A program made the position numbers and the translations under genes. A DNA stretch of 64,000 bases, taken from NCBI GenBank assembly GCA_006226595.1, contig SBGP01000099.1, positions 1 through 64,000 of the forward strand. Reading direction: 5' to 3'. Numbering within the stretch: the first letter of the stretch is position 1; every line of letters starts with the position of its first letter. This DNA comes from Deltaproteobacteria bacterium (GTDB lineage: Bacteria > Myxococcota_A > UBA796 > GCA-2862545). The notes under the pieces are model-generated. The model was not told the DNA's origin. It searched no databases and worked only from the letters and a program-made list of their open reading frames with translations. This document shows, one piece after another, positions 1-64,000 of this stretch.

Positions 1-61
1 CCGACCCTTCGGGCCCCCTCCTCGACTTTCGAAGAATCGCTTCACGACCGGCCGAATGCGT

Positions 62-81
62 AAAACGGCCCTCAGGCCGCT
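62..81 (-). terminator. Rho-independent terminator after the zinc-ribbon-like gene
   Basis: Read on the minus strand, a CGGCC-TGAG-GGCCG hairpin (extendable by one G-T and one A-T pair) is followed by TTTT. It lies about 25 nt past the TAG stop of the minus-strand gene ending at 107. A second inverted repeat, AGGCCGCT (74-81) and AGCGGCCT (98-105), sits between it and the stop and could compete with it. Confidence 0.55.
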
Positions 82-106
82 CGGTCCGACTTTTTTCAGC
101 GGCCTG

Positions 107-502
107 CTAGTGGGCGGCGGTGAGCGCGGTCTGGCGGACCGCCTCGTCGTCGACCTGCAGGAACTCCATCGACGAGTCGCAGTAGACGCAGCTTCCGAGC
201 CCATCCCCGGGCTCGACCAGCTTGCAGCGGTTGCACGTCCACACCGGCAGTTCCGCCTTCTCCAGCGCTTCGCGGTAGGCGGCCAGCGACAGCGGGGGAG
301 GGGCGTCGAGCGCGTAGTTCTTCGCCATGAGCTGTGGAAACGCGTTCATGCCCATCACGAGCCCGGTGATGCTGATCACCGCGCCGACGGCCCAGTCGGC
401 GTACCACGCGTCGACCTGCTCGAACCACAGCACGCCGAGCACCTGGACCACGCATCCGAGGAGGAAGAACAGCAGAGCGGCGGCGGCTTGGAGCTTGACC
501 AT
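107..502 (-). CDS. Small membrane protein with a C-terminal CxxC...CxxC zinc-ribbon-like motif
   Basis: A 131-residue protein. The first ~60 residues hold two hydrophobic helices, one from about residue 5 to 26 and one from about 38 to 55, so it is probably an inner-membrane protein with a soluble tail. Near residues 91-111 the tail has the pairs CNRC and CVYC, about 15 residues apart, arranged as in a rubredoxin-like or zinc-ribbon knuckle. This suggests one bound metal, but the family is not recognised. It is divergent from the gene at 703 and is followed by a terminator, so it is probably monocistronic. Function unknown. Confidence 0.7.
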   Translation of the reverse strand: MVKLQAAAALLFFLLGCVVQVLGVLWFEQVDAWYADWAVGAVISITGLVMGMNAFPQLMAKNYALDAPPPLSLAAYREALEKAELPVWTCNRCKLVEPGDGLGSCVYCDSSMEFLQVDDEAVRQTALTAAH

Positions 503-702
503 GCGCGGCTTCTAGCCCGGTGGACGGGGCGGTGCGCCGTGCACGTGAATCTGCTCCGCGCATGCCGAAGCGGCATCTGCCCGACCGCGATCCATTGTGG
601 ATCAGCTCGGGCGTCCCCGATCTCGTTCGGTCGAACGGTGCTTTTCGGTGGGGCTGGCAGGCGGTGATCCTCCCTGGGGTATGACTCCGCGCGGAGGTGA
701 GC

Positions 703-1326
703 ATGCCAGCGATTCAGGGCTATTCGATCAAGCACGTCTCGGGCACCCAGGTCACGGTGGGCCCCGGGTCGGCGGTGACCAACGACGGGACGAGCATCAG
801 CCACCCGAAGGACATCGTCATCGACGTGGCGACAGATACCGAGGGTCCGCTGGTCAACGACTCCATGCTCGCGATCTATGTGGTCGAGGATGGCGGCAAG
901 ACCATCGGCAAGGCGAGCGGTGACTTCTTCTGGAAGCCGGCATCTGGCAAGTTCCGCCGTATCGGCGCGGTGCGCCTGACCCCGGCGGGTGTGCTCGCGG
1001 AGGCCTTTCAGACGGCCAGCGGCCAGGTACGGCCGACGAAGTACACCGACCCCGCCAACGACACTCAGTTCGTCGTGACGAAGTCCACGGCCTTCAAGGC
1101 GGTGGACCTCTCGGCGTACACGGTCGACGGCGGGGACGTCGAGCTCGCGATCACCGTCAGTGCGTCGGCCTCCGAGGTTCAGGTCAAGGGCGCCAACGGG
1201 GTGACGACGACGCTGATCGGCGGTGGGGTGATCTCGGTGACCACGAACCCTCACGGCGAGGCGGAGTTCAAGCCGATGCACGAAGACGTGAAGGTGACCG
1301 TGCTGTCGTTCCAGGACGTCGTGTAG
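703..1326 (+). CDS. Beta-rich protein resembling phage tail/structural modules, coupled to a kinase gene
   Basis: A 207-residue protein with no signal peptide or membrane helix. I prefer ATG 703 because GGAGG at 693-697 sits 5 nt upstream; GTG 697 would overlap that Shine-Dalgarno. The stretch GSAVTNDGTSI, then LAIYVVEDG, then RRIGAVRLTPAG is typical in spacing and wording of a module I know from phage tail-fibre or baseplate hypothetical proteins (YVV...RRIG.VR). The rest is predicted beta strand with small residues. Its stop codon abuts the GTG of the downstream kinase, so the two are cotranscribed and probably work together, perhaps as a kinase substrate or a structural partner. The phage resemblance is recalled pattern, not a search result. 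Confidence 0.65.
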   Translation: MPAIQGYSIKHVSGTQVTVGPGSAVTNDGTSISHPKDIVIDVATDTEGPLVNDSMLAIYVVEDGGKTIGKASGDFFWKPASGKFRRIGAVRLTPAGVLAEAFQTASGQVRPTKYTDPANDTQFVVTKSTAFKAVDLSAYTVDGGDVELAITVSASASEVQVKGANGVTTTLIGGGVISVTTNPHGEAEFKPMHEDVKVTVLSFQDVV

Positions 1327-3876
<2,550 letters not shown>

Positions 3877-3933
3877 CCTTGTCGTCAGGCCACCGGCCCG
3901 GTAGGTCTCTGCATCCCTCCAGGAGATTCCCCC

Positions 3934-4533
3934 ATGCTCTCCCTGCTGCTCGCCACCGCCCTCGCCGCCTCGCCCTACGCCGACAAGAACGCCGACGTCG
4001 TGGCCTCCGCGACCGTCCCGGCACCGCCCGCCGCCGTCCACGCCGCCCTCGAGGACCTGAAGACCTTTCAGGCCATCCTCCCGTGCTCGAGCGACTGGAA
4101 CTTCGGTAGCGTCACCTCCGGACAGGGGGCGAGCGTCGAGCTGACCTACGACGTCGGCTCCATGCACCGCCGCCTCACCGCGGTGATCAGCAAGACCGAG
4201 GCCCCGCGCGTCGTCGACTATGACCACGCCGGCAACAAGGGCTTCATCACCCGGTGGAGGATCGAAGAAGCCGACGGGGGCAGCCAGGTCGAGGTCACCA
4301 CCTACCTCAACCCGCCGCCGTGGCCCTTCCGCAAGATGTACTTCACCCGCATCCACCCGCAGTGGGTCACGTGCTACGACGAGGCGCTCGCCAAGCTGCC
4401 CGAGCACGTCACCGTCGCGGCGGCACCCGAGGCGCCCGTCGAGGAGCCGGCCGAGTCGCCCGCGGAGGAGCCGGCCGGGTCGCCCGCGGAAGAGCCCGCG
4501 GCCGAGGATGCGCCCGCCGAGGCCGCCCCCTGA
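3934..4533 (+). CDS. Exported SRPBCC-fold (polyketide cyclase/START-like) protein with Pro/Glu/Ala tail
   Basis: A 199-residue protein. ATG 3934 follows AGGAG by about ten bases. An N-terminal hydrophobic stretch (MLSLLLATALAAS) is a short signal peptide. Residues ~20-155 fit the SRPBCC ligand-binding fold: ASATVPAPPAAVHAALEDL, an aromatic and charged beta sheet, and a long C-terminal helix (PQWVTCYDEALAKL). The last 45 residues are a low-complexity tail of repeated EEPAxSPA units, likely a flexible linker in the periplasm. Such proteins bind hydrophobic ligands or act as small cyclases; the ligand cannot be read from sequence. The next gene starts 17 nt downstream. Confidence 0.75.
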   Translation: MLSLLLATALAASPYADKNADVVASATVPAPPAAVHAALEDLKTFQAILPCSSDWNFGSVTSGQGASVELTYDVGSMHRRLTAVISKTEAPRVVDYDHAGNKGFITRWRIEEADGGSQVEVTTYLNPPPWPFRKMYFTRIHPQWVTCYDEALAKLPEHVTVAAAPEAPVEEPAESPAEEPAGSPAEEPAAEDAPAEAAP

Positions 4534-4550
4534 GCCCTCGTGCGCGAAAG

Positions 4551-5009
4551 GTGCTCGTCGTCGGCAACTCCGGCTCGGGCAAGTCCACGCTCGCGACCGA
4601 GCACATGGACCAGGGCCTCGCCCACCTCGACCTCGACCTGCTCGCGTGGCTCGACACCGAGCCGCCGACCCGCCGCCCTCGTGACGAGGTGGAGGCCGTG
4701 CTGCGGGCCTTCGTGAGCCGGGAGCGCAGCTGGGTCGTCGAGGGCTGCTACGCGGACCTGCTCGCGCTCGTCGCCGACCAGGCCACCGAGCTCGTGTTCC
4801 TCGATCGGGACGTCGCGACCTGCCAGGCACATGCCCGCCAGCGCCCGTGGGAGCCGCACAAGTACGCGTCGAAGCAGGCCCAGGACGCGAAGCTCGACAT
4901 GCTGCTCGCGTGGATTGCGACGTATCCGGACCGGGAAGGCCCGCTCGGCAGGGCCGCGCACGTCGCGCTCTACGAGAGCTTCGATGGCGACAAGCGTCGG
5001 GTGCGCTAG
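4551..5009 (+). CDS. Small P-loop NTPase, adenylate/shikimate-kinase-like
   Basis: A 152-residue protein if read from GTG 4551, which gives MLVVGNSGSGKST at the extreme N terminus. No strong Shine-Dalgarno is visible and a CTG at 4530 is the only upstream alternative, so the start is uncertain. The Walker A motif GNSGSGKST is clear. An acidic-hydrophobic LDLDLLAW follows where small-molecule kinases place their substrate-binding strand, and RDVATCQAHARQRPWEP resembles a lid region. The family is the AAA/adenylate-kinase-like group often annotated as shikimate kinase. Substrate unknown. Its TAG stop is shared, within CTAG, with the stop of the convergent SulP gene. Confidence 0.7.
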   Translation: MLVVGNSGSGKSTLATEHMDQGLAHLDLDLLAWLDTEPPTRRPRDEVEAVLRAFVSRERSWVVEGCYADLLALVADQATELVFLDRDVATCQAHARQRPWEPHKYASKQAQDAKLDMLLAWIATYPDREGPLGRAAHVALYESFDGDKRRVR

Positions 5010-6739
5010 TGCCCGCGGAACTCGACGGGTAGCTGGCCTTCCTGCGTCGGCTCCGGTCCGATGCCGAAGCTGTGCACCGCGTCCGCGATCGAGTGGAACA
5101 GGTTCTCCTCGCCGATGTGGTCGAGGGTGCCGCTCGCTTCCATGATGTCGTGGAGCGGACCCGAGAGCTCGACGATGACGAGGCGCGTGCCGGCCTCGCG
5201 CAGCTCGTCGGCGATCTGCTCGAGCACCTCGAGGGCCGTCGCGTCGACATCGTTCACGGCGATGAAGTCGAGGATGATGCCCTCGGGCACGTCCTCGTGC
5301 TCGTTGGACGCGTGCTCGATGGCGTCCTTGAGCACCGGCGCGTTCACGAAGTACAGCGACTCGTCGATCCGGAGGATGATCAGGTCGGGATCGATGCGCG
5401 CGTCGGGGTGTCGGCGGATGTCGCGGTAGTGCGTGGTCCCCGGCACCCGGCCCAGCGTCGCGATGTGGGGGTCCGAGGTTCGGTACAGGTGAAGGGCGAT
5501 GGCGGTGCCGATGCCCGAGACGATGCCGACCTCGACCCCGAACACCAGTGTTGCGAGGAAGGTGATGGCCAGTCCCGCGGCGTCCGCGTTCCGAAAGCTC
5601 AGCAGGCGCAGGGGCTCGCCGAAGTCGACGATGCCGGAGACGGCGACGATGATGATCGCCGCGAGTGCGGGCTTCGGCAGGTAGGTGAACGCCGGCGCGA
5701 ACCACAGGAGCGTGAGCAGCACGACGAAGGCGGTGAACCCCGCCGCCAGCTGGGTTCGGACGCCGGCCTGGGCGGAGACCACGGTGCGGCTGATGTTGCC
5801 GGTGGACACGTAGGCGCCGAACAGCCCGCCGACGAGGTTTCCGAGGCCTACGGCCCACAGCTCGCGGTTGGCGTCGACATCGTAGCGATGCTTGAAGCCG
5901 TAGGTCTTCGCGACGCTGATCGACTCCATGAACCCGACGAGGGCGATGGCGATGGCGTGCGGGACCAGGGCCTCGAGCATCGCCACGCTCGGTAGCGCGG
6001 GCAGCGCCAGCCTCGGGAGCCCCGAGTCCACCGGTCCGACGATGGTGATGCCCATGCCCTGGAGATCGAGGCCGACGCTCGCGAGCGTGGTGACGACCAC
6101 GAGGATGAACGCCGCCGGGGCCTTGGGGGCGAAGCGCTTGGCCGCGAACAGGGCGCCCATGGACAGCACGGTGAGCACGACGGTGGGGAAGTGGGCTTGC
6201 GGCACCGCGCGCAGGGCGTCGCCGAGTACTTGGAAGAAGTCGCCGTGGGGCAGGCGGATGCCCATGGCCAGCGATAGCTGCGAGGCCGCGATGATCAGTG
6301 CCGCCGCGGACATGAACCCGTTCACCACGGGGCGCGAGAGCAGGTTCACCATGATGCCCAGGCGCAGCATGCCCAGGCCGATCTGGACGACGCCGACCAT
6401 CATCGCGAGGAGCACGGCCAGGCTGACGTACAGCTGGCTGCCGTCCTCGACCTCGGGAGCCACCGAGAGGATGGCCTGGGCCGTCATCAGCGAGATGAGG
6501 GCCGCGGGTCCGACCGAGAGCTCGCGGCAGGTGCCGAACAGCAGGTACACGCTCATCGGCACGAGGGACGCGTACAGGGCGACCTGCGGGGGCACGCCGG
6601 CGAGCAGGCCGTAGGCGATGGCCTGCGGGATGATCATCACCGCGACGGTCAGGCCCGCCTGCACGTCACCGCGGAGGTCGGCGCGTCCGTAGTCGCCGAG
6701 CAGTCCAGCGATCGGGAAGATGCGCGCGAGTCCGCTCAT
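5006..6739 (-). CDS. SulP-family anion permease with C-terminal STAS domain
   Basis: A 577-residue inner-membrane transporter (sulfate, bicarbonate or another anion; the substrate is not determined by sequence). The N-terminal region has SulP signatures: LRGDVQAGLTVAVMIIPQAIAYGLLAG and PVYLLFGTCRELSVGPAAL-type segments, then about ten to twelve hydrophobic helices. The last ~150 residues form a STAS domain (LIILRIDESLYFVNA ... ILDFIAVNDVDATALEVL). I start it at ATG 6739, not further upstream, because it then overlaps the preceding stop as ATGA and reads MSGLARIFPIAG. It is the last gene of the dynamin-like operon, so its expression is likely tied translationally to the GTPases. That coupling is unusual for a SulP transporter. 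Confidence 0.93.
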   Translation of the reverse strand: MSGLARIFPIAGLLGDYGRADLRGDVQAGLTVAVMIIPQAIAYGLLAGVPPQVALYASLVPMSVYLLFGTCRELSVGPAALISLMTAQAILSVAPEVEDGSQLYVSLAVLLAMMVGVVQIGLGMLRLGIMVNLLSRPVVNGFMSAAALIIAASQLSLAMGIRLPHGDFFQVLGDALRAVPQAHFPTVVLTVLSMGALFAAKRFAPKAPAAFILVVVTTLASVGLDLQGMGITIVGPVDSGLPRLALPALPSVAMLEALVPHAIAIALVGFMESISVAKTYGFKHRYDVDANRELWAVGLGNLVGGLFGAYVSTGNISRTVVSAQAGVRTQLAAGFTAFVVLLTLLWFAPAFTYLPKPALAAIIIVAVSGIVDFGEPLRLLSFRNADAAGLAITFLATLVFGVEVGIVSGIGTAIALHLYRTSDPHIATLGRVPGTTHYRDIRRHPDARIDPDLIILRIDESLYFVNAPVLKDAIEHASNEHEDVPEGIILDFIAVNDVDATALEVLEQIADELREAGTRLVIVELSGPLHDIMEASGTLDHIGEENLFHSIADAVHSFGIGPEPTQEGQLPVEFRGH

Positions 6740-7803
6740 GTCTCGCTCAGCGAGTCCCGGGCGGCCTGCAGCGTGACGCGGCTGGTGCGGAGTTCGTTCA
6801 TGCTCGCGGAGATAGCCGATGCGAGCGGACCCTGCTCCCAATCGACCAGGCGGAGGTCACCCTCGGCGAGCCAGCGGCCGGCGGCGGCGCGCAGCTCTCG
6901 CTCCGCACCCGCTTGTCCGGCCATGCCCGCGCGGATCGAGGCGAGCGGGCTGTCGAGCTCGCCCTCGGGGAGGGGCAGCGACGGTGGACGGGCCCCGATG
7001 CGGGCGAGAAACGGCTCGTCGTCGAGCACTTCTCGAAAGTGGCGGCAGGCGCGGCGCGCGGCGCGGCACAGGCTGTCGAGGGCGGCCGAGGCATCGGTGA
7101 GGGTTCCCGCGTGCACATCGGCGAGCACCGCATCGCGCGTGCTGATGACCGTGGAGCGCCACGCCCGCTTGAGGTCTTTCACGAACGGCGCGACGTCCGG
7201 CGCGTCCGGCAGCCGATGCTCGGCTTCTGCCAGGCAGCGTCGAGCATCCCGCAGTCGTGTCGGGGAGGGGAGGTGTGTCGCGAGCAGGACGACGGGGAGG
7301 TCGTCGTGGCGCAGATCGAGCACCGCGACGTCCCGGTTCCCATGCAGCCGTCGGACGCGCGCGGCGACCTCCTCGCGCTCGTCGGGCTCGAGCAGGTCTC
7401 CGCGGGCCACGATCACGTGCACCGGCGTGCCGTCGGGACACAGCTCGTCGAGCAGGCGACGCTCGGTGGCCGTGGATGGTGCGCGGCCGTCGAGCACCCA
7501 GATCACCGCGTCGGCGGTCGCCAACGGCTCGGTGAGAACCGCGCGTGCGATGCGCTCGTCGTCGATGCCTTCGGTGTCGACCACCACGCGCTCGACGCCG
7601 TACAGCAGCTGCACGCCGCGGGTCACGCCACCGAGCCCGGTCGGCGCGTGGCTTCCAGTCAGGCGGTTGGCGAGGGTGGTCTTGCCGACGCCGGTCACGC
7701 CCGCGACCACGACGCGAAATGGCGCCGTCCATCGCACCCTGAGTCCCTCGGGGTCCGGGAAGCACGACAGGGCCATCGCGGCGTCGAGCGGCGCGGGAAT
7801 CAC
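6736..7803 (-). CDS. GTPase of the Era/dynamin-like superfamily, third GTPase of the operon
   Basis: A 355-residue protein started at GTG 7803, giving a GTGA overlap with the upstream dynamin-like gene; GTG 7809 is an in-frame alternative. G1 is GVTGVGKT (residues 35-42), followed by a switch-I-like GLGGVTRG, G3 as DTEGIDDE (from 76) and a G4-like ARGD. The C-terminal half is helical and Arg/Ala-rich without obvious membrane helices, unlike its neighbour. The canonical NKxD is therefore degenerate, so guanine specificity is not assured. It probably acts with the two dynamin-like proteins encoded upstream. ATGA coupling to the SulP gene follows. Confidence 0.8.
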   Translation of the reverse strand: MIPAPLDAAMALSCFPDPEGLRVRWTAPFRVVVAGVTGVGKTTLANRLTGSHAPTGLGGVTRGVQLLYGVERVVVDTEGIDDERIARAVLTEPLATADAVIWVLDGRAPSTATERRLLDELCPDGTPVHVIVARGDLLEPDEREEVAARVRRLHGNRDVAVLDLRHDDLPVVLLATHLPSPTRLRDARRCLAEAEHRLPDAPDVAPFVKDLKRAWRSTVISTRDAVLADVHAGTLTDASAALDSLCRAARRACRHFREVLDDEPFLARIGARPPSLPLPEGELDSPLASIRAGMAGQAGAERELRAAAGRWLAEGDLRLVDWEQGPLASAISASMNELRTSRVTLQAARDSLSET

Positions 7804-9779
7804 GTGCACACACCCGTGAGCGCGGCGAGCACCTTGTCGGCGGTCGACTCGACGGCCGTCCAGTCCTCGGCCCGTTCCTCCGCATCCTCGGCAGCCTCGC
7901 GACGCGCGGCGATGGTGTGCTCGAGCAGGCGCGACAGCTCCTCGGCGTCGGCCCGGGCGGCGGCGACGATGGCCTTGCGCAAGGGCTGGAGGGCCTCCGC
8001 CACCTGGGCCTCGACCACCTCTCGCTGGGCGTCGGCATGGGCGACGAGGCCTCCGCCCACCTGCTCGGCGAACACGCGACGCAGGCGCCGCAGCTGCCCA
8101 CCGCCGGTGCGCAGGAGGAGGAGCAGGTCGACGGCGGCGTAGAGCACGAGGCCCGCCCAGCCGACGGGTCCGAGCAGCGCTCCCGCGGCGAGCAAGGCGA
8201 CGCGCGCGCCGAGTCGCCCGGCCGCTCCCTTGAGGGCGCCTTCGTAGCCATCGGTCCACGCCGCCGCGATGGTGCCCGGCGAGAGCAGGGCCGCACCGAC
8301 GGCGACGGAGAACCAGCGCTCGAGCGGGTCCATGTCCTCGGGGGTGCTACGGGCGCGGGGCAGCTCGACCCGGGCTCCCGCGAAGCCCTCGAGGATCGAC
8401 TCGGACACCGCATCGAAGGTGCGCGCCTCGGCGGCGAGCTCGACGCGAAGCTCCGCGAGGGAGGCCTCGAGCTTGGGACGCAGCGACTCGCGCCAGGCGT
8501 CCATCTGGGCCGCGAACCAGCCCTCGAGCGCGGTGTGGAGGACGGCTTCCGCGCGGGCGCGGCCAGCCGGGGTGAGCAGCTCGACGCCGGCGAGTCCCGG
8601 GAGATCCAGCTCGGCCACGGCATCGGGGAGCGCCTCCTGGCAGTGCACGAGGTGCTCGCGCAGGTCCTGCCACACGCGCTTCTGCTGCCGTTCCACGAAG
8701 TGCGCGACGATGCGGTCCACACGTCCGGCAAGTCGCTCGAGCTCCGCAAAGCGGGGAGCGAGCTCCTCCTGTCGCGCGAGCAGCTGCTCGACGGAGGCCG
8801 CGGCGCTGACCCGGTCGAGCTCGGCCTGTCGCGCGAGCTCACCGCGGGCGTACTCGGCGACCGCACGCAGGCGGGCGAGCTGCGCCGCGCCCCGCTCCTC
8901 GACGAGGAAGGTGGACAGGGCCTCCTCGAAGTCCGCGAAGCCGCTGGGCTCGAGGGCCTCACCCGCACGCCGGGTGCGAAGTGCCGAGCGCGCGTCGAGG
9001 GGAAAGAAGCGGTCTTCGAGCCCATCCGCACCCTCGACCAACGGCGCGAGCACGTCGCTCGCTCGCTCGTGGATGGCGGTCAGCGCGGCGTCGGCGTCGG
9101 CGGTCACGTGGGGCAGCAGGTCGACCATCGTCACCGGGAAGAACAGGTTGGTCAGGCCCAGCGGGAGTAGCTGTTCCCGCACGGTGCGCCGCTCGAGCTC
9201 GGAGAGGAAGCGCAGCGCGTTGAGCACGACGATGACCGCGTCCGCCTCGGGGAGCGTGGCCAGGGTACGCGCAGTGCGCTGTGGGTCGTCGTCCAGACCC
9301 GGTGTGTCGACGAGCACCACGCCCTGCGAGAGCAGCTCCAGGGGCACCGAGACCACGGCACGCTCGATGCCGCCGAAGCGATCGGCGACCTCTTCGCCTG
9401 CGGCGGCGACGTCGTCGGCGGAGAGCTGGTAGGCAGCGAGGAAGCCGGCCACGTCGAGCTGCTCGCGTCGTCCGTCGCGGTGATGGACCACCACGCCGGG
9501 CTCTTCGCCGTGCACGAGCTCGGTGAGGATGGCGGTGCAGGGGTTCACCTTGGCAGGAAGCACCGCGTCGCCGACCAGGGCGTTGAGCAGCGTGGACTTG
9601 CCGGTGGAGAACGCGCCGACCAGTACGACGTGGAAGCGTCCCGCGCGAGCCCTCTCGGCGGCCGCGCGGACGGGCGCGGTGTCGATCGGTGCCGGTGCCC
9701 GGTCGATCGCGTCGGCCAGCGCGTCGAGGTGTTCGGCGGCGGCGATGCGGCGGGCGGCGAACTCGGACAGGCGACTCAT
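7800..9779 (-). CDS. Bacterial dynamin-like GTPase with C-terminal membrane hairpin
   Basis: A 659-residue large GTPase. Domain order: an N-terminal helix, a GTPase domain with G1 GAFSTGKS (55-62), conserved NPCTA after it, G3 DTPG (158-161) and G4-like TMVD (217-220), then a long helical stalk. About 110-160 residues before the C terminus is a hydrophobic pair (ARVALLAAGALLGPVGWAG and a following LYAAVDLLLLL) as used by bacterial dynamin-like proteins to bind or insert in membranes. Length and layout fit this family, which remodels or fuses inner membranes. It overlaps the upstream and downstream genes by 4 nt each. Tandem dynamin genes usually form hetero-oligomers; here the obvious partner is the P-loop-less protein encoded immediately upstream. 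Confidence 0.9.
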   Translation of the reverse strand: MSRLSEFAARRIAAAEHLDALADAIDRAPAPIDTAPVRAAAERARAGRFHVVLVGAFSTGKSTLLNALVGDAVLPAKVNPCTAILTELVHGEEPGVVVHHRDGRREQLDVAGFLAAYQLSADDVAAAGEEVADRFGGIERAVVSVPLELLSQGVVLVDTPGLDDDPQRTARTLATLPEADAVIVVLNALRFLSELERRTVREQLLPLGLTNLFFPVTMVDLLPHVTADADAALTAIHERASDVLAPLVEGADGLEDRFFPLDARSALRTRRAGEALEPSGFADFEEALSTFLVEERGAAQLARLRAVAEYARGELARQAELDRVSAAASVEQLLARQEELAPRFAELERLAGRVDRIVAHFVERQQKRVWQDLREHLVHCQEALPDAVAELDLPGLAGVELLTPAGRARAEAVLHTALEGWFAAQMDAWRESLRPKLEASLAELRVELAAEARTFDAVSESILEGFAGARVELPRARSTPEDMDPLERWFSVAVGAALLSPGTIAAAWTDGYEGALKGAAGRLGARVALLAAGALLGPVGWAGLVLYAAVDLLLLLRTGGGQLRRLRRVFAEQVGGGLVAHADAQREVVEAQVAEALQPLRKAIVAAARADAEELSRLLEHTIAARREAAEDAEERAEDWTAVESTADKVLAALTGVCT

Positions 9780-11101
9780 GCGACCTCCTCGAGGGTGGCG
9801 CGCATGGCGGCGAGCTCGTCTCTGTGCCGGCTGACCTGGGTGGCAGCGGCCTGCAGGTCCTCGCGAAAGCCGCGGCGGGCCTCGCGCGCCGCATCGGTCC
9901 GCTCGTCCCCCAGCTCGTCGAGCTCCGCGGCCATGGCGTCGAGCTGCTCGGAGAGCACGCGCTCCGCCTGCTCGCCGAGCTGCCGCAGGGCGTCACGCGC
10001 GGCCGTGATCAGCGCTTCGCGGCTGGCCTCGTCTTCCTGCGACCCGGACCAGCTCGACCACGCGATGCCGCTGCTCATCGCGAGCAGGGATGGCAGCCAC
10101 AGTCCGGCGGCGGCGAGCAGGGCGGCACCGCCGAGGGCCGCCGTGAGCGCCAGTCGACGTCCCCAGCTGGTGTGATGCGCGAAGGGTGCCGGGTGTAGCG
10201 AGGGCAACAGGAGCTCTGCGTGATGCGAGGCCTCGTCGTCGACATCGAGCTCGGCGAGGTCGGCGAGCACGGCACTTCGCCAGGCGGACAGCCCGGCGTG
10301 CAGCGCGCCGTCGAGCACGTGCTGCAGCCAGTGGGGCAGGGCCCTCCGGGCGAGGTCGAGGTCTTCGAGCCCGTCGAGCTGGGCCGGCAGGTCGCGCTCC
10401 ACACGGACGAGCAGGTCCCTCAGGTCGATGAGCAGCTGTTCCGCGTGGCGGCGCATCGCCGCGAGGACGTGCGCGGCGACCCGGGTCGCGTCGCGCCGCA
10501 CCTGGTCCAGCGCCTCGTCCTCGGCAGCGAGCAGCTCGTTCAGGCGCTCGGACTCGGCGGTGAGCTCGGCATCGCGGCGTGCAACCCGGGTCAGCGCGTC
10601 GGCGACGAGCAGCGCGGCGACCTCGGAGGTGCGGGCGGCGCGCAGATCCTCGCTCGGCGAGAGCACCTCGACGAGCGGCCAGTCCTCGGGCAGCAGCCGC
10701 GCGACGCGGGCAGCGACCTCTGCCGCCTCGGCCTCCGGATCGTCGGAGATCCGCGCGAGCAGTGCCAGATCGGCCAGAGCAACCCCGCGCAGGCCCGGTG
10801 CGGTGCGCAGGTGACCGAGCAGCTCCCGCTCGGCGGCGGGCAGCGGTGCGTGGGCCGGCGTCGCCCAGATCACCGCGTGCACGCCGAGCAGATCGTCGAG
10901 CAGGCCGAGGCTCTCGGCGCCGACCTCGCGGGGCAACACCTCCCAGGGACCGTCGAGGGATGCGGCGAAGCGCGCGGCGACGGAAGGGTCCCGAGCGAGC
11001 ACCGCGAGTCGGTACGGGCCGGCCAGATCGCGGCGGGCGCTGCGCCAGATCGCGGCGGCTCCAGCCTCGCCCGCGGCGAGCAGGGCCTCTTCGACGCTCA
11101 T
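9776..11101 (-). CDS. Dynamin-like pseudo-GTPase partner (no P-loop seen) with membrane hairpin
   Basis: A 441-residue protein. After an N-terminal helix a strand RLAVLAR enters the place where a P-loop is expected, but residues 36-49 read ARDPSVAARFAASL with no GxxxxGK[ST]. A second strand VHAVIWATPAHAPL (74-87) looks like the hydrophobic strand of a GTPase core. The rest is a long helical stalk broken near residues 315-350 by a hydrophobic hairpin (ALTAALGGAALLAAAGLWLPSLLA), the same layout as the dynamin-like protein downstream. I read it as a non-hydrolysing paralogue that pairs with the active GTPase. This is inference; the alternative is an unrelated helical membrane protein. ATGA overlaps on both sides. 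Confidence 0.7.
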   Translation of the reverse strand: MSVEEALLAAGEAGAAAIWRSARRDLAGPYRLAVLARDPSVAARFAASLDGPWEVLPREVGAESLGLLDDLLGVHAVIWATPAHAPLPAAERELLGHLRTAPGLRGVALADLALLARISDDPEAEAAEVAARVARLLPEDWPLVEVLSPSEDLRAARTSEVAALLVADALTRVARRDAELTAESERLNELLAAEDEALDQVRRDATRVAAHVLAAMRRHAEQLLIDLRDLLVRVERDLPAQLDGLEDLDLARRALPHWLQHVLDGALHAGLSAWRSAVLADLAELDVDDEASHHAELLLPSLHPAPFAHHTSWGRRLALTAALGGAALLAAAGLWLPSLLAMSSGIAWSSWSGSQEDEASREALITAARDALRQLGEQAERVLSEQLDAMAAELDELGDERTDAAREARRGFREDLQAAATQVSRHRDELAAMRATLEEVA

Positions 11102-12018
11102 GCGCCACCCCCGACCGCGAGCAGGGCGTGGGTCCGCTCGTGCAGCTCTTCATCGGTGAGCAGGACCTCCGCGGTGCTCGTGCCACCCTCGCGGACGAAG
11201 GCTTCGGAGCGCGCGAACAGGTCGAGGGCCGCCAGTCGCTTGTGCAGCCAGGGCTTGGCCGAGAGCACCTCGGTCCAGCGACCCGGCTCGGCGTCGGCGC
11301 CCATGGTGCGGCGCTGCCGGAGGAATTCCGCGGGGTCGAGATCCGGCTGGGTCGCGAGCGCCATGCGCAGCAGGGCCATGCCCGCTTCGTGCACGTCGTC
11401 ACAGCACAGCAGACCCGCGCGATCGGCGGTGATCTCGGCAGAACGGTGCCAGCGCGAGAGGCCCAGCCGCGCGCCGAGCGACAGGGGAGCGAGGAACAGC
11501 TCGAGCGCAGGACCGACGTTGCGACGGGCGACGCGCCGCAGGCCATCGTGATCGACGATCAGCGCGTACAGCGTGCCCCAGGTCACCTGGTGGGCATCGA
11601 TGTGTCCGCACAGTCGACCCGCGACGAAGTGCCGCTGACCCTCGGTGGCGGCCGAGAAGAACAGGGAGGAGAGCCGCAAGCTGGGTCGGTCGTCGGTGCC
11701 GAAGGCTCCCTGTGCCGAGCTTCCACAGCCGCTGACGATCACGGGGGGTACGGCGATCGACAGGGTTCGCGCGCAGTGCAGCACGTCCCGGTAGATGCCT
11801 CCCATCGCGTTGGGTCCGGCGTAGACACCCTCGACCAGCCAGTCGGCGCGCTGCAGCGAGACTACGGTGTCGAGCAGCTCTTCGAGGCGCTCGGTCACCG
11901 CACCGGGGGGAAGGATCGGCGGACCGGCCGGGTGCGCGTAGGGGACGGCGCCGGGCGCGCGGCGGTGGCTCCAGGTCTCCGCGAAGTCGGCGAGCGACGG
12001 GTAGTCGTAGTCCTGCAT
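11098..12018 (-). CDS. M48-like peptidase homologue with degenerate zinc motif, first gene of the dynamin operon
   Basis: A 306-residue soluble protein. Layout matches M48 (HtpX/Ste24-like) cytosolic homologues. The active-site helix HFVAGRLCGHIDAH is where HExxH belongs, but positions 135-139 are RLCGH, so the first His and the catalytic Glu are missing and only H139 remains. The distal ligand helix SAEITADRAGLL (E195, D199) is retained. It is therefore probably a pseudo-protease or scaffold, unless metal binding is rearranged. ATG 12018 is preceded by AGGAG and by TAGCAT as a likely -10, making this the operon leader. The following gene overlaps by ATGA. Confidence 0.75.
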   Translation of the reverse strand: MQDYDYPSLADFAETWSHRRAPGAVPYAHPAGPPILPPGAVTERLEELLDTVVSLQRADWLVEGVYAGPNAMGGIYRDVLHCARTLSIAVPPVIVSGCGSSAQGAFGTDDRPSLRLSSLFFSAATEGQRHFVAGRLCGHIDAHQVTWGTLYALIVDHDGLRRVARRNVGPALELFLAPLSLGARLGLSRWHRSAEITADRAGLLCCDDVHEAGMALLRMALATQPDLDPAEFLRQRRTMGADAEPGRWTEVLSAKPWLHKRLAALDLFARSEAFVREGGTSTAEVLLTDEELHERTHALLAVGGGA

Positions 12019-12033
12019 GCAACTCCTGGGGGG

Positions 12034-12039
12034 ATGCTA
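12034..12039 (-). promoter_or_regulatory. Candidate -10 element for the dynamin-like operon
   Basis: On the minus strand TAGCAT lies about 15 nt before ATG 12018, with AGGAG between them. The same hexamer occurs before the cyclophilin gene at 51178-51183. No convincing -35 is visible. Confidence 0.35.
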
Positions 12040-12161
12040 CACACCTCGGACGCCCTGCCAATGCCGGGAGTTCCGCGAAGCGCACCCCGCAACGCCTTGG
12101 TGGAGCCTTTGCACCGTGACGCGCGCGCTGGCGTGGTTAGGTCAGACCACCAGGAGGATGC

Positions 12162-12362
12162 ATGACTCGCACCTACGACGTGACCGGCATGACCTGTGGC
12201 GGATGCCAGCGCTCGGTGGAGCGCGTGGTGGGCAAGCTCGACGGCGTGCTCGCCGTGCGCGTCGATCTCGCGACCGGAAAGGTCGAGGTGGACGGAAACA
12301 CCGATGGGCAGACCGTGATCGCGGCGATCGAGAAGGCGGGTTTCGAGGCGAAGACGGCCTGA
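12162..12362 (+). CDS. Heavy-metal-associated (HMA) domain metallochaperone, CopZ-like
   Basis: A 66-residue protein that is a single HMA fold. The metal site GMTCGGC (C12 and C15, the MxCxxC motif) sits on the first loop. A beta-alpha-beta-beta-alpha-beta pattern follows, including VERVVGKLDGVLAVRVDLATG and a final AIEKAGFEA. The family carries Cu(I), or sometimes Zn or Hg, to P-type ATPases or regulators in the cytoplasm. No metal ATPase or regulator lies beside it here, so its partner must be elsewhere. AGGAGG precedes ATG 12162 closely. The next gene follows 32 nt downstream with its own likely -10 (TAAGCT, 12363-12368). Confidence 0.92.
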   Translation: MTRTYDVTGMTCGGCQRSVERVVGKLDGVLAVRVDLATGKVEVDGNTDGQTVIAAIEKAGFEAKTA

Positions 12363-12394
12363 TCTAAGCTGCGCTCCAGTCCCACGGAGCGTTC

Positions 12395-13234
12395 ATGTCC
12401 CAGGCCGATGCCTTTCTTCGCGAGCTGCACTTTCTCGGGGTCGACAAGACCACCGTGGACGTGCTGGCCCTGCTTCCGCTGATCCAGGTCGCCTGGGCCG
12501 ATGGCGAGGTCCAGGAGCAGGAGCGCGAGGCGATCCTGGGTCTGTCCCAGGAGCGGTACCACCTGTCCGCGGACGGCGCGCAGCTGCTCGAGGACTGGCT
12601 GCGTCATCCGCCTTCCGAGGCGTACCTCGAGCGGGGACGACGCATGCTCGTCGCGCTCGCCCACGCGCGCGATGACTTCGACCTCGCGCCCGAGCACCTC
12701 GAGGACGTGGTCGAGTTCAGCAAGCACGTGGCCAAGGCCGCGGGCGGCTTCCTCGGCTTTCGCGCTGTGGATGCCAGTGAGGCGGCGGCGCTCGAGCAGA
12801 TCGCCGCGGCGCTGTCCGTGGGCCACGACAAGGCCGTCGGCATCCTGCACTTCGACGAGGACGTCGAGGACGAGAGCACGGACCTGCGCTCCGCCGAGGA
12901 GATGGCGGCCATGCTCGTCGTCGACGGGGTCACGCCCGTGGACGGCAGCGGCCCGCGTCTGGTGCACTACCAGGAGTCGGGCCCGACCTCGATCCCCGCG
13001 ACGGAGGGGGTGACTGTCGGCCGAAGCAGGGCGAACACCGTGCAGCTTGGCCACGACGGGCAGATCTCGCGCCTGCACTTCCGCATCACGCGCACGGACG
13101 ACGCGTTTCACGTCGAGGACAACGGCACCACCAACGGCACGTGGGTGAACGGCGAGCGCGTGAGCCGTCGGCGCCTGTTCGGCGGCGAACAGATTGCCGC
13201 GGGCTCGGCGAGGTTCACCTTCCTCGCGAGCTGA
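12395..13234 (+). CDS. TerB-like domain plus FHA domain signalling protein
   Basis: A 279-residue cytoplasmic protein. Residues ~5-150 are helical and acidic and resemble TerB/DjlA-type tellurite-resistance folds (LLPLIQVAWADGEVQEQEREAI). Residues ~195-279 are a forkhead-associated domain: VTVGRSRANTVQL, the SRLHFRI phosphothreonine-contact segment, and NGTTNGTWVNGERV. FHA domains bind phosphothreonine, so it is a plausible reader for a serine/threonine kinase such as the one at 1327, though nothing here proves that pairing. TAAGCT at 12363-12368 is the probable -10. Function of the TerB-like half is unknown. Confidence 0.88.
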   Translation: MSQADAFLRELHFLGVDKTTVDVLALLPLIQVAWADGEVQEQEREAILGLSQERYHLSADGAQLLEDWLRHPPSEAYLERGRRMLVALAHARDDFDLAPEHLEDVVEFSKHVAKAAGGFLGFRAVDASEAAALEQIAAALSVGHDKAVGILHFDEDVEDESTDLRSAEEMAAMLVVDGVTPVDGSGPRLVHYQESGPTSIPATEGVTVGRSRANTVQLGHDGQISRLHFRITRTDDAFHVEDNGTTNGTWVNGERVSRRRLFGGEQIAAGSARFTFLAS

Positions 13235-13289
13235 GGTTCGGACGGCCAACGCGAGGTCCTGCTATGGTGGCGGGCCTTGTGGAGGTTCG

Positions 13290-17072
<3,783 letters not shown>

Positions 17073-17138
17073 CCATCGGACCTGGGCGCAGTCGCGCGTT
17101 GCACACAGATGCGACCACGGACTGCTAGAATGCCGGGC

Positions 17139-18167
17139 ATGAGCACAACCCAGGCAGACAGCGCGGCCGCGGGCGCCCCCGCACGAACCGGGTGGATCTT
17201 TGGTCCCGCGACAGACCTGCTTCTGATGCTCAACGTGCTGTGGCCAGCGCTGATTGCCGTGCTCTACTTCTCGCCGTGGACCGCGGGCCCCCTGACCTTC
17301 CTCCAGGTCTACTTCATCAGCACGCCGCACCGCTTCATCACGCTGATCCTCGTGCTCTTCGGAGAGCGCCACTTCCCAGCCCAACCCCGCCGGTTCACCG
17401 TGGTCGGGTTGCTGCTGCTCGGCGTGGTCATCGCAGGGCTCGCCGCGGGTGCGCTGTTCCCCTACGGCGACACGGTGCTCGTGTACCTGCTGATGATCGA
17501 CTTCGTGTGGGGAGCCTGGCACTTCGCCGCTCAGGCCGGTGGCATCAGCCGGATCTACGCGATGACTGCCGGCGTGAAGTCGACGGACGAAGAGGGCGAG
17601 TTCGAGAAGTCCGCCCTGCGCATCGTGCTCCTGTGGTCCTTCCTGCGCGTGGGTCTCACCAGCGACGTGCGCTCGGAGGTGGTCGGCCGCGAAGCACTCG
17701 CCAGCGCTGCCAGCTATGCGTCGTACCTCGATCCGCTGTTCTTCATTCCCGTGGGCATCCTGCTGTATCGCGAGCTGTCGCGCTTCTCGCCCGCCATGGT
17801 CGGCCGCGTGGGGTACATCGTCAGCGTCACCGCGCTCTACGCTACGCAGATCGCGGGCATCCGTATGGGCGACCCCGCCCTCGTCAAGGCAGCCTTCGTC
17901 GCTGGCGCCGTGTTCCACGCGACCGAGTACATGGCCATCTGCGGCTGGTCGATGGGACGCCAGCGCGCCGACGGGGTGTGGGCCTACATCGTGCCGCGCG
18001 TCCCGTTGGTGGTGCTCGGGTTCATGCTCGTGCTCGGGCTGACCCAGAACCTCGTCGAGGTCGGCAGCGTGTTCGCGTGGACCGTGATCACCGTGTACGC
18101 CAGCTTCCTGCACTACGGCTTCGACGGCATGATCTGGAAGCGTCCGAAGAAGGCCAAGGCAGGCTGA
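17139..18167 (+). CDS. Polytopic membrane protein with conserved-looking intramembrane histidines
   Basis: A 342-residue protein. I choose ATG 17139 (MSTTQADSA); an ATG at 17109 would add 10 residues but lacks support. About eight or nine hydrophobic helices. Histidines sit in or at the edge of helices: FISTPHRFITLIL, FVWGAWHFAAQAGG, GAVFHATEYMAI and FLHYGFDGMIWK. That pattern recalls histidine-coordinated membrane enzymes (Brp/Blh carotene cleavage enzymes, desaturase-like proteins), but I do not recognise the family. TAGAAT at 17126-17131 ends 7 nt before the ATG and there is no Shine-Dalgarno, suggesting a leaderless mRNA. Function unknown. Confidence 0.8.
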   Translation: MSTTQADSAAAGAPARTGWIFGPATDLLLMLNVLWPALIAVLYFSPWTAGPLTFLQVYFISTPHRFITLILVLFGERHFPAQPRRFTVVGLLLLGVVIAGLAAGALFPYGDTVLVYLLMIDFVWGAWHFAAQAGGISRIYAMTAGVKSTDEEGEFEKSALRIVLLWSFLRVGLTSDVRSEVVGREALASAASYASYLDPLFFIPVGILLYRELSRFSPAMVGRVGYIVSVTALYATQIAGIRMGDPALVKAAFVAGAVFHATEYMAICGWSMGRQRADGVWAYIVPRVPLVVLGFMLVLGLTQNLVEVGSVFAWTVITVYASFLHYGFDGMIWKRPKKAKAG

Positions 18168-18234
18168 CCGAGGCAAACACGGGTTAAGCTGGGCCATCCC
18201 TCCCTCCGCCTCCCTGGCGCCCCCGCTTCCCGCC

Positions 18235-19683
18235 GTGCTCTTCGCCTCCCTTCCGTTCGCGGTGCTGTTCCTGGTCACCGCCACGCTCTTCTGGTCCCTT
18301 CGCGGGCGCCGGACCGCGCAGAAGTGGGTGTTGCTCGCGGCGTCCATCGCGTTCTACAGCCCGCTCGGCTGGTGGCGACTGCTGCTGCTCGTCGGGTCGG
18401 CGGTGGTCAACTACGGCCTCGGCGAAGCGCTCGCCGCGGTGCCGCGCAAGGAGAACGGCGAAGCGGGAGACCGCGCGCGCCCCATCTTCTACGCCGCCAT
18501 GGTCGCCAACCTCGGCTTCCTCGGCTTCTTCAAGTACTACGGCTTCTTCTCGACCGAGGTGAACCGGGTCAGCGGCTGGCTGGGACTCGACGCGCCCCTG
18601 CCGATCCTCGAGATCGTGCTCCCCATCGGCATCAGCTTCTACACCTTCCAGAGCTGCACCTACCTGGTCGACCTGTACCGGGGCTATGGCGCGCGCGCGT
18701 CGAACCTGCGCGACTACGTGCTGTACATCGTGTTCTTCCCGCAGTTGCTCATCGGTCCGATCACGCGCTCCCGCGACCTGATCCCGCAGCTGGAAGGGGA
18801 GGGGCCGAGCGGCGTGCCGGACCTCAGCCGCGCGTCGACCCTCGTGCTCTCGGGCGCGTTCAAGACGGTCGTCCTGTCGAGCTACCTCGCGAGCGCGCTC
18901 AACGACTGCTACGCGAGCCCCGACGAGTACGCCTCCACCGAGCTGCTCGTCGCGACCTATGGCAAGTCGATGCAGGTGTACTGCGACTTCAGCGGGTACA
19001 CGGACTTCGCGCGCGGCTTCGCGCTGCTCCTCGGCTTCGAGCTGCCGCGGAACTTCAACCAGCCGCACGGAGCGACGAACATCGCCGAGTTCTGGCGGCG
19101 CTGGCACATGACCTTCGCGCACTGCATGCGCGACTACATCTTCCTGCCGATGGGCGGGTCGTGGGGCAGCTATCCGCGGACCTACATCAACCTGTTTCTG
19201 ACCTTGCTCGTGGCTGGGTTGTGGCACGGCGCGGCGTGGGGCTTCGTGATCTGGGGCGCGATGCACGGCATCGGGCTCATCCTGTTCAAGATGCTCCAGG
19301 ACTGGCGCCGCGCGAATGGCCGGAACCCCAAGGAGATGACGTTTCCCCTGTGGTACTCGGCCATCGCCTGGTTCTACACGCTGCACCTCATCGTGATCAG
19401 CCGCTTCTTCTTCTACACGCCGGACGTCGAGACGGCGCTGACCTTCATCCGTCAGCTGCTGTCGTTCACGACCCAGGGGCGAGGGATGAGCTGGCTGGTC
19501 GTCGCGACCATCGCCCTCGTGTTCGCGATGAACTTCTTCGGCAATGCGTGGCGGCAGCGCTTCATCGACTTCCAGGAGTCGCTTCCGGCCCCCGCGCGAC
19601 CGGTGCTGTGGCTCGCGGTGCTCTTCGGCATCGCCGTGCTCCAGCCCTCCGCCGTAAACCCCAACGTCTACTTCGGCTTCTGA
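18235..19683 (+). CDS. MBOAT-family membrane O-acyltransferase (AlgI/DltB-like)
   Basis: A 482-residue integral membrane protein with about ten helices. The MBOAT core is clear: LPIGISFYTFQSCTYLVDLYRG, FWRRWHMTFAHCMRDYIFLPMGG and the catalytic-type histidine H331 in GLWHGAAWGFVIWGAMHG. AlgI-type members move acyl groups (usually acetyl) across the inner membrane onto periplasmic or secreted glycans; DltB uses D-alanine. The gene starts with GTG 18235, with TAAGCT at 18185-18190 as a plausible -10. The next gene begins one base after its stop and encodes an SGNH/esterase fusion, which fits the usual MBOAT-plus-SGNH polysaccharide O-acetylation pair. Glycan target unknown. Confidence 0.93.
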   Translation: MLFASLPFAVLFLVTATLFWSLRGRRTAQKWVLLAASIAFYSPLGWWRLLLLVGSAVVNYGLGEALAAVPRKENGEAGDRARPIFYAAMVANLGFLGFFKYYGFFSTEVNRVSGWLGLDAPLPILEIVLPIGISFYTFQSCTYLVDLYRGYGARASNLRDYVLYIVFFPQLLIGPITRSRDLIPQLEGEGPSGVPDLSRASTLVLSGAFKTVVLSSYLASALNDCYASPDEYASTELLVATYGKSMQVYCDFSGYTDFARGFALLLGFELPRNFNQPHGATNIAEFWRRWHMTFAHCMRDYIFLPMGGSWGSYPRTYINLFLTLLVAGLWHGAAWGFVIWGAMHGIGLILFKMLQDWRRANGRNPKEMTFPLWYSAIAWFYTLHLIVISRFFFYTPDVETALTFIRQLLSFTTQGRGMSWLVVATIALVFAMNFFGNAWRQRFIDFQESLPAPARPVLWLAVLFGIAVLQPSAVNPNVYFGF

Positions 19684-19684
19684 C

Positions 19685-21430
19685 ATGCCCCACGTCGTCG
19701 ACAAGTACCGTCCTGTCCAGCCGAGTGTGCGCTCGACCCACTCGCCCTGGGGCGTGCTCGGGGCCTTGTGGGCCGTCGGCGTCGGTGTGTGGCTGTGGTC
19801 CGCGCCGGACGTGCACGCGTCGCTTCAGGCGAAGGAATCGCCGCTCACGCCGGTGGCCTCGGTGGCCGTCTCGGTGGGAGGTGCGCTGCGGCTGCCGGTG
19901 CTTCGCGAGGGCCTCGAGCAGGTCGCGACGACTTCGGCCGCGTGGCCCCGCTTTGCCGAGCGGCCTCCACCGCCGCCGCCGCCCGAGCCCGAGCCGGTGC
20001 GCGCGGTGGGACCCGACGAGCCCGTCTCGTGGCGTGGGCTGGAACCGCCGGCTCAGCGTGTGATCGTCGTCGGTGCGTCGACCATCAACTCGTACCTCGG
20101 CTCCGAGCTCCGCCGTCGCCTGGAAGAGGAATACGGTGTGTACGCGGTTCGGGATGGCCGGCTCGGCACCGGGCTCGTGCGCGACGATGTCTTCGACTGG
20201 CCTGCCCATCTGAAGTCGCTGGTGGCCGAGCACAAGCCCGACCTGGTCATCGCCAACTTCGGCGGCAACGATGCCCAGCCCATCCAGACCGCCGAGGGCA
20301 AGATCGCCTTCGGCAAGGACGGCTGGGACGAGGCCTACGCCGCGCGCGTCGCGGGCATGGTCGCCGACACCGAGGCCGCCGGCGCACAGGTCGTGTGGAT
20401 TGGCATGGGCGTGGTCAAGGAGCCGAGCTTCTCCGAGCGGCTGCGGCGTCTCGACCGCATCCTCGAAGCGACAGTCACCGAGGCCGGCGGCGTCTACGTC
20501 GAGCAGGCTGACCTCACCGCCGAGGCCGACGGCGCCTACAAGGTCGACGTGACCTTCGATGGACAGAGCGGCCTGATGCACATGTCCGATGGGGTCCACC
20601 TGTCGCGCCTGGGCGCCAAGTCGGTGGTCGACGCGCTCGTTCCGCGCCTCGAGCGCGCCGCTTCCCTGCTGCCCGCCGAGGAAGGCCTGGCGGTGGCGTC
20701 TCGCCTGGACCTCGACAGCGCGATTCGCAAGGAGCCCGCTCCGACGCTGCTCGTCGTGCCGCGTGAGGTTCCCGCGGGTGGGCTACCGCTCGTGTACCTG
20801 CTTCACGGCGCCTGGGACGGCTGGGACATCTGGTCGGAGAAGGCGCACCGGGACCTGCAGCGCCTGGCGACGAAGCACGGGCTCATCCTCGCGATGCCTG
20901 ATGGGCGGCCGTTCGGCTGGTACCTGGACTCGCCGCGAGAGCCGACCAACCAGATGGTGCGGTGGTTCGTCGAGGAAGAGCGTCCTGCGGTGGAGGCAGC
21001 GGTCCCGGACAACGGCCGCATCGGCCTGCTCGGCATCTCCATGGGGGGGCACGGCGCGATGAACCTCGCACTCGACGACCCCGAGGCCTACGGCGCGGTG
21101 AGCGTGCTCTCGGGCGCGGTGGACCTGACCTTCGCCGAGAGCCGCAAGCAGCTGCAGGCGCTCCTCGGGCCGCTCCCCGAGAACCGCGAGGCCTGGGAGT
21201 CGCGGTCGGCGCTGCATCGTGTGCGTGCCCACGAGGGTCCGCTCCCGCCGGTGAGCCTGGTGTGTGGGACCGACGACATCTGGTACCCGAGCAACCAGGC
21301 GCTCGCCGAGGTGCTCGGCGACCGGGCCGAGACTCGCTGGGTCGAGGGCGAGGGCCACGCGTGGTCGCTCTGGCTCTCGGAGCTCGATCGGCAGCTGGCG
21401 TGGCAGGCCGAGGTCCTACGGCGGCCGTAG
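19685..21430 (+). CDS. Membrane-anchored SGNH hydrolase fused to an esterase-D-like alpha/beta hydrolase
   Basis: A 581-residue protein. One N-terminal membrane helix (~residues 23-38) anchors it, followed by a Pro-rich linker (eight prolines near 97-104). Residues ~125-330 are an SGNH/DUF459-like domain: VIVVGASTINSYLG (block I, with A in place of the usual D before Ser), NFGGNDAQ (block III) and MSDGVHLSRLG (block V, D and H). Residues ~345-581 are an alpha/beta hydrolase: LVYLLHGAWDG, nucleophile elbow GISMGGHGAM with S452, and CGTDDIWYPSN. It probably transfers or removes acyl groups on an extracellular glycan together with the upstream MBOAT protein, from which it is separated by one base. 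The double-hydrolase fusion is unusual. Confidence 0.88.
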   Translation: MPHVVDKYRPVQPSVRSTHSPWGVLGALWAVGVGVWLWSAPDVHASLQAKESPLTPVASVAVSVGGALRLPVLREGLEQVATTSAAWPRFAERPPPPPPPEPEPVRAVGPDEPVSWRGLEPPAQRVIVVGASTINSYLGSELRRRLEEEYGVYAVRDGRLGTGLVRDDVFDWPAHLKSLVAEHKPDLVIANFGGNDAQPIQTAEGKIAFGKDGWDEAYAARVAGMVADTEAAGAQVVWIGMGVVKEPSFSERLRRLDRILEATVTEAGGVYVEQADLTAEADGAYKVDVTFDGQSGLMHMSDGVHLSRLGAKSVVDALVPRLERAASLLPAEEGLAVASRLDLDSAIRKEPAPTLLVVPREVPAGGLPLVYLLHGAWDGWDIWSEKAHRDLQRLATKHGLILAMPDGRPFGWYLDSPREPTNQMVRWFVEEERPAVEAAVPDNGRIGLLGISMGGHGAMNLALDDPEAYGAVSVLSGAVDLTFAESRKQLQALLGPLPENREAWESRSALHRVRAHEGPLPPVSLVCGTDDIWYPSNQALAEVLGDRAETRWVEGEGHAWSLWLSELDRQLAWQAEVLRRP

Positions 21431-21520
21431 GGGCCCGGCCCTTTTCGCCGCGGAGAAAATTGCCCCTTTGCGCAGGCCAACCATTGCCGGTGGCCGATCC
21501 GGGGATAGGGTTCGGACGGC

Positions 21521-21538
21521 GCGTCGAGTGCTCGACGC
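21521..21538. promoter_or_regulatory. Perfect inverted repeat in the leader of the 21557 gene
   Basis: GCGTCGAG-TG-CTCGACGC, 18 nt before ATG 21557 and just after TAGGGT (21506-21511), a possible -10. It could be an operator at the transcription start or a 5' mRNA hairpin. No follow-up T-tract, so not a terminator. Confidence 0.4.
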
Positions 21539-21556
21539 CGGACATAGGAGGCTCCC

Positions 21557-22054
21557 ATGGTCGCGGAGCTGGACGTGCTGCTCGAGCAGCTGGAAGAACT
21601 CCTCGGACAGGGCGCATTCGACGCGGAAGACGCCCTCGAGCTCGCTGCGGTCGCCGGGATGGCCGCCCGTCTCGACGAGAGCCACGAGGCCGTGAAGCGC
21701 GCCGTCGAGTGGCGTGAGGGTCCCGGCGAGGAGCTGCTGACCGACGCCTTCGATCACTTCGAGGGTGACGAGATCCTCAACGCGCTGGAGGCCGTGCTTA
21801 CGCCGGACGCCGACGAAGAGGCCGTGGAAGAGGCGCTGTTCGAGCTCGACGAGGTCGTCGCGGCAGCGCTGTGGTGCGGTCGTCGGGACGCGGTGTCGCA
21901 GATCGCGAACGAGGCCGAGCGGCTGATTCGTCAGGTGCCGGAGCCCTTCGCACAGGTGTCCGACCTGGGCGTGTCCATGGCGCGGCTTCCTGCGGTTGGC
22001 ATGTCCTACGACATCTATGGCTTCTGGATGGCCGTGGCCGACGCCGGTCGCTGA
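21557..22054 (+). CDS. Acidic helical hypothetical protein
   Basis: A 165-residue soluble protein, very acidic in its first 100 residues (LDVLLEQLEELLGQGAFDAEDALELAA) and predicted all-helical, with no signal, metal or nucleotide motifs. AGGAGG at 21547-21552 sits well for ATG 21557. The C-terminal part has a short aromatic stretch (GMSYDIYGFWMAV). I recognise no family. It stands alone between the SGNH/esterase gene and a small exported protein, with a palindrome in its leader. Confidence 0.75.
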   Translation: MVAELDVLLEQLEELLGQGAFDAEDALELAAVAGMAARLDESHEAVKRAVEWREGPGEELLTDAFDHFEGDEILNALEAVLTPDADEEAVEEALFELDEVVAAALWCGRRDAVSQIANEAERLIRQVPEPFAQVSDLGVSMARLPAVGMSYDIYGFWMAVADAGR

Positions 22055-22147
22055 TCGCGTTCGGCTTCAGGATTCGGTGACACTCCGGGACTTGCCCCCT
22101 CGGGTGAGGGGATTAGGCTCGTGGTGTTGCCCGAACTGGAGTTCACC

Positions 22148-22354
22148 GTGAAGGTCGTTGCCCATCCCCTCGTCGTCGCCGTCGCCCTCGGCCTTCTGGC
22201 CCCGACTGCGCTCGCCACCGAGGACCGCAAGGACCGTACGGACGACGAAGTCCGCACGGCCGTCGAGCCCGCCCCCGAGGTCGAGAACTTCGAGATCCGC
22301 GGCGAGCTGTCCGAGACCGAGCTTCCCGAGGTCGTGTACCTGACGCTCGACTGA
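22148..22354 (+). CDS. Small exported acidic protein
   Basis: A 68-residue protein started at GTG 22148, where TGGAG lies a few bases upstream and the product begins with a normal signal peptide (VKVVAHPLVVAVALGLLAPTALA, cut after ALA). The mature ~45 residues are charged, Glu-rich (EVENFEIRGELSETELPE) and have no cysteine or membrane segment. TAGGCT at 22113-22118 is a probable -10. A strong terminator follows. Function unknown; size and charge suggest a small periplasmic binding or regulatory protein. Confidence 0.65.
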   Translation: MKVVAHPLVVAVALGLLAPTALATEDRKDRTDDEVRTAVEPAPEVENFEIRGELSETELPEVVYLTLD

Positions 22355-22373
22355 GCACGGCGGGTACCACGCG

Positions 22374-22408
22374 AAAGGGCCGACTCATCGAGTCGGCCCT
22401 TTGTGTTT
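22374..22408 (+). terminator. Strong rho-independent terminator
   Basis: Perfect 13-bp stem AAAGGGCCGACTC / GAGTCGGCCCTTT with a 3-nt loop (ATC) followed by GTGTTT. It ends the plus-strand transcript of the 22148 gene and, being A/T-flanked on both sides, may also stop the convergent minus-strand gene that ends at 22443. Confidence 0.9.
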
Positions 22409-22442
22409 GCGGTGGCCGGGTCGTGCCCGGCCCCCTCGGGAA

Positions 22443-25400
22443 CTAGAACGCCGCGCCGGCGCCGATGGTGAACATCAGCTGACCGTCGGTGAGCGTGCCC
22501 ATCTCGACCTTGTCACTGGCGCGAATGATCGGCAGGCGACGCGTCTGGACCCCGAAGCCGCCATGGATGAACACGGGGTCGGCGATGTCGTAGGTGACGT
22601 CGAAGTCGATCGCGGTGCGGGACGGCACGCTGAAGTAGGCCAGGCCCTCGGTGAACCCGGCGAGCACGCCGAGGTTGCCGACCTGGGCCCCGATCTCGGC
22701 GCCGAGGTTCAGCGCCGGGTACACGAAGTTCTTGTACTGCACCTGACCGGACTCGACCGAGCCGGTGTAGTGGATGAAGTCCTCGACATCGAGGCCAGCG
22801 CGACCGCCGACATGGAAGCGGCTGTTGCCGGACTCGAACGGGTAGCGCACCAGGCCGTGCGCCTCGATGAGCACCAGGGTGTCGGGGGCGACGTTGCCGC
22901 CGAACACGTCCGCGGTGACCCCGTGGAACGTGGTGCGCACGTGCGCATCCGCGCCGAGCCACGGCAGGAACCAGGCCCGGGCGTTCACATCTGCGCCGAT
23001 CGAGGTCGCGTTCGGGCCGGCGGACGCGCCGACGCTGAAACGCTCGGGCAGGAGCACGGTGTTGTCCTCGGTCGGATCCTGCTCGTACCAGTACGAGCTG
23101 ATCGCAGCCCCGCCTCGGACGCGCAGCCACTTCTCGTCGCTGGGGGCCGCGGGCGTCTTCGTCTTCGGCACCTTGGCAGGCTTGGCGGGCTTGGCTGCGG
23201 CCATCGCCTCGCCAACGGGCAGCTTCTTGAACGCCGCCGGGCCATCCTGGCTCGCGACGGAGATCTTGACCTCGCCGCTGGCCTTCTTCGAAGCCGTGAA
23301 CGTGACCGCGTAGTCGCCGTTCCCGACCTCCTCGACGGTGCCGAGGCGGCCGTCCTCGGTGAGCAGGTCGAAGCTGTGGCCGGTGACGCCGGCGCCCGCG
23401 CTGTCGAGCGCAGTGATCACGAGCACGACCTCACCTGCCGGGGCGACCTCTTCGGGGTGAGCGGCGATGCTCACCGTGGCCACGGCGGCATCCGCGCCGG
23501 CCACCGCGCGCTTCGGCTTGGTGGGGACGAAGGCCTCGGGCTCAGGTGTGGCGACCGGCTCCGGGGCGGGCTCCGGCTCCGGCTTGGGCTCGGGCTTCGG
23601 TTCCGGCTTGGGCTCGGGCTTGGTCTCCGGCTCGGGCTCGGGCTTTGTGCCTTCCCCCGAGGTCGCCGGCGCTTCGCCACCGCCCGACGGGCCGGCGGCG
23701 GGCTCGGGCTTCGGGGCGGCCGCGACCGTGGAACCGCCCTTCTTCGCGAGGACGAGGGTCGGCGTGCGGGAAATCCACGCATCGCGGATGGCCTTGGCGT
23801 CGCCGCTTACGGGATCCGGCAGGTCCACGCCCTCGACGCTCGCCGGGGCCTGGAGGATGGCGACGGAGCCGACGCGTCCACCCGCGGTGGCCCGCAGCTG
23901 GGCGATGCCGACACCCCGGCCGGCGGTGTAGGTCACGCGCGCGTAGCCGTTCGGACCGGTGGTGACGCTGGTGGGCAGCGAGCCGTCCGCGCCTTCGAGC
24001 TGAAGGCCGACGGGCACGCCCGCGACCGGATGGCCGTCCGCGTCGGTCGCGACGACGGTGATCGAAGTCTTGCTGCTGCCGTCGTTGGCGAGCTGCTCGA
24101 CGCCCGGGAGCAGGAAGACGTGCGCGAGCGCGTTGCCGCTGGGCTCGGACTTCACCGTGGCGAACAGCTCGACCTGCTCGGAGGAGCCACCGTCGATCTT
24201 GCCCTTGTACAGGCCATCTCCGGCGTCCGTGGCCGCTTCGGTCACGCGACCACCCGTGGTCTCGAGCACGACCTGCTGGCCGGTGAGGCCCGTGCCGTTG
24301 GCGCCGGTGACCGTCGCGGTGACCGCGACCTCGCCCTTGCCAATGAACTCGGGGGACGTGGCGACGGCGACGCGACCCGGGAGGCCCGGGATCAGCGTGA
24401 TGTCCATCGAGTCGACCTGGGTCGGCGAGTCACCGACCTGGGCGCTGATGGTGACGATGGTGCGGGTGTCGGCCTTGCCGGGCGTGTAGTTCGCCACGTA
24501 GATGCCGTTGCCCTCGTGCTTGGCGGCCGACAGCTTGCCGGAGGTCGCGGTGAGCGTGACCTTCGCGCCGGTGTCGGCCTCGCCATCCGGCGTCGCGACG
24601 GCCACGCGCACCGGGTAGCTCGCGCCCTCGACCGCGGCGTAGCCGTTGCGAGCGGGCAGGATGAGCATGCGCCGGGTCTCGGGAATGCGCAGGTCGATGG
24701 ACGTCTCGCTGGTCGTGCCGTTCTCGACGGTGACCAGCGTCGCGGTCGTCGCACCGGGCGGCACGATGACCGGTACCTTCGCCTTGCCCGAGGCATCGGT
24801 CGGCACGGGGCCGAACTCGGCCTTGCCGATGCGCATCATCACCGACGCGTTCGGCTTGCTGCTCACCGGGAAGTCGGTCTTGCCGTCCATCGGGAACACC
24901 GCGAAGCCCACGGCGGCGTCGGGGTTGCGGCGGTCGGCCACACCGACGAGCGCGAGGTGCGGGAAGTTCACGCCATCCGGGGTGAACGAGGCAGAGAACT
25001 TGCCTTCGCCCATGCTCACGACGGAGGCCAGGTTGCCGGCGCTCGTCCGAGCCGTCAGGTCGGCGCCCTCCACGTTGCCGGAGAGCTGCACCGTGATGGT
25101 GCCGGCCGTGCCCGTGCCGAGGGTGATGCGCGCGGGGTTGATCGACACGTCGAACTTCGGGCTGATCGCCGCACGGATCGCGAGACCCTGGGTGACCGTC
25201 AGCGACTGCTTCTCGGGCGTCTTGGCCTTGATCGTGATCGTCGCGGTGTTCCCGGCATCTCCGGCGGCCGGGGTGTAGGCGAGCTTGTACAGGCCGCCGC
25301 CCTGGTCGTCGAGGCCACCGACCTCACCGGAAGAGGCCGAGACCTTCGCCTTCAGGCCGCGCATCGGCTTGCCGGACGAGTCGAGTGCGAGCACCCACAC

Positions 25401-25556
25401 GTCGGTCTTCTGTCCGGCGACGACATCGGCGGGGAGAAAGGCGATGACGCCCTCCGCGGGCATGGCGTCCTGCGCCCAGGCCAGCTGCGGAGCGGCGGCG
25501 ACAGAGGCGGTTCCAGCAAGCGCCAGAGCGAGGAGGAGGGAGCGAGCGAGGGGCAT
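22443..25556 (-). CDS. Secreted Ig-like-repeat protein with Pro/Glu/Lys linker and C-terminal outer-membrane barrel-like domain
   Basis: A 1037-residue protein. A signal peptide (to ~residue 28, AAPQLAWAQ) leads into repeated ~90-100-residue beta-sandwich units of the invasin/Big type, seen in recurring GDGLYKG, GNGIYVANYTPG, GDYAVTF and GxKVTLTATSG phrases. Around residues 630-670 is a KPEPEP/EPKP spacer that may span the peptidoglycan. The final ~240 residues alternate short beta strands with glycines and end in an aromatic residue (GAGAAF), as outer-membrane barrels do. AGGAG precedes ATG 25556. It is probably a cell-surface or periplasm-spanning adhesin or stabiliser. Ligand unknown. Confidence 0.85.
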   Translation of the reverse strand: MPLARSLLLALALAGTASVAAAPQLAWAQDAMPAEGVIAFLPADVVAGQKTDVWVLALDSSGKPMRGLKAKVSASSGEVGGLDDQGGGLYKLAYTPAAGDAGNTATITIKAKTPEKQSLTVTQGLAIRAAISPKFDVSINPARITLGTGTAGTITVQLSGNVEGADLTARTSAGNLASVVSMGEGKFSASFTPDGVNFPHLALVGVADRRNPDAAVGFAVFPMDGKTDFPVSSKPNASVMMRIGKAEFGPVPTDASGKAKVPVIVPPGATTATLVTVENGTTSETSIDLRIPETRRMLILPARNGYAAVEGASYPVRVAVATPDGEADTGAKVTLTATSGKLSAAKHEGNGIYVANYTPGKADTRTIVTISAQVGDSPTQVDSMDITLIPGLPGRVAVATSPEFIGKGEVAVTATVTGANGTGLTGQQVVLETTGGRVTEAATDAGDGLYKGKIDGGSSEQVELFATVKSEPSGNALAHVFLLPGVEQLANDGSSKTSITVVATDADGHPVAGVPVGLQLEGADGSLPTSVTTGPNGYARVTYTAGRGVGIAQLRATAGGRVGSVAILQAPASVEGVDLPDPVSGDAKAIRDAWISRTPTLVLAKKGGSTVAAAPKPEPAAGPSGGGEAPATSGEGTKPEPEPETKPEPKPEPKPEPKPEPEPAPEPVATPEPEAFVPTKPKRAVAGADAAVATVSIAAHPEEVAPAGEVVLVITALDSAGAGVTGHSFDLLTEDGRLGTVEEVGNGDYAVTFTASKKASGEVKISVASQDGPAAFKKLPVGEAMAAAKPAKPAKVPKTKTPAAPSDEKWLRVRGGAAISSYWYEQDPTEDNTVLLPERFSVGASAGPNATSIGADVNARAWFLPWLGADAHVRTTFHGVTADVFGGNVAPDTLVLIEAHGLVRYPFESGNSRFHVGGRAGLDVEDFIHYTGSVESGQVQYKNFVYPALNLGAEIGAQVGNLGVLAGFTEGLAYFSVPSRTAIDFDVTYDIADPVFIHGGFGVQTRRLPIIRASDKVEMGTLTDGQLMFTIGAGAAF

Positions 25557-25750
25557 GGGCGTCTCCTGTCATGCAGACCCGAGGCGGAAAGGTACCCCAG
25601 GAACCGTCAAGCGGCTGTCAACCTGGGCATGCATAGGCGTTGCCGCCGACTCTTTGCGGAAAACGCGGTTGGAAGCCAGGTTGGCGGCCTCTGAGGACCC
25701 TTGTGTTGCTGGCAAGTCCCTGTGTCGGAGCGCGCCCCGCGCGTTTCCGC

Positions 25751-27046
25751 CTACAGCAGGCGGCGCGCCTTCACTTCCAGATAGCGACCGAGCAGTCCGG
25801 GAGTGAGCTCCTCGGGGTCGGCGTCGAGGACCAGGGCCCCGCGTTGCCGGAGCTTGCCGAGGGCCGCCTCGCGCCAGGTGAGCAGCTCCGCAGCGGCTCC
25901 GCGGCCGTAGTGGTCGACCGGGGCGGCAGCGGGCGCGTGGAGCATGTGGTCGACGTCCTGGTCGCGGAGCCACACGACCATCGGCAGGTGCCGACGAGCG
26001 AGACCCGAGACCACCGCATCGGCCATGTTCGCGTTCACCTCGTCGACCACGGTGGTGAGCAGGACGACCAGGCTTCGCGAGCGCAGCCGCTGTCCGAGGT
26101 AGCGAAACGCGAGGGCGTAGTCGGGCTCTTCTTCGCGCGCGAACACGTCGTAGGTGCCGCGGATCAGGCGGTGGGCGCTCTTGCTTCCCGAGGCGGGCGG
26201 CAGCCAGGCACGCACCTCGCTGTCGAAGACCAGCATGCCGACGCGGTCTCCGTGCTTCAACGCGACGTGCGCCATCATCAGTGCCGAGTTCAGGGCCCGG
26301 TCGAACAGGGTGAGTCCGTCGCTGGTTCCGGTCATCAGCCGCCCCGCGTCGAGCAGGAACACCACGTTCTGGTTGCTCTCCTGTCCGAACTCTCGGCTGA
26401 TGAACTGCCGGCGTCGAGCGGTCGCCTTCCAGTCGATGTGTCGGTAGGGATCGCCCGCCACGTAGGGCCGCAGCCGCTCGAACTCGTTCTCGCCCCCGGG
26501 TCGGCGTCGGGCGCGTACGGGGGCCCGCTGGCTGCCTGCGGGGGCGCTCAGTCCGTACTGACGCAGCGCACCGAAGTCGGGGTACACCCGCACGCTCGTG
26601 TCGACCTCGAGGTGCCGCTGTCGCTGCCACAGGCCGAGCGGGGAGGTCCATCGCACGATCACGTTGCCGAAGTGGTGCTCTCCGCGCCGGTCGATGCGCG
26701 CCTCGTAGCTCACCGCGGCCCGCCGGCCGCTGGGCAGGTCGACGGCGACGGGCAGTCCGTCCCGCTCGCCCGGGGCGTCGTCCTCGACCTCGACGAGCAG
26801 CGCGCGTCGACCCGGGTTGGCGAGCTCGACGGTGACCTCGAACGGGCGGCCCACGCTCTGTACACGACCCGCTTCCCGCGTGGCTACGACCACGCCGAGG
26901 TTGAGCAGCAGGTCCGCCGCCGCGACGATGGCGATCACGAGGTCCAGCGCGAGCACGAGCACGATGAGCCCGTCGAGGAAGTACACCCCGATCGCCGTGA
27001 CCAGGGGCACGGTGAGCAGGAGTACGAGCCGGCGGGTCGGGATCAC
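25751..27046 (-). CDS. DUF58 domain protein (MoxR partner)
   Basis: A 431-residue protein starting at GTG 27046, which overlaps the MoxR stop as GTGA. Two hydrophobic segments at the N terminus (LVLLLTVPLVTAIGVYFL and the next 20 residues) anchor it, followed by a beta domain and a DUF58 region with the hallmark GENEFERLRPYVAGDPYRHI and DWKATARR. Downstream, a von Willebrand A-like fold with VVFLLDAGRLMTG where a MIDAS DxSxS would be (here DAGRLM, degenerate). DUF58 proteins act with MoxR AAA ATPases as a chaperone or maturation pair. This is the last gene of the RDD-to-DUF58 operon. Confidence 0.92.
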   Translation of the reverse strand: MIPTRRLVLLLTVPLVTAIGVYFLDGLIVLVLALDLVIAIVAAADLLLNLGVVVATREAGRVQSVGRPFEVTVELANPGRRALLVEVEDDAPGERDGLPVAVDLPSGRRAAVSYEARIDRRGEHHFGNVIVRWTSPLGLWQRQRHLEVDTSVRVYPDFGALRQYGLSAPAGSQRAPVRARRRPGGENEFERLRPYVAGDPYRHIDWKATARRRQFISREFGQESNQNVVFLLDAGRLMTGTSDGLTLFDRALNSALMMAHVALKHGDRVGMLVFDSEVRAWLPPASGSKSAHRLIRGTYDVFAREEEPDYALAFRYLGQRLRSRSLVVLLTTVVDEVNANMADAVVSGLARRHLPMVVWLRDQDVDHMLHAPAAAPVDHYGRGAAAELLTWREAALGKLRQRGALVLDADPEELTPGLLGRYLEVKARRLL

Positions 27047-28038
27047 GCGGTGTGGCCGGGAACCGGGACGTCGGCGAGGATGTTGTCGATCACGTCGTCG
27101 TGACGCGTGCCTTCGAGCTCGGCGTCCGGCTGGAGAAGGAAGCGGTGGCGCAGAACCGGCCGCGCGAGCTCCTTCACGTCGTCGGGGACCATGTACGTGC
27201 GGCCCTCGGCGGCGGCGACCACCTGTCCACAGAGGAGCAGGGCGATGCTCGCACGCGGTGAGGCGCCGAGGTCGACCGCGGGGTGCTCGCGGGTACGGCC
27301 GACGACCTTGGTGATGTAGCCGAGCAGCGCATCGTCGACGCGCACGCGCCGGGCCTGGCCGCGGAGGGCGAGGATCTCCTCGGTGCCGGCGAGGGTCTTC
27401 AGGCCCACCGCGTCGAGGTCGCCCGGGTCGAAGCCGTCCATGTAGTGGCGGAGGAGGGTGGTCTCGACATCCTCGGGCGGGTGGTCGACGAGCACCTTCA
27501 TCAGGAAGCGATCGAGCTGTGCCTCGGGCAGCGGGTAGGTGCCCTCGCTCTCGATCGGGTTCTGCGTGGCCAGCGTGAAGAACGGCGTGGGCAGCGCGCG
27601 CGTGTCGCCATCCACGGTGACCTGGAAGTCGCCCATCGCCTCGAGAAGTGCCGCCTGGGTCTTCGCCGGGGCGCGGTTGATCTCGTCGGCGAGCAGGATC
27701 TGCGTGAACACCGGTCCCGGGTGGAACACGAACGCGTCTTCCTTCGGGTTGAACACGTTGCCGCCGGTGACGTCGCTCGGCATCAGGTCCGGCGTGAACT
27801 GGATCCGCCGGAAGTCGAGGCCGAGCGCGTGCGACAGGGTGCGCGCGAGCAGGGTCTTGCCGATGCCCGGGGGGCCCTCGAGCAGCACGTGACCGCCGGC
27901 GAGCAGTGCGATGAGCACCGAGCGAACGATCTCGTGCTGACCGAGCACCACGCGCTCGAGCTCGCCCGCGATCGCGCCGAAGCGCGCCTCGAACTCCGCG
28001 GCTTCCGCCTCGGTCAGCGGGTGGGGTCGATCTTCCAC
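27043..28038 (-). CDS. MoxR-family AAA+ ATPase
   Basis: A 331-residue cytoplasmic ATPase. I start it at GTG 28038 because GGAGGA lies 6-11 nt before it; this overlaps the upstream gene by 25 nt. Walker A GPPGIGKT (55-62), the MoxR-specific LMPSDVTGGNVFN, Walker B ILLADEINR (114-122), sensor-1 FTLATQNP and sensor-2 ASPRASIAL are all present. MoxR proteins assemble or activate metal-dependent and secreted proteins together with vWA/DUF58 proteins. Here it is coupled by a 4-nt overlap to the DUF58 gene. Call very sure; client protein unknown. Confidence 0.96.
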   Translation of the reverse strand: MEDRPHPLTEAEAAEFEARFGAIAGELERVVLGQHEIVRSVLIALLAGGHVLLEGPPGIGKTLLARTLSHALGLDFRRIQFTPDLMPSDVTGGNVFNPKEDAFVFHPGPVFTQILLADEINRAPAKTQAALLEAMGDFQVTVDGDTRALPTPFFTLATQNPIESEGTYPLPEAQLDRFLMKVLVDHPPEDVETTLLRHYMDGFDPGDLDAVGLKTLAGTEEILALRGQARRVRVDDALLGYITKVVGRTREHPAVDLGASPRASIALLLCGQVVAAAEGRTYMVPDDVKELARPVLRHRFLLQPDAELEGTRHDDVIDNILADVPVPGHTA

Positions 28039-29954
28039 AGCTCCTCCATCAGCGCGAGATCCTCGGCGGGATCCGCGGGGGCATCGGGTTCGTTGGCGCA
28101 CGCCTCCACGCGTTGCACGAAGGCCGCGGCCTCCTCGCCGGTGGCGCCGTGACGGCGCGCAGCCTCGAGAAGGGCGTGCCGGCCGCGCGTGGCGAGCAGC
28201 AACTGGGCATAGGCCGAGGCGGCGCGACGGCTGCCTCCACGCCGGGCGTAGTGGTCGCCGAGCGCGCGCACGTGCTCGGCGAAGGACCGGCGTCCCTCCT
28301 CGGGGGGATCGCGAAGCGGCCGGAAGGGCGTGCCCTTCCACACTGCGGCGACGATCGCGAGCAGCAGCAGCTGGAGCACGATCGGCAGCAGCTGCGCGTT
28401 GCGAAGGGAGTCCATCGGCGACTCGGCGGCGGCGGCGTTCAGCGTCGCGATCTCGAGCCGTGGCACCCGTTCGAGCGACCACAGCGAGGTCCACGAGCCG
28501 AGCAGGGGGGCCATGCCGAGCAGCCGCTCGTTCTCCGGGTACATGAGCGCCGCGTTGGTGAACAGGCGGGCGTCCGGGAAGGCGACGATGCCGCCGTTGC
28601 CCCAGGTCATCGCCTCGACCAGATCGCCGGTACCGTGCTGGACCCAGGTTCGCCCCGTGCCCATCGCATAGGTGAGCGCGGGCTGCGGCAGGGTCGGTGG
28701 CGTGTCGAGCCAGCTCGCGACCGAAGGGGCGAGGGAAGAGGCGTCGTCGATGAGCGTGACCTCTCCGAGCTCGTCGAACACCATCTCCGCGTCGCCTGCG
28801 ACGAGCAGGACACCGCCGTCGCCAACCCAGCGTCGGAGGACCTCGCGGTCGCCGTCGACGAGGCTGACCCGCGAGAGGTCGAGCACGAGCACGTCGACCT
28901 CCCCGTCGAGCTTCGAGAGGGCTCGCATCCGCCAGTGCGCGTCGTAGCCGTAGCGCTGGTACAGGTCGAACAGCGCGGCATCGCCCTCCGCACCGTAGCG
29001 ATCGTCGTTGTTCGCACCTGTCAGCGTGAGCACGAGCAGCAGGGCGAGCGCCACACCGAGGATGCGCTCGGCGGCCGCGAAGACGGCGCGCACGCGATCG
29101 GCGGTCGGTCGCTCGCGACCCCAGCGAACGCGCTCCACGGCGCGGAAGATCTCCCGAAGGGGCGTGTACACCTCGGTGTCGCTGCGCACCATGCGCGCGT
29201 ACTCGCGATCCGTGCGCGACCGGTGCAGGCGCACCCTTCCGGCGTCTCCGAGCGCGCGGAGGGCGGCGGAACGCGCGAACAGGACGGCGTCTTCGAGTCG
29301 CCCCTCGTCCAGGGCGCGGCGGGCGGCCGCGAGCAGGTCCTCGCTCGGAAGCTCGGGGATCTCGTCGACCGGCGGCGGCGCCTCGGGCTCGATGGCGACG
29401 GTCGCGACGGGACTGTCGGGCTGCCGCTGCACGAAGGCCATGAGGATCAGCCGCACGAACGCGCCGATGAGCAGGGCGATGAGCAGTCCGGCGCTGAGCT
29501 GGAGCACGGCAGTGAACAGGCCCAGGGCGGACTCGGGCGCCTGGCACGAGCACTCGGGCAGCTCCCACGGCGCGCGGTCCGGTGGCGGGGGCGGCGGCGG
29601 CTCGGGTGCCGAGAACTGGTCGGTCGGACCTCCCGACTGGCCCTGGTTGCATCCGCTGTTCACGGGCGGGAGGGCGCGTTCCTCGGCATCGGCATCGGCG
29701 CAGGTCTCGACCACGCCTGGGCACCGCTCGGGGTCGAGGCGGTCGACGTAGGGGCACCACTCCCGGACGTCCTCGATGTCGACGTGGGGCTCGTGGCAGA
29801 AGTGGAAGGCCTCGGAGAGCAGCGCTTCTTCGTCGGCGGACGCGCTCGCAGCGGTGGCCGTGGTCGCGGTCGCGTCGCCCACGTCGGGCAACGCGGTGTC
29901 GAGCGTGGTCTCCCCACACGCGACCAGCGCCATCACCAGGAACAGCGCCCTCAT
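28014..29954 (-). CDS. DUF4129/DUF4350-like transmembrane lipoprotein
   Basis: A 646-residue protein starting at ATG 29954, overlapping the upstream stop as ATGA. An N-terminal lipobox ALVACG suggests lipidation. A low-complexity, Cys-containing stretch follows, then a transmembrane helix near residues 150-175. Next comes a helical DUF4129-like segment (LLAAARRALDEGRLEDAVLFARSAALRAL ... RTDREYARMV). A second helix near 315 (LGVALALLLVLTLTGA) leads into a GATase-like DUF4350 domain with DVLVLDLSRVSLVDGDREVLRRWVGDGG. A last helix (LPIVLQLLLLAIVAAVW) precedes a cytoplasmic tail. The DUF4129 and DUF4350 roles are usually separate proteins in MoxR/DUF58 clusters; here they seem fused. Confidence 0.8.
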   Translation of the reverse strand: MRALFLVMALVACGETTLDTALPDVGDATATTATAASASADEEALLSEAFHFCHEPHVDIEDVREWCPYVDRLDPERCPGVVETCADADAEERALPPVNSGCNQGQSGGPTDQFSAPEPPPPPPPDRAPWELPECSCQAPESALGLFTAVLQLSAGLLIALLIGAFVRLILMAFVQRQPDSPVATVAIEPEAPPPVDEIPELPSEDLLAAARRALDEGRLEDAVLFARSAALRALGDAGRVRLHRSRTDREYARMVRSDTEVYTPLREIFRAVERVRWGRERPTADRVRAVFAAAERILGVALALLLVLTLTGANNDDRYGAEGDAALFDLYQRYGYDAHWRMRALSKLDGEVDVLVLDLSRVSLVDGDREVLRRWVGDGGVLLVAGDAEMVFDELGEVTLIDDASSLAPSVASWLDTPPTLPQPALTYAMGTGRTWVQHGTGDLVEAMTWGNGGIVAFPDARLFTNAALMYPENERLLGMAPLLGSWTSLWSLERVPRLEIATLNAAAAESPMDSLRNAQLLPIVLQLLLLAIVAAVWKGTPFRPLRDPPEEGRRSFAEHVRALGDHYARRGGSRRAASAYAQLLLATRGRHALLEAARRHGATGEEAAAFVQRVEACANEPDAPADPAEDLALMEELWKIDPTR

Positions 29955-30763
29955 GTCAGTCCCAGGGCGCGGAGCGAGACCTGCAGGTCCCAGCCCTCGG
30001 AGCGGGTGCGCGAGTCGACGTAGAGGAGCAGGCGGTACAGCGCGGAGAGCGGCTGCGCGAGCAGCATGCCGCCGAGGAAGTAGGGGGTGACGTAGCCGTC
30101 CCACAGCGTGCCGAACGGGCTGCCGAGCTGGAGCACGAAGCCGACGAGTGCCTGGCCGACGGACTCGCCCACGAGGCCCATCCACACGACGAGGAACCAC
30201 CGTCCCATGGTCGCCGCCAGCGCGCCGCCTCCCGAGGCCGCGGACAGGCGGCCGGAGCGTCGGATCGCGCGCCCGAGGCCCACCCGCTCGAGCAGCACCG
30301 CCTCGCTCGCGAACACCCCGAACAGGCCGAGGAACGAGGCTCCGAGCATCGCGCCGGCGAACATCGCCCACCCGACGATGTCGTTGCTCGCGAGAGCGAT
30401 CGCGATGACCAGGGCCCACCCGAAGCCTTGGAGCGCCCAACCCAGCCACAGAGCGGTCGAGCGGCGAAGGGACTGCCAGGTGATCTCGGGCACGGCGAAG
30501 TCGTCCCCGAAGAGCAGTCGTCCGCCGCCGAGCGTGAATGGGGCCTGGAGCAGCGGCCCCGGGATCAGCGCCAGCGGTGCCAGCCAGAAGGCGCCTTCGA
30601 ACCACCACGACAGGCCGGTGAACACCAGCATCCACGGCACGAGCACGAGCAAGCCGAGGCGGGAGAGGGGGCCGAGGCGCTCGCGGAGGTAGCGGAAGGT
30701 GAGGTCGAAGACCTCGAACGGATCGCGAGGTCGCAGCGCGACACGGCACAGGTGGGGGTTCAT
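29951..30763 (-). CDS. Polytopic membrane protein in the MoxR/SpoIIM operon
   Basis: A 270-residue protein beginning at ATG 30763 (ATGA overlap with SpoIIM) and reading MNPHLCRVALRPRDPFEVFDLTF. It has about six hydrophobic helices and a middle soluble loop (GGGRLLFGDDFAVPEITWQSL). It resembles the glycerophosphodiester-phosphodiesterase membrane-domain or DUF4013-type proteins that often sit in this operon, but the match is a guess from placement and layout. Likely part of an inner-membrane assembly with SpoIIM and RDD proteins. Confidence 0.75.
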   Translation of the reverse strand: MNPHLCRVALRPRDPFEVFDLTFRYLRERLGPLSRLGLLVLVPWMLVFTGLSWWFEGAFWLAPLALIPGPLLQAPFTLGGGRLLFGDDFAVPEITWQSLRRSTALWLGWALQGFGWALVIAIALASNDIVGWAMFAGAMLGASFLGLFGVFASEAVLLERVGLGRAIRRSGRLSAASGGGALAATMGRWFLVVWMGLVGESVGQALVGFVLQLGSPFGTLWDGYVTPYFLGGMLLAQPLSALYRLLLYVDSRTRSEGWDLQVSLRALGLT

Positions 30764-31704
30764 GAGCGGCGCTCCCCCGCGAGCAGGATCCACAGGCCGA
30801 CGATGCCGACCTGGACCAGACCGAAGGCGAACTTCAGCGCCATCGGCAGCGAGGACGCAGACCAGAAGCCTTCGATCGCAGCGGCGACCAGCAGGAGCAG
30901 GGCGGCTCCGAGCACGAGTCGGGTCAGCGACGGGGCCGCCTTGCGCAGCGAGCCGGTCCGGGTGCGGCCCTCGGTCACGATCAGCGCGTGTCCGAGCTTC
31001 AGGCCGGCGGTGCCGGAGACCACGATGCCCGTGAGCTCCCACGCGCTGTGGCCGGCGGTGAACGCGAGCAGGTTCCAGCCATTGCCGACGGCGAAGAGGT
31101 AGCCGAAGACCGTGCCGATCATCAGGCCGTTGTAGACGAGGAAGAACATCGAACCCAGGCCGCCGAGCACGCCGGTGGCGAAGCAGCGGAGCGCGATGCC
31201 GACGTTGTTCCACACGTAGAAGCCGGCCATGGCCGCGTCCTCACCGGCTCCGCGCACCATGTTCGGGTCGTCGTACATCGCCTCCATCTGCGCCAGCTGG
31301 CCCTCGGAGAGGATCTTGTACGCGAGCTCGACATCGAAGAGGGCGGCCCCGGCCCCTGCGAAGAACGGGCCGTAGAACAGCAGCGAGGCGAGGAGGAAGA
31401 AGCGCCACTGACTGCGGATCTCAGCGGGAGCCTCGACGAAGGCCATGCGCAGGATGCTCCATCCCGAGCCGGTTCGGACGCTGTACAGGCGGTTGTGTGC
31501 GCGACCGGCGAGCTGGTCGAGGTAGCGCAGCACGTCTTCGGAGAGCGACAGGCTCCGTGCCCGGGACAGATCGGCGCACACGCCGCGGTACAGCGTGGCG
31601 AGCCGAGACCAGTCCGCTGCGGCCAGGTAGGGCGTGCGCAGCAGCTCCTCGAGCTGCTCCCAGCGCGGCCGGCCGCGCTCCACGAAGCGATCGCGCTCGT
31701 TCAA
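30760..31704 (-). CDS. Stage II sporulation protein M (SpoIIM) family membrane protein
   Basis: A 314-residue protein starting with TTG 31704, which makes a TTGA overlap with the RDD stop. The N-terminal 80 residues are helical (WEQLEELLRTPYLAAADWSRLATLY). Five or six helices follow with SpoIIM signatures: VWNNVGIALRCFATGVLGG, FFLVYNGLMIGTVFGYLF and HSAWELTGIVVSGTAGLKLGH. Outside spore formers the family occurs in MoxR/DUF58 operons and its role is not settled. No sporulation genes are seen here. Confidence 0.92.
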   Translation of the reverse strand: MNERDRFVERGRPRWEQLEELLRTPYLAAADWSRLATLYRGVCADLSRARSLSLSEDVLRYLDQLAGRAHNRLYSVRTGSGWSILRMAFVEAPAEIRSQWRFFLLASLLFYGPFFAGAGAALFDVELAYKILSEGQLAQMEAMYDDPNMVRGAGEDAAMAGFYVWNNVGIALRCFATGVLGGLGSMFFLVYNGLMIGTVFGYLFAVGNGWNLLAFTAGHSAWELTGIVVSGTAGLKLGHALIVTEGRTRTGSLRKAAPSLTRLVLGAALLLLVAAAIEGFWSASSLPMALKFAFGLVQVGIVGLWILLAGERRS

Positions 31705-32444
31705 CGGTCACGCCCCGTGGCCCGCGCGTAGGCGAGGACGAGCACGCGCTCCCAGGTCGGAGCGGTGACGCCAGTGCGCTCGGACAGCGCTGGACCATAG
31801 AGCCATGCCAGCTCCTCCGCGCGCTCGGGCGAGAGTCGAGACCGACGGCGCACGAAGGACTCGAGCACGGAGAGCTCCTCTCGGCTCAGGTGCACACCCG
31901 CGGGCAGTGCCTGGCGCTCCTCTTCCGAAACGGGCGGGTCGATCTGCGCGCGGTCACGCACGCGATCCCGCTCTTCGACGACGACCACCGTTCCGCCGAC
32001 CAGGTCGCCCACTCGTCGCAGCCGCCGGTCGAGGAACATCGAGGCCAGGCCGATCGCGAAGAAGCCCGGGAGGTAGTCCACGGCGCGCAGCAGGTTTCGG
32101 AGCAGGAAGTCCGGGAAACGAGCCGGCGCGCCATCCTCTCGGACGACCCGGAGCGCGAGCAGGAACTTTCCCGGGGTCCGCCCTCCGAGGATGGTCTCGA
32201 AGAACACGCCGTAGACCCACTCCAGGACGAAGAGAACGACGAGGAGCGCGCCGGTGCCGATGCCGTCCAGGCCGGGGATCGCGGCGAGCAGGGCGACGAT
32301 CACCCCGACGAACATCACGACCACCAGGCGAATCGCGGCGTCGATGGTCCACGCGATGGCGCGGCGGCCGGGGCCTGCGAGGCGGTAGCGGAACTGCACC
32401 CGCTCGGGGGTGACCACCGCCGCGGTCGTGTCCAGGAGATTCAT
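31701..32444 (-). CDS. RDD-family membrane protein, operon leader
   Basis: A 247-residue protein. Residues 20-165 form the RDD domain, with R-x-x-A-W-x-x-D (RRAIAWTIDAAIRL), LGGRTPGKFLLALRVV and a final RRLRRVGDLVGG. Three or four membrane helices. The C-terminal ~80 residues are soluble and charged. TAGGCC at 32451-32456 ends 7 nt before ATG 32444 with no Shine-Dalgarno, so the transcript may be leaderless. It heads the operon RDD, SpoIIM, membrane protein, DUF4129/4350, MoxR, DUF58, with overlaps at every junction. Confidence 0.9.
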   Translation of the reverse strand: MNLLDTTAAVVTPERVQFRYRLAGPGRRAIAWTIDAAIRLVVVMFVGVIVALLAAIPGLDGIGTGALLVVLFVLEWVYGVFFETILGGRTPGKFLLALRVVREDGAPARFPDFLLRNLLRAVDYLPGFFAIGLASMFLDRRLRRVGDLVGGTVVVVEERDRVRDRAQIDPPVSEEERQALPAGVHLSREELSVLESFVRRRSRLSPERAEELAWLYGPALSERTGVTAPTWERVLVLAYARATGRDR

Positions 32445-32596
32445 CGCTTGAGGCCTAACCCGTGTGCGCTTCGCGCCATCCTACGCGTGGAGGGCGGGAC
32501 ACGAGGTGACTGGCGGGCGTAAGCGACATTGCGCGATGTGGGGAGTCGCGGATTGGAATCGACTCGGAGTAAGCTGCCGGTTGACTGGGGTGCCGC

Positions 32597-35500
32597 GTGC
32601 GAATCGTTCTCCTCCCGATTGGGCTGCTTGCCCTGTCCTCTAGTGCCGAGGCTGCGACCCGGTATGTCTGCAAGTCGGGCAACGACCCGAATGGGCAGGC
32701 GTGCTACCGGACGATCCAGGCCGCCGTGCAGGCCACGGGCAACAACGATGTGGTGTTGATCCTCGATGGCGAGCGCTACAACGAGAGCCTGAGCTTCAGC
32801 AACGACGGTGAGATCGGCAACAACATCACCGTGGAGGGCATCGACAGCGAAGTGCGCCCGGTGATCGGCAACTTCAGCGAGCCCGACATCGAGGTGAACA
32901 ACCGCGACGTCACGTTCCGCCACCTCGAGATCGTGGCCTATGACGATGACAATCGCGGGATGTACATCCACAACAGCGGCAGCATCGTCATCATCGAGGA
33001 CATGGTCTTCGGGGCGCGCACCGACGTGTCCGCGGGCGACAACGGTGTGAACCTCGACGGTGCCGGCCTGTACATCGTCGACAACCCGTCGGTCACCATT
33101 CGCGACAGCCAGTTCAATGGCTCGATCGCGGGCAGCAACAAGAAGGGCGGCTGTATCGCGGCCTTCGGGGCCAACGACTACTCGCTCGACCTGATCATCG
33201 AGAACACGACGTTCACGGGCTGCGAGGCGGGCGGGGGCGGCGCGATCTACGCCGAAGACGCCGTCGTCAGCATCACCGGGGGCAGCTTTACCAACAGTGC
33301 AGCGACCGGCGGTCAGGGCGGCGCGATCTGGGCGGACGACGACGTCACGCTGTCCATCGACGGCACGACATTCACCACCAACGACGCCTCTTCGGCGGGT
33401 GGTGCGATCTTCTGGGAGCCGAACGGCACGCACGCCAACGACACCTTGACCATCACCGGCGCGGTCTTCGACGGGAACACGGGAAGCACGGCGACGAACA
33501 CCGACGACAACAACGGTGACAACGAGCGCGGTGGCGGTGCGATCCGCGCGTGGGGTGGCAATAGCGTCACCATCAAGGACACGACCTTCCGCAACAACTC
33601 GATTGGTGACAACGGCGGCGCCGTCTACGTCCGCGGACCCAGTTTGCGGATCGAGGGCGGCGTGTTCGAGGACAACACCACGCCCGACGACGCGGCGGCG
33701 CTGTGGCTTCGCGAGACCACCGCGGTGATCACGACCTACACTGACACGAGCCTGGTGGTCACCGGGACGGTGTTCGACAACAACGACCCGAGCGGGGGAA
33801 CGGGGAGCGATGGTGGCGCCATCCGCTGTGAGGCCGATGTCGACTTGACCATCGACTCGGCGACCTTCACCGACAACGATGCGGGCGGAACCGGCGGCGA
33901 CATCTTCTACAACGTCGGCGACAACGACCACCGGCTGACTGTCACGGACAGCGTGTTCACGCTCTCCAGCTCGGGTGAGGGCGCGGGCTCGATCCACCTC
34001 GACGAGGGCGAGCTGGTCCTGCTCGACAACGTGTTCGAGGGGATCTCCTCGCTGCAGGGCGCCGTCGAGTACCAGAGCGGTGACGTGCTCGAGGTTCGTC
34101 GCAACACCTTCTGCGGCAACACCCAGACGGCCTCCAACAACGGCATCGCGTTCCGTGTCGACGGTGGCACCGCGGGCGGCACGTTCACGAACAACCTGTT
34201 CGCGCTGAACAGCCATGGCGCGGCGAGCGCCAAGGGCGCGCTGGCGTTGACCAGCAACGCGACCGGCACGTTCAACATCGTGAACAACACGTTCATCGCG
34301 AACGACGCCGCCGCCGATGGCATGGCCTTCGACAACGACGGCGCCGCGACCGTGCTCGTGAACAACCTGTTCGCGTACAACGACGCAGCGGGTGCCGCGG
34401 CCCACTTCAACAGCAACCTCGACAACGACACCGTCGCCTACGACGGCTGGTGGCAGAACAGCGTCGCCAACGGCAATCTCTACGCCGGCGGAGCGGTCGT
34501 CACCCTGAACGTGGCTCAGGGCCACGTGTTCACGGACCCCCAGCTGTCGAGCGCCTCGCTGTCCTCGACCTGTGCGAACCTCGAGGCGTGGCCCGTGACG
34601 GTCCTCGGCCAGGCGAGCCCCCTCGTCGATGCGGGCGACCCGAGCATCCTCGACGACGACAACTCGGTCTCCGACATCGGTTACACCGGTGGGCCCCAGG
34701 CAGACCCGGATCTTCGCGACTCGGACGGTGACGGCTCGCCGGCACTCGAGGATTGCGACGACGGTGATCCGGACACCTACCCCGGCGCTCCCGAGCTCTG
34801 CGACAGCAAGGACAACGACTGCGACGTCGCCGTGGACGAGGGCGGCATCGCCGGCAACGGCATCGACTTCTGGTACCTCGATGGCGACGGTGACGGCGTG
34901 GGTGCCGGCACCGCCATCGACCAGTGCGCCGCGCCGTCCGATGGCCGGAGCTACTCGCTGTTCGGCGACGACTGCGACGACGCCGACCCCGACAACTACC
35001 CCGGCAACGCCGAGGTCTGCGATGGCGACGGCTCCGCGGCCCAGCAGCAGGACAACGACTGCGACAGCGCGACCAATCCGACGCTGACCGACTACTACGC
35101 GGACGGCGACGGCGATGGCGTGGGCGGCGCGACGGTCACCCAGTTCTGCAGCGCTCCGGCCAACGGCTACTCCCTCGAGACGGGAGACTGCGACGATACC
35201 GACCCTGCGCGCTACCCCGGCAACCCCGAGGTCTGCGACGGCAACGGATCGACGGCCCAGCAGATCGACAACGACTGCGACAGTGGCACCAACCCCAGCT
35301 TCTCCTCCTACTACGTGGACGGCGATGGCGATGGCGTCGGTGGCTCGACCACCGAGCTCCTGTGCACCGATCCCGGCAGCGGCTACTCGCTCGAGACGGG
35401 CGACTGTGACGATGGGGACGGCGACCGCTACCCGGGCAACCCCGAGGTGTGCGAGAGCGGCAACCTCCTGGCCCAGGTCGACAACGACTGCGACAACGAC

Positions 35501-37828
35501 CCCACCAACGGGCTCACCTTCACCGAGTTCTTCACGGACGGGGACGGTGATGGCTTCGGCGGGGCGAGTGCCGGCAGCTATTGCGAGGCCCCGGGCAACG
35601 GCTTCGCGGACAACGCGAGTGACTGCGACGACGGCGCCTCGGCGATCAACCCCGATGCGGACGAGATCTGCGACGGCACCAACGACGAGGACTGCGACGG
35701 CACGGTCGACGAGGATGGCGCGATCGACGCGGACACCTGGTACCAGGACCGTGACGCGGACGGCTTCGGTGATGCGACCGTGAGCGTGGTCCAGTGCGAC
35801 CAGCCGGCCGGCTACGTGCTCGACGACCAGGACTGCAACGACGTCCTCGACTACGTGTACCCCGGCGCGGACGAGGTCTGTGACGGCGCGACGGACGAGG
35901 ACTGCGACAACACGGTCGACGAGAACGGTGCGGTCGACGCGCCCACCTTCTATCACGACGGTGACAGTGACGGCTTCGGCGACCCGAACGACGCCGAGGT
36001 CGCGTGCAACCGGCCGGCGGACCACGTCCTCGACGACACGGACTGCGACGACTCCCGCGACACGGTGAACCCGGACGCACCGGAGACCTGCAACAACCGC
36101 GACGACGACTGCAATGGTCTCGACGACGACGGCTTCGTCGCCGGCGGTCCGAACACGCAGACGCTGTTCCGCGACGAGGACGGCGACGGCTTCGGCGACC
36201 CCGATGTCTTCGGTCTCGCGTGCGAGCCGCAGCCCGGGTACGTCGTCGACAACACCGACTGCGACGACTCGACCGACCAGGTGTACCCGGGTGCGCCCGA
36301 GGTCTGCGGTGACGGTGTCGATGCGAACTGCGACGGCTCCGGCGGTCCGGACGACGACGACGACAACGACGGCATCACCTACGCCGAGGAGTCCACGACC
36401 TGCCTGAGCATCGTGGTCAACGGCGCTTGCGAGGCGACGACCCTGTGCGCGAGCGACTGCGACTCCGATAGCGACAACGACGGCGTTCCGGACGCGCTCG
36501 AGTGGGGCGCCTCCGGCTTCCAGAACACGGACAACGACTGCACCCTCGACCTGATGGACGAGGATGATGACGGCGATGGCATCTTCACCTTCGACGAGCA
36601 GGACGGTGACCGCGATGGCTTGTCCGGTCGCGGTGGCGCGTGCTTCTCGCCGCCGCTCGCTCCGGGTGTCGATCCCGACGACGACAACGACGGCGTGGAC
36701 GATGACGGCGATGGCCGGATCGACGAGGGCCCGCAGAACGGCGAGGTTCGCAACCAGCCGGACGGCATCCCGAACTACCTCGACACGGACAGCGACGGTG
36801 ATGGCGTGTCCGACGCCGACGAGCACTTCGATGGCCAGCAGGACGTCGATGAGGACGGCATCCCCGACTACCTCGACTGCGACGACTCCGATGGTTGCTC
36901 GGGCGACGGTGACGGCGACGGGCTGACCAACTGCGTCGAGCGCGACGCCGGCATGAACCCGGCCAACGAGGACAGCGACGGTGACGGCGTGTCCGATGGC
37001 GAGGAGTGGGGTTCGGGCAGCACGCCGCAGGACTCCGACGGCGACAACATCATCGACCCGCTCGACACCGATGATGACGACGACGGCGTTCCGACCGCGG
37101 CCGAGGGTGATGCGGACGGCGATCCGACCAACGACGACACCGACAACGACCAGATCCCGGACTACCTCGACGACGACGACGACGGCGACGGCAAGTCCAC
37201 CTTCGAGGAGCTCGAGGGCTACGTGTGGCCGACGGGCGGTGGCATCCCCAACCCGCCGGACGGGGACTGTGACGGCACGCCGAACCACATCGACCCGGAC
37301 GACGCGAATGGTGGCTGCGGCGACTCGGACGGTGACGGCCTGTCCAACGCGGACGAGCTGGTCGTGGGCACCGACCCCGACGATCCGGACACGGACGGCG
37401 ACGGTGTGCCAGACGGCGAAGAGGTCGGCGACCCGAACAACCCGCAGAACAGCGACGGGGACGCGGACATCGACGCGCTGGACACCGACGACGATGGCGA
37501 CGGTATCCCGACCGCGGTGGAGGGCGCCTTCGACGTCGATGAGGACGGCGTTCCCAACTACCTGGACACCGACTCCGACGGCGACACGATCCTCGATGCC
37601 GACGAAGGCACGGGTGATGCCGACTGTGACGGCGCGCCGGACTTCCTCGATGCCGCCTACGACGCGGACGGGCAGTTCTGCGATACCGCGGAGCAGCCGA
37701 CCGGCAACGACACCGGAACGGTGACCACCGACGACGGCGGGTGTGGGTGCGCGCACAACTCCGCGCCGGGCTCGATCGCCTGGATTTCGCTGGCGCTGTT
37801 CGGCCTCCGTCGGCGTCGGCAGCGCTGA
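32597..37828 (+). CDS. Giant surface protein: beta-helix, MopE-like repeats, Asp-rich TSP3-like repeats, MYXO-CTERM-like tail
   Basis: A 1743-residue exported protein (GTG 32597, signal peptide to about residue 22, SSSAEA). Residues ~25-690 are a right-handed parallel beta-helix rich in Asn/Asp/Gly rungs such as FxDNxAxxGGAI and VTGTVFDNN, typical of polymorphic outer-membrane and adhesin proteins. Residues ~705-1260 hold MopE-like units with DGDGDG, a Cys pair and CDGxxDEDC. Residues ~1280-1690 are TSP3-like DSDGDGxxDxxE calcium-binding repeats. The end is GGCGCAHNS, a hydrophobic stretch and RRRRQR, a MYXO-CTERM-like sorting signal. TAAGCT near 32571 is a possible -10. Likely a calcium-stiffened surface stalk. 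Function unknown. Confidence 0.9.
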   Translation: MRIVLLPIGLLALSSSAEAATRYVCKSGNDPNGQACYRTIQAAVQATGNNDVVLILDGERYNESLSFSNDGEIGNNITVEGIDSEVRPVIGNFSEPDIEVNNRDVTFRHLEIVAYDDDNRGMYIHNSGSIVIIEDMVFGARTDVSAGDNGVNLDGAGLYIVDNPSVTIRDSQFNGSIAGSNKKGGCIAAFGANDYSLDLIIENTTFTGCEAGGGGAIYAEDAVVSITGGSFTNSAATGGQGGAIWADDDVTLSIDGTTFTTNDASSAGGAIFWEPNGTHANDTLTITGAVFDGNTGSTATNTDDNNGDNERGGGAIRAWGGNSVTIKDTTFRNNSIGDNGGAVYVRGPSLRIEGGVFEDNTTPDDAAALWLRETTAVITTYTDTSLVVTGTVFDNNDPSGGTGSDGGAIRCEADVDLTIDSATFTDNDAGGTGGDIFYNVGDNDHRLTVTDSVFTLSSSGEGAGSIHLDEGELVLLDNVFEGISSLQGAVEYQSGDVLEVRRNTFCGNTQTASNNGIAFRVDGGTAGGTFTNNLFALNSHGAASAKGALALTSNATGTFNIVNNTFIANDAAADGMAFDNDGAATVLVNNLFAYNDAAGAAAHFNSNLDNDTVAYDGWWQNSVANGNLYAGGAVVTLNVAQGHVFTDPQLSSASLSSTCANLEAWPVTVLGQASPLVDAGDPSILDDDNSVSDIGYTGGPQADPDLRDSDGDGSPALEDCDDGDPDTYPGAPELCDSKDNDCDVAVDEGGIAGNGIDFWYLDGDGDGVGAGTAIDQCAAPSDGRSYSLFGDDCDDADPDNYPGNAEVCDGDGSAAQQQDNDCDSATNPTLTDYYADGDGDGVGGATVTQFCSAPANGYSLETGDCDDTDPARYPGNPEVCDGNGSTAQQIDNDCDSGTNPSFSSYYVDGDGDGVGGSTTELLCTDPGSGYSLETGDCDDGDGDRYPGNPEVCESGNLLAQVDNDCDNDPTNGLTFTEFFTDGDGDGFGGASAGSYCEAPGNGFADNASDCDDGASAINPDADEICDGTNDEDCDGTVDEDGAIDADTWYQDRDADGFGDATVSVVQCDQPAGYVLDDQDCNDVLDYVYPGADEVCDGATDEDCDNTVDENGAVDAPTFYHDGDSDGFGDPNDAEVACNRPADHVLDDTDCDDSRDTVNPDAPETCNNRDDDCNGLDDDGFVAGGPNTQTLFRDEDGDGFGDPDVFGLACEPQPGYVVDNTDCDDSTDQVYPGAPEVCGDGVDANCDGSGGPDDDDDNDGITYAEESTTCLSIVVNGACEATTLCASDCDSDSDNDGVPDALEWGASGFQNTDNDCTLDLMDEDDDGDGIFTFDEQDGDRDGLSGRGGACFSPPLAPGVDPDDDNDGVDDDGDGRIDEGPQNGEVRNQPDGIPNYLDTDSDGDGVSDADEHFDGQQDVDEDGIPDYLDCDDSDGCSGDGDGDGLTNCVERDAGMNPANEDSDGDGVSDGEEWGSGSTPQDSDGDNIIDPLDTDDDDDGVPTAAEGDADGDPTNDDTDNDQIPDYLDDDDDGDGKSTFEELEGYVWPTGGGIPNPPDGDCDGTPNHIDPDDANGGCGDSDGDGLSNADELVVGTDPDDPDTDGDGVPDGEEVGDPNNPQNSDGDADIDALDTDDDGDGIPTAVEGAFDVDEDGVPNYLDTDSDGDTILDADEGTGDADCDGAPDFLDAAYDADGQFCDTAEQPTGNDTGTVTTDDGGCGCAHNSAPGSIAWISLALFGLRRRRQR
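34718..37650 (+). repeat. MopE-like then TSP3-like Asp-rich coding repeats (first giant protein)
   Basis: 34.7-36.4 kb: about eight units of 50-65 codons with EVCDGxxxxxQxDNDC and YYxDGDGDGxG phrases. 36.45-37.65 kb: shorter 13-26-codon units of DxDxDGxxDxxE and DGIPNYLD. The strand is strongly GAC/GGC-rich and creates a very long open frame on the opposite strand. Confidence 0.85.
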
Positions 37829-37951
37829 TCCCCGCCACTGCGGCGCTTGCCGCGGTGCAGGGGCGGAAAGGGCGTCACGGAACGGGCTCGCTGAGCGAAG
37901 CCCCTTGCGCCGATGCTAACGTGCAGTCCGGAATGCTTACAGGAAGGCTGC

Positions 37952-40900
37952 ATGCGGCGAAATCTGATCATCGGGCTTGGAGCGAGCGCGGTCGTGACAG
38001 CGGCTTTTGCCGCGGTGACCGTGAGGCAGCCAGCTGACACTAGCTTTGATGCTGGATCCCCCACCGGCACCAATTTTGCGACCAGTGGTGGCAACGAAGT
38101 GACCATGAACCAGGCCGACGGCGTTGTCGGCAGCTGGTGGCGGTCTTCGACATCGACGAATGGCATCGGTGGCAGTGGTGGGTCGATCTACCTTGATCTT
38201 CTCGAGCACGACAGCGGTACGACACCCTTCACTGGCAACGCCGGGTGCGTTGATCGTGACTATGCGGCGAACGAGGTTGTTGCCTCCGCCACCACGGGCT
38301 TCGAGTATCGGGTTGGGACGAGTACGGTCGGCTCGGGCACCAACGAGCGCGTCTCCAACATCCCGAGCGCCACGGCCGTTGACCTGACCGGGGCCGTTCG
38401 AAATCCTGCGTCCTTCGCGTTCCTGACGCCCGGCGCAGAGGGCGGCGCGGACTCCGCCTACACGGTCAGTATCGAGTGGGACGATGGTTCCGGTGGAACG
38501 GTGACCTCGAACTACACGGTGAACATCGCGGACATCGCCGCGGGGACCCGCAATCCGAGCAATGCCTCCCCTGTGACGGTGAACTCCGACGAGTTCAGCA
38601 CCGGGACATCTGGTTGTGACCCCCTCGACGAGGTGGTGATCACCAACGAGAACACGAGTCTCGAGGTCAACAGCATCACGTTCACGTTCACCGATACGGA
38701 GCTCGGTGGACCTGTCGCGCTGTCGCTGGCTCACCCCAACAAGGCCTCCTACGACGCGGTCTACTCGTACACCGGCTCGTACAACTCTCCCGAAGACGTC
38801 GTCGGTGAGAGTGGCACGAACATCATCTGGGACAGCGTCACCTGGTCCGGCAACCTCAACGGCGGCGACCTGAGCATCGACTTCGAGTGCGGCACCACGG
38901 GCTCGTGGACGAGCATCGGCTCGGTCGACCTCGGGACTGACGGCGAGGCGAGTTCCTGGGACTTCTCGAACTGCTCCGGGCCCTACATTCGCTACACGGT
39001 CAACATGGAGTCGTACCTCGATACGCCTCCCGATCTTGCCAGTCTGACCTTCCGGTATGACGTGGATGCCGATGGTGATGGCTATGGCGTGGATGGCATC
39101 ACGGATGACAACCGTGAGAATGCCAACCTCGCGGACTGCAATGACGGCGATGCCGCCATCAACGATGGCGTGGCTTCCGAGGACTGTGATGGTGACGGCA
39201 CCACGGGTGCGCAGGTCGACGACAACTGCGACGGGTCGACCACTAGCGGGCTGACCTTCGACGACTACTACACGGACACCGACGGTGACGGGTACGGTAC
39301 GGGCTCGGCGACCTCGCTATGTAAGGACCCCGGCGACGGCCGCGTCACGCAGAACGGAGACTGCGACGATAGCGTGACGGGAGGTTCGACCTACCCCGGT
39401 GCGCCCGAGACCTGTGACGGCGACGGTACCCAGGGTCAGCAGGTCGACAACGACTGTAACACCGGCACCAACCCCAACTTCACCCGGTACTACACGGATA
39501 GCGACCTCGACGGCGAGGGTGCGGAGAGCGACGGCGGCACGCTGTACTGCTCGAACCCCGGCTCTGGCTGGTCCACCAACAACAACGACTGCGATGACGC
39601 CGTGAACGCCGTCAACAGCGGTGCCAACGAGGTCTGTGACGGCGATGGCGCGCAGGCGAACCAGATCGACAACGACTGCGACGCCGGCACCAACCCGATC
39701 TTCACCCGCTACTACGTCGACAGCGACCTCGACGGGCAGGGTGACGAGAACGACGCTGGCACGCTGTGGTGCAGCAACCCGGGCTCCGGGTACTCCACCA
39801 ACAAGAACGACTGCGACGACTCGAGCAACGTCATCTATCTCGGCGCTCCCGAGCTCTGTGAGGGGGACGGCAGCCCGTCGGATCAGGTCATCGACCACAA
39901 CTGCAGTGGCGGTGCCCAGGACGTGACCAACCTCGACTACTACGCGGACGCGGACGCGGACGACTACCGGTCGAACACGGACACGGCGACCTACCAGTTC
40001 TGCTCCGATCCGGGCAGCACGTACGTGCGGACCAACGCGTCGCTCGGCACGGACTGCGACGACACGGACTCCGCGGTCAACCCCGGCCGGGCCGAGGTCT
40101 ACTACAACAACAAGAACGACGACTGCGACAGCGCAACCAACGACAAGGATCGCGACGGTGACGGCTACCTCTGCGACACCACGGTCCACGCGAACTGCAC
40201 GGGCACGCCCAATGATGGCGTGAGCGACTGCAACGACAACGACGTCGACATCAGCCCCGCGGACGCCGAGATCTGCGGCGATGACATCGACAACGACTGC
40301 GACGGCGTGGGTGATTCGGGCAGCGACGACGAGGACGGCGACGGCCTGTCGACGCAGGCCGAGCGCAACACCTACAACACCGACGAGTGTGACGCGGACT
40401 CGGATGACGACGGCCTGAGCGACGGCGCCGAGGTCACCACCTGGACCACGAACCCGAACGCCTGCTCCTCGGACTCGGACAACCTCCCGGATGGTCTCGA
40501 GGTCGGCAACAACACCACCGTCACCGGCACCTTCGGGGGAACCGACACCGGGGCTGGCTGCTACATCGCGGATACCCAGACCTCGACCACGACCGACCCG
40601 AACGCGGCGGACACCGATGGTGACGGCCTGAGCGACTCGCAGGAGGACGCGAACCGCAACGGTGCGCAGGGCGCCAACGAGCCGAACCCGAACGACGCGG
40701 ACTCCGATGACGACGGCCGCTGGGATGGCGAGGAGGACGACGGCGACCTCACGCTCGAGAACGGCGAGACCGACCCGCTCGACTGCGACACCGACGGCGA
40801 TGGCCTTCCCGACGGCCTCGAGGTGGGCGTTGGCTCGGCGCGTACCGGCACCAACACCGGCACGGGCTGCTTCATCGCCGATACGCACACCACGTCGACC

Positions 40901-43900
40901 ACCGACCCGCGTGACGACGACTCCGATGACGACGGCATCCTCGACGGCAACGAGGACGCGAACACCAACGGTCGCCACAACACCGCGACCGAGACGAACC
41001 CGAACAACCCCGACACCGACGGCGACCTCATCCAGGACGGCACCGAGATCGGTCTGACCGCCGCGCAGGGCAACGACACGAGCAACGCGTTCGTGCCCGA
41101 CCAGGACAGCGCGGTGGGTGCCAACACCGATCCGCTGGTCGCCGATACCGACCTCGACGGCATCGATGATGGCTACGAGGACCTGAACCGCGACGGCGAG
41201 GTCGACAACGGGGAGCCCGATCCGAACGATCAGGACTCGGACGACGACGGCCTGCTCGACGGCAACGAAGACGCGGACGGCGACGGCGTGCTTGACGCGG
41301 GCGAGACCAGCCCCGTCAACGTCGACTCCGACAGCGACGGCGTGCAGGACGGCACCGAGAGCGGGCTCACCGCTTCGCAGTCGGCCAACGTCGGCGCCGC
41401 GACGGGTACCGATCTGGCGGTGTTCCGCGTGGATACCGACCCGACCACCACCACCGACCCGACGGACGACGACACCGATGCGGACGGCGTGATCGACGGC
41501 AACGAGGACCTCGACATCGACGGTTCGGTCGATAGCAACGAGACCGACCCGAACGACCAGGACTCCGACGATGACGGCCTGCTCGACGGTAGCGAGGATA
41601 CCGACGGCGACGGCGTGGTCGACGCCAACGAGACCGATCCCCGCACTGTCGACACCGACAACGACGGCATCCAGGACGGCACCGAGCAGAGCCTGGCCTC
41701 CAGCCAGTCGACCCGCGGTGACACCGACCTCGGCGTGTTCCAGCCCGACGAGGGCACCGGCACCAGCACCGACCCGCTCGACGCCGATACCGATGACGAC
41801 GGCCTGCCCGACGGCGGCCCCAACGGCGAGGACAAGGACGGCAACGGCAACGCCAACAGCGGCACCGAGACCCGCGCCGACCGCGCCGATACTGACGGTG
41901 ACGGCGTGCAGGACGGCACCGAGCTCGGCATCACCACCGGCACGTCCGACACCGGCACGTCCTTCCAGCCCGACGTCGACCCCGGCTCGACCACGGACCC
42001 GCTCAACCGCGACACCGACGCCGATGGCGTCAACGACGGTGCCGAGGACCGCAACGCCAACGGCAGCGTGGACACCGGCTCCCCGGACGAGATGGACCCG
42101 AACGACCAGGACTCGGATGACGACGGCCTGATCGACGGAAACGAGGACACCGACGGCAACGGCGTGTTCGACGACGGCTCCGACCCGTCGGATCCGGTGA
42201 GCTTCGACACCGATGGTGACGGCCTCGGCGATGGCCTCGAGTCGGGCCTGTCGACGGGCCAGAGCAGCGACACCGGCTCGGCGTTCGTGGCCGACACCGA
42301 CACGAACACCACCACCAACCCGAACGATGCCGACTCCGACGACGACGGCCTGTCCGACGGCGCGGAGGATGCGGACGGTGACGGCGCGGTGGACGCGACC
42401 GAGACTGACCCGAACGATTCCGACACCGACGGGGACCTGCTCAACGACGGACTCGAGCTCGGCCTCACCTCGGGTACGGCGGATACGCTCGGCTTCGTCG
42501 CCGATGCGGACCCGACCACGACCACCGACCCGCTCGACGACGACTCCGACGACGACCAGATCCTCGACGGTACGGAGGACCTCGACCGCGACGGTCGACA
42601 GGACGCCACCGAGTGGGATCCGAACGACAGCGACTCCGATGACGACCTCGTTCCGGACGGCAACGAGGACAAGAACCACAACGGCATCTACGACGATGGC
42701 GGGCAGACCAGCTTTGCCAACCCGCCTGCGAGCTTCGAGACCAACCCCATCGACGCGGACAGCGACAACGACACGCTGACCGACGGCGAGGAGAACTGGA
42801 ACTTCGACGCCTCGTGGGATGCCAACGAGCCGCACCCGCGCGACACCGACTCTGACAACGACAGTGTCAGCGATGCGCGTGAGGTTCCCGATGCGAGCAG
42901 CACGCCGTACCTCGACACGGATGCCGACGGCACCATCGACGCCCGCGACACGGACGACGACGGTGACTCCCGCGACACCATCACCGAGAACTGGCCGGAC
43001 CTCCCGCTACTCGATGGCTTCTGTCAGGACCTGACGTCGGGCACGCTCCAGGGCGTCATCAACACCGACATGGATAACGACACCATCCCGGACTACCTCG
43101 ACGAAGACGACGACAACGACGACGTCCCGACCAAGTACGAGATCATCGCAGGCGCCAACAGCCTGTGCCGGGACAGCGACGAGGACTCGGTCAGCGACGG
43201 CGACGAGTGGTGTACGCACCCCTGTGTGCACCCGCTCACCGAGGCGCAGTACCTGACCCCGCGCAACACCGACGCCGACTTCTACATCGACGCGCTCGAT
43301 ACGGACGACGACAACGACGGCATCGATACCCTCACCGAGGGTGACGAGGACCTCGACGGTGTGGCGATGGGCGCCAACGGGCCGCTGGGCGAGAACTGCT
43401 CGATTGCCGAGCTCGTCTACTGCGACTTCCAGCCCGATGGTCTGCCGAACTACATCGACACCAACTCCGACGGTGACTGCTACCTCGACGGCGAGAGCGG
43501 CATCGACAACCTGGTGAACCCGCCGCACACCATCAGCGAGAACCCGTTCAACGACCAGGACAACGACGGTGTGCCGGACATCTACGACTGCAACGACGAT
43601 GACGGTTGCACCGGCGATGCGGACGGCGACGGCCTGCTCAACTGTGAGGAGCGCGACTTCTACCTCTCCAGCCCGTACCGTGCCGACACTGACGGCGACG
43701 GCGTGCCGGATGCGGTCGAGGCCATCATCCCCGCGGGCGAGACCGAGCCGGTCAACACCGACGGCACCACCTGTGCGTACACCGATCTGCTGACCGGCGA
43801 CGTCACGCAGCGTCCCTGCTACGACATCCGCGACCCGGATGACGACGGCGATGGCGTTCCGACCAGCGTCGAGCTGTGCATGGTGGCCCCGCCGGTGGGT

Positions 43901-44758
43901 GGCGACTGCCGCAACGCCGACCGCTACGTGTGGCCGTCGACCGGTACCGCGACGCCGCCGAACACCGATGGCACGGCACCCGTCGTGTCCGATGGTCCGA
44001 TCACCACCGACTCGGTGCCGGACTACCTCGACCGCGACGACGATGGCGACGGCATCTCCACGCTGGCCGAGGACATCAACGGCAACGGCGATCCGCGTGA
44101 CGACGACTCCGATGGCGACGGCCTGGCGGACTACCTCGACGTCTCCAACGGCGGCCCCTGTGGCGACTCCGACGGCGACGGCCTGGCCAACTCCATCGAA
44201 GAGTACTTCGGCCTGTCCTCGGTGCCCTCCGAGGGCGGCGCGGACAGCGACGGCGACGGCGTGGGCGATGCGGACGAGCTCGGCGATGCGATCTTCGCCT
44301 TCCTCGCTGGCCAGGGTACGACCTACTGCGACGATCCGGACCTCGATGACGACTTCGACGGCAACCCGGATCTCGACGGTCTGCTTCTCGACAGCGACGG
44401 CGACGGCACGCCCGACGCGCTCGATACCGACGACGACAACGACGGCATCGATACCGCGCTCGAGGGAGCCTTCGACGTCGACGACGACAGCATCCCGAAC
44501 TACCTCGACACCGACTCGGACGGCGACGGCACCTCCGATGCGGACGAGGGCCTGAACGACGCCGACAACGACGGCATCCCGGACTTCCTCGACAACGTGG
44601 TCGACACGCTTGCCGATGCGTCCGCGGACTCGGGCACGGGCAGCACCGATGACACCACCGGTGGCGGCTGTGGCTGTGCCAGCGCCTCGGGCTCCGGCTC
44701 GACGCTGTGGCTGGGCCTGCTCGGCATGCTTGCGCTGCGGCGTCGCCGCTCGGCTTAG
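37952..44758 (+). CDS. Giant Asp-rich repeat surface protein (TSP3-like array) with MYXO-CTERM-like tail
   Basis: A 2268-residue exported protein. ATG 37952 has AGGAAGG 5-11 nt upstream and gives MRRNLIIGLGASAVVTAAFAA, a signal peptide. Residues ~25-370 are an Asn/Ser/Gly-rich beta region. Residues ~370-790 carry MopE-like units (TNPxFTRYYxDSDLDGxG, EVCDGDG, DNDC). From ~795 to 2215 dozens of TSP3-like units follow (DSDDDGLLDGNED, DTDGDGVQDGTE, TDPxDxDTD), about 1,400 residues of potential calcium sites. The end is GGGCGCASASG, a hydrophobic stretch and RRRRSA. The upstream gene at 32597 is a paralogue in architecture. Probably a very long calcium-dependent surface fibre. Function unknown. 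Confidence 0.9.
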   Translation: MRRNLIIGLGASAVVTAAFAAVTVRQPADTSFDAGSPTGTNFATSGGNEVTMNQADGVVGSWWRSSTSTNGIGGSGGSIYLDLLEHDSGTTPFTGNAGCVDRDYAANEVVASATTGFEYRVGTSTVGSGTNERVSNIPSATAVDLTGAVRNPASFAFLTPGAEGGADSAYTVSIEWDDGSGGTVTSNYTVNIADIAAGTRNPSNASPVTVNSDEFSTGTSGCDPLDEVVITNENTSLEVNSITFTFTDTELGGPVALSLAHPNKASYDAVYSYTGSYNSPEDVVGESGTNIIWDSVTWSGNLNGGDLSIDFECGTTGSWTSIGSVDLGTDGEASSWDFSNCSGPYIRYTVNMESYLDTPPDLASLTFRYDVDADGDGYGVDGITDDNRENANLADCNDGDAAINDGVASEDCDGDGTTGAQVDDNCDGSTTSGLTFDDYYTDTDGDGYGTGSATSLCKDPGDGRVTQNGDCDDSVTGGSTYPGAPETCDGDGTQGQQVDNDCNTGTNPNFTRYYTDSDLDGEGAESDGGTLYCSNPGSGWSTNNNDCDDAVNAVNSGANEVCDGDGAQANQIDNDCDAGTNPIFTRYYVDSDLDGQGDENDAGTLWCSNPGSGYSTNKNDCDDSSNVIYLGAPELCEGDGSPSDQVIDHNCSGGAQDVTNLDYYADADADDYRSNTDTATYQFCSDPGSTYVRTNASLGTDCDDTDSAVNPGRAEVYYNNKNDDCDSATNDKDRDGDGYLCDTTVHANCTGTPNDGVSDCNDNDVDISPADAEICGDDIDNDCDGVGDSGSDDEDGDGLSTQAERNTYNTDECDADSDDDGLSDGAEVTTWTTNPNACSSDSDNLPDGLEVGNNTTVTGTFGGTDTGAGCYIADTQTSTTTDPNAADTDGDGLSDSQEDANRNGAQGANEPNPNDADSDDDGRWDGEEDDGDLTLENGETDPLDCDTDGDGLPDGLEVGVGSARTGTNTGTGCFIADTHTTSTTDPRDDDSDDDGILDGNEDANTNGRHNTATETNPNNPDTDGDLIQDGTEIGLTAAQGNDTSNAFVPDQDSAVGANTDPLVADTDLDGIDDGYEDLNRDGEVDNGEPDPNDQDSDDDGLLDGNEDADGDGVLDAGETSPVNVDSDSDGVQDGTESGLTASQSANVGAATGTDLAVFRVDTDPTTTTDPTDDDTDADGVIDGNEDLDIDGSVDSNETDPNDQDSDDDGLLDGSEDTDGDGVVDANETDPRTVDTDNDGIQDGTEQSLASSQSTRGDTDLGVFQPDEGTGTSTDPLDADTDDDGLPDGGPNGEDKDGNGNANSGTETRADRADTDGDGVQDGTELGITTGTSDTGTSFQPDVDPGSTTDPLNRDTDADGVNDGAEDRNANGSVDTGSPDEMDPNDQDSDDDGLIDGNEDTDGNGVFDDGSDPSDPVSFDTDGDGLGDGLESGLSTGQSSDTGSAFVADTDTNTTTNPNDADSDDDGLSDGAEDADGDGAVDATETDPNDSDTDGDLLNDGLELGLTSGTADTLGFVADADPTTTTDPLDDDSDDDQILDGTEDLDRDGRQDATEWDPNDSDSDDDLVPDGNEDKNHNGIYDDGGQTSFANPPASFETNPIDADSDNDTLTDGEENWNFDASWDANEPHPRDTDSDNDSVSDAREVPDASSTPYLDTDADGTIDARDTDDDGDSRDTITENWPDLPLLDGFCQDLTSGTLQGVINTDMDNDTIPDYLDEDDDNDDVPTKYEIIAGANSLCRDSDEDSVSDGDEWCTHPCVHPLTEAQYLTPRNTDADFYIDALDTDDDNDGIDTLTEGDEDLDGVAMGANGPLGENCSIAELVYCDFQPDGLPNYIDTNSDGDCYLDGESGIDNLVNPPHTISENPFNDQDNDGVPDIYDCNDDDGCTGDADGDGLLNCEERDFYLSSPYRADTDGDGVPDAVEAIIPAGETEPVNTDGTTCAYTDLLTGDVTQRPCYDIRDPDDDGDGVPTSVELCMVAPPVGGDCRNADRYVWPSTGTATPPNTDGTAPVVSDGPITTDSVPDYLDRDDDGDGISTLAEDINGNGDPRDDDSDGDGLADYLDVSNGGPCGDSDGDGLANSIEEYFGLSSVPSEGGADSDGDGVGDADELGDAIFAFLAGQGTTYCDDPDLDDDFDGNPDLDGLLLDSDGDGTPDALDTDDDNDGIDTALEGAFDVDDDSIPNYLDTDSDGDGTSDADEGLNDADNDGIPDFLDNVVDTLADASADSGTGSTDDTTGGGCGCASASGSGSTLWLGLLGMLALRRRRSA
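39057..44600 (+). repeat. MopE-like and long TSP3-like coding repeat array (second giant protein)
   Basis: 39.06-40.3 kb: four or five ~60-codon Cys-bearing units. 40.3-44.6 kb: dozens of 13-codon Asp motifs grouped in higher-order units of about 55-60 codons, each containing an ESGLT or ELGLT phrase and a TDPxDxDxD phrase. DNA identity between neighbouring units is high in 41.2-42.4 kb, so unit number may vary between strains. Confidence 0.85.
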
Positions 44759-44779
44759 TCTCGGGCTCGCATGAGCACA

Positions 44780-44813
44780 GGGCTCCTGCTTCGGCAGGGG
44801 CCCTTTGTGTTTT
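44780..44813 (+). terminator. Rho-independent terminator after the giant repeat gene
   Basis: GGGCTCCTGC-TTCG-GCAGGGGCCC, a 10-bp stem with one G-T pair and a stable TTCG tetraloop, followed by TTTGTGTTTT. It separates the 37952 gene from the SOS promoter of imuA about 50 nt downstream. Confidence 0.92.
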
Positions 44814-44862
44814 CGGGATCCGCGAGCAGGCGGACAGAAGTTGACCGGCTCTTCTGCGATCG

Positions 44863-44893
44863 TTGCTGGGTCCCGAATACTGAACTAATGTTC
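44863..44893 (+). promoter_or_regulatory. SOS promoter of imuAB: -35 TTGCTG, 17-bp spacer, -10 TAATGT inside a LexA-like box
   Basis: GAAC-TAAT-GTTC at 44882-44893 is a perfect LexA-type palindrome, and its flank gives CTGAAC-N4-GTTC, as I recall for Myxococcus LexA boxes. The -10 TAATGT (44886-44891) lies within the box and TTGCTG (44863-44868) is 17 bp upstream. The flanking 9-mer ATACTGAAC is shared with the dnaE2 promoter. LexA bound here would block RNA polymerase. Confidence 0.82.
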
Positions 44894-44919
44894 ATGTGGG
44901 GACAGCACAGAGGGGAACC

Positions 44920-45528
44920 ATGGCACGGCAGGGGGTCGTGTCCCTGGACGCGCTGCGTGCGCGCATCCGGGAACTCGAAGGCAATCAGGTCCGCACGACT
45001 CGGTCTCAGACCGGGGTGCCCGAGATCGACGAGCTCGTCGACGGGCTGCCCGCGCCTGGCATCGTCGAGATCTGCGGAGAGGTGGGCAGTGGTCGCACGC
45101 GTCTCGCGCTGAACCTCGCTCGCATGGCGATGGCACGTGGGGAGCCGGTGGCGTGGGTCGACTTCGAGCGTCAGCTGTACGCGCCGGGTGTTGCCGCCAT
45201 GGGCGTGCCACTGCATCGCCTGCTGGTGCTGCGTCCTCCTGCAGACCGCGCTCTGTGGGGTGCCGAGCAACTGATTCGCTCGGGGTGCTTCCCGTGGGTG
45301 ATCGCGGCCGATCCTCCGCCCTTGCGTCGCGCGGGTCAGCGCTGGCAGCGCGCCGCCGAGGCCGGTCGTTGCACGGTGATCGTGCTCAGGCAGCGTCCGC
45401 ACCGGGATCTGCCGTGCTCGGTGCGCTTCGCGGTCGCCGAGCAGCGCCTGCTCGTCGTGCGGGACAGCGGCCATCGGACCGGGCAGGGGGGACCGCTGCC
45501 GACGTGGACGTACAGTCCGTGGGCGTGA
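44920..45528 (+). CDS. imuA: ImuA, RecA-like accessory protein of SOS mutagenesis
   Basis: A 202-residue protein. I choose ATG 44920, with GAGGGG ~6 nt upstream, over GTG 44896, which would lie too close to the LexA box. The RecA/SulA-like core is visible: GVPEIDELVDGLPAPGIVEI, a P-loop-like GEVGSGRT with Arg for the usual Lys, AWVDFERQLYAPGVAAMG, and the degenerate L-loop region VIVLRQRPH. ImuA proteins assist the ImuB/DnaE2 translesion complex and need not hydrolyse ATP. imuB begins within its stop codon (GTGA). The upstream LexA box makes it SOS-inducible. Confidence 0.9.
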   Translation: MARQGVVSLDALRARIRELEGNQVRTTRSQTGVPEIDELVDGLPAPGIVEICGEVGSGRTRLALNLARMAMARGEPVAWVDFERQLYAPGVAAMGVPLHRLLVLRPPADRALWGAEQLIRSGCFPWVIAADPPPLRRAGQRWQRAAEAGRCTVIVLRQRPHRDLPCSVRFAVAEQRLLVVRDSGHRTGQGGPLPTWTYSPWA

Positions 45529-47048
45529 CCGGCGAGCGCTTCTGCGCGGTGTACCTGCCCGCATTTCGGGTCGAGCGTCTCGGCTTCGCACCCGAAGAGT
45601 GGGTTGCGGTCATCGCCGAAGAGAAGAACGCAACCCGGGTCGTGGCGGCTTCGCCGGCGGCCATGGACGAGGGCGTCGAGGTCGGCATGACGATCACCGC
45701 GGCGCGTGCCCTGTTGCCCGAGCTGCTCTCCGAGCCGCTCGACGAGGCGGGCGAAGGGGCGGACCGCGCCATGCTCGTCGAGCAGTTTCGGCGCTTCTCC
45801 CATCGCGTGGGTGCGTGGAATGCCCAGACCGTCGTGTTCGAGATGGGTGGATCGGCGCATCTGTTCGGCGGTGAAGAGGGGCTGATCGACGCCATCGCCG
45901 AGGTGGTCGCCATGCTCGGGCACCTCGCGCGCGTCGCGGTCGCCGACGATCCGGTGGCGGCGGTGGCCCTGTCCCGATGCGCGCCGAACCCGATGCTGAT
46001 CGTGCCGCCGGGACGAGGAGCCTCGGCACTCTCCGAGCTGCCCATCCAGGCTCTCGCGCCGTCACCCGCACTGCTCGAGTCGCTGGTGACCATCGGCATC
46101 GAGCGCATCGGCGACTACGCCCGTCTCGATGCGGCCTCGGTCTCGGGGCGCTACGGCCTCGAAGGCAGCACCCTGCTTCGCATCGCTCGCGGCGATGGGG
46201 TCTCGCTGGGAGGATGGGAGCAGCTCGACGAGACCGAGATCACCGAGGCCGTTGCGCTCGGCGGGCCCACAGCGACCCTCGAGCCGATCCTGTTCCTGCT
46301 CCCGGGTTTGCTCTCTCGCATGGCCGAGCGGGCTGCACAGCGCGACGAGGTCGTCGTTCGCCTGGCTCTGCGCTTTGTGCTCGAGTGCGGTCCCGTGCGG
46401 CTGTTGCGCGTGCGCGTCGGCCGTCCCACCCGCGATGTGGACGTGCTCATGCGCCTGCTCAAGGCGAGGCTCGAGAACGTACGCGTCGACGCGCCTGTCA
46501 TCGAGCTCGGTGTGATCTTCGAGGAGACCTCTGGAGACCCGGGCTGGCAGCCCGGGCTGCTCGACCGCGCCACCGAGGCCGAGGCCCTGCCCGAGCTGCT
46601 CGCACGCCTCGAGGACGCGCTCGGCGAAGAGTCGGTCGTGGGGCTCGTGCCCTGTGATGCCTGGCGGCCCGAGTCCGCCTCGCTCGTGCAGCGGCCGTTC
46701 GCACGACCTGATCCCAAGCAGGGCATGGCCCGCGGCAAGATCGATCCGGTCGAGGTGCAGGACCGGGTCGAGACCGGGTTGGCGATTCCGCGACCGACAC
46801 TCCTGCTTCCGCGTCCTCGGCCGATCGATGTCCGTACCCAGGCAGATCTGCGCACGCCGCGTCAGGCGCGCCTGGAGGGCGGCTGGCAGCTCCTGGTGAG
46901 GGTGGAGGGACCCGAGCGTCTCGAGGGCGACTGGTGGACCGACGAGGCCTATGCGCGCGAATACTGGGTCGTCGAGACGCGCAGTGGTGCGACCGCCTGG
47001 CTGTTTCGCGAGGACGCGCGCTGGTACCACCACGGGTCCTTCGACTAG
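45525..47048 (+). CDS. imuB: ImuB, catalytically inactive Y-family polymerase-like mutasome hub
   Basis: A 507-residue protein from GTG 45525 (GTGA overlap with imuA). The Y-polymerase fold is recognisable but the metal ligands are gone: the first motif reads CAVYLPAFRVE instead of xVDMDxFxAxxE, and VFEMGGSAHLFGG stands where YSxDE is expected. SELPIQALAPSPALLESLVTIGIERIGDY is the helix-hairpin-helix thumb. After the little finger, where ImuB normally has a QLDLF-type clamp motif, residues 342-346 (46548-46562) are QPGLL, a weak version. The C-terminal domain (residues ~385-507) is the usual ImuB tail ending in WYHHGSFD. It should tie DnaE2 to ImuA and the clamp. Confidence 0.92.
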   Translation: MTGERFCAVYLPAFRVERLGFAPEEWVAVIAEEKNATRVVAASPAAMDEGVEVGMTITAARALLPELLSEPLDEAGEGADRAMLVEQFRRFSHRVGAWNAQTVVFEMGGSAHLFGGEEGLIDAIAEVVAMLGHLARVAVADDPVAAVALSRCAPNPMLIVPPGRGASALSELPIQALAPSPALLESLVTIGIERIGDYARLDAASVSGRYGLEGSTLLRIARGDGVSLGGWEQLDETEITEAVALGGPTATLEPILFLLPGLLSRMAERAAQRDEVVVRLALRFVLECGPVRLLRVRVGRPTRDVDVLMRLLKARLENVRVDAPVIELGVIFEETSGDPGWQPGLLDRATEAEALPELLARLEDALGEESVVGLVPCDAWRPESASLVQRPFARPDPKQGMARGKIDPVEVQDRVETGLAIPRPTLLLPRPRPIDVRTQADLRTPRQARLEGGWQLLVRVEGPERLEGDWWTDEAYAREYWVVETRSGATAWLFREDARWYHHGSFD

Positions 47049-47130
47049 GGGTGGGCGAGCTCAGCGCAGGCCATCGCATGCGGGGCAGCGCGAGCAACAA
47101 ACCCACGTCGTCCCTCCACGAGAACTGCAC

Positions 47131-47970
47131 ATGCGGCCACTAAGACCAGGCATGGCTCGCATTCTCGCCCTCCCTGCCTCCGTCTTTGGCATCTGGCTGC
47201 TCACCTGGCAGCTGTGGCTGGGAGGCCTCTGGTGGCTCGGATTGGCCGCGCTCCTCTGGCGACGGTGGTGGCCCGGCGCGAGGCTCGGTCTGGCGTGGAC
47301 GGGCAGCGGCCTGGTCCTCGTTCCCTGGTGTGTGCTCGGCTACATCGATCGCGTCGAGGTCCTGACCGCGCGCTACCTCGCCGGAGGACCCGAGGCCCTG
47401 GGGATGCTCGATCTCGTCGCGGTGTGGGGCCTGAACCTGGTGATGGCGGCGGTGGGGCTCGTCGTCGGCCTCCCGGAGGTCGCCATCGAGACCAGCCTGC
47501 TTGCCGTCCCTCGGGGACCCGCTCTCGAGTGGCACAGCGATCGCTTTCCACGCTGTGCCCCCAAGGTGGCGGCTGTCGTGGCGGATCATCAGCGCGCCGC
47601 TCGGGGGGGAGCCCACAGCTTCCGCGAACAACGCGTGGCCTGGCGCTATGGCGAGGCGGGGAGCAGCGTGCGCGCCGCCCTGGCGCTGAACCCGGTGACT
47701 GTGCGCAGCGAGCGCGATGGCGACGTGCTCCACGTGCGCGCGACCGTGCCCGTCGACTACCCGGCCCACGCCCCCCTGGTCCTCGGCCGCTTCGCCGGGC
47801 GCACGCTGGTCGTCGAGGAAGGCCTGTTCCACGCCCTCGAAGCGCGTGGCTGGCTGATGCCCTACACCCTCACGTACACGGCGGAGGTCCCGATCGACTC
47901 GGGGCCTCCGCCGATGTGCGAAGCGTGGGGCATTCGCGTCGCCCGGGTCGCGGGCGTCGCGCCGTTCTAG
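47131..47970 (+). CDS. Membrane protein of unknown family
   Basis: A 279-residue protein from ATG 47131; ATG 47152 (MARILALPASV) is an equal alternative, neither having a strong Shine-Dalgarno. The first ~130 residues form three or four Trp/Leu-rich helices (VFGIWLLTWQLWLGGLWWLGLAALLW). The C-terminal ~150 residues are soluble and contain EWHSDRFPRCAP and a beta-rich segment, with MPYTLTYTAEVPID near the end. No recognised motif. Its TAG stop shares CTAG with the convergent cysS stop. Not obviously part of the imuAB transcript, though it follows within 85 nt. Confidence 0.7.
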   Translation: MRPLRPGMARILALPASVFGIWLLTWQLWLGGLWWLGLAALLWRRWWPGARLGLAWTGSGLVLVPWCVLGYIDRVEVLTARYLAGGPEALGMLDLVAVWGLNLVMAAVGLVVGLPEVAIETSLLAVPRGPALEWHSDRFPRCAPKVAAVVADHQRAARGGAHSFREQRVAWRYGEAGSSVRAALALNPVTVRSERDGDVLHVRATVPVDYPAHAPLVLGRFAGRTLVVEEGLFHALEARGWLMPYTLTYTAEVPIDSGPPPMCEAWGIRVARVAGVAPF

Positions 47971-49463
47971 GCCTCGGCCGAGACCAGGCGGATCTTCCAG
48001 TCCACGCCGTCCGCGCGGTCCATGACCACGATGGACTTGGCCTCGAGCTCGTCGCGGATGGCGTCGGCGCGGGCCCAGTCCTTGTCGGCGCGAGCCTGAG
48101 TGCGATCGACGAGCAGCTGCTCGATCTCGCTGCGCTCGACACCGAGCGCCTGCAGGCGCTTGGCCTTCACCTCGTCGAGGAAGGCCTGGGTGCTCATGCC
48201 GAGCAGGCCCATGCTCGAGGTGAGCTGCTGGAAGCCCTTCAGGGCCGGTGCGACGACCGGGGCACCGCGCTTCTTCGCCTTCTTGTGGTTGGCGAAGCGG
48301 TTGATGGCACGGGCGAGCTCGAAGGTCACGCCGAGAGCCTGCGCAGTGTTGAAGTCGTCGTCCATCGCCGCGAGGAAACGCTCCTCGAAGGACTGGCCGA
48401 GCTCGAGAACCCGGCGGGCGTCGTCTCCGAGCGCGGCGGCGACCTCTTCGGCCGACTCCTCGCCACCCATGGCCTCGGCGACCTCACGGGCCTCGTACAG
48501 GCGCGCGAGCATCGCCAGCGACTCGTCCATCTGCGCGCCGGTGGCCGGGTCCCACGGCAGGGGCGAGCGGTAGTGCGACTGCAGGTAGTACAGGCGCAGC
48601 GCCTCGGCGGGGTACTGCGCGAGCAGGTCGCGGATGCCGAAGGCGTTGCCCTTGCTCTTGCCCATCTTCTGGCCGCTGGGCATCGTGAGCAGGCCGTTGT
48701 GCATCCAGTAGCGGGCCATCGGCTCGGTGCCATGGGCGCACTCGGACTGCGCGATCTCGTTCTCGTGATGCGGGAACACGAGGTCGAGGCCGCCGCCGTG
48801 GATGTCGAACACCTCGCCGAGGTGCTTCGAGGACATCGCGGAGCACTCGATGTGCCAGCCGGGACGGCCGGGGCCCCACGGGGAGTCCCAGGAGGGCTCG
48901 CCGGGCTTGGCGCCCTTCCACAGGGCGAAGTCCGCGGCGTTGCGCTTGCTGCCGACGTCGGCCGAGCGCAGCTCGTCGACCTTCTGGCCGGAGAGCTTGC
49001 CGTAGTCCGCCTTGGACTCGACCGAGAACCACACGGTGCCCTCGTTCTCGTAGGCGTGGCCGCGCTCGACGAGCTTGGAGACCATGTCGATGATGGCGTC
49101 GATGTGCGTGCTCACCTTGGGCTCGACGGTCGGCTCGACGAGGCCGAGGGCCGCCGCGTCCTCGCGGTAGCGGTCGATGAAGCGCGCGGAGAGGGCGAGC
49201 GGGTCCTCGCCGGTCTCGGCGGCGGCGGCGATGATCTTGTCGTCGACGTCGGTGAAGTTGCGCACGAAGCGCACGTCCCAGCCGCGAGCGCGGAGGTGGC
49301 GGACCACCATGTCGAAGACCATCATCGCGCGACCATGGCCGATGTGGGCGTCGCTGTAGACCGTGTTGCCGCAGAGGTACAGGCCGACCTTGCCCTCGTG
49401 GAGGGGCGCAAAGGTCTCGACCTTGCGGGTCAGCGTGTTGTACAGGCGGAAGTCGTGCGGCAT
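47967..49463 (-). CDS. cysS: Cysteinyl-tRNA synthetase
   Basis: A 498-residue class I aminoacyl-tRNA synthetase charging tRNA-Cys with cysteine in the cytoplasm. Zinc/active-site residues are visible: GLYLCGNTVYS with C31, HIGH at 40-43, GWHIECSAM and FPHHENE for the remaining zinc ligands, and KMGKSKGN as the KMSKS loop. The anticodon-binding helical domain follows, with the C-terminal AQARADKDWARADAIRDELEA typical of the family. Length is slightly above the usual ~460. ATG 49463. The convergent neighbour shares its stop tetranucleotide. Confidence 0.98.
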   Translation of the reverse strand: MPHDFRLYNTLTRKVETFAPLHEGKVGLYLCGNTVYSDAHIGHGRAMMVFDMVVRHLRARGWDVRFVRNFTDVDDKIIAAAAETGEDPLALSARFIDRYREDAAALGLVEPTVEPKVSTHIDAIIDMVSKLVERGHAYENEGTVWFSVESKADYGKLSGQKVDELRSADVGSKRNAADFALWKGAKPGEPSWDSPWGPGRPGWHIECSAMSSKHLGEVFDIHGGGLDLVFPHHENEIAQSECAHGTEPMARYWMHNGLLTMPSGQKMGKSKGNAFGIRDLLAQYPAEALRLYYLQSHYRSPLPWDPATGAQMDESLAMLARLYEAREVAEAMGGEESAEEVAAALGDDARRVLELGQSFEERFLAAMDDDFNTAQALGVTFELARAINRFANHKKAKKRGAPVVAPALKGFQQLTSSMGLLGMSTQAFLDEVKAKRLQALGVERSEIEQLLVDRTQARADKDWARADAIRDELEAKSIVVMDRADGVDWKIRLVSAEA

Positions 49464-49575
49464 GTCGGAACGGTCCTTGTGTGGCGCTGAGCCACGGTGT
49501 TGGGCGTCGCAGCTCCCGGGCGTGTCGGCCCCGCCCGCGAGGCGTCTCGCAGGAAGGGCAGACCGGGAACCGGGA

Positions 49576-50061
49576 CTACGAGTTGAAGATGTCCTCGAGC
49601 ATCTTCTTCACGGTCTCGTCGTCGCTATCCATGGCGACGGCGAGCTCCTGCATGACGAGGTCGAAGGCCTTGTCGTACATCTTGCGCTCACCGAACGAGA
49701 GGGTCTTCTCGGACTTGAGCAGGGCGAGGTCGCGAAGCACCGCGGCCACCTCGAGCGGGTCGCCGGTGCGGATCTTCTGGGTGTACTCGCGGTAGCGGCG
49801 GTTCCAGGTCTGCTTGTCAGCGGGCTTGGAGCGGTCGCGCAGCACGTCGAGCACGCGCTCGACCGCATCCGCGGGGATGATGTGGCGCATGCCCTCGGCC
49901 AGCGCGCGCTCGACGTTCTGGAAGATGGTGGAGCCGTCGTTGAGGATCTTGATCTCGTAGAACGAGGCCTCTTCGCCGTCGAAATCCATCGAGGTGACGG
50001 AGCGAATCACACCGACACCATGCGCGGGGAAGACCGCCTTCTGACCAACCTCGAAATCCAT
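49576..50061 (-). CDS. carD: CarD/CdnL-family RNA polymerase-binding transcription factor
   Basis: A 161-residue protein. Residues 1-65 are the RNA polymerase beta-interacting (Tudor-like) domain: FEVGQKAVFPAHGVGVI and EASFYEIKILNDGSTIFQNVE. The helical C-terminal half contains the DNA-contact region with KQTWNRRYREYTQKIRTGDPLEVA and LSFGERKMYDKAFDLV. Length and sequence match the CdnL type (~164 residues in Myxococcus), which stabilises open complexes at rRNA and other sigma-70 promoters and is essential there. AGGAG lies 6 nt before ATG 50061. The 120-nt leader is GC-rich with two short hairpins near 50130-50160 that may regulate or terminate transcription. Confidence 0.96.
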   Translation of the reverse strand: MDFEVGQKAVFPAHGVGVIRSVTSMDFDGEEASFYEIKILNDGSTIFQNVERALAEGMRHIIPADAVERVLDVLRDRSKPADKQTWNRRYREYTQKIRTGDPLEVAAVLRDLALLKSEKTLSFGERKMYDKAFDLVMQELAVAMDSDDETVKKMLEDIFNS

Positions 50062-50180
50062 GAATGCTCCTGGGGCGCACGCGAGAAACGCCGCGGAGCC
50101 CCGGGTGGAAGGCGCGCGCGGCGTCGGTATGGGGAGAAAACCCCGTTGTCAGGCGCGTCTAACGCGTTTTCAGGGCTACT

Positions 50181-50906
50181 TCAAGGGGCGACGAGGAGGT
50201 AGCCGCGGTAGTGCACCGCGCCCTCGACGGTGGAGTCGGGCTCGAAGAAGCCGTTGGCCCACTCGCCGACCCAGTAACGGCCGGGCTCGAGGGTCAGTGT
50301 GTGCAGCTTGTACTGGCCGCCGAGCTCGCGGGAAGCGGTGGCGAGCTTGTCGCCGTAGGTGCGCTCCCACTTGCCCCGGTCGAGACGCTGCTTGCGGTAC
50401 ACGCAGCCATCTTCGCCGACGCGCCACAGGCGCCAGCCCTCGTGCCCCTTGTCGAAGAGCACGAGCTCGTCGCTCGCGAGCTTGTTCTCGGGGGTGCCCT
50501 CGGCCAGGCAGAACGAGGCGACGGCATCGGAGCCGTTTCCGACGTCCTTGACGATGTGGCCGGCCTCGGGCGCCTTGTAGGTGCCGCCCTCGCGCAGGGT
50601 GAGCAGCTCGTCACCCGCCGGGATGCCGACGAGCTCGAACTGCCCGAGGGGATAGGCCTTGGCGTCCGTGACGCTCACCGCATTCTCGGCGGACACGAAG
50701 CCCTCGTGCCCCGCGGACAGGGTCACGTCGCCCTTGGCGCTGTTGCAGCCGATGTCGAAGTGGCCGGAGGCGTCTGTCTGCGCCTGGCAGAGGTTGCCGA
50801 CGACTGTGACCGTTGCGCCCTCGACGGGTGCGCCGGTGTGATCGACGACCGTGCCCTCGAAGCTGGTTCCGCCACAGCCCACGAGCAGGAGCACCCACAG
50901 CCGCAT
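50181..50906 (-). CDS. Lipoprotein with carboxypeptidase-regulatory-like (beta-sandwich) domain
   Basis: A 241-residue lipoprotein (ATG 50906, GAGGAG upstream; lipobox VLLLVGCGG). Residues ~16-95 follow the CarboxypepD_reg pattern: FEGTVVDHTGAPVEGATVTVVG, FDIGCNSAKGDVTLSAGHEGFV, and a buried aliphatic end. The C-terminal half has Trp/Arg-rich strands (GWRLWRVGEDGCVYRK) and no catalytic motif. It follows the 79-residue gene by 4 nt and is probably cotranscribed. Likely a periplasmic or surface binding protein. Confidence 0.8.
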   Translation of the reverse strand: MRLWVLLLVGCGGTSFEGTVVDHTGAPVEGATVTVVGNLCQAQTDASGHFDIGCNSAKGDVTLSAGHEGFVSAENAVSVTDAKAYPLGQFELVGIPAGDELLTLREGGTYKAPEAGHIVKDVGNGSDAVASFCLAEGTPENKLASDELVLFDKGHEGWRLWRVGEDGCVYRKQRLDRGKWERTYGDKLATASRELGGQYKLHTLTLEPGRYWVGEWANGFFEPDSTVEGAVHYRGYLLVAP

Positions 50907-50910
50907 CGCT

Positions 50911-51150
50911 CTACTCCTCGACCTGCACCACGATGTGGTCGATCTTCGCCCACGGGAGCTCGAGCGTGAGCTCTTCGTCCGACAGCTCGCGACCGCGAAG
51001 GTCGAGCAGGAGGTCGGTCTCGAGACGCAGACCACCGGAGAGGCGCTCGACGACGCGGCCCTCGATGACCATCACGCCGTTCGGCACGTGCGCATCAGCG
51101 TGACCATACGAGAACAGCTCCGTCCGCAGGAACACCATGACGCTTTCCAT
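50911..51150 (-). CDS. Small conserved-looking hypothetical protein
   Basis: A 79-residue soluble protein from ATG 51150, preceded by GAGGAGGG 4-11 nt upstream. Sequence MESVMVFLRTELFSYGHADAH, then VMVIEGRVVERLSGGLRLET and ELPWAKIDHIVVQVEE, reads as a small beta-barrel of the type used by ligand- or RNA-binding mini-domains, but I do not recognise it. First gene of a two-gene unit with the 50906 lipoprotein; divergent from the cyclophilin gene. Confidence 0.75.
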   Translation of the reverse strand: MESVMVFLRTELFSYGHADAHVPNGVMVIEGRVVERLSGGLRLETDLLLDLRGRELSDEELTLELPWAKIDHIVVQVEE

Positions 51151-51217
51151 GCACCCTCCTCGCCCGCAGGCCGCGATAGCATAGCCCGCCTGACCCAACG
51201 CGCCTCCCGGAGGTTCC

Positions 51218-51985
51218 GTGCGCTTCGTCTCTCTCTGCCTGTTCCTCGCCGCCTGCGTCTCCGCCTCCGAACACGAGGGTGTCGTCGCCGAACGCGACGT
51301 GCTCCGCGCTCGTGTGGTCGAACTCGAGTCCACGAACCAGGCCCTCGAGAAGGAGAAGGCCTCGCTCGCGCGAGAGGTCGAGCGCCTCTCGGGTGCCGCG
51401 GCGGTGCGTGAACAGCGCAAGGCCCGCGCCGCGAAGTTCAAGGAAGAGCTCGGCATGACGGCCGAGGGCAAGCTCGGCGCCGTGTTCCACACCTCGGCCG
51501 GCGACATCACCTGCGAGCTGTGGCCCGAGGTCGCCCCGATCACCGTCGAGAACTTCGTCGGCCTCGCCACCGGCACCAAGACCTGGACGGATCCGCGCAC
51601 CGAAGCGAAGCGCAACGATCCACTCTACAACGGCACGATCTTCCACCGCGTGATCAAGGACTTCATGATTCAGGGCGGCGATCCGCTCGGCACCGGTCGC
51701 GGCGGTCCCGGCTACCGCTTCGAGGACGAGTTCGACCCGACCGTGCGCTTCAGCGAGCCTGGCCTGCTCGCGATGGCGAACGCCGGCCGCAACACCAACG
51801 GCTCCCAGTTCTTCATCACCGACTCCACGCCGTCGCACCTCAACGACAAGCACACCATCTTCGGCAAGTGCGACATGCCTGTCGTGAAGAAGATCATCTC
51901 GGCGCCGGTGAAGGGCAGCGGTCGCGGCGCGAGCGACCCGGTCGACCCGGTCGTCGTCGAGAACATCGAGATCACCAAGGGCTGA
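51218..51985 (+). CDS. Cyclophilin-type peptidyl-prolyl isomerase lipoprotein
   Basis: A 255-residue exported protein. GTG 51218 has GGAGG at 51209-51213. A lipobox (FLAAC) puts lipidation near residue 13. Residues ~25-70 are a coiled coil (RVVELESTNQALEKEKASLAREVERL). Residues ~85-255 are a cyclophilin domain with FHRVIKDFMIQGGDP, GSQFFITDS and FGKCDMPVVKKI. It should catalyse prolyl cis-trans isomerisation at the periplasmic or outer-membrane face, assisting folding of exported proteins such as the large repeat proteins. TAGCAT (51178-51183) is the likely -10. Its TGA abuts the TCA (stop) of the convergent gene. Confidence 0.96.
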   Translation: MRFVSLCLFLAACVSASEHEGVVAERDVLRARVVELESTNQALEKEKASLAREVERLSGAAAVREQRKARAAKFKEELGMTAEGKLGAVFHTSAGDITCELWPEVAPITVENFVGLATGTKTWTDPRTEAKRNDPLYNGTIFHRVIKDFMIQGGDPLGTGRGGPGYRFEDEFDPTVRFSEPGLLAMANAGRNTNGSQFFITDSTPSHLNDKHTIFGKCDMPVVKKIISAPVKGSGRGASDPVDPVVVENIEITKG

Positions 51986-52768
51986 TCAGCCTTCGGGCTG
52001 CCGACCTCGCAGGCGGTCCATCGCCTCGGGGATCTCGGTCGGTTCGCCGGCGTCGGGTAGCTCGCGAATGCGGCGGGCAACGGCCTCGACGTGCAGTCTC
52101 GAGCCCTCGAGCACGAGGCTGCCCTCGGCGTGGGCGATGCGCAAGCGTGCGCGCCCATCCTCCACGTCGAGGGACAGGTCCTGGTCCGCGCGGCCGAGGG
52201 TGAGCTCGCGGCGGCCGATGCGGATGCGATGTGCGTCGAGGCGCACGAGCACGCCTCGCGGCTCCCGGGCAAGCACGCGCACCGCGAGCAGCGGAAGCAG
52301 GCTGCCGAGCCACATGGCGGGGATCCCGAGCCAGCCGCCGAAGAGACCGATCTCGAGCATGCGCTGGATGGACAGTGCGCCGATGTGAGCCTGCTGGGCG
52401 GCGAACACGGCGAGAGCGGCGAGCCAGCCCGCCCACACCGTGAGCGCGGCGCGCGCGGCGGCCTCGTCGGAATCTCCCGGTGGGGGAGGGACCTCGATCT
52501 CCGCTGTCTCGAGCGAGGACTCGCGCCACGTGACGGGTTTTGCGGCGACCGCGCCGTCGAACTGGAGCACGACCATGCCCGCGAGCGCACCCGCGAGGAT
52601 CACGGTGACGATGGGCCACAGCGAGCTGAGTCCTTCCGAGCTGACCACGAGGACCAGGGCGAGCAGTGGACCGCCGGCCAGCACGGCTGCGGCGAGGTGC
52701 AGCACGGGACGTCGTCGCCAGCGGCGAAGGGTCTGGCTGGGGCTCGGGTCGGGCGCGAAGGGGGCCAT
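51986..52768 (-). CDS. Membrane protein with C-terminal beta-rich domain, unknown
   Basis: A 260-residue protein from ATG 52768 (MAPFAPDPSPSQTLRRW). About four hydrophobic helices are visible: LHLAAAVLAGGPLLALVLVV, LWPIVTVILAGALAGMVVL, WAGWLAALAVFAAQQAHIGA and WLGIPAMWLGSLLPLLAVRV. The last 80 residues are soluble (RRIRIGRRELTLGRADQDLSLDVED), resembling a PH-like or bPH domain on the cytoplasmic side. Family not recognised. Divergent from the 52859 lipoprotein. Confidence 0.7.
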   Translation of the reverse strand: MAPFAPDPSPSQTLRRWRRRPVLHLAAAVLAGGPLLALVLVVSSEGLSSLWPIVTVILAGALAGMVVLQFDGAVAAKPVTWRESSLETAEIEVPPPPGDSDEAAARAALTVWAGWLAALAVFAAQQAHIGALSIQRMLEIGLFGGWLGIPAMWLGSLLPLLAVRVLAREPRGVLVRLDAHRIRIGRRELTLGRADQDLSLDVEDGRARLRIAHAEGSLVLEGSRLHVEAVARRIRELPDAGEPTEIPEAMDRLRGRQPEG

Positions 52769-52858
52769 CGCCGAAAGTAGACCACGCTCACCGGCCGGAT
52801 CGTCGATCGCCCGTGCTAGCCTCGCCCATCGCTCGATCCCATCGGATCTGGAGGACCC

Positions 52859-53941
52859 ATGCGCACCCTTCCGCTCCTCGCTCTGCTCGCTGCCTGCGGT
52901 GGCCCGGCCGAGCCCGAGACCCCGCCCTGCACCCTGTCCCTCGATGGCCTCGAAGGCTCGACCTGGGTCATGGACGACCCGCAGGCTGACGGCACGTCCA
53001 AGCCGAACAACCAGGCACGTCTTCAGTTCCGCACCGAAGACGGCCAGCTGCGCATGGACTACACCGTCAAGGATCCGGTCAACTCCTACACCTTCGACTG
53101 CACCAAGAAGGGGGAGGGTGACTCCGCCGAGCTCGAGTGCTTCGAGCCCCCGCGCATGAAGGACTGGTGCCTGGCACTCGAAGCCTTCGAGGAGGGCTCG
53201 TGTACGCCGCCAGAGCTGCGTGAGTACGGCATCCCGGACTCCGTCTCCAAGGGCGATGTGGTCGCGGCCATCAAGGAGGCCAAGGCCGAGATCAAGAAGA
53301 TGAAGGACGACAAGACCTGGGACAAGAACAAGATCCGGTTCAACAACCTGGGCAACCCGCTCCAGGGGCGGGTCTACGTCGCAGTGAACTCGCGTACCTG
53401 CACGCTGAAGATCACCGACAACTACATGACCATCTACAACGGTCAGCAGAAGGAAGACTCCAACCCCGTCGGCACGAACCCGTTCGTGAAGTACGAGGGC
53501 GGTGAGCTGCTCTTCGAGTCCTGTGGACCCGGCCGCATCGTCGCCGACCTCGAGACCGAGGAGCTCCCCGAGGCGCTGCCGGCCCCTGCCCAGCACGAGT
53601 TCGGCACGGACATCTGGTACCACTACGTCGGCGCGGACCTGGTGAAGCCCGAGGACGGCTGCACCTACTCCATGGACACGTGGGCGCAGTGGAAGCCCGT
53701 CGACAAGGGTGTCGCGGTGGACGTGGTCGACGGCAAGGTCGTGTGGAAGGCCAAGCACGCGTTCGGCGATGCCGACAAGGACGCCCTGCACCAGCTGAAC
53801 CCGATGTCCCCCATGGGCGTGTTCTCGATGGTTCGCTACAAGGAGTGCGGCGGCAAGAAGGAGAAGGTCGACACCGTGTGCGGTGTGGCCGCGTACCTCG
53901 CCGACCCGGCGTTCATGCCGCCTCCGCCCGAGCCGAAGTAG
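52859..53941 (+). CDS. Hypothetical lipoprotein
   Basis: A 360-residue protein with a lipobox LLAACGG (C13). ATG 52859 is preceded by TGGAGG ~3 nt away, and TAGCCT near 52814 is a possible -10. Residues ~90-150 are Lys/Glu-rich and helical (IKEAKAEIKKMKDDKT). Seven or more cysteines, including CTLKI, FESCGPG and GGKKEKVDTVCGV, suggest disulfides in the periplasm. I recognise no family. It stands alone before the dnaE2 promoter. Confidence 0.75.
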   Translation: MRTLPLLALLAACGGPAEPETPPCTLSLDGLEGSTWVMDDPQADGTSKPNNQARLQFRTEDGQLRMDYTVKDPVNSYTFDCTKKGEGDSAELECFEPPRMKDWCLALEAFEEGSCTPPELREYGIPDSVSKGDVVAAIKEAKAEIKKMKDDKTWDKNKIRFNNLGNPLQGRVYVAVNSRTCTLKITDNYMTIYNGQQKEDSNPVGTNPFVKYEGGELLFESCGPGRIVADLETEELPEALPAPAQHEFGTDIWYHYVGADLVKPEDGCTYSMDTWAQWKPVDKGVAVDVVDGKVVWKAKHAFGDADKDALHQLNPMSPMGVFSMVRYKECGGKKEKVDTVCGVAAYLADPAFMPPPPEPK

Positions 53942-54066
53942 CCCTTCGATCGCGCGTACTCGGGGACGGCTCCAGCGATGGCGTCGTCCCCGACGTGCTT
54001 GTGGCCCCGGCGGCTTGGCCGAGATCGCGCTGGATCAGGATCATGAGCGGATCCGTGACCTGGCTC

Positions 54067-54097
54067 TTGCGTGAGACCCAATACTGAACATATGTTC
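54067..54097 (+). promoter_or_regulatory. SOS promoter of dnaE2: -35 TTGCGT, 18-bp spacer, -10 TATGTT inside a LexA-like box
   Basis: GAAC-ATAT-GTTC at 54086-54097 is a perfect palindrome, preceded by the same ATACT flank as at imuA (CTGAAC-N4-GTTC). TATGTT (54091-54096) is the likely -10, with TTGCGT (54067-54072) 18 bp upstream. The start codon ATG 54103 lies only 6 nt beyond the -10 and an in-frame TGA at 54085 rules out an earlier start, so the mRNA is probably leaderless. Confidence 0.8.
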
Positions 54098-54102
54098 CGG
54101 TC

Positions 54103-57100
54103 ATGGGTTACGCCGAGCTCACCGCACGCAGCGCCTTCTCGCTTCTCGAGGGGGCCTCCCTTCCCGAAGAGATGGCCGAAGCCTGCGCGACGCAGGGGGT
54201 CGACCACCTCGCCGTCGTCGATCGCGATGCCGTGTATGGGCTCGTGCGTGCGCATCGCGTGGCTCGCGAGCTCGGCGTTCACCTGATCTCGGGGGCGACG
54301 GTCACGCTGGTCGCGCATCCCTCGGTCGTGCTGCTCGTCGAGAATCGCCGTGGCTGGGGCAACCTGTGTCGCTTGCTCACCGAGGCTCGGTCGACCGTCG
54401 AGAAGGGGCGGGCACAGCTCGATCTACCGCGTGTGCTCGAGCACAGCGACGGGCTCTCCGCGATCCTGCGCCACGGCTGGCTTCCCGACGCGGCCCACCG
54501 CTTGAAGCAGGCATTCGGCGACCGATTGGCCGTGGGCTGGTCGCGACGTCTGCTGCCCTCCGATCGGGCACGTGAACGCAGTGCGCGCGAGCTCGCCGCG
54601 GCCCTCGACCTGCCGATCGTCGCGAGCAACGAGCCCTTGTTCCATCACCCGGACCGCAAGCGTCTCGCCGACGTGCTCACCTGCATCCGCCGCCGCACCA
54701 CGCTGCGCGGCGCGGGCCGCTGGCTGCACGCCTCGGATGCGCGGCACCTCCTGCCCGAGGCGGTGTTTCGCGAGCGCTATGCCGCCGTGCCCGAGGCCAT
54801 CGCGAACGCGCAGCGCCTGGCCGAGCGCTGCACCTTCTCCCTCGACGAGCTGCAGTACGGCTACCCGCGCGAGGTCGTGCCCGAGGGCTACACACCGATG
54901 AGCTGGCTCACCCACCTCGTCGAGGAGGGGCTGGCCTGGCGCTACCCGGATGGGCCCCCGGCCAAGGTGAGGGGAGCGGTGTGCCACGAGCTCGGGGTCA
55001 TCGAACAGCTCGATTTTCCCGCGTACTTCCTCACGGTGTACGACATCGTGCGCTTCGCGCGCTCCCGCGGCATCCTCTGCCAGGGCCGCGGCTCGGCGGC
55101 GAACTCGGCGGTGTGCTTCGCGCTGGGCATCACCAGCGTCGACCCCGCACTGCACGAGCTGCTGTTCGAGCGCTTCATCTCCGCCGAGCGCGGCGAGCCC
55201 CCGGACATCGACGTCGACTTCGAGCACGAGCGCCGCGAAGAGGTCATCCAGTACATCTACGAGCGCTACGGGCGAGACCGGGCCGCCCTCGTCAACGAGG
55301 TGATCAGCTATCGCCGTCGCTCCGCGATTCGCGACGTGGGCAAGGTCTTCGGCTTGTCGCTCGACCAGGTCGACCGGCTCGCCAAGGGGACCGACCGCTG
55401 GTCCGCCGGCAACCTCGCCCAGATCGACGACCTCGTGCAGGAGTCCGGCCTCGATCCGCGCGACGTGGGCGTTCGCCAGACGCTGCAGCTCGCCGACGAG
55501 CTGGCGGGCTTCCCGCGACACCTCTCCCAGCACGTGGGCGGGTTCACGATCACCGAGACGCCACTGATCGAGCTGGTTCCGGTCGAGGCTGCGTCGATGG
55601 AGGCGCGCACGGTCATCCAGTGGGACAAGGACGACATCGACGTCCTGCGCTTCGTGAAGGTGGACGTACTCGGCCTGGGCATGCTCACGGCCATCCGCAA
55701 GTGCTTCGAGCTCGTCTCCGAGACCTACGGGTTGCGCTACGACCTCGCCTCCGTCCCCAAGGAGGACCCGGCGGTCTACGACATGTTCTGCCGGGCCGAC
55801 ACGGTGGGCGTGTTCCAGATCGAGAGTCGCGCCCAGATGTCGATGCTGCCGCGCTTGCGACCGCGGTGCTTCTACGATCTCGTCATCGAGGTCGCCATCG
55901 TCCGCCCGGGGCCGATCCAGGGCGGCATGGTCCATCCGTTCCTGCGTCGTCGAAACGGCGAGGAGCCGGTCGTGTACCCGCACCCCGACGTCGAGCCCAT
56001 CCTCGCGCGCACCATGGGAGTGCCCCTGTTCCAGGAGCAGGTCATGGCGATGGCCGTGGCGGTGGGCGGCTTCTCGCCGGGCGAGGCCGACGCACTGCGC
56101 CGAGCCATGGGCGCGTGGCGCAAGACCGGCGATCTGGGGCCCATCGGGCGACGACTGGTGGACCGCATGATCGCGCGCGGCATCGCCCCGGACTACGCCG
56201 AGCAGATCTTCGAGCAGATCAAGGGATTCGGTGAGTATGGCTTCCCCGAGTCCCACTCCGCGAGCTTCGCGCTGCTCGTGTACGTGTCGGGGTGGCTGAA
56301 GTGCCACTGGCCCGAGGCCTTCGCCGCGGCGCTCATCAACAGCCAGCCGATGGGCTTCTACTCGCCACGCAGCCTGGTTGGCGACGCCCAACGCCATCAC
56401 GTCGAGGTGCGTCCGGTGTGTGTGGCGCGCAGCGCGTGGGACTGCACCCTCGAGTGCGACGGGGTGGCTCTGAAGACCGCAGCGGGTCCCCCCCATCTCG
56501 AGCCGCGACCCGAGCGTGCCGCGATGCGACTCGGGCTGCGCCTCGTGCGTGGCTTTGGCGACGCCGACGGAGAGGCGGTGCTGCAGGCGCGCGAGGAGCG
56601 CCCCTTTCGGGATCTCGCCGACTTCGCGGGACGCACCCTCCTCGACCGGGGAAAGCTCCAGGCGCTCGCCGACGCCGATGCGTTCGCATGTTTCGGGGTG
56701 AGTCGCCGTGAGGCCGCATGGATCCTCCAGGGCTTGTGGACGGACGCTCCGCTGTTCGCTGGGCAGTACCGTGTCGAGCCGGAGACCCGGCTGCCTCGCG
56801 AGGACCGACTCGCGGCGATTCGCGCCGACTACCGCGCCGTGGGCCTGTCCGTGGACAAGCATCCGATCGACGTGTTCCGAGGCGCGCTCGATGCGCGTGG
56901 CGTACGGCTCTCCGCCGAGCTCCAGGCCGTCACCCATGGAACGCGGGTGCGCGTGGCCGGGCTGGTTGCGAACCGGCAGCGGCCTGGCACCGCGAACGGC
57001 GTGGTGTTCATGACCCTCGAGGACGAGACCGGCATGATCAACCTGGTCGTGTGGCCCAAGGTGTGGGACCGCTACCGGCGCATCGCGCGTCGGGCCGCGG

Positions 57101-57219
57101 TGATCGGGGTGGATGGCACGCTTCAGCGCGATGGCGACGCGGTGAGCGTGCTCGTGAGTGCCTTCTGGTTGCTCCAGGCCGATCCCGTGGTGTCGGCTCG
57201 GTCCCGGGATTTTCGGTGA
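54103..57219 (+). CDS. dnaE2: Error-prone replicative-type DNA polymerase DnaE2 (ImuC)
   Basis: A 1038-residue C-family polymerase alpha subunit that extends past lesions with ImuA/ImuB. The N-terminal PHP domain begins YAELTARSAFSLLEGAS; the first PHP histidine is Arg, as expected for a non-editing domain. The palm has PPDIDVDFEHERREE with catalytic D370 and D372, and LCQGRGSAANSAVCFALGIT before it. Fingers show VVYPHPDVEPILARTMGVPLFQEQVM and IKGFGEYGFPESHSASFAL. Near the C terminus an OB fold reads VRVAGLVANRQRPGTANGVVFMTLEDE. The product lacks the tau-binding tail of DnaE1 and its length is normal for DnaE2. A LexA-like box overlaps the promoter; no clamp motif is obvious. Confidence 0.97.
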   Translation: MGYAELTARSAFSLLEGASLPEEMAEACATQGVDHLAVVDRDAVYGLVRAHRVARELGVHLISGATVTLVAHPSVVLLVENRRGWGNLCRLLTEARSTVEKGRAQLDLPRVLEHSDGLSAILRHGWLPDAAHRLKQAFGDRLAVGWSRRLLPSDRARERSARELAAALDLPIVASNEPLFHHPDRKRLADVLTCIRRRTTLRGAGRWLHASDARHLLPEAVFRERYAAVPEAIANAQRLAERCTFSLDELQYGYPREVVPEGYTPMSWLTHLVEEGLAWRYPDGPPAKVRGAVCHELGVIEQLDFPAYFLTVYDIVRFARSRGILCQGRGSAANSAVCFALGITSVDPALHELLFERFISAERGEPPDIDVDFEHERREEVIQYIYERYGRDRAALVNEVISYRRRSAIRDVGKVFGLSLDQVDRLAKGTDRWSAGNLAQIDDLVQESGLDPRDVGVRQTLQLADELAGFPRHLSQHVGGFTITETPLIELVPVEAASMEARTVIQWDKDDIDVLRFVKVDVLGLGMLTAIRKCFELVSETYGLRYDLASVPKEDPAVYDMFCRADTVGVFQIESRAQMSMLPRLRPRCFYDLVIEVAIVRPGPIQGGMVHPFLRRRNGEEPVVYPHPDVEPILARTMGVPLFQEQVMAMAVAVGGFSPGEADALRRAMGAWRKTGDLGPIGRRLVDRMIARGIAPDYAEQIFEQIKGFGEYGFPESHSASFALLVYVSGWLKCHWPEAFAAALINSQPMGFYSPRSLVGDAQRHHVEVRPVCVARSAWDCTLECDGVALKTAAGPPHLEPRPERAAMRLGLRLVRGFGDADGEAVLQAREERPFRDLADFAGRTLLDRGKLQALADADAFACFGVSRREAAWILQGLWTDAPLFAGQYRVEPETRLPREDRLAAIRADYRAVGLSVDKHPIDVFRGALDARGVRLSAELQAVTHGTRVRVAGLVANRQRPGTANGVVFMTLEDETGMINLVVWPKVWDRYRRIARRAAVIGVDGTLQRDGDAVSVLVSAFWLLQADPVVSARSRDFR

Positions 57220-57369
57220 GAGCGCTGGAGCGGCGCCAGGAGATTCGACGGGCCCGTTTGCACAAGGGTCACAGGCACCACCGAGAAGAGGCGTGCCTTT
57301 CTTTCAGACCGCGCTATAGTGGCCCGGTCTGGTCCTAGAGACCCCGAACTTCAGATTGGAGCCGGACGC

Positions 57370-57630
57370 ATGTCCCGCCTTCTTCCCTTCATCGCTCTGT
57401 TCTCCCTGGCCGCGTGTGACGGTGAGATCACCGACACGTCGTCCCCGACCGACCCCACGGTCGACTTCGAGATCGAGATCCCGAACGACGGCATCGACAA
57501 CGACAACGACGGCACCGTCGACGAGAGTGGTGTCGATACCGGTTGGCCGTCCTACACGGGCAGCCGGCGTCGCAGCCTCGAGGCCGGCTGGCGTCACATC
57601 GATGTGCCGGAGCAGGGACGCGGTCTGTAG
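57370..57630 (+). CDS. Small lipoprotein with a single Ca-binding-like Asp loop
   Basis: An 86-residue lipoprotein (ATG 57370, lipobox FSLAACDG, lipidated Cys at ~17). After a short Thr/Ser/Pro linker the segment NDGIDNDNDGTVDESG is a one-unit relative of the TSP3/MopE-like loops found in the giant proteins. TATAGT at 57312-57318 is a clean -10. The rest is Arg/Trp-rich and short. A terminator follows. Probably a small surface lipoprotein; function unknown. Confidence 0.7.
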   Translation: MSRLLPFIALFSLAACDGEITDTSSPTDPTVDFEIEIPNDGIDNDNDGTVDESGVDTGWPSYTGSRRRSLEAGWRHIDVPEQGRGL

Positions 57631-57653
57631 ACCTTCGCCCTCGCGACCAACGA

Positions 57654-57690
57654 GAGCCCCGCCAGTCTTCTGGTGGGGCTCTTGTCGTTT
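57654..57690 (+). terminator. Rho-independent terminator after the small lipoprotein
   Basis: GAGCCCCGCCAG-TCTT-CTGGTGGGGCTC, a 12-bp stem with one G-T pair, then TTGTCGTTT. Confidence 0.88.
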
Positions 57691-58383
57691 GGGTGGCCAC
57701 GGCCCACCCTGCTCGCGCGCCACTTGCCCTCGAGATGACATCTGCTTGGCCCGTGTGAGCCACTTTGGGGTGGTGCACGAGAGTGCCGGTTAAAGCTGCG
57801 TAGTTTGCGTTGGGTGGACCCTGTTGATGGCTGTGGATCGTCCACAGGGCGACTCACAAGAAAAAAAAACGGAGACGGTGGGAACGGGGTGATTGCGGAT
57901 CCCCATGAATGGTCGATCAAGCGCGATCCACAGGGGTGCAGATCTCCAAACCCGGATCAGAGGCCCATCGAGAGCGTCCGAGATCGAGTTTTCCACAGGG
58001 TTGGGGACATCGATGATCCGCCTGGGGACGGTGCTATCGGGCCGGTTCGCGGGGTTGACCCTGCTGGATCTGCGCGGTACCAAAGAGCCGCCGGCACCCC
58101 TCCGGCACAACCCCCCAAAGACGGGTTCGGTCCCCCGCCGAACCCACCCCCCTTGAATGACACGGGGGAGCTCGTCTCCCCCGTGTTTTCCCCCCTCGTC
58201 CGGACAGGCAGATGCGCACGCCGGGCTCACTTCTCGAGTGAGTTCATCCGCGCACCTTCCTGCGGCTCTCGTGGTCTGTCTTCCGGACGCCGCCTCCCAC
58301 AGATGGACGAAGTGGGCGGCGGGCGCCGTGTGAAACGGACGAGGAGCTTGCGGAGCGCCCGCCAGGGCAGCTAGGGCAGAGGT
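57691..58383. other. Noncoding interval with TCCACAGGG repeats, an A-tract and an orphan terminator
   Basis: About 690 bp without a credible gene; the open frames here have no Shine-Dalgarno and read as low-complexity Pro/Arg. It contains CTGTGGA-TCG-TCCACAG (57831-57847), nine A residues (57861-57869), and TCCACAGGG at 57841, 57927 and 57992. The last one is preceded by TT, giving TTTTCCACA (57989-57997), which fits the DnaA-box consensus TTWTNCACA. A strong terminator at 58160-58189 has no coding gene before it, so a short RNA may be made from this strand. It could be a DnaA-binding cluster, a small RNA locus, or both; no dnaA/dnaN is in the window. Confidence 0.5.
58160..58189 (+). terminator. 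Orphan rho-independent terminator
   Basis: Perfect 11-bp stem ACACGGGGGAG / CTCCCCCGTGT with loop CTCGT, then TTTT (the last stem base included). There is no plus-strand coding gene upstream of it within 500 bp, and the reverse strand lacks a T-tract. Confidence 0.75.
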
Positions 58384-59454
58384 ATGCGGAGGTTCCTGCT
58401 CGGTCTTGCGCTGAGCGCCACGGCTGCCTGGGGCGCGACAGCGACGGAGACCTGGGCGTCGTTGCGTGCGGGCGGCGAGGCTCGGGTTCCCTTGTCCGTG
58501 GAGCAGCGTGAGCAGCTCCTCGCGTGCGCGGACCCCGGCCCGGTGGGGTTGGCTCGGATCGTGCGCCAGGACGTGCGCATCGACTGTCCGATGACCGTGT
58601 GGATGGGGTGGTTCGACGAGTATGCGGCGTATCCGCACGTCAGCGAGGCGCTCTCCGATGCTGGGAGCGCGCGGGGCGAGCTGCGACGTGCGGCCGTCGC
58701 CTGGCTTCGCGGGGACATGGAACCCATGGCCACGGTCACCGAGCACCCCGAGCTTCGTCGGGAAGAGCGGGACGCGCTCCTGGCCTGGTGGCTCGACCAG
58801 CGGGCGCGCCCCGTGCTCCATCCCCGAACGGCCGAGACCCTGGCGGTGCTTGCGTTCGAGGAGTCCGCGGACCTGAGCCACCCCACGTTGCTCTGGCGTG
58901 CCGGTGCCCGTGCCGCGTGGGCGCCCGTTCTCGAGCGCGAGCTCAATCGACCGGTACCGTGCCTGGGGGACTGCTCGGCCCGGCTGGACGCCGTTCTGCG
59001 CGACCTGGAGCCCTCACCGCCGGCAGACGTCCCGGAGCCGCTCCGGGCGGTTCTGGAGCCGACAGAGGCCGCGAGAGCCGTGGACCGCTGGCAGCATGCT
59101 CTGCGGTGGCTGGAGGGCGACCCTCGACGGCGACTCGCGAGGATCGATGCCGCTCACGTCCTCACGCAGCACGCGTCCCCGGCGCTGCAGTCGTGGTTCG
59201 TCGCCAGTGCCGCCGAACACCTCGGGTTGTCTCCGACCGTGCAACGCGACGCCGAGGGTGTTCAGGTGACCTGGCAGGGGGGACAGGCCCGGTTCGCGGC
59301 GTGTGTCGGCAGGGGAAGCGTCACCGCGGCCGATCTGGGGGCTCTCGTTGGGCGCGAGCAGGCGGAGTCGCCCACCGGAGAGGCCACTGCCGACGTGGCG
59401 GCTCGCCTGCTCCGCAGCCTGTCCGATCCTCCGTCGCCGTGTGCGAGGCCGTAA
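58384..59454 (+). CDS. Exported hypothetical protein, helical-repeat-like
   Basis: A 356-residue protein with a signal peptide (MRRFLLGLALSATAAWGATA). The mature part is Ala/Leu/Arg-rich and helical, with spaced Trp residues (LLAWWLDQ, WVALA-like turns, ALRWLEGDPRR), reminiscent of HEAT-type helical repeats but not clearly one. Cysteines are few (ACADP, DCPMT, CLGDC), allowing one or two disulfides. A GAGG lies just before ATG 58384. Family unknown. A perfect 17-bp palindrome begins two bases after its TAA stop. Confidence 0.7.
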   Translation: MRRFLLGLALSATAAWGATATETWASLRAGGEARVPLSVEQREQLLACADPGPVGLARIVRQDVRIDCPMTVWMGWFDEYAAYPHVSEALSDAGSARGELRRAAVAWLRGDMEPMATVTEHPELRREERDALLAWWLDQRARPVLHPRTAETLAVLAFEESADLSHPTLLWRAGARAAWAPVLERELNRPVPCLGDCSARLDAVLRDLEPSPPADVPEPLRAVLEPTEAARAVDRWQHALRWLEGDPRRRLARIDAAHVLTQHASPALQSWFVASAAEHLGLSPTVQRDAEGVQVTWQGGQARFAACVGRGSVTAADLGALVGREQAESPTGEATADVAARLLRSLSDPPSPCARP

Positions 59455-59455
59455 G

Positions 59456-59472
59456 CGGACATATTATGTCCG
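59456..59472. promoter_or_regulatory. Perfect palindrome CGGACATATTATGTCCG
   Basis: Eight-base arms with a central T, 18 bp upstream of the -35 of the SOS-like promoter of the 59538 gene. No T-tract follows, so it is a poor terminator. Its position suits an activator or repressor site for the downstream promoter. Confidence 0.5.
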
Positions 59473-59489
59473 GGGACCAATTTGGTTGG

Positions 59490-59521
59490 TTGTCAGTGGA
59501 GCGGGTGTTCAGTATGTTCAG
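59490..59521 (+). promoter_or_regulatory. SOS-like promoter: TTGTCA, 17 bp, TATGTT overlapping GTTCAG repeats
   Basis: -35 TTGTCA (59490-59495), 17-bp spacer, -10 TATGTT (59513-59518). GTTCAG occurs at 59507-59512 and 59516-59521, three bases apart. The first copy completes GAGC-N4-GTTC (59499-59510), one mismatch from the LexA palindrome. Reading the other strand gives ATACTGAAC, the 9-mer shared with the imuA and dnaE2 promoters. LexA control is likely but weaker-supported than for those two. Confidence 0.65.
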
Positions 59522-59537
59522 GGTGTAGGAGGAAGCC

Positions 59538-59978
59538 ATGAACGCCCCTCGCCTCGACCGATACACCGCTGCGACCGAAGACCTCACGAACCTGCCCCCG
59601 ATCTGGCAGGAGACGACCGACGAGGTCTTTGTGGTCACGCATCCGGGGGAGTTCGGCGGTGTGCACTACGGTCTGGGCGACGTGCTCGTGTGCCGTGGGG
59701 ACGCGGTCGACGACGAGCCGGTGGTGCTCATGGCACGGGGACACGGACGGCCGCGCCTGGGGTGGGTTCGCGGCGACGAGCTGTACGGCGAGGTGGGGGA
59801 ACCTTGCAGTGTGGCCCGTTGGCGCGCCGCGGGGCGCATCGTGGCGGTGATGCGGGCCGACGCTCGCAGCCTCGCCCTGGTGCGTCCCGCACCGGCCCCG
59901 ATGGTCCGTCTTCCCGGCGTGCCCGCCGCGCGTCCCATGGCATCGGCGCAGCTGTCGCTGTTCTCGCAGGCTGCGTAG
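59538..59978 (+). CDS. Small SOS-associated protein with LexA/UmuD-like beta core and C-terminal clamp-binding motif QLSLF
   Basis: A 146-residue protein (ATG 59538, GGAGG at 59529-59533). The last 13 residues contain QLSLF, a consensus beta-sliding-clamp binding motif, after a ~25-residue Pro/Ala linker (PAPAPMVRLPGVPAARP). Residues ~35-105 resemble an S24 (LexA/UmuD C-terminal) beta fold: GLGDVLVCRGD, EPVVLMARGHGRPRLGWVRG and the closing RAAGRIVAVMR. I see neither the GxSM nucleophile nor a clear catalytic Lys, so self-cleavage is unlikely. SOS-like promoter, and imuAB and dnaE2 lie within 15 kb with related operators. I infer a mutasome accessory that recruits factors to the clamp. The S24 resemblance is tentative; the motif and gene are sure. 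Confidence 0.8.
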   Translation: MNAPRLDRYTAATEDLTNLPPIWQETTDEVFVVTHPGEFGGVHYGLGDVLVCRGDAVDDEPVVLMARGHGRPRLGWVRGDELYGEVGEPCSVARWRAAGRIVAVMRADARSLALVRPAPAPMVRLPGVPAARPMASAQLSLFSQAA

Positions 59979-60039
59979 CCAGCAAGCGCAACGCTGGCGC
60001 CGCTGGGCGATGGCCGGTCTCCGGGGGAGGGGGCCGCGC

Positions 60040-60822
60040 CTAGCCCAGCGCCTCGCGCATGGTCGCCACCCGGCGCACATCCACGGGCAGCGTGAGATTG
60101 GCTTCCTCGTGGAGCCAGGTCCCGACGATCGCGGCATCCACGGGCGGAACGCGATCCGGCGTCACGCCCGAACCTGCCCAGACCGGCGCCTGGGGGAGGA
60201 CCGCACGGATGCGAGCGATACGCTCCGGGTCCAGCGGCTGTCCGGTCCCGCTACCGCTGACGATCAGCGCGTCGGCGCCGCCACGGTGCCAGGTGTCGCG
60301 CGCCACGTCCTCCAGCTTGGGGCTTCCGAGCGGAACGGCGTGCTTTACGAGCACGTCGGCAGCGATGCGCGCGGAGCTCTCGAGGCGACGGCGGTCGAGG
60401 AGCAACTCACGGGCTTCCCCGGTGATCATGCCCTGGTCGGTGACCATGACCCCGGTGAGCACGTTCACCCGCACGAAGCTCGCCTCGGTGGCCGTGGCGA
60501 TCGCCATCGCGGAGCGCGCGTCGTTGCGCAGCACGTTGATGCCGAGCGGCAGATCTGGCGCCTGCTCGCGGATCACCAGCGCTGCCCGCGTCAGGGCCGC
60601 GACGGTGTAGGGCTCCACGGCGCCGGCGGTGAATGGAGCGTCGCCGAGGTTCTCGACGATGATGGCATCGGCGCCTCCCTCTGCGAGCGCACGGGCATCG
60701 GCGGCGGCGCGTGCCAGGACCGCGGCGAGGCCTGGAGATGCGGTGGGACCGCCAGGCAGGGGGAGAAGGTGCACCATGCCGATGAGGGCAGGGCGGTCGG
60801 TCGTGCGGGAGAAGGGGGTCAT
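60040..60822 (-). CDS. BtpA/SgcQ-family TIM-barrel protein
   Basis: A 260-residue protein. ATG 60822 (MTPFSRTTDRPAL) has GAGG 6 nt upstream; ATG 60834 would add MRRR. BtpA-family signatures: ALIGMVHLLPLPGGP, ADAIIVENLGDAPF, PLGINVLRND, ASFVRVNVLTGVMVTDQG, and ADALIVSGSGTGQP for the phosphate-binding end of the barrel. The family includes BtpA, needed for photosystem I stability in cyanobacteria, and sugar-pathway members such as SgcQ; the enzymatic activity is not established. The next gene on the strand, an antiporter, ends 22 nt upstream. No photosynthesis genes here. Confidence 0.93.
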   Translation of the reverse strand: MTPFSRTTDRPALIGMVHLLPLPGGPTASPGLAAVLARAAADARALAEGGADAIIVENLGDAPFTAGAVEPYTVAALTRAALVIREQAPDLPLGINVLRNDARSAMAIATATEASFVRVNVLTGVMVTDQGMITGEARELLLDRRRLESSARIAADVLVKHAVPLGSPKLEDVARDTWHRGGADALIVSGSGTGQPLDPERIARIRAVLPQAPVWAGSGVTPDRVPPVDAAIVGTWLHEEANLTLPVDVRRVATMREALG

Positions 60823-60844
60823 GCGCCGCCTCATACCGCGGCAA

Positions 60845-62323
60845 TCAGATCAGGAACACCAGCGTGACCAGCACGAACACCGGACCCAGGAAGGCCGCGG
60901 CGTAGCCGCAGTACCCGAAGAAGCTCGGCATCTTGTAGCCGCTCTGCTCCGCGATCGCGCGCACCATGAAGTTCGGGCCGTTGCCGATGTAGCTGCCAGC
61001 ACCGCAGAAGACGGCGCCGAGCGAGATGGCCTGGAGCACCGGCGCGAACTCGCCGGTGGCGAGGGGCGCGAGGTTCTCGGCCGAGGTGCAGGTCGGGTCG
61101 GTGCCGCACGCCATCGCCGCGAAGGTCACGTACGTCGGGGCGTTGTCGAGGAACGCGGACAGGCTGCCCGTCGCCCAGAAGTACTGCCAGGGCGCGGTGA
61201 CGCCGAGGGCATCGCCGTTCGCCTGGAGCAGCGCCGTCGCGGGGATCATCGCCACGAAGATGCCGATGAACAGCGCGCCGACCTCGAGGATCGGCTCCCA
61301 GGTGAAGCCGTTGCGGGTGCGAATCGACTGCGAGGTCACGACCATCGACACGCCGGCGAGGCCGAACATGGCGATCTCGCGGATGTAGTACTGGCGAATG
61401 TCCTGAATCGCAGGGTCGGGCGAGAGGAGCAACACCGCGCCAATCACGCCGCCGAGAAGCAGGAAGTTCACCTGGCCCTCGAGGGCCAGCGGCTCGATGA
61501 TGCGCTCGTCCTGCTCGCGATGCTCCGTGTCCTCCTTGCGGTACATCATCGTGTCCATGATGAAGAACATGATGAGCAGCACGACGACCGTTGGAATCCA
61601 GATGTGCCAGAGGTTCTCGACGGTCCAGAAGAAGTCCACGCCACGCAGGTAGCCGAGGAACAGCGGGGGATCGCCGATCGGTGTGAGCGCGCCGCCGATG
61701 TTCGACACCAGGAAGATGAAGAACAGGGGGATGTGCCACACGTGCTCTCGCTGCGAGTTCGTGCGCAGCATCGGGCGGATGAGCAGCATGCTCGCGCCGG
61801 TCGTGCCGATGAGGTTCGAGATCACGGCACCGATGGCGAGGAACACCGTGTTGATCGTGGGTGTGCCTTCGAGGTCGCCGCGAAGCAGGATGCCGCCGCT
61901 GATCACGTACAGCGAGCCGAGCAGCGCGATGAAGCTCACGTACTCGATGATCGCGTGCTGCAGGCCGTGGGAGGCGTCGTGCCCGAGACCCTGGAAGTCG
62001 GTCACGGCGCAGTACACGAGGAAGGCGGCGACCGGGGCGGACCAGCCGACGGCAACGAGCAGCTGGTTCTTGTTGTGGTGCCACCAGTGACCGGCCACCA
62101 TCGGCACGATGGCGATGGAGAGCAGCAGACCCGCGAAGGGAATGACGCTCCAGTACGGCAGGTAGTCGCCCAGCGTCATGTGATGGGCGGCCTCGGCCAG
62201 ACCATGTGCGGCGTCCGCGGCCCCGTGTCCGGCGTCGTGTGGCGCTTCGCCGTGCCCATCCTCCGCCATCGCGATCATGGGCGCCAGCAGCAGGTACAGG
62301 GATGCGAAGATGCGTGCGAACAC
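60845..62323 (-). CDS. NhaD-like sodium/proton antiporter
   Basis: A 492-residue integral membrane protein starting at GTG 62323 (GAGG ~7 nt upstream). A signal-like helix is followed by a His/Ala/Glu-rich loop (EDGHGEAPHDAGHGAADAAHG) and 11-12 helices. Ion-transporter superfamily/NhaD features: NLIGTTGASMLLIRPMLR, SNIGGALTPIGDPPLFLGYLRG and GNGPNFMVRAIAEQSGY near the end, where paired helix breaks hold the ion. It probably exchanges Na+ for H+ at the inner membrane, helping salt or alkaline tolerance. TAGCTT at about 62349-62354 on the minus strand may be its -10. Confidence 0.93.
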   Translation of the reverse strand: MFARIFASLYLLLAPMIAMAEDGHGEAPHDAGHGAADAAHGLAEAAHHMTLGDYLPYWSVIPFAGLLLSIAIVPMVAGHWWHHNKNQLLVAVGWSAPVAAFLVYCAVTDFQGLGHDASHGLQHAIIEYVSFIALLGSLYVISGGILLRGDLEGTPTINTVFLAIGAVISNLIGTTGASMLLIRPMLRTNSQREHVWHIPLFFIFLVSNIGGALTPIGDPPLFLGYLRGVDFFWTVENLWHIWIPTVVVLLIMFFIMDTMMYRKEDTEHREQDERIIEPLALEGQVNFLLLGGVIGAVLLLSPDPAIQDIRQYYIREIAMFGLAGVSMVVTSQSIRTRNGFTWEPILEVGALFIGIFVAMIPATALLQANGDALGVTAPWQYFWATGSLSAFLDNAPTYVTFAAMACGTDPTCTSAENLAPLATGEFAPVLQAISLGAVFCGAGSYIGNGPNFMVRAIAEQSGYKMPSFFGYCGYAAAFLGPVFVLVTLVFLI

Positions 62324-62525
62324 GGGCGCCTCGTAGCAGGGGGCAGAAAGCTACCACCTTCGAGGGGCGCGGATCTCCCACACCGGTGGATTCCGTGCGA
62401 AAAGCGGCCTCGGATCGGGGCGATGGTCGCCCGAAAGCCACGTTCTAGCGCGCGGTTGCACCACGTCACGCTTCGTCGCGGGGACCGCCGCGGGATCGTC
62501 GCGGGCTGCGGGATCTTCGGGCGCC

Positions 62526-63158
62526 TCAGGGCACGGCGAACAGGTGGAGCGGCTGCAGCTCGTAGCTTCCGTCCGGAAGCGGCGCGGCGCCCACCGCCGG
62601 CTCCGTGCCATCAAAGGCACCCGCGGTGCCTGCCAGGCCGAAGATCCACACTGGCGTCTCGGCGTCGATGGCCTCCCAGCCGACCTGTGCGTACAGGCCG
62701 TACGGCGCGGCCGCATCGTCGACCTCGGCCGCGTCCATGGCCGGGGCCAGCGAGCCATCGATCGCCCCGAGGCCCAGGTTCAGCTCGACCGGGCGGGTGA
62801 GGCAGCTGCCGTCGTCCGCGCTGTCGTCGGTCGTCAGGGCCCACCACGTGTACAGCGCGGGGTCCGGCAGCGTGAGGTCCGCGGCGGTCGCGACCGGCGC
62901 CACGTAGGTGCAGATCTCCGCCATCTCGCCGTCGTAGTAGGTCCAAGTGAGCGAGGACGCGGTCAGGTCCGGACTGCCGTCGGCGAGGAGGAGCGTGCCG
63001 GACAGCGCCACCCAGGTGGCCGCGGGCAGATCGGGCGTGCCGTCGGTGTCGCCCTCGGTCGCCGTGTCGAGGGGATCGCCCGTCTCGCGCTCGGTGAGCG
63101 CCATGTCACCCGCGGAGCACGCGGCGAGCAGCGGTAGCAGGGCGAGGGAACGGGTCAT
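62526..63158 (-). CDS. Hypothetical lipoprotein
   Basis: A 210-residue protein with a lipobox (LLPLLAACSAG). An acidic Thr/Asp linker (ETGDPLDTATEGDTDGTPD) leads to a beta-rich domain with two cysteines (EICTYVA and GSCLTRP) that may form one disulfide. The segment TWVALSGTLLLADGSPDL followed by LTWTYYDG resembles an Ig-like or lectin-type beta sandwich. Function unknown. Followed ~200 nt upstream of the antiporter gene's leader; not clearly an operon. Confidence 0.72.
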   Translation of the reverse strand: MTRSLALLPLLAACSAGDMALTERETGDPLDTATEGDTDGTPDLPAATWVALSGTLLLADGSPDLTASSLTWTYYDGEMAEICTYVAPVATAADLTLPDPALYTWWALTTDDSADDGSCLTRPVELNLGLGAIDGSLAPAMDAAEVDDAAAPYGLYAQVGWEAIDAETPVWIFGLAGTAGAFDGTEPAVGAAPLPDGSYELQPLHLFAVP

Positions 63159-63283
63159 GGGTCGAGTCTAACCTCCGCCGAAGGCGTTGCACGGACCATG
63201 CCACGTTCACGATGCCCGTGAATGGCGGATCCGCGACCTGCCTTCGCCGGGGGGAGCCTCAGACAGCGACATCGCTGTCGCGG

Positions 63284-63814
63284 CTACTCGAGGGGCCAGG
63301 CGTTGTCGGGCCACAGCGTGAAGATGGTCTCGCCATCCCACTCGCCGCCCGCGCCCCCGAAATCGAGTGCTTCCGGGTAGGCCCAGCCGTGCGGCAACCA
63401 GCCGCCGTCGTCGATCTGGACCCAGGCGCCCAGGCTCTCGCCGGGATGCGGATCCTCGTTGGTCAGGTCCTCGGGCATGGCCCCGATGCCGACCGCGGTC
63501 ACGCGCAGGATCTCACCCGCACGCAGGTCCTCGCAGTCGGTCTCGCGCAGCGTGGGGCTGGCGGACCAGGCCATCACGCACTCTGGGCAGTCGGTGGTTC
63601 GAGGCTCCGGATGGAGCAGGACCACGGCACCGCACACGTGATCGCGCGGCGCGCCCGATGCCTCCCAGTCGGCATCGAACATGTCCCAGCGCTGAATGCC
63701 CACAGGCTCGGCGCCGGTCGGATCCAGGGTGAAGGTATCCACACCCCAGACGGGAACGCCCCCACCGCCGCAACCGGCGATGAGGGCGATCCAGACGATG
63801 GGGAGCTGTCGCAT
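63284..63814 (-). CDS. Hypothetical lipoprotein
   Basis: A 176-residue protein. I choose ATG 63814, with GGAGA ~7 nt upstream and lipobox IALIAGCGG; ATG 63835 (adds 7 residues) overlaps the preceding stop by one base (TGATG) but has no Shine-Dalgarno. Mature part is beta-rich with two cysteine pairs (DHVCGAVV, TDCPECVM, TDCEDLR) and a DGGWLPHGWAYPEALDFGG ending. Family unknown. Probably cotranscribed with the partial gene upstream. Confidence 0.7.
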   Translation of the reverse strand: MRQLPIVWIALIAGCGGGGVPVWGVDTFTLDPTGAEPVGIQRWDMFDADWEASGAPRDHVCGAVVLLHPEPRTTDCPECVMAWSASPTLRETDCEDLRAGEILRVTAVGIGAMPEDLTNEDPHPGESLGAWVQIDDGGWLPHGWAYPEALDFGGAGGEWDGETIFTLWPDNAWPLE

Positions 63815-63834
63815 TGGACTTCTCCCGAGCGTCA

Positions 63835-64000
63835 TCAGTTCGCGGGCAGGCCGAGGATGAGGTACGGCATGTTCTGCGCGGTCACGTTGAGCGCGTAGGA
63901 ATCCGTCTCGATGGCCGCCATGCCGCTGTGGACGCTGCCGGACGCGAGGAAGGTCGCGGTGTCCCAGTCGCCGATGTCGAAGGCGCCGTCGCCGCTGTCA
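63835..64000 (-). CDS. 3' end of a gene cut by the window edge (C-terminal 54 residues)
   Basis: Only the C terminus is inside the window: DSGDGAFDIGDWDTATFLAS, then SGMAAIETDSYALNVT and PYLILGLPAN before the TGA at 63835-63837. The first codon seen begins at 63999. It reads as the end of a beta-rich secreted protein, plausibly a lipoprotein like its neighbour. The family cannot be told. Confidence 0.6.
   Translation of the reverse strand, partial: DSGDGAFDIGDWDTATFLASGSVHSGMAAIETDSYALNVTAQNMPYLILGLPAN

Follow-up and report, generated by a model that had tools for sequence, protein, structure and literature searches.

In the DnaE2 mutasome, the organising step is considered to be clamp recruitment by ImuB. 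ImuB is a damage-induced, inactive Y-family scaffold with a QLxLF/W motif, and in mycobacteria exchange of QLPLWG for AAAAGG phenocopies the imuB deletion, showing that the motif is essential for mutasome function (PMC10421592). Y-family and DnaE2 complexes are also described to have small accessory subunits; those named in the relevant part of a published catalogue include UmuD, YqjX/YolD variants, stand-alone ImuB-C and SRAP-like subunits, and no subunit providing a clamp tether in trans is among those named there (PMC12926913). On the regulatory side, the SOS box of M. xanthus is CTRHAMRYBYGTTCAGS (PMC9705874), while the damage activator DriD of Caulobacter, for which the consensus ATACGAC-N7-GTCGTAT was reported (PMC12340889), and PafBC of mycobacteria represent WYL-WCX regulators with DNA-repair targets.

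In this study, we analyzed gene X, encoding a previously unnamed small protein of one bacterial order, in a stretch of 64,000 nucleotides (the window) and in related genomes. The gene and its parts are as follows.

59538 to 59978, plus strand: gene X, 146 amino acids, with an N-domain (about residues 28-107), a linker and a C-terminal clamp motif
59619 to 59858, plus strand: conserved N-domain of X (residues 28-107), from an alignment of 48 members and an hhalign comparison with the LexA C-terminal domain
59949 to 59963, plus strand: predicted clamp-binding motif QLSLF (residues 138-142), from the sequence and its conservation in homologues

The first-pass annotation had described a 146-residue product ending in QLSLF, and both the open reading frame and the motif position were confirmed. 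The C-terminal end reads ...ASAQLSLFSQAA, in which QLSLF is followed by four residues, and an AGGAGG Shine-Dalgarno sequence is located at 59527. X shares 61% identity with its closest relative; dN/dS between the two is 0.30 over the full length, falling to 0.18 for the N-domain and rising to 0.44 for linker and tail. From these values it follows that the open reading frame is a genuine gene on which purifying selection acts, with a loosely constrained linker. Upstream lies a 356-aa open reading frame (58384-59454, plus strand) which is poorly conserved (35% in the closest relative) and has no match in Pfam. In most of the order, a BtpA-family gene (in the window at 60040-60834, minus strand) is the constant neighbor of X. 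The two genes are convergent in the window's family, and several sister families have btpA downstream of X on the same strand; btpA is not known to be functionally linked to X.

X carries a QL[SD]LF-type peptide (QLSLF) in an accessible place, through which it would bind the clamp. Among 45 homologues with a complete C-terminus, 38 have a clamp-type motif, always near the extreme C-terminus: the strict form Q[LVIM]x[LF][FW] occurs in 26 and a relaxed or six-residue form (QLSLL, QVPLPF and similar) in 12 more. The chance level, obtained by shuffling the last 60 residues, averages 0.04 for strict and 0.28 for strict or relaxed motifs, the highest counts in any shuffle being 1 and 2, respectively. 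The motif is kept even though the linker preceding it is hypervariable in length and sequence. Seven of the 45 (e.g. in genomes G007, G009 and G018) lack even a relaxed motif, one of them showing QVTLAC.

The genes of the known mutasome subunits lie upstream of X on the same strand and, as had been noted, within 15 kb of it.

44920 to 45528, plus strand: imuA, RecA-like mutasome subunit, from its translation and its position before imuB
about 45504 to 47048, plus strand: imuB, inactive Y-family protein with the degenerate clamp motif QPGLLD in place of QLDLF, from a PF00817 match and the aligned motif column
54103 to 57219, plus strand: dnaE2, error-prone C-family polymerase, from PF07733 and PF17657

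In related genomes dnaE2 is found at 59-83% identity, and DnaE1 copies separate at about 35%. ImuA was examined for a clamp motif and has none; the only clamp-like motif of DnaE2 is QMSML, in a stretch which we take to be part of the conserved polymerase core. In the aligned motif column of ImuB, none of 30 sequences of this order has a strict motif, the residues being QPGLLD, QPGLTD, QTDLLD and similar, versus 15 of 28 sequences from outside the order in the same phylum, which show QLDLF, QLDFF, QLRLF, QIRLF, QLGIF or QLALW (Fisher P about 1e-6, uncorrected for phylogeny). Since the motif is essential in mycobacteria, its order-wide loss needs an explanation, and X offers one. The pattern has exceptions. 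Three ImuB members of family f2 retain QxxLF. Two further cases speak against the explanation by X: in G007, G009 and G018 both X and ImuB are without a clamp motif, and in family f7 of the same class the ImuB motif is lost, yet X was not detected. As a single case, ImuB of a fairly complete genome (94%) of the window's family in which X was not detected (G010:C5) has QASLY where its relatives have QPGLxD. Family f2 also differs in gene structure: in several genomes (for example G054:C78, G051:C22, G026:C73 and G045:C1), the ImuB and DnaE2 matches fall within one long open frame of about 1590-1755 aa, which suggests a natural ImuB-DnaE2 fusion protein.

Homologues of X were found in 30 of 58 relatives from the order by single-sequence search and in 48 by profile search. 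A search of 379 genomes of the phylum with the N-domain profile detected X in 52 of 63 order members and in none of the 8 other members of the class; among the remaining 308 genomes just four marginal matches appeared (E 4e-5 to 7e-4). A scan of genome contigs added one further record only, and searches of plasmid and phage collections returned no match, so that nothing points to a mobile gene. ImuB was detected in 52 of the 58 relatives, a DnaE-type polymerase in all 58 and a high-identity DnaE2 in most. The distribution thus contradicts a restriction of X homologues to genomes without ImuB and DnaE2, which the first-pass annotation had named as an outcome that would speak against its proposal. 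Inside the order co-occurrence is uninformative, because nearly all genomes carry both ImuB and DnaE2.

In the window X is in no operon with imuB or dnaE2. The gene order dnaE2, a few genes, X and btpA recurs in the window's family, X and btpA remain neighbors in sister families, and in G003, G009 and G013 imuB, dnaE2 and X are located on one contig. At loci L046 and L047 (G009 and G018), imuB, btpA and X follow each other closely in a row on one strand; X at these loci has no clamp motif.

The 48 aligned members share the N-domain pattern F-V...G...GD-lv...vvl.prG.GrP.lG...GEpC.p.RW...G.v.av.R. Scans of X and 22 members against Pfam and NCBIfam gave nothing at the N-domain, including no S24 match, and the family profile had no match in the PDB by hmmsearch. 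The X core had been described as weakly similar to LexA/UmuD (S24). A hhalign comparison of the N-domain with LexA of the order is consistent with this, as 66 columns, spanning the GD-LV strand through the C-terminal S24 strand, align in collinear order. The score of 21.7 exceeds that of every one of 400 column shuffles (at most 18.5), but P is only 0.005. AlphaFold models of two X-family sequences are poor (pLDDT 47 and 52). A Foldseek search with the first of them ranked several LexA C-domains among its best matches (E about 1), and because of the low model confidence we treat these fold results as a hint only. In the 48-member alignment a conserved Ser-Lys dyad was sought and is absent. From profile similarity the N-domain would be at best a distant, catalytically dead S24 relative, and a working S24 protease in X is unlikely. 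X could be a UmuD-like, self-cleaving S24 regulator of a polymerase, as the collinear LexA similarity and the LexA structures among the top Foldseek matches might suggest; given the absence of both the dyad and a Pfam S24 match, we regard this as highly improbable. X resembles UmuD/UmuD', the S24 accessory subunit of Pol V, in being a small protein with a putative, distantly LexA-like domain, but differs in lacking the catalytic dyad and the Pfam S24 match and in carrying its own clamp peptide at the C-terminus. As a small accessory subunit, X would be comparable to YqjX/YolD, stand-alone ImuB-C and SRAP-like subunits; in Pfam and NCBIfam scans X has no similarity to any of them.

The length of X varies within the order, from 106-190 aa in the window's family to mostly 220-280 aa or 340-470 aa in other families. 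Three long relatives match PF00817 (impB/mucB/samB, Y-family) above the Pfam cut-off, and in these the match lies between the N-domain and the C-terminus; the Y-family domain of the longer relatives is degenerate. Forms of 220-280 aa have no recognizable core, and Pfam detects no PF00817 in X itself. Based on the position of the match in the long relatives, the ancestor of the family appears to have been a longer protein consisting of an N-domain, an inactive Y-family core and a clamp motif. This long form survives in sister families, and the core seems to have been lost in the window's family, the direction of change being deduced from the same comparison. The long forms, in which a putative LexA-like domain is fused ahead of a Y-family domain, recall UmuD plus UmuC, and they are like ImuB in that a degenerate Y-family core is followed by a clamp motif. 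Unlike ImuB, X of the window has no Y-family core; moreover, both proteins coexist in the same genomes and only X has a strict motif.

The stepwise reduction from 370-450 aa (some with PF00817) over coreless forms of 220-280 aa to 106-190 aa in the window's family could also mean that the X proteins are what remains of another inactive Y-family (UmuDC-like) fusion in the course of being lost and that the copy in the window has little function of its own, and the seven members without a motif fit such a decay. We consider this improbable in view of the purifying selection on the N-domain (dN/dS 0.18), the retention of X in 52 of 63 genomes and the preservation of the motif and of two operators across families.

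The regulatory elements of X, with the LexA boxes of imuA-imuB and dnaE2, are as follows.

59490 to 59495, plus strand: -35 element TTGTCA of X, from the sequence, with a 17-bp spacer to TATGTT
59513 to 59518, plus strand: -10 element TATGTT of X, from the sequence
59507 to 59521, plus strand: GTTCAGTATGTTCAG, predicted LexA half-sites as a direct repeat over the -10, from the SOS box of the clade and the conserved half-site GTTCAGTA
44880 to 44895, no strand assigned: LexA box CTGAACTAATGTTCAT of imuA-imuB, full CTGAAC-N4-GTTC
54084 to 54099, no strand assigned: LexA box CTGAACATATGTTCCG of dnaE2, full CTGAAC-N4-GTTC

TTGTCA and TATGTT, 17 bp apart, form a good predicted sigma-70 promoter. 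The SOS box of the clade, CTGAAC-N4-GTTCAG, is found before imuA, dnaE2, cinA-recA and an AlkB-like gene (the latter two identified from their translations), with a related form before lexA, and it resembles the box of M. xanthus. Upstream of X homologues the right half-site GTTCAGTA is exact in 17 of 30 versus about 0.1 expected, and the left half is degenerate. Therefore, the claim of an SOS promoter related to the imuA and dnaE2 operators holds for the conserved right half only; X has this half and direct GTTC repeats in place of a full box, which makes the LexA site imperfect, and LexA may nevertheless bind there. The GTTCAG repeats reported over the -10 are present at 59507 and 59516, of which just the second overlaps it. 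Direct repeats (GTTC-N4-GTTC, GTTC-N5-GTTC) replace the palindromic LexA box in X promoters such as L002, L007, L010 and L026. Two further readings were rejected. GTTCAG is not enriched across the window (23 seen versus 23.2 expected), and TTGTCAGTGG was not accepted as a RecA-NDp (PafBC-type) promoter because its spacing to the -10 differs from that of RecA-NDp and other homologues lack it.

A second operator, overlooked in the first-pass annotation, has the form GGACA-N5-TGTCC and occurs in the window before X and, as a near-match, before imuA.

59456 to 59472, no strand assigned: palindrome CGGACATATTATGTCCG, predicted operator of a WYL/DriD-type activator (core GAC-N7-GTC), conserved upstream of X homologues
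44832 to 44846, no strand assigned: near-match palindrome GGACAGAAGTTGACC upstream of imuA, 1 mismatch

Upstream of X homologues the palindrome is exact in 13 of 30 (about 0.2 expected) and present with at most 2 mismatches in 27 of 30 (about 1.4 expected). About half of the imuA loci have it as well, placed 32-60 bp before the LexA box, and the imuA copy of the close relative G001 is exact (GGACAGATTCTGTCC). Within the window's family, the palindrome lies 56-57 bp from the predicted -10 in each of the 11 X promoters measured; among the 7 imuA promoters in which both elements were found, this spacing is 54-56 bp in 5. The refined pattern occurs zero to six times per genome, and its reversed control had no match in any genome.

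GAC-N7-GTC is also the core of the DriD consensus (PMC12340889). A homologue of the WYL-WCX regulator is encoded in 57 of 58 genomes, in this genome at G000:C18:136439, and of 30 promoters of the regulator gene examined, 27 contain the palindrome with at most 2 mismatches, the left half often being GnCCA in place of GGACA. X thus combines an upstream GAC-N7-GTC palindrome with a WYL-WCX regulator in the genome, and this regulator probably binds the palindrome. Other genes behind the palindrome include cinA-recA (cinA PF02464), recC (PF04257), RadA, an SbcD-like phosphoesterase, a DEAD-box helicase which we read as RecQ, and the WYL-WCX regulator; DNA-repair genes and the regulator were seen at loci L244, L245, L248, L250, L252, L254, L261, L267, L271 and L118. 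Apparently, a DriD-like damage regulon extends across the whole order. It shares with DriD and PafBC the regulator type and the DNA-repair targets and with DriD the operator core, but its operator has the flanks GCGGACA...TGTCCGC and its targets, including imuA-imuB and X, are mostly others. By its shared LexA-type and palindrome elements, the X promoter is predicted to place the gene in one double damage regulon with the mutasome operon.

Because X has the clamp hook lost by ImuB and the same damage-control sites, it probably ties the mutasome to the clamp. The first-pass annotation had proposed a dedicated clamp adaptor for ImuB and DnaE2, which is partly supported; in its favor are the motif kept in X and lost in ImuB, the promoter layout, the synteny with dnaE2 and the Y-family relatives, while two of its details are to be amended: the SOS box is a half-site beside which stands an operator of WYL/DriD type, and the S24 similarity is at best that of a distant, catalytically dead relative. 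X might instead be a damage-induced, clamp-binding regulator apart from the mutasome, displacing Pol III or other clients as a checkpoint or polymerase-switch factor. The small size of X and its one clamp peptide, borne on a flexible tail, would suit this role, and the shared operator also heads non-mutasome repair genes; however, such a function explains neither why ImuB of this order lost its motif, nor the Y-family domain of the longer relatives, nor the match in promoter layout with imuA-imuB, and we regard it as rather unlikely.

We therefore favor, as the reasonably probable reading, X as a dedicated clamp adaptor which supplies the tether in trans to the ImuA-ImuB-DnaE2 mutasome. The QLSLF peptide on its flexible linker would dock in the clamp cleft and the N-domain, probably a dead UmuD/LexA-like fold, would hold the ImuB/DnaE2 assembly, so that the tether stands in for the motif lost from ImuB in this order. 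Like imuA-imuB, X would be transcribed under the control of both LexA and a DriD-like WYL activator. The contact with ImuB/DnaE2 and the role in mutagenesis are predictions from comparative sequence data. With about even confidence, this can be extended to a four-component mutasome ImuA-ImuB-DnaE2-X in the whole order, in which the clamp tether moved from ImuB to X, and X arose from a UmuD-like/inactive-polymerase fusion and is driven by joint LexA and DriD-like WYL control. If true, the clamp-recruitment step would be modular and separately regulable, the set of known mutasome subunits would be extended, and the mutasome would answer to a WYL/DriD-type damage activator in addition to LexA.
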